Positions 1 to 22,503 of a DNA stretch of 22,503 nucleotides are shown here, one piece after another. Position 1 is the stretch's first letter; every line of letters begins with the position of its first letter. Under the pieces are notes generated by a model. The model saw only the letters and a program-made list of their open reading frames with translations. It was not told the origin of the DNA and did no database searches. The stretch is from a virus, in the IMG/VR virus record IMGVR_UViG_3300007735_000492, positions 1-22,503 of that record; one strand, given 5' to 3'. A program made the translations under genes and the position numbers.

Positions 1-193
1 TTGAAGCTATGGAAGAAAAGTGCCCCATTATTTCATCAAGAACGCGCAATTTCAAATAGCACCGCTCTCGAATGTCAATGTCCAGCTCGTCTGAGTTCGT
101 TAACTGACTTATCAGGGATTTCCTGATGGACTCGATTTCTTCCTGAAACCATTCGTCATTCAGGAGTGTTTGAGCGCGTTCTGCCTTATTCAT
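1..193 (-). CDS. Small phage protein, 3' end cut by window edge
   Basis: The ATG on the minus strand at 193-191 opens a frame that stays open to base 1, giving 64 visible residues that begin MNKAERAQTLLNDEWFQEEI. It shares an ATGA overlap with the stop of the SGNH-protein gene, so translation is probably coupled. The visible part is charged and helical, rich in Glu, Arg and Leu, with no signal peptide or membrane segment. Short helical proteins of this look sit in the head-gene region of podovirus-like phages, but I cannot assign a function. The C-terminus lies outside the window. Confidence 0.7.
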   Translation of the reverse strand, partial: MNKAERAQTLLNDEWFQEEIESIRKSLISQLTNSDELDIDIRERCYLKLRVLDEIMGHFSSIAS

Positions 194-2307
194 ACCAATC
201 CACGGGGAAGAGTGATCGGGGCAGAGAATCCACCAAACCGGCCCGTGCCAAACGGAGCGGTTGTGGCGAACGGGTTATAAACATCCGTTGGTGCGATCTG
301 GAACATCCCCGGCATTTGGTATCCACCCACTCCACCGCGATAAGTTGGGCGAGGTGCGTTGATGATGGAGTTCGCCAAATTTGGGTCCATCGTGAATCCA
401 CCCGATTGGGATTGATTCAGCAAAGACCCAGCGCCTCCGAGGAGAAGCGCAGCCAGAGCAGCATCGGTTGCGCTAAATGGGCTTGTCGGTGTGGCGGGAG
501 CGGTTACGCCTGCAGCGGCACCAGCAGCCCCAGCGGGAATAAGCGCGGTGGCCGTGGGGACAGGCTCTCGCTTGCCTGGGACTGAAACGCTTTCAGTTGC
601 TTGAACTGGAATTGTCGGAGCCTTTGTGATAACTGGAATCGGCCTATCTTCAATAGGAACATCTCGCTGACTTATTGTCTCAACGCGCTGCGGCGGTGCC
701 GTAGATGTTAGTAAACCGCCAGTTGCGGCACCAGGAGGAGCCGTATCTTGCTTGCTGGGTGGAGTTGTTTTTTGCTCTTGGAGTTGAACTTGTTGGTTCA
801 AAAGACCGCTTAGACCAGCCGGTGCAGTGGCTGTTAAGTTTTGGCCCCCAGTTAGGGTTTGATTTTGCAGCTGTACTTGTTGATTTGTGATGTCTGTTGG
901 CTGATTGAGCAAACCAGGAGTCTGTGCGCTTGTGACCGGCAGAGTGGTAGCAGCGGCAGCAGCAGGGGCAACAGTTCCTGCGAGATTACCAGCCCCGGCA
1001 AGTGAAGTTGACTCAATCACACCACCAAGCGGTGCAGTGCCAGTTGGTGTTACTGTGCCAATTCCACGATTTGCGCCAGCAGCCGGGAGTCCAGTGGCGT
1101 TAGAAGCAGCCTCAATAGCCGCATTTCTGCCAACACCTTGCTGCATTAAAGTGTCAATAATTGCGTCTTCTGACATCCCAGAAGAAGCAAGTTCTCGAGC
1201 GGCCAAAAGCTCAGGAGATGCAGTCAGATAGTCCAGGCCATAAGCCGTGAGGCCTGCCAAAGCAGCAGCCTTCAGGGCATCCTCTACGGACCCGCCATGA
1301 AGAAGGGTGCTTCCACCAGATCCAACTGCAGCGGCAGTCGGGGTGCTCAAGAGTCCAGTCCCAAGTGGGCCAAGGATCGCTGCACCAATCGCTGCAGGAA
1401 TTCCAACCCGCCCAGCTTGGTTGATTGCTTGGACGAAATCACTCCTCTGCTCTACGGCATGAGAAGCCAGGAAGTTTCCTCCTTGGTCAAAGACCTGCAC
1501 CTCATCGGTTGGCTTGGCCCCCACATCTCGAACAGAGATCAGACCATTGGGGTCCATTGAGTAATCTTTGCCACCCTCTTGGAATCCGACTGTCTCGAAT
1601 TCGTTGCGTGGGATTGATGTAAGCCTATCAATGACTGACGGAGAAATTCCTGTTGCCATATCAGTTCCTTGCGCAAGAAGTCCAGTAGTCGGGCCACCTT
1701 CACCAGCCCTGGCTTGTTGCTCTGTAACCGATCCAGCGGTTCGCTTCTCTTGTGGAGCCACAACAGGCGCAAGTGCATTTGCCAAAGACTTCCCAAGATC
1801 CTGATAGACCTGAGCAGTTGGGTGCGTTAGATCGTTTTGGCTGAACTCAGCGTTCTTGGTTGCGGCATATTTGTCGTCTAGCGTTAACCCATACTGACCG
1901 GCCACATCGCGCACGACATTGGCATAGGTCTCTACATTTGGAATATCAGGATTTGCAGTGAAGTTGGGGGTCTGAAGAACAACCGTCTTCCCGAGACTTT
2001 GGAGGTATCCAGCAGCATCAAGGATGTTTTGACGAAACTCAGCAGGATCAACCCTGCGATAAGCCTCGTTCATCCCGAAGTTGAGCACCACCACATTACT
2101 GGGATCACTTGCCGCAGCATAGAGATTGCCGTTAGCAATCGCATCTCCAATGGTCGTGGCGTTTTGGCCTCGATTGATGATGTCAACCGGCTGGCCTAGC
2201 TTCTTGCTCAGTTCTTCCTGAGCAGTGGTGACCATGTTCTTCTCAACCTTCTCACCTGAGTTGTAACCCCAGGTGGTTGAGTCGCCAAGTGCTGTGATGG
2301 TGAGCAT
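190..2307 (-). CDS. Virion-associated protein with N-terminal SGNH/GDSL hydrolase domain
   Basis: This is a 705-residue protein just downstream of the portal gene (3-nt gap). Residues 1-185 show all four SGNH blocks: GDS with Ser10, Gly47 in NRGQN, Asn80 in FGMN, and Asp159-x-x-His162 in DLTHP. An esterase or acetyl-hydrolase activity, for example on surface glycans or peptidoglycan, is therefore predicted. Residues 301-330 are a Gly/Ala-rich hydrophobic stretch. Residues about 415-640 are a low-complexity Pro/Thr/Gln linker with a repeated LLNQ...QVQLQ motif. The last 70 residues are Gly/Pro/Phe-rich. The linker and tail resemble head or ejection proteins more than a cytosolic enzyme, so I infer a virion protein. 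A weak GGGG stretch precedes the ATG. The substrate is unknown. Confidence 0.8.
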   Translation of the reverse strand: MLTITALGDSTTWGYNSGEKVEKNMVTTAQEELSKKLGQPVDIINRGQNATTIGDAIANGNLYAAASDPSNVVVLNFGMNEAYRRVDPAEFRQNILDAAGYLQSLGKTVVLQTPNFTANPDIPNVETYANVVRDVAGQYGLTLDDKYAATKNAEFSQNDLTHPTAQVYQDLGKSLANALAPVVAPQEKRTAGSVTEQQARAGEGGPTTGLLAQGTDMATGISPSVIDRLTSIPRNEFETVGFQEGGKDYSMDPNGLISVRDVGAKPTDEVQVFDQGGNFLASHAVEQRSDFVQAINQAGRVGIPAAIGAAILGPLGTGLLSTPTAAAVGSGGSTLLHGGSVEDALKAAALAGLTAYGLDYLTASPELLAARELASSGMSEDAIIDTLMQQGVGRNAAIEAASNATGLPAAGANRGIGTVTPTGTAPLGGVIESTSLAGAGNLAGTVAPAAAAATTLPVTSAQTPGLLNQPTDITNQQVQLQNQTLTGGQNLTATAPAGLSGLLNQQVQLQEQKTTPPSKQDTAPPGAATGGLLTSTAPPQRVETISQRDVPIEDRPIPVITKAPTIPVQATESVSVPGKREPVPTATALIPAGAAGAAAGVTAPATPTSPFSATDAALAALLLGGAGSLLNQSQSGGFTMDPNLANSIINAPRPTYRGGVGGYQMPGMFQIAPTDVYNPFATTAPFGTGRFGGFSAPITLPRGLV

Positions 2308-2310
2308 TTG

Positions 2311-4356
2311 TTACCCCGGAATCTCTACATTTGAGGAAATGCCAGCGCCGAGCTTGGCGGCTTTGAGTTGGACTTCGGCCTCGAACTCTTGGCGCTTCAG
2401 CTCCAGTTCAGCCGCCGCCTTCTCTCGAGCCAGTTGGATCTCTGCTGCGGCCTTCTCACGCTTGGCTTGAATATCCGCGATTGCCTTCTGACGGTCAATC
2501 TCCAACTGGGCCTGAGCCTGCATCATCATCGCTTGGATGGCGGGATCAGCTTGTTGCTGCTGCGGAGGCGGATTACTCAGAGCCTGGTCAATCTCGGGTG
2601 TGATCGGCTTGAAGAAGGTCGCCGAGTCCTTGAATCCAGCTGCCTCAATCATCCTGCCAAGAGTGTCTCGGTACTGAGCCACGGAAACGAGAGGATTGGC
2701 CGGTCCAAACTGCTGCAGGATGCGCTCTTGCTTATCAAGAATCATCGCCAACATCGCCATCTGCTCTTGACGGTTACCCGTTCCCAAACCCACAGAGATG
2801 GTCACATCGTACTGATTCGACCACTCACGGGGGTCCATCGGGATGTATTCGCCGCGCATCCGAATCAGACGGGGCTTGTCTTGGTACTTACACAGAAGAT
2901 GCAAGATGCCCTTGAAAAGAGTCTTTACGCCTGTCTCTGCAAAGACCCGAGCGATGAGTTCCAGCTTCCCTGATGAGGCGCTTTGGAACGCCGCTACCGC
3001 TGTGGCCGTGACATTCTGAAGGATGTTCGGGTCTAGACCTTGGCTTGCGTCCGAGACACCCGTCCGCTTTGCCTGAACTTGATCCAGATACTCCAACATC
3101 GGGAAGGCTTGTTGAGCCACCGGCTGGACAGACATCGGAACCACAGCGTTCGGGTTCTTCATCCGTACGATCCCGCCAGGAGTCATGGTCGAGAGGTCAT
3201 CAAGGTTTACTTGACCCTCCACGGCCCCGACTCGAGCATTGTTCGTCAGATACAGGTTATCCAGCATCTGCCGAGTGATCGTGGACTTCTGGAGCTGAAG
3301 ATCCATCGTCTTGTCCGCGAGAGACAGACCGTAGAACTTATGCGGTACTGGGATGGGGCAGATCGCATGGAACGGGATGTAATCTGTCTCCGTCATCTCA
3401 AGGATCTTGGAACCCGCATACCAAACTTGTAGGAGTTCAGCCAGGCCATCGTTGTCCATGTCTGCACGGACATAGCACTCGTATACCTCGACCTCCTGCA
3501 TGGAAGGATCGTAGGACTCTTGATCCGATGGTTGTTCTCCTTCAGAGAATCGTGCCACTCGCTCAGGGCTGAATGACAGATCATCGTAGGTCGGGAGGTT
3601 CTTGACAGTCTCCCAATCGAATCCCATTGCCACGAGATCAGAGCGCGGGATAAGACGGCGATGAGCCGTGAAGGGGGAGTCCTCAATCGTCCGAGCGTGT
3701 TTGGAGATCAGGAACTCTTCGGGAGGGACATTGACGATCTTTACAGATCCGACCTTGTTCTTCTTCTTGACTTGCACGGTGTGAGTTGTGTTCATCACCG
3801 GCATCCCGTCTGGGCCTACGACAGGCTGACCATTGGGATCGAAGATTTGGTAAGAGACAGTCTCTTGAGCAATGATCTCTTGACTCTGGTCGCTCATCAG
3901 CATGACCAGCTCATCATCACTCAGACCCTCGTAGGTCTCTTTAATCACCGAGACTGAATCGTCCCAGTAAGCCTTGACTACCCCGACTTTCTCAAGAAGC
4001 GCGTCCTTGAACCAGTCGTGCATGATCGCAAACCCACGGTTGTCCTTGTAGAACACCCAGTTCGCGTAATCAGTTGCTTGTTTGGCTTTCGGCTCATCGC
4101 CTGGCGCAACAGGCTCAAACCTCACCACATCATCCGATGCAGTGAAGATGCGAATCAGCTGAGGAAGCGCACCATCAATGACCTCGGCAACCTCTCCCGT
4201 AACAATCTGGGAGCGGCCCTCAATCTCATTCCCGTACGGATAGCGAAGGTAATACTCCAGCGCCCTCGTGCGTTGTTCGGTTGTCTCCGTCTGGAGATAG
4301 CCGATTGCCCCGTCTATTTCGGCCTCGAGTTGTGCTTTCAGCGCGTTCTCGTTCAT
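2311..4356 (-). CDS. Portal protein
   Basis: This 681-residue protein follows the terminase genes directly, the usual portal position. It forms the dodecameric ring at the capsid vertex through which DNA enters and leaves. The N-terminus resembles podovirus-like portals: a helical start, a stretch near residue 50 (GRSQIVTGEVAEV), then IRIFTASDDVVRFEP and a YANWVFYKDN segment near residue 100. The C-terminus (about 608-667) is a long Ala/Glu/Lys/Gln coiled coil with repeated EKAAAE units, like the barrel helices of P22-type portals. The start is supported by AGAGGAA six bases upstream of the ATG. The length fits the 600-730 residues usual for P22-like portals. Confidence 0.9.
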   Translation of the reverse strand: MNENALKAQLEAEIDGAIGYLQTETTEQRTRALEYYLRYPYGNEIEGRSQIVTGEVAEVIDGALPQLIRIFTASDDVVRFEPVAPGDEPKAKQATDYANWVFYKDNRGFAIMHDWFKDALLEKVGVVKAYWDDSVSVIKETYEGLSDDELVMLMSDQSQEIIAQETVSYQIFDPNGQPVVGPDGMPVMNTTHTVQVKKKNKVGSVKIVNVPPEEFLISKHARTIEDSPFTAHRRLIPRSDLVAMGFDWETVKNLPTYDDLSFSPERVARFSEGEQPSDQESYDPSMQEVEVYECYVRADMDNDGLAELLQVWYAGSKILEMTETDYIPFHAICPIPVPHKFYGLSLADKTMDLQLQKSTITRQMLDNLYLTNNARVGAVEGQVNLDDLSTMTPGGIVRMKNPNAVVPMSVQPVAQQAFPMLEYLDQVQAKRTGVSDASQGLDPNILQNVTATAVAAFQSASSGKLELIARVFAETGVKTLFKGILHLLCKYQDKPRLIRMRGEYIPMDPREWSNQYDVTISVGLGTGNRQEQMAMLAMILDKQERILQQFGPANPLVSVAQYRDTLGRMIEAAGFKDSATFFKPITPEIDQALSNPPPQQQQADPAIQAMMMQAQAQLEIDRQKAIADIQAKREKAAAEIQLAREKAAAELELKRQEFEAEVQLKAAKLGAGISSNVEIPG

Positions 4357-4435
4357 ACAGTTCCTCTAACGCCTTAATGCGGCGTTCAAGTTCAGCTATC
4401 CGCTGCGGGAGATTTCCTTGGGTTGAGATCCACAT
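4226..4435 (-). CDS. Small coiled-coil protein between TerL and portal
   Basis: A 69-residue frame starts at the ATG that overlaps the TerL stop in a TGATG junction (4437-4433), strong evidence of translational coupling. Residues 12-36 form a heptad coiled coil (RIAELERRIKALEELYERER). The rest is basic and polar and continues 131 nt into the portal gene in another frame, so only the first third is free of overlap. A longer start at 4447 exists but lacks the neat junction. Small helical proteins are common at this position in phages. The function is unknown. The C-terminal part may be conserved only because the portal frame is. Confidence 0.55.
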   Translation of the reverse strand: MWISTQGNLPQRIAELERRIKALEELYERERAESTTRGRNRRGNRLSPDGDNRTTHEGAGVLPSLSVRE

Positions 4436-5697
4436 CACACAATCCATCGAATGTTTGTTTTAAGCGGCTTATCCCATGAGGAGGTCTCGCTTATCCCAAC
4501 AGCCATGTACCGGAAAGCATCCGATGCGTGGCTGGCCCAGTCGTGAAGTGGCTTGTCGTAGAAGACATTCCGCTTCTCGTCATACTCTCTTCGATAGTTG
4601 CGAAGTGCGTCCAACCCTAGTCGTACTTGAGGGACATTGAACCAGCACTTGGGCAAGATGCGCCTGACTGCCTGAATCCCGTCTGCTACCGACAAGCGTG
4701 GTGCGACAGTGATCTGTAGGCCAGCCTCTTGGAGCATTTCCTTGCGGCTGCGTCCCGTGCCGAGTTCCCTGACCTCCACATCGTGAGGGAGGATGTGCTC
4801 GGCGGTGTGCCATCTGTTCTCTTTGATCCAGTTGACATACCAATCCAATCCGACCCCGTGATTTTCCACGAAATCTAGCACTCTGTATTCCTGATTTACC
4901 GCTTGGATCACCCAAATCGCAGTCGAATCAGAAACGCCCAAGTCCCAAGCCGTGTAAGTTCTACAGAGGTCGTCCCGGTCAATGTGACACAAACGGCCAT
5001 TTTCTTCAAGGTCGTTGATAAGGGAACCGTAGTAAGACCCCTCAACCGCAGCGTTGAAGGAGCACTCAAACTCTTGGTTGAATTTGTCCTCGCCCATCTC
5101 CTTACGGGCGGCTTTGAGTTCGTTCTCGTCTATGAGCTTGGTCTGGCTGGCCTTGAACTCCAGTAGTCCCCAGTCCTCTTCGTCCTCGGCCTGGTCCCTT
5201 AGAGCCTTGAAGTGGTTGTTTCCCTTTGGAGTCCCCAAGAACAGCGCCCAGCCCAGTCTGTCCGATAGCGCGGGGCGAATGATGTCGGTCCAAATCTTTG
5301 GGTCTTGGTCACCGATCTCGTCCAGAATAACCCCGTCAAAGTATTGGCCTCGGAGTGAGTCTGGGTTGTCTGAGCCATAAAGCTGGATTCTGCGCCCCCA
5401 AAAATCGGTCCTAAGCTCCGAGATGTTCGGGGTTGCCTTGAGAGGCTCTGTGTATTTGAGAAGGTAGTCCCAGGCCACCCGCTTTGCCTGCCCATAAGTC
5501 GGAGCGATGTAAGCGTACCTGGGAGCCTCTCTTTGGTTCTGGATCGCTTCCTTAATGATGTGGTTCAGGGCAGCGACTGTCTTTCCCATTCTTCGGTGAG
5601 CCACTACTACCGAAAAGCGTTTCTCGGCCATCATCTTATGGATGGCGAGCTGCGGCTCTCTAGGAGCGTAGGGAATGATTATTTCTCTTCGGCCCAC
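4435..5697 (-). CDS. terL: Terminase large subunit
   Basis: This is the packaging motor ATPase and headful or site-specific nuclease, 420 residues. Walker A is at 33-40 (AHRRMGKT), Walker B at 123-127 (VILDE, with catalytic Glu127), and the coupling motif LGTPKGN at 154-160. The RNase-H-fold nuclease has Asp252 (WDLGVSDS) and Asp393 in the C-terminal HDWASHASDAFRY motif. It overlaps the small terminase gene by 19 nt and the following mini-gene by a TGATG junction, so packaging genes look translationally coupled. The N-terminal region before Walker A is short, as in many podovirus terminases. No key residue is missing. Confidence 0.96.
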   Translation of the reverse strand: MGRREIIIPYAPREPQLAIHKMMAEKRFSVVVAHRRMGKTVAALNHIIKEAIQNQREAPRYAYIAPTYGQAKRVAWDYLLKYTEPLKATPNISELRTDFWGRRIQLYGSDNPDSLRGQYFDGVILDEIGDQDPKIWTDIIRPALSDRLGWALFLGTPKGNNHFKALRDQAEDEEDWGLLEFKASQTKLIDENELKAARKEMGEDKFNQEFECSFNAAVEGSYYGSLINDLEENGRLCHIDRDDLCRTYTAWDLGVSDSTAIWVIQAVNQEYRVLDFVENHGVGLDWYVNWIKENRWHTAEHILPHDVEVRELGTGRSRKEMLQEAGLQITVAPRLSVADGIQAVRRILPKCWFNVPQVRLGLDALRNYRREYDEKRNVFYDKPLHDWASHASDAFRYMAVGISETSSWDKPLKTNIRWIV

Positions 5698-6002
5698 TTG
5701 ATTACCATTTCAATGGACCCGCCATCAGTTCCGCTCACCTCAGTACGGGCTAGCTTAGGAATGTGGTACTCAATAGCCTTGAGATAAAGCTCTGCCGCCT
5801 TACCGGGATCTGGCTTGACCTTATCCCCATCCCCAAGAGCGACTGTTTCGAGCCATTGGGCGAACTTAGGAGCGTTTTGCTCTGCCACCATTGCGATCAT
5901 CTCTCGCACATTCTGGGTGGTCTTATTGGGCACTCCCTTAATGCGCCCCATCCCTGCTGCGGGAGGCTTGCGCTTAGTAGGTGTCAATACTTTGTTGTCC
6001 AT
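5679..6002 (-). CDS. Probable terminase small subunit
   Basis: A 107-residue protein immediately upstream of, and overlapping, terL. The N-terminus is a basic tail followed by GRIKGVPNKTTQNVREMI, the sequence usual at the start of the DNA-binding helices of one class of small terminases. The middle (KAAELYLKAIEYHIPKLAR) is helical and would form the oligomer. I chose the ATG at 6002 because GAAAGGAA lies about seven bases upstream. The longer start at 6023 has no ribosome binding site. It recognises phage DNA and recruits TerL in family members. The function rests on position and this motif. Confidence 0.8.
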   Translation of the reverse strand: MDNKVLTPTKRKPPAAGMGRIKGVPNKTTQNVREMIAMVAEQNAPKFAQWLETVALGDGDKVKPDPGKAAELYLKAIEYHIPKLARTEVSGTDGGSIEMVIKWAEEK

Positions 6003-6048
6003 TTCCGATTCCTTTCGGGCCATCGGGCTAAGATGACTTACTAATATC

Positions 6049-6345
6049 TTACTTCTTTTTGTTTCGTTCGCTTATTGCCTTAGCCTTGGCCTTAGCATCT
6101 GCTTTAGAGTTAGCCCCCCATGCCTTCAGGCTTAGGAGGAGTCTCGTGGGGCTTCCGTCTGGCTTCTTCTCCGGTCCGGGCATATTTCCCATTCGTGCCA
6201 GGAAAGATGCTCGTCTAGGGTTATCCCCAGTCTTTACCGGAGGCTTCAGGTTAGAACCAGGGTTTTCCCTTTCATAGGACTTACGGCCCTTTTCGTTCAG
6301 GCCACCCTTGGGGTTCTTTCCTTCTTTCTTTTGCCAGGCGCTCAT
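6049..6345 (-). CDS. DUF6321 family protein
   Basis: A 98-residue, strongly basic protein beginning MSAWQKKEGKNPKGGLNEKG. The pattern GLNEKGRKSYERE..GSNLKPPVK.GDNPRRASFLARMGNMPG is that of the DUF6321 family, found widely in phage packaging regions. The C-terminus is Lys/Ala-rich. There are no membrane segments or cysteines. It starts in an ATGA overlap with the 50-residue gene upstream and lies before the small terminase, so a packaging or head role is plausible. The biochemical function is unknown. The family name is from memory of the motif. Confidence 0.8.
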   Translation of the reverse strand: MSAWQKKEGKNPKGGLNEKGRKSYERENPGSNLKPPVKTGDNPRRASFLARMGNMPGPEKKPDGSPTRLLLSLKAWGANSKADAKAKAKAISERNKKK

Positions 6346-6494
6346 TTCTTCCTCGCGGCCCTCATGTTGTCCACAAGGTTCGGGTATGGACGGCCAGCCT
6401 TCTTTGCCATTGCCTTAGCGGACTTCTTCTCGCCTTTGGTCAGAGGCTCAGACTTGCCCTTGTAGGGCTTTTCCCAGACAGGCTTGGCTTTCAT
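6342..6494 (-). CDS. Small basic phage protein (50 aa)
   Basis: A frame of 50 residues, MKAKPVWEKPYKGKSEPLTK to the end PYPNLVDNMRAARKK. The ending RPYPNLVDNM.A is a recurring signature of short basic proteins next to terminase genes in phages. The stop overlaps the start of the DUF6321 gene (ATGA). There is no clear Shine-Dalgarno sequence, only a weak GAAAG upstream. It is the first gene after the HNH insertion, 18 nt from the inverted repeat at 6513-6540, which may contain its promoter. The lysine-rich composition suggests nucleic acid binding, but this is inference. Confidence 0.75.
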   Translation of the reverse strand: MKAKPVWEKPYKGKSEPLTKGEKKSAKAMAKKAGRPYPNLVDNMRAARKK

Positions 6495-6512
6495 ATTGCG
6501 CTTTCGTGTAAA

Positions 6513-6540
6513 CTATAGCAATACAAACTCATTGCTATAG
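6513..6540. promoter_or_regulatory. Perfect 10-bp inverted repeat between divergent genes
   Basis: CTATAGCAAT (6513-6522) and its exact reverse complement ATTGCTATAG (6531-6540) flank an 8-base spacer. It lies between the minus-strand 50-residue gene (starts 6494) and the plus-strand HNH gene (starts 6545). Its right arm ends four bases before the HNH start, leaving no room for a ribosome binding site. On the minus strand TATAGT could be a -10 box. It may be an operator, a transcript hairpin that hides the HNH start, or a trace of HNH insertion. Confidence 0.7.
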
Positions 6541-6544
6541 CGTT

Positions 6545-7108
6545 ATGAAAAACATCAACTGCGTATCATGTGGCATTTCATTTAAGCCGAGACGCTCAAC
6601 AACGAAATGCTGCTCAAGGTCTTGTTCTGCCAAGTATGTCGCAACTCTTGTAGGAGAGCAACGGGGACAAAAACGAAGAAACGGCCAGATGATGACTTGC
6701 CAACATTGTTCTACAGAGTTCTATGTCCCAAAGTACCGCATTGAGCTTGCCAAATTTTGCTCTCGCAAATGCTTGGCTTTGGCCCATCCAGAAATCGGAC
6801 TAAAAGCAAGGGCTAATAGTCCAATCATGCGAAGGGCCGGGGTTTCTGAACCAAAAAAGTATGTAGTGATTACCGTTGACGGAAAGCAAGTCAGGGAACA
6901 TCGCCATGTGATGGAAAAGCACCTTGGACGCAAACTTGAGCGTTGGGAGCACATCCATCACATCAATGGTGACCCAAGAGACAACAGAATTGAGAACCTA
7001 CAAGTTCTCTCTAACTCGGAACACCAAAGGCTAGAACTCAGCCTTTTTTCTTCGCAACACGCTGACTTTCAGAAAGAGCAATCGCCAGCGCCTGGCGAGG
7101 ATTGGTGA
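6545..7108 (+). CDS. HNH endonuclease with N-terminal zinc-ribbon modules
   Basis: This 187-residue protein is the only plus-strand gene in the packaging block. Two Cys clusters (C6/C9/C22/C27 and C52/C55/C72/C76) look like zinc ribbons. The HNH domain runs from about 105 to 165, with His119/His121, His138-His139, Asn141, Asn147, Asn151 and His160 in the pattern [12 protein letters not shown]...[15 protein letters not shown]. This is the usual layout of free-standing phage homing-type HNH enzymes that cut DNA and spread the gene. No Shine-Dalgarno sequence is visible. The last 24 codons run antisense through the DUF6496 gene, so the tail is probably a by-product of insertion. Confidence 0.88.
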
Positions 7109-7193
7109 CCTTCTGGCCTGAGCTGCTCTTGAGCTTGCCCTTGCCGTACTCAGTCATCACCTTCGAGATCTTCTTCTCCGCTTTCGTTTTCAT
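7038..7193 (-). CDS. DUF6496 family small protein
   Basis: The 51-residue frame starts at 7193 and reads [20 protein letters not shown], then [22 protein letters not shown]. This is the DUF6496 pattern (K.I.KVM.EY..GKL.SG.G.KVT...QA.AIA.SE), very common in phages and often next to head or packaging genes. It overlaps the end of the upstream 159-residue gene by 44 nt and the HNH gene on the other strand by 71 nt. An AGGG/GAG stretch precedes the start. Function unknown; the protein is basic and helical. Confidence 0.8.
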
Positions 7194-7629
7194 ACTCGCC
7201 CTTTCTGGCTTCGTATTTAGCCATTTGCAGCATCTGCTTGCGCTTGTCCGTCATCTTCGTGATCGGGCCACCCGTCAGCCAGGCACTGCAGGTCCGGTCT
7301 GCGGCGCACTTGAACTCGAACAGCTCACAGTAACCCAGATTCGCTGCCTCTACCACTTCGGGAGCGTAGGTCTCATCATCGGATTCCTCTTTCTGAATCC
7401 CGCCAATGATGCAGCCCATCATCTCAGGCGTTTGGATGAACGCAGCGCAGTTCCCGCAACGCATTGTCTTTGCATTGTCAGGAGAAGTGTTCCACTCTAC
7501 CGCTCGCTTGGCCCAGAACTCCTCGTCATCCTCGCCAGGATTGGCGGGACCGTATCCGTACTCCTTGAACGCATGATCGCGGTTCTCAAGGTTGACCTCG
7601 ATGTCCTGGGTGGCGATGGGGCACTTCAT
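7150..7629 (-). CDS. Cys-rich phage protein (159 aa), possible metal or cluster binder
   Basis: The protein begins MKCPIATQDIEVNLENRDHA and has seven cysteines: C3, C58, C61, C73, C101, C108, C114. The motifs MRCGNCAAF, GYCELFEFKC and RTCSAW recur in a family of uncharacterised proteins in aquatic phages. The CxxC plus spaced C/C/C pattern suggests zinc or iron-sulfur binding, which is inference. The C-terminus is acidic ([11 protein letters not shown]). It starts in an ATGA overlap with the 52-residue gene upstream. No signal peptide or membrane segment is seen. Confidence 0.8.
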   Translation of the reverse strand: MKCPIATQDIEVNLENRDHAFKEYGYGPANPGEDDEEFWAKRAVEWNTSPDNAKTMRCGNCAAFIQTPEMMGCIIGGIQKEESDDETYAPEVVEAANLGYCELFEFKCAADRTCSAWLTGGPITKMTDKRKQMLQMAKYEARKGEYENESGEEDLEGDD

Positions 7630-7784
7630 TTCTTTTTCATCGCCTTCTGCATCTCAATGGCTTCGTACCCCTTCCCGAATTCATCGGCCATCTTGTAGGC
7701 CTTCATTGGTTTGGTCTGGTGGTACTTGCGCTTGTTCTGCTCGAGATACTTCTGCATCTCTTTGGCTTGGGACTTGTTGAACAT
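7626..7784 (-). CDS. Small helical basic protein (52 aa)
   Basis: The frame from ATG 7784 encodes MFNKSQAKEMQKYLEQNKRK and ends in a Lys-rich tail (MQKAMKKK). It is preceded by GGAG five bases upstream and ends in an ATGA overlap with the Cys-rich gene. It is the first gene after the hairpin terminator at 7794-7815 and opens the packaging operon. It has no cysteines or membrane segment. It is predicted helical and has no recognisable family. The start and coupling support it as a real gene. Confidence 0.7.
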   Translation of the reverse strand: MFNKSQAKEMQKYLEQNKRKYHQTKPMKAYKMADEFGKGYEAIEMQKAMKKK

Positions 7785-7793
7785 GGTGTCTCC

Positions 7794-7815
7794 AAAAAGA
7801 AGGGGCCGAAGCCCC
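7794..7815 (-). terminator. Rho-independent terminator with UUCG tetraloop
   Basis: On the minus strand GGGGC-TTCG-GCCCC is followed by TTCTTTTT. It lies 35 nt past the YbcO-family gene stop. The U-run is immediately followed by the GGAG ribosome site of the 52-residue gene, so it separates the early leftward genes from the packaging genes. Confidence 0.8.
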
Positions 7816-7849
7816 GCCCCGGCAACTGCAGGAGGATTACCCCAGGGTG

Positions 7850-8173
7850 TCAGAATTCTATCTCGGGAACGGGAATGTCAATAGGCCATTTTCCCTGCTT
7901 CTGAAGTTCCTGTACCGTCCGCTTATGGGCGGCAAGCCACTTCTGCTTTCTCTCGTCTTTGGTGAGTTTGTTGCCCTGGTCGATCTCCCAATGGCATCTC
8001 AAACAGGTCGCCGCAGTGTGGGTGTCGCAAGCCTTGATGCTTCGCCCCTTACCTCCTGACCAGTTGGAGTGTGCTGCTTGGACATTCTGCTCGGACCCGC
8101 AACACTGGCATGGGAGCGATGCCACCGCTTTAAGGAGCTTCGGGCTTCGGATGTAAGTTTGCTTTTGATACAT
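7850..8173 (-). CDS. YbcO/DUF1364-family HNH-like nuclease
   Basis: A 107-residue protein. The segment at 20-65 has CQCC (C22, C24, C25), AAHSNW with His35, GKGRSIKACD, then C57xxC60-His61 in CLRCHWEID. It matches the pattern of the lambdoid YbcO family (formerly DUF1364), related to the RecA-dependent P1 nuclease Ref. Family members are HNH-like, metal-dependent DNases encoded among phage recombination genes. It overlaps the end of the transporter gene by 44 nt and has no clear ribosome site of its own, so coupling is likely. It is followed by the terminator at 7794-7815. Confidence 0.75.
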   Translation of the reverse strand: MYQKQTYIRSPKLLKAVASLPCQCCGSEQNVQAAHSNWSGGKGRSIKACDTHTAATCLRCHWEIDQGNKLTKDERKQKWLAAHKRTVQELQKQGKWPIDIPVPEIEF

Positions 8174-8633
8174 GATTCAGAAGGAGTGCCCAGACATAAC
8201 CGCCGCAGACCTTTGCAACGAACTGCATCAGGACGATGTGCGGCATAAGAGAACCAAACGCAATGGTTGGGAACAGAAGCGAATCAACCGCAGCACCAGC
8301 CACATTGGATGTGTTTGCGCGTTTGAACCACGAGCCGGTAACCTTAGTGAAAACGGCCCAGTCCACCACCGCTGCCCCCGTGAAGGCTATCGCTGAGGCG
8401 ATGGCGATCATCTCGGCTGAGGGATTTAGTAGGTAAGTAATTCCCCCAGACGCAAGAATCAACAGGCCCATGTCTCTGGTTTTGAGTTTGACCTGTAGCC
8501 AGTCCCGCAAAGCCAAGTCCAAGCCAATGAGGAAAAACGCATTGATTGGGCTTACTTTTGGCCCAAACTCTGCGATTGATAAGTTGGCGATGGTCATTGC
8601 CAGCGCATAAACGATCACTGCGAAGATAAGCAC
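8130..8633 (-). CDS. VUT/YhhQ-family queuosine-precursor transporter
   Basis: A 167-residue membrane protein with about six hydrophobic helices (near 2-20, 29-43, 54-70, 75-95, 112-130, 132-152). Signature stretches are the early ANL..AEFGP, GLDLALRD (37-44), and the RANTSNVAGAAVDSLLFPT region near 104-122. Together they match the VUT (Vut_1/YhhQ) family that imports preQ0/preQ1-type 7-deazaguanine precursors. It starts with GTG behind a perfect AGGAGG that is encoded in the Gln/Glu-rich tail of the DpdA-like gene, and the two genes overlap by 19 nt. The position beside a DpdA-like enzyme suggests it feeds DNA modification. Confidence 0.85.
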   Translation of the reverse strand: MLIFAVIVYALAMTIANLSIAEFGPKVSPINAFFLIGLDLALRDWLQVKLKTRDMGLLILASGGITYLLNPSAEMIAIASAIAFTGAAVVDWAVFTKVTGSWFKRANTSNVAGAAVDSLLFPTIAFGSLMPHIVLMQFVAKVCGGYVWALLLNHVSKANLHPKPEAP

Positions 8634-9349
8634 AATTCCTCCTGTTGCTGCTGAATGAAGACTGGACTTGAGTTGTAAGTCTCAATCCGGTCTGCGATCA
8701 CTGTGGCCCTTTGGCCTGCCGTTGGCGGGAGATACATCCCGAATCTTGAAAGACTCCCAGAGTTGACTGCTGCGTTTGTGGAGTCCGCGCTTGAGAGGGG
8801 AAGTTTTGTAAAGATGTTGGGGTCAAGCATCCTTAGACCGTGGAGCTTGCACATCGGCCTTCCCTGATCGTCACAGATGGCTTTCATGGCTCGGGCCATT
8901 CGATCCCACCATTGCTGGGTTCCGACAGAGGCAAACTCTCCAGAAGAGCCTAAAGCCACGGTGCGGAACTTACGCGCCAGCCATGTAAGCCTTACGGTTG
9001 GCTCGTGCATATGCCACACCGGAACCCCAGGAAGTGCCTTCGGCCAGCTCTCCACCAAGTAGTCGTTTTCACGGTCTGAGCCGTCAATCACATCAGGAAT
9101 CAGTGCCCAATCAAACCCTGGATGGCGATACCACTCGTGAACCCACTTGATATACCCATCCACATCTAAAGGCTTGCCCTGCTTCCAAGTGGTAAACGCC
9201 CCGTTATCCAGCACAAAAGACTGACAGACATCAGCCACGATTGAGATGTCCTCTGGGTAAGCAAACGACACAAGTGCGTGTCTGCCAGGAAGAAACCGAG
9301 CGGAATCTTCCCTCTTTCCTCCTATCGGAGTCCCGTGATAGTGAATCAT
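8615..9349 (-). CDS. dpdA: DpdA-like DNA 7-deazaguanine transglycosylase (TGT superfamily)
   Basis: A 244-residue protein in the phage DpdA-like branch of the tRNA-guanine transglycosylase superfamily. Family members exchange guanine in DNA for a 7-deazaguanine base. Visible motifs: FVLDNGAF with Asp48, LIPDVIDG with Asp86, VALGSSGEF (132-139) as the base-binding glycine loop, KLHGLRML, and SADST with Asp189, the likely nucleophile by position. The C-terminal zinc-binding Cys cluster of tRNA TGTs is absent, and the protein is much shorter than tRNA enzymes, as expected for phage DpdA. An AGGG site lies seven bases upstream. The start overlaps the previous gene (ATGA), and the end overlaps the transporter gene. 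DNA as substrate is inferred from family and context. Confidence 0.82.
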   Translation of the reverse strand: MIHYHGTPIGGKREDSARFLPGRHALVSFAYPEDISIVADVCQSFVLDNGAFTTWKQGKPLDVDGYIKWVHEWYRHPGFDWALIPDVIDGSDRENDYLVESWPKALPGVPVWHMHEPTVRLTWLARKFRTVALGSSGEFASVGTQQWWDRMARAMKAICDDQGRPMCKLHGLRMLDPNIFTKLPLSSADSTNAAVNSGSLSRFGMYLPPTAGQRATVIADRIETYNSSPVFIQQQQEELCLSSQ

Positions 9350-9672
9350 TCTGTGGCCCTTACTTGCATTCGTGCGGAGGCTTCCTCTGACCTCCAGATG
9401 TCAACCCTCATCCTTGCGGCCTCCAGCTTCCACTTCAGTTCTTCCTCAATCTCTATGGCTTCCTGCAGGCCTTTGAGGAGTTCTTGGTACTCCGGGTGTG
9501 CGTAAGCCTCTCGCTCTTGAGCATTGGCGGCTTCGTACTTCGCCATTGCGTCTTTCATCAGAAGGGCTTTCTTGGTCTTTCTGAATTCTTCCAAGAAAAC
9601 CCTTTGCGCTTTGGCTTTGGAGTAATCCCCTGCGTTTCTAATAATGAAGTCCACCGCTGTGTTTGCGTTCAT
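9346..9672 (-). CDS. Helical phage protein of unknown function (108 aa)
   Basis: The ATG at 9672, with GGGGA upstream at the end of the PP-loop gene, is preferred over the longer frame start. The protein is almost wholly charged helix: FLEEFRKTKKALLM, HPEYQELLKGLQEA and EEELKWKLEAARMRVDIWRSEEASAR. This recurring sequence type is found in recombination regions of many proteobacterial phages. It starts two bases before the upstream stop and ends in an ATGA overlap with the DpdA-like gene. Coiled-coil composition suggests a binding or scaffold role. No catalytic motif is seen. Confidence 0.8.
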   Translation of the reverse strand: MNANTAVDFIIRNAGDYSKAKAQRVFLEEFRKTKKALLMKDAMAKYEAANAQEREAYAHPEYQELLKGLQEAIEIEEELKWKLEAARMRVDIWRSEEASARMQVRATE

Positions 9673-9673
9673 T

Positions 9674-10468
9674 TCATTCCCCACAGAAACAGGCGATTGC
9701 TTCTTCTTTTGGGTCGAACATATCAACCTGCTGCTCTGCGTATCGGGCCATCTGAGCATAAGAAGGTCGGTCGCTTCTGAAGGTGCCGCCTATGGCCTGC
9801 TCTTGTTTAGCCCACCACACCGCTCTTTCTGGCTTGTCAGCAATGAGGGACTGGATCTGATGCGCCCCTTTAAGAAAACAAAGGTCGCAGTTCCCTTTTG
9901 CAGTCACGCCATCTCTGTATTCCAGGCCAAGATCAAAAGGCTGATTGCGCCAGAAGGCCTGAACATCAGCTTGAGTCACCCCAGCATGGACTAGTGGTGT
10001 GAGCTTTGTATCTCTCATTTTTGCCGCTCTGCGTTGCTCATCTGCCCGTATTCCGACCATCGTGTCGTACTCTGGCTGACCGATTGCTTTCATGTATCGG
10101 TCAATCGTCAAGACCTTTAGCTCTGCCGTACAGAACCTAGCCACAGGGTTTGGAAGGTAGTTCCGCTTTTCGATCAGGTGAGCGAATGGACCCCCGTCTC
10201 TACTGGCAGTGTCGAAACCCACAACGCTGAATTTCTCTGGCGCATCGCTGAACTCAAGCCATGTGATCGGAACCCCCCACTCTTTTGAGCAGCGATCCAC
10301 AAATCGAAGTGTCGCCTCATCTTCCTTACCAGTATTAGCAAAAATTACCTTTGCCTCATCTGGCAATCCATTATTAGATTGCAATACTCGCCACAACATA
10401 TATGCACTGGTTCTTCCACCGGAAAAACTAATACAGGTCGGGCAATCAATCTTAAATGGATCTCTCAT
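9674..10468 (-). CDS. PAPS-reductase-like PP-loop protein
   Basis: A 264-residue protein with the adenylating PP-loop SFSGGRTS (14-21), the NTGKE segment at 45-49, RFCTAELK at 111-118, GIRADE at 139-144, CDLC at 194-197 and a CFC near the C-terminus (260-262). This is the phosphoadenosine phosphosulfate reductase family as found in many phages, where the substrate is mostly unknown. The several cysteines could hold a thiol or Fe-S centre, as in the DndC relatives of this superfamily. I use the ATG at 10468 because it makes an ATGA overlap with rusA; a TTG at 10483 is less likely. Role: either sulfur metabolism or nucleic acid modification. Confidence 0.85.
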   Translation of the reverse strand: MRDPFKIDCPTCISFSGGRTSAYMLWRVLQSNNGLPDEAKVIFANTGKEDEATLRFVDRCSKEWGVPITWLEFSDAPEKFSVVGFDTASRDGGPFAHLIEKRNYLPNPVARFCTAELKVLTIDRYMKAIGQPEYDTMVGIRADEQRRAAKMRDTKLTPLVHAGVTQADVQAFWRNQPFDLGLEYRDGVTAKGNCDLCFLKGAHQIQSLIADKPERAVWWAKQEQAIGGTFRSDRPSYAQMARYAEQQVDMFDPKEEAIACFCGE

Positions 10469-10884
10469 ATTTGCACCACGCAAACATCTACACCAGGCAC
10501 AAGAGAATATACCTTCTTGGCAGATAATCTCACTACCTGGGTATCGTCTTTATATACGATTCCATTCATAGCGTCTAAATATGCCTTGATAATGTTATCT
10601 ATATCGGGCTTCTTGGTGGGCAGCTTCTCGTTTCGGATGCAGGCCTCTGTGAGCTTCTTTGTGGTGGATGCCGGTACGCCTATCCTGATGTAGAGATCGA
10701 CCGATACAGGCCCTTCTAGTGGGCTTCCTGAGCCTATTGCTCGTTGTGCCCAGGCCTTGATCGTGGCTTCGTAGGTCTTTGTCTTCTGATCGGTGTAAGT
10801 GGTGACGAAGTTTCCAGCCCTTCGGAACCGGGGCCGTCCTTTGCCTTGAGGTGGGCCTTCAACGGTGAATACTACGAAGCTCAT
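10465..10884 (-). CDS. rusA: RusA-type Holliday junction resolvase
   Basis: A 139-residue protein of the RusA family, which cuts four-way DNA junctions as a dimer. The conserved active-site block is clear: KKPDIDNIIKAYLDAMNG (91-108) with Asp94, Asp96 and Lys100, then YKDDTQVV with Asp113/Asp114. The N-terminal strand GPPQGKGRPRF is also typical. GGAG lies eight bases before the ATG. It overlaps the preceding small gene by 26 nt and the PP-loop gene by 4 nt. The length is slightly over the usual 120. It should resolve recombination or replication intermediates before packaging. Confidence 0.92.
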   Translation of the reverse strand: MSFVVFTVEGPPQGKGRPRFRRAGNFVTTYTDQKTKTYEATIKAWAQRAIGSGSPLEGPVSVDLYIRIGVPASTTKKLTEACIRNEKLPTKKPDIDNIIKAYLDAMNGIVYKDDTQVVRLSAKKVYSLVPGVDVCVVQI

Positions 10885-11101
10885 TCATTTTTCTCCGTAA
10901 CTGCTCGGCTGAATCTTTGCCCCGTTTCTTTTCAATACTAGATATTGTTTTGAGCCACCATCCAGCTGCTGCTTCGAGGCCATGCTCTGACTTCATCTGG
11001 TTGAATCGTTTTATCCATTCCCTGGCCTCGCATTCCATCCTCCAGGTCTCCTGTGAGGTAGAGAGCGTGTGAGATGAGTTCGGTTGGGTGGTCGATTCCA
11101 T
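10859..11101 (-). CDS. Small helical protein of early leftward operon (80 aa)
   Basis: I take the ATG at 11101 because GAGG lies six bases upstream. The frame is also open from 11113. Residues 17-40 read SQETWRMECEAREWIKRFNQ and are followed by WWLKTISSIEKKRGKDSAEQ and LRRKMNE. This pattern (W..ECEAR.W..R ... W......IEKKRGK..AE.LR..M) recurs among short phage proteins near replication genes. Function unknown. It overlaps the 68-residue gene by 164 nt in another frame, so both genes reuse the same DNA, and it ends 26 nt inside rusA. Confidence 0.65.
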   Translation of the reverse strand: MESTTQPNSSHTLSTSQETWRMECEAREWIKRFNQMKSEHGLEAAAGWWLKTISSIEKKRGKDSAEQLRRKMNELRSIHR

Positions 11102-11144
11102 CTTTGACCTCATTCAGAAGTTTGTGGGCTTCGTAGTAGTTCAT
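10938..11144 (-). CDS. Small phage protein MNYYEAHKLL type (68 aa)
   Basis: It starts in an ATGA overlap with the replication gene and reads MNYYEAHKLLNEVKDGIDHP, then ELISHALYLTGDLED. The form M.YYEA...L..V.......I..AL.LTGDL is seen in short phage proteins next to replication genes and fits a small helical domain. The last 30 residues are out of frame with, and overlap, the next gene, and have low-quality composition (WPRSSSWMVAQ). The functional part may be only the first 40. Function unknown. Confidence 0.6.
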   Translation of the reverse strand: MNYYEAHKLLNEVKDGIDHPTELISHALYLTGDLEDGMRGQGMDKTIQPDEVRAWPRSSSWMVAQNNI

Positions 11145-11833
11145 CGGCGTAAGATGCTCTGGAGTTGCTGACGAATCTCGAGCGGGATCTGCTCTCGCTT
11201 CTTGCGGTCCTCGTCCAACTTGACAAGCGCAGGATCTCGCTCAGGACGGCTTGGGACGGTGAGCCCAGTAGAAGGTGGGCCTTGCACCCATTCAGCCTTG
11301 AAGCCGACCCATCCTCGAGCACAGCACTCAGTCAGAGCCTGCTCAAGACTCCACCTGGCCTTAGAAGCCTCACGCATGATCCCAGACAGCGCAGACGGTG
11401 TGATAGGCGCCTTCTTGACTTTGCGGAGCTGTACGAAGTCTTCCCAAACAGATCGTGATACCCCTTCAGGGGGTGCGGCGACAGCCGCTTTCTTCTTTGT
11501 CTCTTTCTCTGTCTCTGTCTCTGTCTCTGGTGCATCATCTTGATATCGCTCTGATATCGGCGTGATATCGCCTTGTTCCAGCCAGTGAGACAGTTTGATA
11601 AGACAGTCAGAAATTTGCTTTTCAGACATTCGCAGCCGAAAAGCTAATGTTTTTGCGTCGGGGATTTGGCCGTCGTCTTCGCTAGCGATCAGCCAGCACA
11701 TGACAAGCACTTTGCTTGCAAGCGGGTCAAGTTGATGCCAGTTCATGTCATCAAGAATGTCCCGATACAGCTTGATCCAAGGAGGCCTTCTGTCCTTGAA
11801 ATGCTGAAATTTAGACCAGTTTTTGATCTTCAT
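11141..11833 (-). CDS. Phage replication protein with winged-helix and DnaT-like parts
   Basis: A 230-residue protein starting MKIKNWSKFQHFKDRRPPWI. Residues 1-95 are a helical/winged-helix domain (LDPLASKVLVMCWLIASEDD, then RLRMSEKQISDCLIKLSHWL), as in replisome organiser proteins of many phages. An acidic linker follows (ETETETEKE). The C-terminal domain at 127-182 (VWEDFVQLRKVKKAPITP...EQALTECCARGWVGFKAEWV) resembles DnaT/replication-protein-O type segments that contact helicase. It probably binds the phage origin and loads host helicase. Weak AGGG lies seven bases upstream. The linker is coded by a hexamer repeat that could change length. Confidence 0.78.
   Translation of the reverse strand: MKIKNWSKFQHFKDRRPPWIKLYRDILDDMNWHQLDPLASKVLVMCWLIASEDDGQIPDAKTLAFRLRMSEKQISDCLIKLSHWLEQGDITPISERYQDDAPETETETEKETKKKAAVAAPPEGVSRSVWEDFVQLRKVKKAPITPSALSGIMREASKARWSLEQALTECCARGWVGFKAEWVQGPPSTGLTVPSRPERDPALVKLDEDRKKREQIPLEIRQQLQSILRR
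11506..11529. repeat. Hexanucleotide tandem repeat, four copies of TCTCTG
   Basis: Four perfect TCTCTG units lie inside the replication gene and encode its Glu/Thr linker (ETETETE). Slippage would add or remove Glu-Thr pairs without a frameshift. Confidence 0.85.
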
Positions 11834-11909
11834 GTCGCGCCCTAAATTGTCCCGCCCTCGAAAGGAAACCGACGGCAGGCGGGGCGGATTCGCTTTTCGA
11901 GAGGCTCAT
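11811..11909 (-). CDS. Possible 32-residue leader ORF before replication gene
   Basis: The frame from ATG 11909 has an excellent site (AGGGAGGA, four bases away), the best in this operon, and reads MSLSKSESAPPAVGFLSRAG then a basic tail. It ends 23 nt inside the replication gene, so it could couple translation onto that start. It has no recognised homolog in my memory. It may be a translational leader and not a functional protein. It fills an otherwise empty 112-base gap between the replication gene and the secreted-protein gene. Confidence 0.45.
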   Translation of the reverse strand: MSLSKSESAPPAVGFLSRAGQFRARHEDQKLV

Positions 11910-11945
11910 GACTTCCTCCCTAGCCGGGTTTCGCAACACTTTACA

Positions 11946-12107
11946 TCAGTTGCAAGTGGTCGTGCAAGTCCTGTACGGCTCTTGACCGTAACAGCAGGTC
12001 GTGCAAGTGATGACCTTGCCGTTGACGATCATTGTGTGAGTCGTGCAAGCAGCATGGGCGTTCGCTCCAAGAAGAAGCAGGGAGCAGACAACAGCGAGTT
12101 TTTTCAT
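11946..12107 (-). CDS. Small secreted Cys-rich phage protein (53 aa)
   Basis: The frame starts in an ATGA overlap with the cro-like stop, with GAGG seven bases upstream. Residues 1-19 are a classic signal peptide (MKKLAVVCSLLLLGANAHAA), probably cut after AHA. The mature part is about 34 residues with six cysteines in CTT-type repeats: CTTHT, TCTTCCYG and TCTTTC. Such repeats recur in small secreted phage proteins whose role is unknown. Disulfide bonding in the periplasm is likely. It is odd to find an exported protein in an early replication operon. It could act at the cell envelope, for example in superinfection exclusion, but nothing in the sequence shows that. Confidence 0.7.
   Translation of the reverse strand: MKKLAVVCSLLLLGANAHAACTTHTMIVNGKVITCTTCCYGQEPYRTCTTTCN
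11959..12049. repeat. Three copies of GTCGTGCAAG
   Basis: Exact 10-bp copies at 11959-11968, 11998-12007 and 12040-12049, spaced 39 and 42 bases, encode Cys-Thr-Thr repeats of the secreted protein. The exact DNA identity, not just residue identity, suggests recent duplication or codon constraint. Confidence 0.8.
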
Positions 12108-12265
12108 TCTTTCACCTCAAACCATTCAGGACGCAGCTCTTTGAGTTGGAGAAGCCGAAGCTGCGGGACGGCCTTCCATTGGTAGATCGCTGGAGGCTTG
12201 ATGTTGAGCAACTTCGCCAGTGCGGTCACTCCTCCAGCCTTCTGAATCAGTTCCTTCTTGTCCAT
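12104..12265 (-). CDS. Cro/YdaS-like transcriptional regulator
   Basis: A 53-residue protein, first gene of the leftward operon. GGVTALAKLLNIKPPAIYQW (11-30) is a helix-turn-helix of the Cro/YdaS type. The tail has LRPEWFEV, typical of the dimer strand. I chose the ATG at 12265 because AAGGA lies about six bases upstream; a longer frame from 12340 has no such site. It faces the control region at 12266-12480 and probably binds it to switch between the divergent early operons. No partner CI repressor is encoded in the window. Confidence 0.82.
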   Translation of the reverse strand: MDKKELIQKAGGVTALAKLLNIKPPAIYQWKAVPQLRLLQLKELRPEWFEVKE

Positions 12266-12480
12266 GTCTTTCCTTAGGTGGGGCCAGCCCTCATGAAGCA
12301 GAGTGGCTGCCTGCTGATAATTCGTGATACCAGGCCGCACGGAGCTAACCCGTTCCTGGCCCCGCTTGAGTGTAAGGCAGGTTTACATAAGGGCACTTAG
12401 GGAAAGTCCTAGGTTCTCATGCCCATAAGATCGCTTACAGTTACACCCATGCCGCTAGTTCGCGGTCTCTGGAGCGACAA
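12266..12480. promoter_or_regulatory. Divergent early control region
   Basis: This 215-bp stretch without a supported gene separates the cro-like gene from the rightward operon, so it should hold two divergent promoters and operators. I see an imperfect palindrome around ACTTAGG/CCTAGGT (12395-12413), four TGTAA half-sites, two CATAAG copies (12386 and 12424), and GGAG eight bases before the 12481 start. No clear sigma70 -35/-10 pair stands out on either strand. Confidence 0.6.
12371..12387. promoter_or_regulatory. Candidate 17-bp operator TGTAA-N7-TTACA
   Basis: A perfect inverted repeat of TGTAA (12371-12375) and TTACA (12383-12387). Two more TTACA copies follow at 12435-12439 and 12441-12445, in direct orientation six bases apart. 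The 17-bp size suits a Cro-type dimer. Confidence 0.45.
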
Positions 12481-12711
12481 ATGAAGATCCTTCCCTGCAA
12501 TCGGTGCCAGCACTACATCCACAGCGAGAGAGAGCCGTCAGCGTTCTCTCAGTGCGGCCACCCAGATACCCAAAAGATCGACTTCGTGACGGGGCAGACC
12601 AATCCCATGTTCTGCACCACCGTCCGAGCACTTCATGGCCGCTGCGGTCCTGAAGGAAAGCTGTGGGCCTATGACGATGCGTTTCCTCCTTCTGAGGAGT
12701 GGGAAGCATGA
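12481..12711 (+). CDS. Small zinc-ribbon-like protein, first rightward early gene
   Basis: A 76-residue protein with five cysteines and a histidine in the pattern C6xxC9...C25xH27...C45...C55G, suggesting a zinc site. The order CxxC-C-C-CG..G.LW is shared in outline with the protein at 16840-17124, near the other end of this operon. GGAG lies eight bases before the ATG. It ends in an ATGA overlap with the next gene. There is no membrane segment. The function is unknown. It may bind nucleic acid or a host protein early in infection. Confidence 0.75.
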   Translation: MKILPCNRCQHYIHSEREPSAFSQCGHPDTQKIDFVTGQTNPMFCTTVRALHGRCGPEGKLWAYDDAFPPSEEWEA

Positions 12712-12890
12712 ACGAGACCATCGTGTGGAACAAGCTCACAGAAGCTGATCCTCCTGAAGAGATTGGGCTTCTCCTTTACTACAAAGGTGAGGTGTTCTGG
12801 GGTGACTGGGATGGTGAGGCCTTCCGTGATGCCTACACCGGCCTTGTCGAATCGGCTGATTACTGGGCAATCGTGAAAGGTCCGCAATGA
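12708..12890 (+). CDS. Small DUF551-like protein (60 aa)
   Basis: It begins in an ATGA overlap with the previous gene: MNETIVWNKLTEADPPEEIG, then LLLYYKGEVFWGDWDG and SADYWAIVKGP. The layout W..L....PP....LL.Y..G....G.W.G ... YWA...GP resembles the DUF551 group of short phage proteins, though the match is partial. It is probably a small beta-rich domain. Function unknown. ATG 12708 was preferred to the in-frame ATG at 12699 because of the overlap. Confidence 0.7.
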   Translation: MNETIVWNKLTEADPPEEIGLLLYYKGEVFWGDWDGEAFRDAYTGLVESADYWAIVKGPQ

Positions 12891-13009
12891 GATACGCATA
12901 CCGTCCCCGTGAGGAAGAGATCGAAGCTCGCCGCTCTGCAGCAATGGATGTATTGACTGCAGTCGCTCTCGGTCTCTGTGGTGCAACCTTCTTTTTCTTA
13001 TTCCTATGA
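12887..13009 (+). CDS. Single-pass membrane mini-protein (40 aa)
   Basis: A 40-residue frame with a charged N-terminus (MRYAYRPREEEIEARRSAAM) and a hydrophobic end (VLTAVALGLCGATFFFLFL) that would form one membrane helix, with the N-terminus probably inside. Both ends are ATGA overlaps, with the DUF551-like gene and with erf, which strongly supports translation. The function is unknown. Small early membrane proteins of phages often alter host membrane or defence proteins, but that is not shown here. Confidence 0.7.
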   Translation: MRYAYRPREEEIEARRSAAMDVLTAVALGLCGATFFFLFL

Positions 13010-13620
13010 TCGTCTACAAAGCAATCAACGCAGTCCAGGCTGAACTGGCATCCATCGGCATCACTAAGAGCCGCAGAAACACTCAGGGCAACGGATACAA
13101 CTTCCGAGGCATTGATGATGTCTACAACACCATCTCTCCGCTCCTGGCGAAGCATGGTCTTTGCATCCTGCCTCGAGTGCTCTCGCGTCAGTGTGTGGAG
13201 CGCAAGTCAAACAACGGCGGGAATCTGTTCTTCATCACCGTAGAGATGGAGTTCGATCTGGTCTCATCTGAGGACGGGTCGAAGCACACCATCAAGACCT
13301 TCGGTGAGGCGATGGACTCAGGAGACAAGGCCACGAACAAGGCCATGAGTGCGGCATATAAGTACGCAGCATTCCAGGCTTTCGCCATCCCCACAGAAGG
13401 CGATAACGACACCGAGAACCACACGCACGAAGTCCTCCCAAGCGAAGACCAGGCGTTTGAAGATGAGCACCTGGATAACCTTCGTGGCGCAGCGATGGAA
13501 GGTCTGGCGGCTCTAGAAGCGGAGTTCGAGAAGATCCCGGCATCACTAGAAAAGCGCCGGTTCTGGACTCGTCACAAAGACAAGCTGAAAGACGCAGCGA
13601 TAAAGGCGACCAAGAAATGA
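13006..13620 (+). CDS. erf: ERF-family single-strand annealing protein
   Basis: A 204-residue protein. Residues 1-140 carry the ERF signature: YNFRGIDDVYNTISPLLAKH (31-50), a variable loop, then GEAMDSGDKATNKAMSAAYK and YAAFQAFAIPTEGDND (100-135). ERF proteins pair complementary single strands, in P22 to circularise the genome and for recombination. The acid-rich middle and charged C-terminus (residues 140-204) look flexible and could contact a partner. It starts in an ATGA overlap with the mini-membrane gene and ends in one with the coiled-coil gene. With the YqaJ exonuclease nearby it forms a Red-like pair. Confidence 0.93.
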   Translation: MIVYKAINAVQAELASIGITKSRRNTQGNGYNFRGIDDVYNTISPLLAKHGLCILPRVLSRQCVERKSNNGGNLFFITVEMEFDLVSSEDGSKHTIKTFGEAMDSGDKATNKAMSAAYKYAAFQAFAIPTEGDNDTENHTHEVLPSEDQAFEDEHLDNLRGAAMEGLAALEAEFEKIPASLEKRRFWTRHKDKLKDAAIKATKK

Positions 13621-13826
13621 GCGATGAACTTGAGTGGTACAAAAAACAGGTCCAAGTTCTTGAGGGAAATCTTGAGTCATACAAGGATGCTCTCAGTCGA
13701 AGCAGGATGGCAAACGCAAGACTCAAGCGGGCAATCTTTGAGATCGCAGAATCAAAAGAGGTCGGCATGAACCATGATGACTGCGTACAGCTTGCAATCG
13801 TAACTATCCAGTTCAACGAAATATGA
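13617..13826 (+). CDS. Coiled-coil small protein between erf and exonuclease (69 aa)
   Basis: A 69-residue protein, MSDELEWYKKQVQVLEGNLE onward, with heptad-like helix over residues 1-45 and a short C-terminal part (NHDDCVQLAIVTIQ). ATGA overlaps occur at both ends, with erf and with the YqaJ gene. Its place between two recombination enzymes suggests a linker or regulator of that complex, which is inference. No known domain. Confidence 0.72.
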   Translation: MSDELEWYKKQVQVLEGNLESYKDALSRSRMANARLKRAIFEIAESKEVGMNHDDCVQLAIVTIQFNEI

Positions 13827-14428
13827 CTGAACAACGCACACCAGAGTGGTTTGCTCAACGAGCCGGTAAGGTCACCGCTTCCTCTGTTTATAAGGTCATG
13901 GCTAAAACAAAGACCGGATACTCAGCGGATCGGGAGAACTACCAAGCCCAACTGGTTGTTGAGAGGATGACCGGCCAGCCTGCCAAGACTTACTCCAACG
14001 CAGCGATGGAGTGGGGTGTAGAACAAGAAGCCAACGCTAGAGCCGCATACGAGGCCCAGATGGGAAAACTGGTGGAGGAGGTGGGGTTCATCCCTCACCC
14101 GACCATCCCGATGTGCGGGGCTTCTCCTGATGGGGTTGTTGGTGATGGGCTAATTGAGATCAAGTGCCCTGAGACGGCCACGATGATTGAGCTTCAGCTA
14201 TCAAACAAGATCCCTGACAAATATCTAAAACAGATGCAGCTACAGATGCGCTGCGCCGATAAACAGTGGTGTCACTTCGTGGTCTATGACCCGAGGATGC
14301 CAGAGAGACTTCAGCTTTTGATCCTTCATGTTGACAGGGATGAGAAGCTGATTGGGGAGATGGAAGCCGAGATCATTAAGTTCCTGGCCGAAGTCGATGA
14401 GAAAGTGAAAAAACTGGAAGCAATATGA
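13823..14428 (+). CDS. YqaJ/lambda-exonuclease-type recombinase
   Basis: A 201-residue protein of the YqaJ viral recombinase family (PD-(D/E)XK fold). Motifs: RTPEWFAQRAGKVTAS (5-20), EWGVEQE (63-69) and the catalytic GASPDGV...LIEIKCP with Asp103, Glu112 and Lys114. QLQMRCADKQWCHFVVYDP is the usual C-terminal core. It resects double-stranded ends to give single strands for ERF. It starts and ends in ATGA overlaps, so its dose should follow erf. No catalytic residue is missing. Confidence 0.93.
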   Translation: MTEQRTPEWFAQRAGKVTASSVYKVMAKTKTGYSADRENYQAQLVVERMTGQPAKTYSNAAMEWGVEQEANARAAYEAQMGKLVEEVGFIPHPTIPMCGASPDGVVGDGLIEIKCPETATMIELQLSNKIPDKYLKQMQLQMRCADKQWCHFVVYDPRMPERLQLLILHVDRDEKLIGEMEAEIIKFLAEVDEKVKKLEAI

Positions 14429-14664
14429 GCAAAGTTCTATACGAAATCACCGTATCCACTGGGACATACACCAACAAGGACGGAGAAGAAAAGAAGCGGT
14501 ATCTCAAGATCGGGTCGGTCATTGATACGAAAAACGGTCCTATGGCGAAGTTCGACTGCATCCCTCTAGCGCAAGGAGGCTGGGACGGATGGGCCTGGAT
14601 GAACCCGCCTCGAGAAGAAGATCGTCCTGTTAAGAAGGGAAATCCCCGAGACATTGAGTTCTAA
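14425..14664 (+). CDS. Small protein of recombination operon, possible ssDNA-binding (79 aa)
   Basis: MSKVLYEITVSTGTYTNKDG then YLKIGSVIDTKNGPMAKFDC and WDGWAWMNPP. The strand-rich form with paired aromatic residues in the middle fits a small OB-like or beta-barrel fold. Short proteins with this start commonly follow exonuclease/annealing genes in phages. Its place in the operon makes a single-strand DNA-binding role plausible but unproven. It starts in an ATGA overlap with the YqaJ gene. Confidence 0.75.
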   Translation: MSKVLYEITVSTGTYTNKDGEEKKRYLKIGSVIDTKNGPMAKFDCIPLAQGGWDGWAWMNPPREEDRPVKKGNPRDIEF

Positions 14665-14682
14665 GCCACCTTATGATCCGTA

Positions 14683-15126
14683 ATGAAACGAATGGAGCCA
14701 ATGATGCACGGAGCACATCGTAAAGACGATCCTGACACCGCCAAGGAGGCCGCAAAGCTGGATGTGAGCCAGCTCGAGGCCAGGGTCTATGAACTCTTGA
14801 GGTTCAAACCCTCAACAGCAGAAGAGATCGCCTTTGCCCTGAATAGGTCTCTGCAGTCCATCACCCCAAGGATCGCTCCTTTGCGGAGGAGGGGATTCAT
14901 CTTCGATTCAGGGCTAAGGAGGAACGGAGCCTCTGGGCGGTCCCGAATCGTGTGGGCCGCAGCTGAGGAGATTATTCCAGAGCCAGTGAAAACGAAAAAG
15001 CTGGAGGAAAAGGAGATCCTCCAAATCGCTAGTCGGCACACCAAGTATATGACCGGCAAAACCGCCTGGGCAATGGATGTGGTATCTCTCATCAGAGAGT
15101 TGGAGGCAAGATGGAACATCAAGTGA
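14683..15126 (+). CDS. Winged-helix DNA-binding protein
   Basis: A 147-residue frame. The start HRKDDPDTAKEAAK followed by LEARVYELLRFKPSTAEEIA, LNRSLQSITPRIAPLRRRGF and IFDSGLRRNGASGRSRIVW is a winged helix-turn-helix as in phage and archaeal regulators. The C-terminal helix region (residues 100-147) is of unknown function. The ATG at 14683 has no ribosome site. GGAG at 14694-14697 sits six bases before the ATG at 14704, so translation may truly begin there (MHGAHRKDDP). It is the first gene after a break in the overlap chain (18-nt gap). Confidence 0.72.
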   Translation: MKRMEPMMHGAHRKDDPDTAKEAAKLDVSQLEARVYELLRFKPSTAEEIAFALNRSLQSITPRIAPLRRRGFIFDSGLRRNGASGRSRIVWAAAEEIIPEPVKTKKLEEKEILQIASRHTKYMTGKTAWAMDVVSLIRELEARWNIK

Positions 15127-15287
15127 AAAAGACGATGCCGCTGATTCCAGTTGGGCATCCAGATTTCAAATGGACTTCGGGGGCCGATGTGCAAGCCACA
15201 TGGAGAAAGCACGGATGGACCCCTCCAAGCGAGGGAAAGCCAGTGTTTGAAGAGAAAGAAAAGAATGTATCGAAACCTAGAAATTGA
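15111..15287 (+). CDS. Small phage protein with IPVGHPDF motif (58 aa)
   Basis: A frame with GGAGG five bases upstream, overlapping the winged-helix gene by 16 nt. It reads MEHQVKKTMPLIPVGHPDFK, then WTSGADVQATWRKHGWTPPS. The LIPVGHPDF.WTSGADVQATWR pattern recurs among small phage proteins. It ends 23 nt inside the MazG-like gene. Function unknown; no cysteines or membrane helix. Confidence 0.75.
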   Translation: MEHQVKKTMPLIPVGHPDFKWTSGADVQATWRKHGWTPPSEGKPVFEEKEKNVSKPRN

Positions 15288-15567
15288 GATCCTGCGCTGG
15301 GCTGAGGCCCGTCAGATCATCCCCAACTCCACTACAGAGAAGCAACTCCTCAAGTGCGTAGAAGAGCTTGGAGAGCTTGTGGGAGCCACTCTGAAAGGAA
15401 ACAGGGAGGCCCAGATTGATGGCTTTGGAGATGTTCTGGTGACTCTGATCCTGGCGGCTGACCTGGCCGGTTTAGACCTCGTGGCCTGTCTCAAACGAGC
15501 TTATGAGGAGATCAAAGACCGCAAGGGGACACTGACCAAAGACGGGATCTTTGTGAGGGAAGCATGA
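15265..15567 (+). CDS. MazG-like nucleotide pyrophosphohydrolase
   Basis: A 100-residue protein of the MazG-like all-alpha NTP-PPase group. The metal-binding acids are seen as E33-E34xxE37 in CVEELGELVG and Asp52/Asp56 in IDGFGDVLV, a D-x-x-x-D form of the usual ExxD. The end YEEIKDRKGTLTKDGIFV is typical of phage members. It splits (d)NTPs to monophosphates and may change nucleotide or alarmone pools or remove modified nucleotides. The ATG at 15265 lies after an A-rich stretch; the frame is open upstream to 15151, but the sequence before 15265 belongs to the overlapping gene. Confidence 0.85.
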   Translation: MYRNLEIEILRWAEARQIIPNSTTEKQLLKCVEELGELVGATLKGNREAQIDGFGDVLVTLILAADLAGLDLVACLKRAYEEIKDRKGTLTKDGIFVREA

Positions 15568-15830
15568 ACCTACGACAAGCCGCGCAGCGGGCCTTGAAAG
15601 CAATGGAAGATGGCGAGGACAGGGCTGACATGATTGAGTTCTCTGATGCCCTTATCGCCCTCCGCGCAGCCCTTGCCGAGCCTGAGCGCAAGCCGCTGAC
15701 GGATGAGGAGATTGATCGGGTTACAGATCAACAGTGGGCACAGAACAATCACAAGCCGATCTACGCAGCGCACCGAGCGTATGCCCGCGCCATCGAACGC
15801 GCCCACGGCATAGGAGAGCAGCATGAGTGA
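15564..15830 (+). CDS. Small early phage protein (88 aa)
   Basis: It starts in an ATGA overlap with the MazG-like gene. The helical protein reads MNLRQAAQRALKAMEDGEDR ... LTDEEIDRVTDQQWAQ ... YAAHRAYARAIERAHGI. The LTDEEI and H.AYARAIE pieces recur in small proteins of proteobacterial phages. Function unknown. The stretch from here to 16280 looks richer in G+C and in Ala codons than the erf part of the operon, which may mark a separate exchange module. Confidence 0.72.
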   Translation: MNLRQAAQRALKAMEDGEDRADMIEFSDALIALRAALAEPERKPLTDEEIDRVTDQQWAQNNHKPIYAAHRAYARAIERAHGIGEQHE

Positions 15831-16026
15831 AGCAGTGAAGATTACGATTGATGATTTGACCGCTGCCGCCGCTGAACTGCGCCGCCTGTACGCACTCAAC
15901 GCCGAACTGGTGGAGGCCCTGCGAAGCGTGGTTGCATGGATGGATGCGCCCGATGAGAGCGCATTTAGTGATACGCAACTTGCGGCAGCACGCGCAGCAC
16001 TGGCGAAGGTGGAGGCAAGCAAATGA
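15823..16026 (+). CDS. Small Ala-rich helical protein (67 aa)
   Basis: It overlaps the previous gene by 8 nt and the next by 4 nt. ITIDDLTAAAAELRRLYALN and EALRSVVAWMDAP are helical. The protein is acidic, with a single tryptophan and no cysteines. It is of the type seen as short accessory proteins in phage early operons. Function unknown. Confidence 0.65.
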   Translation: MSEAVKITIDDLTAAAAELRRLYALNAELVEALRSVVAWMDAPDESAFSDTQLAAARAALAKVEASK

Positions 16027-16280
16027 CACGAGATGAAGTGCTCGCGCTGGCGCGAGAGGTGGGTTTGTGGGAAATGCTTGAGGGCTATTCAAGCGAATAT
16101 GGCTCTCTTGATGCAGAGGAAGACTGCCTGCCCAACCTTCAACGCTTCGCCGCCGTTATCGCCGCGCATGAGCGTGAGGAATGTGCAAAAGCCATTGACG
16201 ATAGCGCCAATATTTGCGCCCCCGGTTCAATTCAGACTGTGTTGCGAGAGCAAGCAAGATGCATCAGGAGCAGGACATGA
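16023..16280 (+). CDS. Small early protein of MTRDEVLALAREVG type (85 aa)
   Basis: It starts in an ATGA overlap. MTRDEVLALAREVGLWEM and LQRFAAVIAAHEREECAKAI are familiar pieces of accessory proteins (often 70-110 residues) in phages of proteobacteria. A CAPG...LREQARCI..R tail follows with two more cysteines. It is followed, with another ATGA overlap, by a mini-membrane gene. Function unknown. Confidence 0.7.
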   Translation: MTRDEVLALAREVGLWEMLEGYSSEYGSLDAEEDCLPNLQRFAAVIAAHEREECAKAIDDSANICAPGSIQTVLREQARCIRSRT

Positions 16281-16387
16281 AGTTCGGCGAATGGTTTGTC
16301 ACTCTGTGGGCGATGTGCTTTCTGGCGGTGATCTTTCTGGGGCCATTCGTCACTCTAGGGCTGATGATTAAATTTATCCTCCAATGA
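16277..16387 (+). CDS. Membrane mini-protein (36 aa)
   Basis: A frame of 36 residues, MKFGEWFVTLWAMCFLAVIF then LGPFVTLGLMIKFILQ, almost wholly hydrophobic, with room for one long or two short membrane helices. AGGAG lies seven bases upstream, and both ends are ATGA overlaps, which supports translation. Like the 40-residue protein at 12887 it has no identified family. Confidence 0.65.
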   Translation: MKFGEWFVTLWAMCFLAVIFLGPFVTLGLMIKFILQ

Positions 16388-16578
16388 AAGCACTCGTCCT
16401 GGCTCATGCCTACCTCATGGGGGCCACAATCCATACCCCTAAAGAGAACCGCTCTCCGACAAAAGAAGAAGTCCTAAAAGCCATCCGTGAAGAACTCAGC
16501 CAGCAGAATAAATCAAATACTGAATGCGTTAAGAGATCTCGGCCCTATGACATCAGCGGAGATTGTGGAAACGACTAG
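16384..16578 (+). CDS. Small phage protein (64 aa)
   Basis: It starts in an ATGA overlap with the mini-membrane gene. MKALVLAHAYLMGATIHTPK then SPTKEEVLKAIREELSQQNK looks like a natural globular start, but the last 25 residues (KRSRPYDISGDCGND) lie in another frame of the next gene and may be non-functional extension. Function unknown. Confidence 0.55.
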   Translation: MKALVLAHAYLMGATIHTPKENRSPTKEEVLKAIREELSQQNKSNTECVKRSRPYDISGDCGND

Positions 16579-16918
16579 GATGGACATCCACAACGCGAGC
16601 GATGCCATCCTGAGGCTTTCAAAGCCAAACAGCAAAAGACCAAAGAGAATTTATGTCTTGAGCTGGGTTACAGACCACCCAGGGCAGAGAAGGTATCCTC
16701 GCGCCATCTATGCTTTGGGCGACAAACCAAACGCCAAAAAGCCAAAACCAGATCCAAACGCTCGCAAAAGAGAGTACGAGGCCAGGAAAAAGAATCGCCT
16801 CAAAGGATCATTCGTCTTTCATCTTGGAACACCATTAGTATGTTTGCGCTCCCGAAGTTCACATGGGACAAGGATAGAGAACTCTGCAAAAAGTGCGCTC
16901 ACTACAGAGAACACCTAG
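16487..16918 (+). CDS. Helix-turn-helix protein with GTG start (143 aa)
   Basis: The frame opens with GTG at 16487, 92 nt inside the previous gene, without a clear ribosome site. SASRINQILNALRDLGPMTS then AEIVETTRMDIHNASDAILR is a winged helix-like segment. A basic Lys/Pro/Arg-rich region follows (PNAKKPKPDPNARKREYEAR), fit for nucleic acid contact. The final 27 residues overlap the start of the Cys-rich gene. No ATG lies in frame before the HTH, so GTG or an upstream non-standard start is needed. Function: probable regulator, uncertain. Confidence 0.6.
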   Translation: MKNSASRINQILNALRDLGPMTSAEIVETTRMDIHNASDAILRLSKPNSKRPKRIYVLSWVTDHPGQRRYPRAIYALGDKPNAKKPKPDPNARKREYEARKKNRLKGSFVFHLGTPLVCLRSRSSHGTRIENSAKSALTTENT

Positions 16919-17124
16919 ACAATCCTCGATACAACTCGGGAGTCGTGGTGATGTGCTGCGCAGCCAACCCAGCCAAGGGAAGGCGCGGAATCGGCTCTTG
17001 TATCGACAACAGGCACCGAGGCCCGTGCGGTAGGGATGGGGCTATGTTCTCGCCGAGAGAACTGCCTGATAGCGTTTCTGGCGGTCTGCCAGGCCTATCG
17101 TTCCACCGTTTATCCGCTTCGTAA
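16840..17124 (+). CDS. Zinc-ribbon-like Cys protein ending the rightward operon
   Basis: A 94-residue protein with C16xxC19, C39-C40, C54 and C63 in CKKCAHYREH ... VVMCCAANP ... SCIDNR ... GPCGRDGAMF. This Cys spacing resembles that of the protein at 12481. The final 25 residues come from reading antisense through the endolysin gene end (overlap 83 nt), so the real domain is probably residues 1-70. The ribosome site is weak. Function unknown; metal binding is likely. Confidence 0.7.
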   Translation: MFALPKFTWDKDRELCKKCAHYREHLDNPRYNSGVVVMCCAANPAKGRRGIGSCIDNRHRGPCGRDGAMFSPRELPDSVSGGLPGLSFHRLSAS

Positions 17125-17686
17125 GCCCAACAAAGTCATCAGCGTCCGCTAAGGGGCCGCACTTGTTCTCCACCCAGAACCACACCGCAGATAGGACTGC
17201 GTACTGAGGCTGAAGGAGAAGATCAGGCTTAGAGAGTAGGTCTATCCCTAGACCCTCTCCGCACTTTGTATAGTTGGTTTTCCCGGTGAGCTGCTTTAAG
17301 CCTCTGCCGCGAAACTTCCATCCATCGCCAGACTCAATCGGCCCATTACCCATACGGGCTGAATAGACCACATTGGCGATCATCTCTGGCTTTCTATGAA
17401 GCGCAAGAGCGAACTTGTTGGGTTGGTTCTTTCCGTCTTTCTTGACTGGCTTTTTATCCGGTCCAAGAACAGCAAAGCGATTCGGCCAGATCGCGGCCAT
17501 CCCATCGGCTGAGTAATTCAGGTTCTCTTGAAGCAGAACATATCCAGCAGACTCATGGGCGGTCTGAGCGATCCAGGCTGCGATTTGTTTGTCTGAAGTG
17601 ATCTCGTATCTGGCGAATGCGCTCTCCACATGGGAGGCCCAGTTCTCCGGGTTCTTTACCCCCGCAGCCTTGAGAAGCTCGATCAC
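17042..17686 (-). CDS. GH19-family endolysin
   Basis: A 214-residue lysozyme/chitinase-like enzyme of glycoside hydrolase family 19. The catalytic Glu45 is in TAHESAGY, followed by ENLNYSADGMAAIWPNRF. The substrate-groove motif GRGLKQLTGKTNY lies at about 129-141, and a NGG..GL..R tail completes the fold. It cuts the peptidoglycan glycan strand at the end of infection. No signal peptide is seen, so release depends on the holin. It starts in an ATGA overlap with the holin gene. The end runs against the plus-strand Cys gene. The length suits a single-domain phage enzyme. Confidence 0.9.
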   Translation of the reverse strand: MIELLKAAGVKNPENWASHVESAFARYEITSDKQIAAWIAQTAHESAGYVLLQENLNYSADGMAAIWPNRFAVLGPDKKPVKKDGKNQPNKFALALHRKPEMIANVVYSARMGNGPIESGDGWKFRGRGLKQLTGKTNYTKCGEGLGIDLLSKPDLLLQPQYAVLSAVWFWVENKCGPLADADDFVGLTKRINGGTIGLADRQKRYQAVLSART

Positions 17687-18162
17687 TTCTTCTCGTCCTT
17701 CTTGCGCGATCCGATGGATGAGCCAAGCAGGAACTGGAACATCGAGGCCACCATCGTTCCCAAAACGAAACCAAGAATCGTGTCAGCGAAACGGATGTTG
17801 TCCTCTGGAATCGCTCCGAAGGTGATGAAGCCGATGTAAGTGGCCGATAGGATAGACCAGAACCCAATGAAATAGTAAACGAACCTGCGAACGAGAGGAT
17901 CGTCCGAGTCCATTGCTTTGAGCTGCATATCCCGAGCGCCCTGCATATTCTTCAGGTCAATCTCGGCCATGAACTCCTCATGCTTCATCGCGGCTTCTTT
18001 GAGCTTGGCGACATCCTCAGCGTTCATCTGTCCTTCAGGCTTCAGCTCCACACCGAGCTTCTGCTGGACATAATCCACGCCCTTCTCCATCACCGCATCG
18101 GCGACCTTCGGCAGACCATTAGAGATCAGGCCCGAAACGATAGAAGCAATCATTGGAAGCAT
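17683..18162 (-). CDS. Holin of the 3TM / GTA-holin type
   Basis: A 159-residue membrane protein. The N-terminus (MLPMIASIVSGLISNGLPKV) is a hydrophobic helix. A coiled soluble middle follows, then two clear membrane helices at about 93-115 (VYYFIGFWSILSATYIGFIT) and 125-149 (TILGFVLGTMVASMFQFLLG), and a basic tail GSRKKDEKK. This is the layout of the phage/GTA 3TM holin family. It opens the inner membrane so the endolysin can act. TGATG links it to the upstream DUF4337 gene and ATGA to the endolysin. Confidence 0.85.
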   Translation of the reverse strand: MLPMIASIVSGLISNGLPKVADAVMEKGVDYVQQKLGVELKPEGQMNAEDVAKLKEAAMKHEEFMAEIDLKNMQGARDMQLKAMDSDDPLVRRFVYYFIGFWSILSATYIGFITFGAIPEDNIRFADTILGFVLGTMVASMFQFLLGSSIGSRKKDEKK

Positions 18163-18638
18163 CAGATCACCATCGCGTAAATGAACAGACCCATCCCAAC
18201 CCCTCCCACAGCGATAGACGCATAAAGAAGGGGCATCATCACTGCAAGAATGGCGGCAGAAGATAGGACGATTGACAACTGGAGCGCCATACCCGCATAC
18301 GAGAAGAATGGTGACCGGGATTTCGCGGCATCACGAGCAGCCTCTGCAGCCCGAGCCTTCTGAGATATTTCCTCCATGTCGGCTCTTTGCTTTTCTGCTT
18401 TGTCTTCACGGCCAGAGGTCTCATAGATGGTCGCCCGTACATTCTTGGCCTGGAACCAAGCCCAATAGTTATTCGCAGCGATGGTCCCGTTTAGAACCTT
18501 GCTCGAGTTGCTGGACCCGTACATCCCGTTTATAGCTAAGAGCAAAGCAAAGATGGAAATGGTCAGAGCAGCCCACTGTTTGACATAGGCCTCTCTCTCG
18601 GACCTTGAGGCAGTAGGAGAGGGTTTTAGAACCCACAT
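18162..18638 (-). CDS. DUF4337-like membrane protein of the lysis region
   Basis: A 158-residue protein with a helix at about 22-38 (QWAALTISIFALLLAINGMY), the block SSKVLNGTIAANNYWAWFQA, a charged coiled segment at 72-108, and two helices at about 115-133 and 135-157. The KVLNGTI..NN.W....AKN..A...E block is that of DUF4337, a family of unknown role with similar topology. The genomic place suggests a lysis accessory role, possibly at the inner membrane. It overlaps the previous gene by 13 nt. Confidence 0.8.
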   Translation of the reverse strand: MWVLKPSPTASRSEREAYVKQWAALTISIFALLLAINGMYGSSNSSKVLNGTIAANNYWAWFQAKNVRATIYETSGREDKAEKQRADMEEISQKARAAEAARDAAKSRSPFFSYAGMALQLSIVLSSAAILAVMMPLLYASIAVGGVGMGLFIYAMVI

Positions 18639-19120
18639 TCTTTGGTTCCCTTGCAGTGACCGTATCCAAGGTAAGCCATGTATCCCATGCCTCCTAAAGC
18701 AGCCAGGATCAGGACAACGCCTATCCCGGTCTCTACGGCTTGAGCAATGGCCTTTCTTCGTCTTTCGGCGGCTTCCTTCTCTTTCCGGGCGTTGAGAGCG
18801 TCATCCCGGTTCATCTGGGCCACACGGATCTGGATGTTCTGCCAGACATCAGCATTTCCGCTTTGGAAAAAGAGCATCTTCAGCTCTTCCTCAAAAGCCT
18901 TCTGCTGCATCAACTCCATCTCGGCCTGGATCGCAGCTCCCATGTTGGAGCCGCCCTTTTTCTTGGCGTGGTTGACCGCTTTCGTTGCCTCATGCTTGGC
19001 ATCGAAATACTTCCCCAACAAAGGCCCAAGAGACCGTACATCATCGACAGTCTTCGAGGCTTTCTTGATTAAGTTGACCGCTGTAGAAACAGCAGCCATT
19101 GCGGTCAACGGATCAATCAC
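18626..19120 (-). CDS. Phage protein with C-terminal membrane helix, GTG start
   Basis: A 164-residue protein opening with GTG in a GTGA overlap with the XhlA-like gene. MIDPLTAMAAVSTAVNLIKK is a start shared with other short phage proteins. Residues 30-137 form charged helices with RKEKEAAERRRK before a membrane helix at about 138-156 (VLILAALGGMGYMAYLGYGH), then a Cys-containing tail. It is a likely single-pass membrane protein with a cytosolic coiled part. Function unknown; possibly lysis or late membrane assembly. Confidence 0.75.
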   Translation of the reverse strand: MIDPLTAMAAVSTAVNLIKKASKTVDDVRSLGPLLGKYFDAKHEATKAVNHAKKKGGSNMGAAIQAEMELMQQKAFEEELKMLFFQSGNADVWQNIQIRVAQMNRDDALNARKEKEAAERRRKAIAQAVETGIGVVLILAALGGMGYMAYLGYGHCKGTKECGF

Positions 19121-19272
19121 AGCTTAAACGCTACAGAGAGAAGGAGAAGAATGATCGCCCCTGCGCTCCCTATAAGGATCTGCTCTAACCGTTTCAGTCG
19201 AGCATTGATCCCTGCATAGCGTTCTGCGCAGACGGCTTCATGAGTCGAGAGGCGGGCTTCCACTTGTTCCAT
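19117..19272 (-). CDS. XhlA-like small membrane protein (51 aa)
   Basis: The frame reads MEQVEARLSTHEAVCAERYA, GINARLKRLEQI, then one membrane helix near 33-48 (IGSAGAIILLLLSVAF). A short coiled coil followed by one C-terminal membrane helix is the shape of XhlA-type haemolysin/holin partners, and the RLKRLE..L.G.AGAII..L form is common in phage lysis regions. GGA lies close before the ATG. It overlaps the DUF6447 gene by 35 nt upstream and the next gene by 4 nt. Function by shape and position only. Confidence 0.7.
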   Translation of the reverse strand: MEQVEARLSTHEAVCAERYAGINARLKRLEQILIGSAGAIILLLLSVAFKL

Positions 19273-19471
19273 CTTCCAAAGACTTCTTTAGCATTGAGAG
19301 GAAAGCCTCTTTTCCAACACGGAGCTGATCCATTTGGAAAGAACATGAGGCCAGCTTACGATCAAGATCCAAACAATGCTCTAGAAGCATCTTCTGGTCT
19401 TGGGTGAAATTGTCGAGTTCGTGCTCAACACCGTCAATCGTTACAGTCTGGGGGGTTTTGTTGTTGCCCAT
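19238..19471 (-). CDS. DUF6447-like small protein (77 aa)
   Basis: AGGAG lies six bases before the ATG. PQTVTIDGVEHELDNFTQDQ (6-25) followed by a helix with ASCSFQMDQLRVGKEAFLSM LKKSL is the DUF6447 layout (VTIDG.EY....L......I..L..Q..A...A). It is commonly found near tail-fibre genes. The last 12 residues overlap the XhlA-like gene in another frame. Function unknown; it may be a fibre-assembly or structural helper. Confidence 0.75.
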   Translation of the reverse strand: MGNNKTPQTVTIDGVEHELDNFTQDQKMLLEHCLDLDRKLASCSFQMDQLRVGKEAFLSMLKKSLEDGTSGSPPLDS

Positions 19472-19486
19472 TCTGATCTCCTAGTT

Positions 19487-19506
19487 CCACCGTCAAGGGC
19501 CGGTGG
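19487..19506. terminator. Hairpin between DUF7936 and DUF6447 genes
   Basis: CCACCG (19487-19492) pairs with CGGTGG (19501-19506) over an 8-base loop in a 42-base gap. No U-run follows on the minus strand; AGGAG of the next gene follows instead. It may be a weak terminator or an RNA-processing or stability hairpin. Confidence 0.4.
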
Positions 19507-19513
19507 GATGCCC

Positions 19514-19804
19514 TTATTTATCCCAAGGCAATCCAGACTCCGACACCGGGTTCTTCTGAAGGGCGATGTTCTGAGCCAAAGCAGCCTCAGTAGCGGCCTT
19601 ATCCACTCCAGAAGTCCAGCACCACTGAAGCACTTCAGCCTCAGTCACATTGGCATAGGGAATCGTAGGAGTCCCATCCCATGAGCAGGTAGAGTAGATC
19701 GAAGCAGTGAATTCACCATCTACAGCAGTAGCTGTCCAGTGGGCTGTGGTGATAAAACCGTTAGAGGTCTTGTGGTCACAGTTAGTGATCTTCCAGGTGG
19801 TCAT
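19514..19804 (-). CDS. DUF7936-like structural-region protein (96 aa)
   Basis: AAGGA lies about eight bases before the ATG. It reads MTTWKITNCDHKTSNGFITT, AHWTATAVDGEFTASIYSTC, and ends with a helical segment EAEVLQWCWTSGVDKAATEA and NPVSESGLPW. The W.I...D....G....A.W..TA.DG..TAS.Y form with a terminal PW is typical of a small beta-domain family next to tail or fibre genes of phages. Possible cap or assembly factor of the fibre. Function unproven. Confidence 0.75.
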   Translation of the reverse strand: MTTWKITNCDHKTSNGFITTAHWTATAVDGEFTASIYSTCSWDGTPTIPYANVTEAEVLQWCWTSGVDKAATEAALAQNIALQKNPVSESGLPWDK

Positions 19805-19818
19805 TTCAGTTTCCTTTC

Positions 19819-21906
19819 TTACTTGGCTTCAAGTTGCGCAACCCGTGCGCGGAGGTCATCGTTCTGCGCCTTCAGTTCTTGGATGCACTTCATCAGCGCG
19901 TACTGGAGGTCGGTCTGATAGATGCTCAGGCGCATCTTTGAACCGTCTTTTTTTGCCGACCAATCGCTTTCCATCACCAACTCAGGCGCGACTGCTTGAA
20001 CATCCTGCGCCACCACACCAAGCGTCAGGCCGGGATCATCCTCGGACTGGTCGATGTAGTTGAAGGTCTGAACTGGAATCGCGCAGATGGTGTCGAGGTA
20101 CGACTTGGCCGGTGCGAAGTTGGTTTTTTCGCGGCGGTCGGACAGGTTGACATCGTTGGCAGAAAAATTTGCTAAACCGCCATTTGACCTAAGTTCAAAC
20201 CTACCGGCAGTTGAGTCACTGCAATATAAAAAATTATTGCCAGTTCCGTTTGGAGAGGCTCCTGAATAAAGAATAAGAACGCCATTGCAGTTAGCGGCAG
20301 TTGTAGTGCTGCTAGATGCCACCATCGTCCAATCACTGCCGTTCGTTCTAAACTCGTGATAAGCATCAGTTGACCCGCGATATGTCCCCGTATTACTCGC
20401 CTTGAAGTACCCACCCGAGGTAATCCGGGCGCGTTCTGTGCCGTTGTGATCCGAAAACTGTAGAGCGCCCTGAGATGGGGAACCCATGTAAAAACCGGGG
20501 GCGGCAATACCGGAGTTTGAGAATCCGATTTGATTGGTGTTGTTGTTAGTTGCCGTAAACAATGCAGCAACACCGGCAGTCCGAACATCAAGTCTTACTG
20601 CGGGACTTGTAGTCCCCACCCCCAAATTCCCACTCGCATCAAGCGTCATCGCCTGCGTGAAACTGATGGCGTTTCCTGCGGTGCCGGAGGGGGCGGTGAA
20701 CCAGCGGTGTTGCCCGTTAGCCAGCGAGTATGCAGACGCCGTTGCGGTTTGCTTGTAAATGAAATTGCTAGAGGAATTAATGAAGGCGTTGAAATACAGA
20801 TCGGCAGAACTACCGCTTCCGATAATTCCAAGCGAGTTACCAATATCTAGTGCCTTATATGCGCTATTCCAAGCACTCGGCGTCACCCCGAGGCCGAGGT
20901 TGCCGGAGGAGTCAATTTGTGCGTATGTGCTACCAGCACGAGAAGCAAACAAATAACCATCAGCAAGCGCAACTAATCCACTTGCAACTGTTGCGTACAA
21001 ACCAGCAGTTCCAGATGCGGCGGCGCTGTATGTTCCCGTTCCAATCGTCAGTTTGCTTGTAGGCGAACTCGTCCCAATACCCAGACCTGTGGAGGTCAGG
21101 CGCATGGCTTCGGAGCCGGATGCAAAGAAAAACTGCATCCCTCCACCCATATAGATGGATTCATTTGATCCTAGTGACGCGCCGTTGAAAATGCCGTTGT
21201 ATACGCTGTCAGAATAAAACTTTGTTTTGGCAGTGCTGGCTCCGATACTGGCTGCGGAGTTAACAGCAAAAGTTGTCCCATCAAAAGTCAGCGCACTCCC
21301 CGTGGTCAGCACCTTTGACCCATTGAGGTAGGCCACTCCGTTGGCGGTGCCGCCTGACAGGGTGAGGCTGCTGGAAAGCGTCAGTGCAGCGCCATTGACC
21401 GTGCCCGTGAAGGTTGGGGATGCAGACAGCACAACACTGCCCGTACCAGTAGATGAGGTAACCCCAGTTCCACCATTTGCAACAGGAAGCGTTCCCGTGA
21501 TGTCTGCGGTGGAGATGTCCAAAGCATCCCAGGAGGTGTTCGTGCCGTCAGTCTTGAGGTACTTTCCTGAGTTGGAGGTTTGAGACGGAGCAAGAGCGTT
21601 GAACGCTGCGTTAGCCGTGGTCTGACCCGTGCCACCCTCAGAGATTTGAACCTGGTCGCCAGTAAGAGCAAAAGTCCCAGAAGCAGAGAGGTTGGTGAAC
21701 GCACCCGCAGCAGGAGTTGTCGTTCCCACCGGGCCGTTGAAGGAGTCTCCAGCAGTACCGGCTTGGAAGTCCTTCAGTTGAGCCATCAGCTCACGGATGG
21801 CATCGTTGATGCCACTCGGGGGACAACCCTCCGCAATGTTGATCCCGTCAATGTCTGTGTTATTACCAGGTGTTGCGGAGAATTCTGAGATTTTGGTCTT
21901 CGGCAT
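19819..21906 (-). CDS. Tail fibre with C-terminal S74 self-cleaving chaperone
   Basis: A 695-residue fibre protein. The N-terminus (MPKTKISEFSATPGNNTDID) is the usual virion-attachment start of podovirus-type fibres. A long Gly/Ser/Thr-rich beta shaft follows, with repeats such as EGGTGQTTANAAFNAL and GGTGVTSSTGTGS. Residues 589-695 are the peptidase S74 intramolecular chaperone: SDRREK gives the Ser589/Lys594 dyad, and a coiled end LKAQNDDLRARVAQLEAK trimerises. It folds the trimer, then is cut off in front of Ser589. AAGGAA lies seven bases before the start. It probably reads host surface receptors. Confidence 0.93.
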   Translation of the reverse strand: MPKTKISEFSATPGNNTDIDGINIAEGCPPSGINDAIRELMAQLKDFQAGTAGDSFNGPVGTTTPAAGAFTNLSASGTFALTGDQVQISEGGTGQTTANAAFNALAPSQTSNSGKYLKTDGTNTSWDALDISTADITGTLPVANGGTGVTSSTGTGSVVLSASPTFTGTVNGAALTLSSSLTLSGGTANGVAYLNGSKVLTTGSALTFDGTTFAVNSAASIGASTAKTKFYSDSVYNGIFNGASLGSNESIYMGGGMQFFFASGSEAMRLTSTGLGIGTSSPTSKLTIGTGTYSAAASGTAGLYATVASGLVALADGYLFASRAGSTYAQIDSSGNLGLGVTPSAWNSAYKALDIGNSLGIIGSGSSADLYFNAFINSSSNFIYKQTATASAYSLANGQHRWFTAPSGTAGNAISFTQAMTLDASGNLGVGTTSPAVRLDVRTAGVAALFTATNNNTNQIGFSNSGIAAPGFYMGSPSQGALQFSDHNGTERARITSGGYFKASNTGTYRGSTDAYHEFRTNGSDWTMVASSSTTTAANCNGVLILYSGASPNGTGNNFLYCSDSTAGRFELRSNGGLANFSANDVNLSDRREKTNFAPAKSYLDTICAIPVQTFNYIDQSEDDPGLTLGVVAQDVQAVAPELVMESDWSAKKDGSKMRLSIYQTDLQYALMKCIQELKAQNDDLRARVAQLEAK

Positions 21907-21916
21907 GATTTATTCC

Positions 21917-22503
21917 TTAGTCCAGCAAAGACTTGAGAGACTCGATAAACGGATCGGCGACAGATTGGAACTGACCACCAACCACGCCACTTGTGGCAGG
22001 TGTAACTTGCTGCTGTCGGCGCATTCTTTCCAAAGCCTCTCGGATCATTCTGATTTCATCACTGCTTTGAGCGCGGCTCAATAGGATTCTCCCGATCTCA
22101 TCACGGACAGGCTCAGGAACCGCAGTCCTACGCATTCCGGTAGCGAGCATATTCATCAGACTACCGATGTCCATTGATTTCGCGGCAGCAGCAAGATTTA
22201 CCGTGTCTTGGAGCTGGGAGGCAGCAACATCCTCCATCCGGGCTTCTCTTGAGGCAGTCTGAGATCCTCGACCAGTGGCCTCAATCTCCTTCATCTTGCG
22301 CTCTGCAGTGACTCGAGAGACAAACTCACGATAAGCTCGTTCGCTTGGGAAGATTTCCTTTAGCTTATCTCGCGTATCGGACTCAACCCACATATTGAGC
22401 AGCTTGTTCTGTCCTGCTCGGGTTCCAGCCATCATCTTGAGATTCTCTTGAGCACCAACCCGGAAGGATTGAAGCTCAGATTCACCCATGCGACTAAGCT
22501 GAT
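21917..22503 (-). CDS. C-terminal part of large internal/ejection virion protein
   Basis: The frame is open past the right edge (QLSR precedes the ATG at 22489), so only the C-terminal 194 residues are seen. NMWVESDTRDKLKEIFPSER AYREFVSRVTAERKMKEIEA then RGSQTASREA is a helical pattern seen at the end of very long internal head or lysozyme-linked ejection proteins of podovirus-like phages (F.....ER.M.......GS.TA). The tail residues DPFIESLKSLLD are helical. It is followed 10 nt later by the fibre gene. Confidence 0.7.
   Translation of the reverse strand, partial: QLSRMGESELQSFRVGAQENLKMMAGTRAGQNKLLNMWVESDTRDKLKEIFPSERAYREFVSRVTAERKMKEIEATGRGSQTASREARMEDVAASQLQDTVNLAAAAKSMDIGSLMNMLATGMRRTAVPEPVRDEIGRILLSRAQSSDEIRMIREALERMRRQQQVTPATSGVVGGQFQSVADPFIESLKSLLD

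Follow-up and report, generated by a model that had tools for sequence, protein, structure and literature searches.

Organization of the dpdA-transporter locus

The DNA analysed here, referred to as the window, comprises the 22,503 bases of IMG/VR record IMGVR_UViG_3300007735_000492 (positions 1 to 22,503). Its gene content was found to be that of a tailed phage, with genes for portal, large terminase, tail fibres, endolysin, Erf, exonuclease, RusA, an O-like replication protein and a Cro-like regulator. Among the window proteins that were scanned, none was recognized as a capsid protein, and the 22.5-kb record looks incomplete. No near relative of the whole window was found by megablast against phages. 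A large protein encoded on the minus strand at positions 190-2307 carries an N-terminal GDSL lipase/acylhydrolase domain together with a weak tail-fibre match and is possibly a receptor-modifying tail protein.

A short dpdA-like gene and a gene of the VUT/QPTR (YhhQ) family overlap on the minus strand (Table 1), with the reading frames and the extent of overlap given in the initial annotation. The junction reads CAACAGGAGGAATTGTGC on the coding strand. The dpdA stop codon falls in the first 19 nt of the VUT gene, and an AGGAGG Shine-Dalgarno motif, as read from the sequence, lies within dpdA, 4 nt upstream of the VUT GTG. This layout is usual for coupled translation, and translation of dpdA and VUT is predicted to be coupled.

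Table 1. Features at and around the dpdA-VUT junction, in window positions
Feature	Position	Strand	Remarks
HNH endonuclease-family gene	7850..8173	-	phrog_131; start inside VUT 3' end
VUT/QPTR (YhhQ) family gene, 167 aa	8130..8633	-	GTG start, TAA stop; PF02592, phrog_4899
dpdA-like gene, short form, 244 aa	8615..9349	-	ATG start, TGA stop; phrog_887
dpdA 3' end/VUT 5' end junction	8615..8643	-	19-nt overlap 8615-8633; AGGAGG 8638-8643
Small ORF upstream of dpdA, 137 aa	9346..9759	-	stop overlaps dpdA start as ATGA
PAPS-reductase-like PP-loop protein gene	9674..10483	-	PF01507, phrog_424, PADLOC SspD model 4e-16

The HNH gene is part of the same operon and probably lies outside the dpdA-VUT module; the order dpdA-VUT-HNH was confined to close relatives. 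A family search with the 137-residue ORF gave no convincing match, and this ORF was also found upstream of dpdA in close relatives. The PP-loop gene lies two genes upstream of dpdA, and was found near dpdA in many, not all, relatives. When the window was compared to its nearest relative, dN/dS was 0.038 for dpdA and 0.067 for VUT, and the value for VUT was 0.11-0.14 against two more distant relatives, these being the comparisons that allowed a ratio to be computed. These low values indicate that both genes are under purifying selection and functional constraint.

Assignment of the 244-residue protein to the DpdA family

The 244-residue protein matched phrog_887 (queuine tRNA-ribosyltransferase) with an E value of 1.9e-67, and the same PHROG contains DpdA of phages CAjan and 9g, both of which have been studied by experiment. 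Direct comparison by BLASTP showed 27% identity to CAjan DpdA over 190 aa (E 1e-12). Searches of Pfam, NCBIfam and PADLOC returned no matches for this protein, and PDB sequence searches with either the single sequence or a profile gave nothing convincing; the family was settled by PHROGs and by direct comparison with CAjan and 9g. The sequence evidence places the window enzyme in the phage DpdA family, alongside the CAjan and 9g proteins. The protein does not fit the tRNA-guanine transglycosylase (TGT) family PF01702, as both the Pfam TGT match and the CxCxxC zinc site were absent. DpdA of 9g and CAjan likewise lacks this metal motif, which belongs to the tRNA enzymes.

Alignment with DpdA of CAjan and 9g showed no variation at residues D48, G50, F52, H113, G134, H170, P184, S187, D189 and S190. 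H170 aligns to His196 of 9g, a residue reported to be missing from DpdA2 (PMC6884629). The motif set proposed in the initial annotation, Asp48, Asp86, GSSGEF and Asp189, held in part: Asp48 and Asp189 did not vary across the short family or in the DpdAs of CAjan and 9g, whereas Asp86 was invariant within the short family only, being Ser in CAjan and 9g, and only the Gly (G134) of GSSGEF was invariant, the remaining residues being variable. Asp189 would be the likely nucleophile and Asp48 the likely acid/base of the short DpdA.

The AF2 model of the protein was of moderate confidence (pLDDT 74.7). Foldseek alone against the PDB gave TIM barrels, led by tryptophan synthase alpha, as its top matches. 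In contrast, VIA realignment placed Cap10 and the TGTs on top among the best 50 matches, with Z 13-15 over 210-235 residues; the highest match was Cap10 (9ntn, Z 15.4), tied with TGTs. The fold comparison thus agreed with a transglycosylase, but TGTs were told apart from generic TIM barrels by VIA realignment only. When Foldseek was run against viral models, many phage proteins named queuine tRNA-ribosyltransferase were retrieved.

Assignment of the membrane protein to the VUT/YhhQ family

The 167-aa protein scored 38.5 bits against PF02592, compared to a curated cut-off of 27.2, and its AF2 model showed six helices at a pLDDT of 90.9, so that the earlier description of a six-helix VUT-family transporter was borne out. 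The protein shares phrog_4899 with the putative preQ0 transporter of CAjan, and from its sequence the window membrane protein is a member of the VUT/YhhQ family. CbiM and vitamin-type S components of ECF transporters made up the ten best VIA matches of the model; at their Z scores of 8-10.7, chance matches between helical bundles are also possible. E. coli YhhQ (COG1738/QPTR) is also a PF02592 protein, but has 221 aa compared to 167 and showed only weak direct similarity, in the C-terminal half (BLASTP E 3e-4; hhalign 78% over 78 columns). With the equivalog models of queuosine precursor transporters the protein scored far below the cut-offs (TIGR00697, 16 vs 51 bits; PRK11212, 19 vs 252), and its substrate is for this reason suggested by family and context, not assigned.

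dpdA and the transporter gene are repeatedly paired

A scan of IMG/VR with a transporter profile retrieved 80 loci, and in all 80 dpdA was found adjoining the transporter gene on the same strand. The two genes were within 150 bp of each other in 79 of these pairs, nearly all overlapping, and 236 bp apart in the remaining one. Among named phages, dpdA was adjacent in eight of the nine inspected records with the transporter. The transporter gene came first in PEAT2, Tbat1_6, ECO111 5-P, Opt-719, RCIP0319, Phc and LHE71, and dpdA came first in AB3P2; the transporter tree splits the dpdA-first from the transporter-first groups.

The similarities of the two partners were incongruent. In one Pseudomonas-type pair, DpdA was 70% identical to that of the window and the transporter just 52%; PEAT2 and Tbat1_6 had transporters more similar to the one of this pair (59-64%), together with DpdAs approximately 42-44% identical to the DpdA of this pair. 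Conversely, locus L117 had a transporter 71% identical to that of the window and a DpdA just 41% identical. From the different gene orders of the lineages and the mismatch in similarity between partners, we conclude that pairs were formed more than once. The count of 80 in 80 does not represent 80 independent events, since close relatives inherit the pair by descent, and for the same reason repeated re-pairing outweighs the raw count as evidence for a joint function. The PP-loop and HNH cargo neighbours varied while the dpdA-VUT pair persisted. These findings show that the pairing of dpdA and the transporter is not due to chance. Searched from the side of the enzyme, dpdA often stood alone, and 58 of 80 dpdA-retrieved loci had no transporter in flanks of up to 6 kb.

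Related transporter genes were also found in bacteria. In Achromobacter aestuarii, the region that holds the dpdA-VUT pair resembles a prophage, with Erf-, SSB- and integrase-like ORFs read from translated sequences. Two dpd islands also contain a related transporter gene, located beside DpdC and DpdB in Massilia sp. YIM B02769 and beside DpdE in Paraburkholderia sp. BL9I2N2. YhhQ has been reported in approximately 9% of dpd islands (GATOR-GC, PMC11888242); in our survey of VUT in dpd islands, which covered 399 genomes of one order, the stretches retrieved with DpdB spanned just about 4 kb, and the result bears on the two islands above only. The transporters of bacterial dpd islands are independent support for the pairing.

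Probable source of the 7-deazaguanine base

Models of QueC, QueD, FolE and Radical_SAM gave no match within the 22.5-kb window, in agreement with the initial reading that no synthesis homologs are present there. QueC was found in none of 55 records searched, 10 of these named phages. QueD, FolE and radical-SAM proteins were found in none of 27-28 non-control records, and the expected genes were recovered in the CAjan control. The preQ0 synthesis genes were absent from the complete named relatives and from the longer contigs searched. The proposal that the module is salvage-only therefore stands for the complete relatives, but for the window phage it is a projection from these relatives because its own record looks partial.

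Among 36 bacterial genomes with similar transporters, a strong QueC match was found in 34 and TGT in 35, Achromobacter aestuarii included, which argues that the likely host makes preQ0 itself. Because 34 of 36 have QueC and 58 of 80 dpdA loci are without a transporter, import probably supplements the host pool. The base is probably drawn from that pool and topped up by import, and the original idea of a transporter raising the supply is toned down to this extent. The transporter may matter when phage replication outpaces host synthesis, or when the pool is low.

Comparison with known systems

CAjan and 9g DpdA (DpdA1 type) share with the window enzyme the same PHROG, the Asp48/His170/Asp189 pattern and a predicted transglycosylase fold. 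In contrast, they have 306-317 aa compared to 244, and the segment that follows the nucleophile in them is mostly missing in the window protein, which is approximately 22-27% identical to them and is not accompanied, within the 22.5-kb record, by folE, queD, queE and queC. Deletion of CAjan dpdA abolishes dPreQ0 in virion DNA (PMC6884629).

Salmonella phage 7-11 and Mycobacterium phage Orion are dpdA-only phages without synthesis genes (Hutinet et al. 2019); in the 22.5-kb window, which looks partial, no such gene was matched either. In the DNA of 7-11, approximately 0.02% of G was found as dADG, and modification was not detectable in Orion (PMC6884629), so dpdA-only phages are not known as heavy modifiers. 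The 7-11 DpdA is similarly short (234 aa) and was 35% identical to that of the window over 184 aa (E 9e-32). As phage 7-11 carries this short homologue and has dADG, the short DpdA has a precedent for DNA modification, at trace level. No VUT match was found in 7-11, whereas in the window the transporter gene overlaps dpdA.

A preQ0 transporter has been described within a full phage cluster in EC151 (PMC8310023). The Seuratvirus-type clusters (CAjan, EC151) resemble the window in having a preQ0 transporter of PHROG 4899 and a dpdA locus, but there the transporter sits with the complete preQ0 synthesis set and is only 25% identical to that of the window over 130 aligned residues. Bacterial dpd islands, like the phage unit, join a 7-deazaguanine DNA-modification enzyme to the same type of transporter; they also carry dpdB/dpdC and restriction genes, whereas the phage unit consists of dpdA and the transporter only.

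Neither protein family is new, and salvage by dpdA-only phages is an idea already proposed by Hutinet et al. 2019 (PMC6884629), who considered host supply or uptake and pointed to YhhQ homologues in phages; a second publication likewise has the host supplying dpdA-only viruses (PMC8651126). We found no account in the literature consulted of a tight, repeatedly formed unit of short DpdA and transporter without synthesis genes. Phage YhhQ homologues were reported to show no correlation with any phage group (PMC6884629); a pattern is now seen, in which one transporter subfamily lies beside a short DpdA, in either order, with synthesis genes absent.

Proposed function of the dpdA-VUT pair

The reading that we favor, at a probability of approximately 0.7, is that dpdA and VUT form a host-fed unit for phage DNA modification. 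We infer that the VUT protein would supply the infected cell with an imported 7-deazaguanine base (preQ0 or preQ1, judging from the function of its family) in addition to the host preQ0/preQ1 pool, that the short DpdA would swap selected guanines in phage DNA for this base, and that DNA altered in this way would be protected from the restriction enzymes of the host. Provided that both transport and insertion into DNA are confirmed, the window unit works like the CAjan system minus the synthesis genes. This would explain how small phages afford 7-deazaguanine modification, at a cost of about 1.2 kb of DNA compared to a cluster of at least five genes. Such pairing in phages unable to make the base looks like a recurring two-gene DNA disguise with a borrowed base, and the question of dpdA-only modification becomes testable in the laboratory E. 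coli phages LHE71 and Lg3.

In a stronger version, transporter and short DpdA would be a dedicated, possibly physically coupled import-and-insert unit, with protection requiring 7-deazaguanines released by neighbouring bacteria and not host synthesis. We consider this version unlikely. If true, DNA modification fed by the environment would form a class that is widespread and was re-formed independently.

It is also rather unlikely that DpdA modifies DNA while the transporter is incidental, an auxiliary metabolic gene for tRNA queuosine precursors co-located as cargo of a recombination spot. The many same-family dpdA loci without VUT are in line with that explanation, as are the mEp021-type phages, which carry VUT without dpdA, and the role of the transporter family in bacteria, which is to serve tRNA queuosine (PMC11130926). 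In contrast, mere co-location does not fit the invariable adjacency of dpdA in the profile-retrieved viral loci, the two gene orders and incongruent partners, the occurrence of VUT in bacterial dpd islands, or a pair that stays constant among varying PP-loop and HNH cargo.

A target other than DNA for the transglycosylase-like protein, either tRNA or a protein as in Cap10/Cap9 of type IV CBASS, appears improbable. The best VIA match was Cap10, tied with TGTs, and Cap10/Cap9 deazaguanylation provides a precedent for the remodelling of a TGT-family enzyme to act with a base linked to protein (PMC11996544). Against this, the protein shares homology, its PHROG and D48, H170 and D189 with CAjan and 9g DpdA; a QueC-like Cap9 gene was not found in relatives, the metal motif of the tRNA enzymes is absent, and dADG is present in the DNA of phage 7-11, whose homologue is about as short. 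Least probable is an inactive or relic enzyme at a locus without present modification function, as Orion, without detectable modification, might suggest, since dpdA and VUT are under strong purifying selection and the catalytic residues were invariant in all aligned relatives.

Related genes outside the paired loci

In phage mEp021 (Enterobacteria phage, locus L176, 2956-4223), the gene that comes after the transporter gene is DNA methyltransferase-like (phrog_757). DpdA was searched for in the genome of this transporter-bearing phage and was absent, and the possibility that the gene after VUT is a hidden DpdA was rejected on account of its phrog_757 identity. The mEp021 transporter group may have another partner.

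In Pseudomonas phage Epa33 (L099, 6001-8830), a DpdA 68% identical to that of the window has no transporter annotated alongside, and the gene immediately after it carries the annotation C-5 cytosine-specific DNA methylase. This phage may combine two base modifications.

The dpd island of Massilia sp. YIM B02769 (L235) contains two DpdB-like genes, one QueC and a divergent transporter gene. Transporters from Burkholderiales bins without a dpdA neighbour (L178, L180, L181 and L192) were found to nest in the phage transporter clade, which suggests phage-host exchange; the L178 transporter lies near a uvrA-like ORF and that of L192 near a DnaE2-like ORF.
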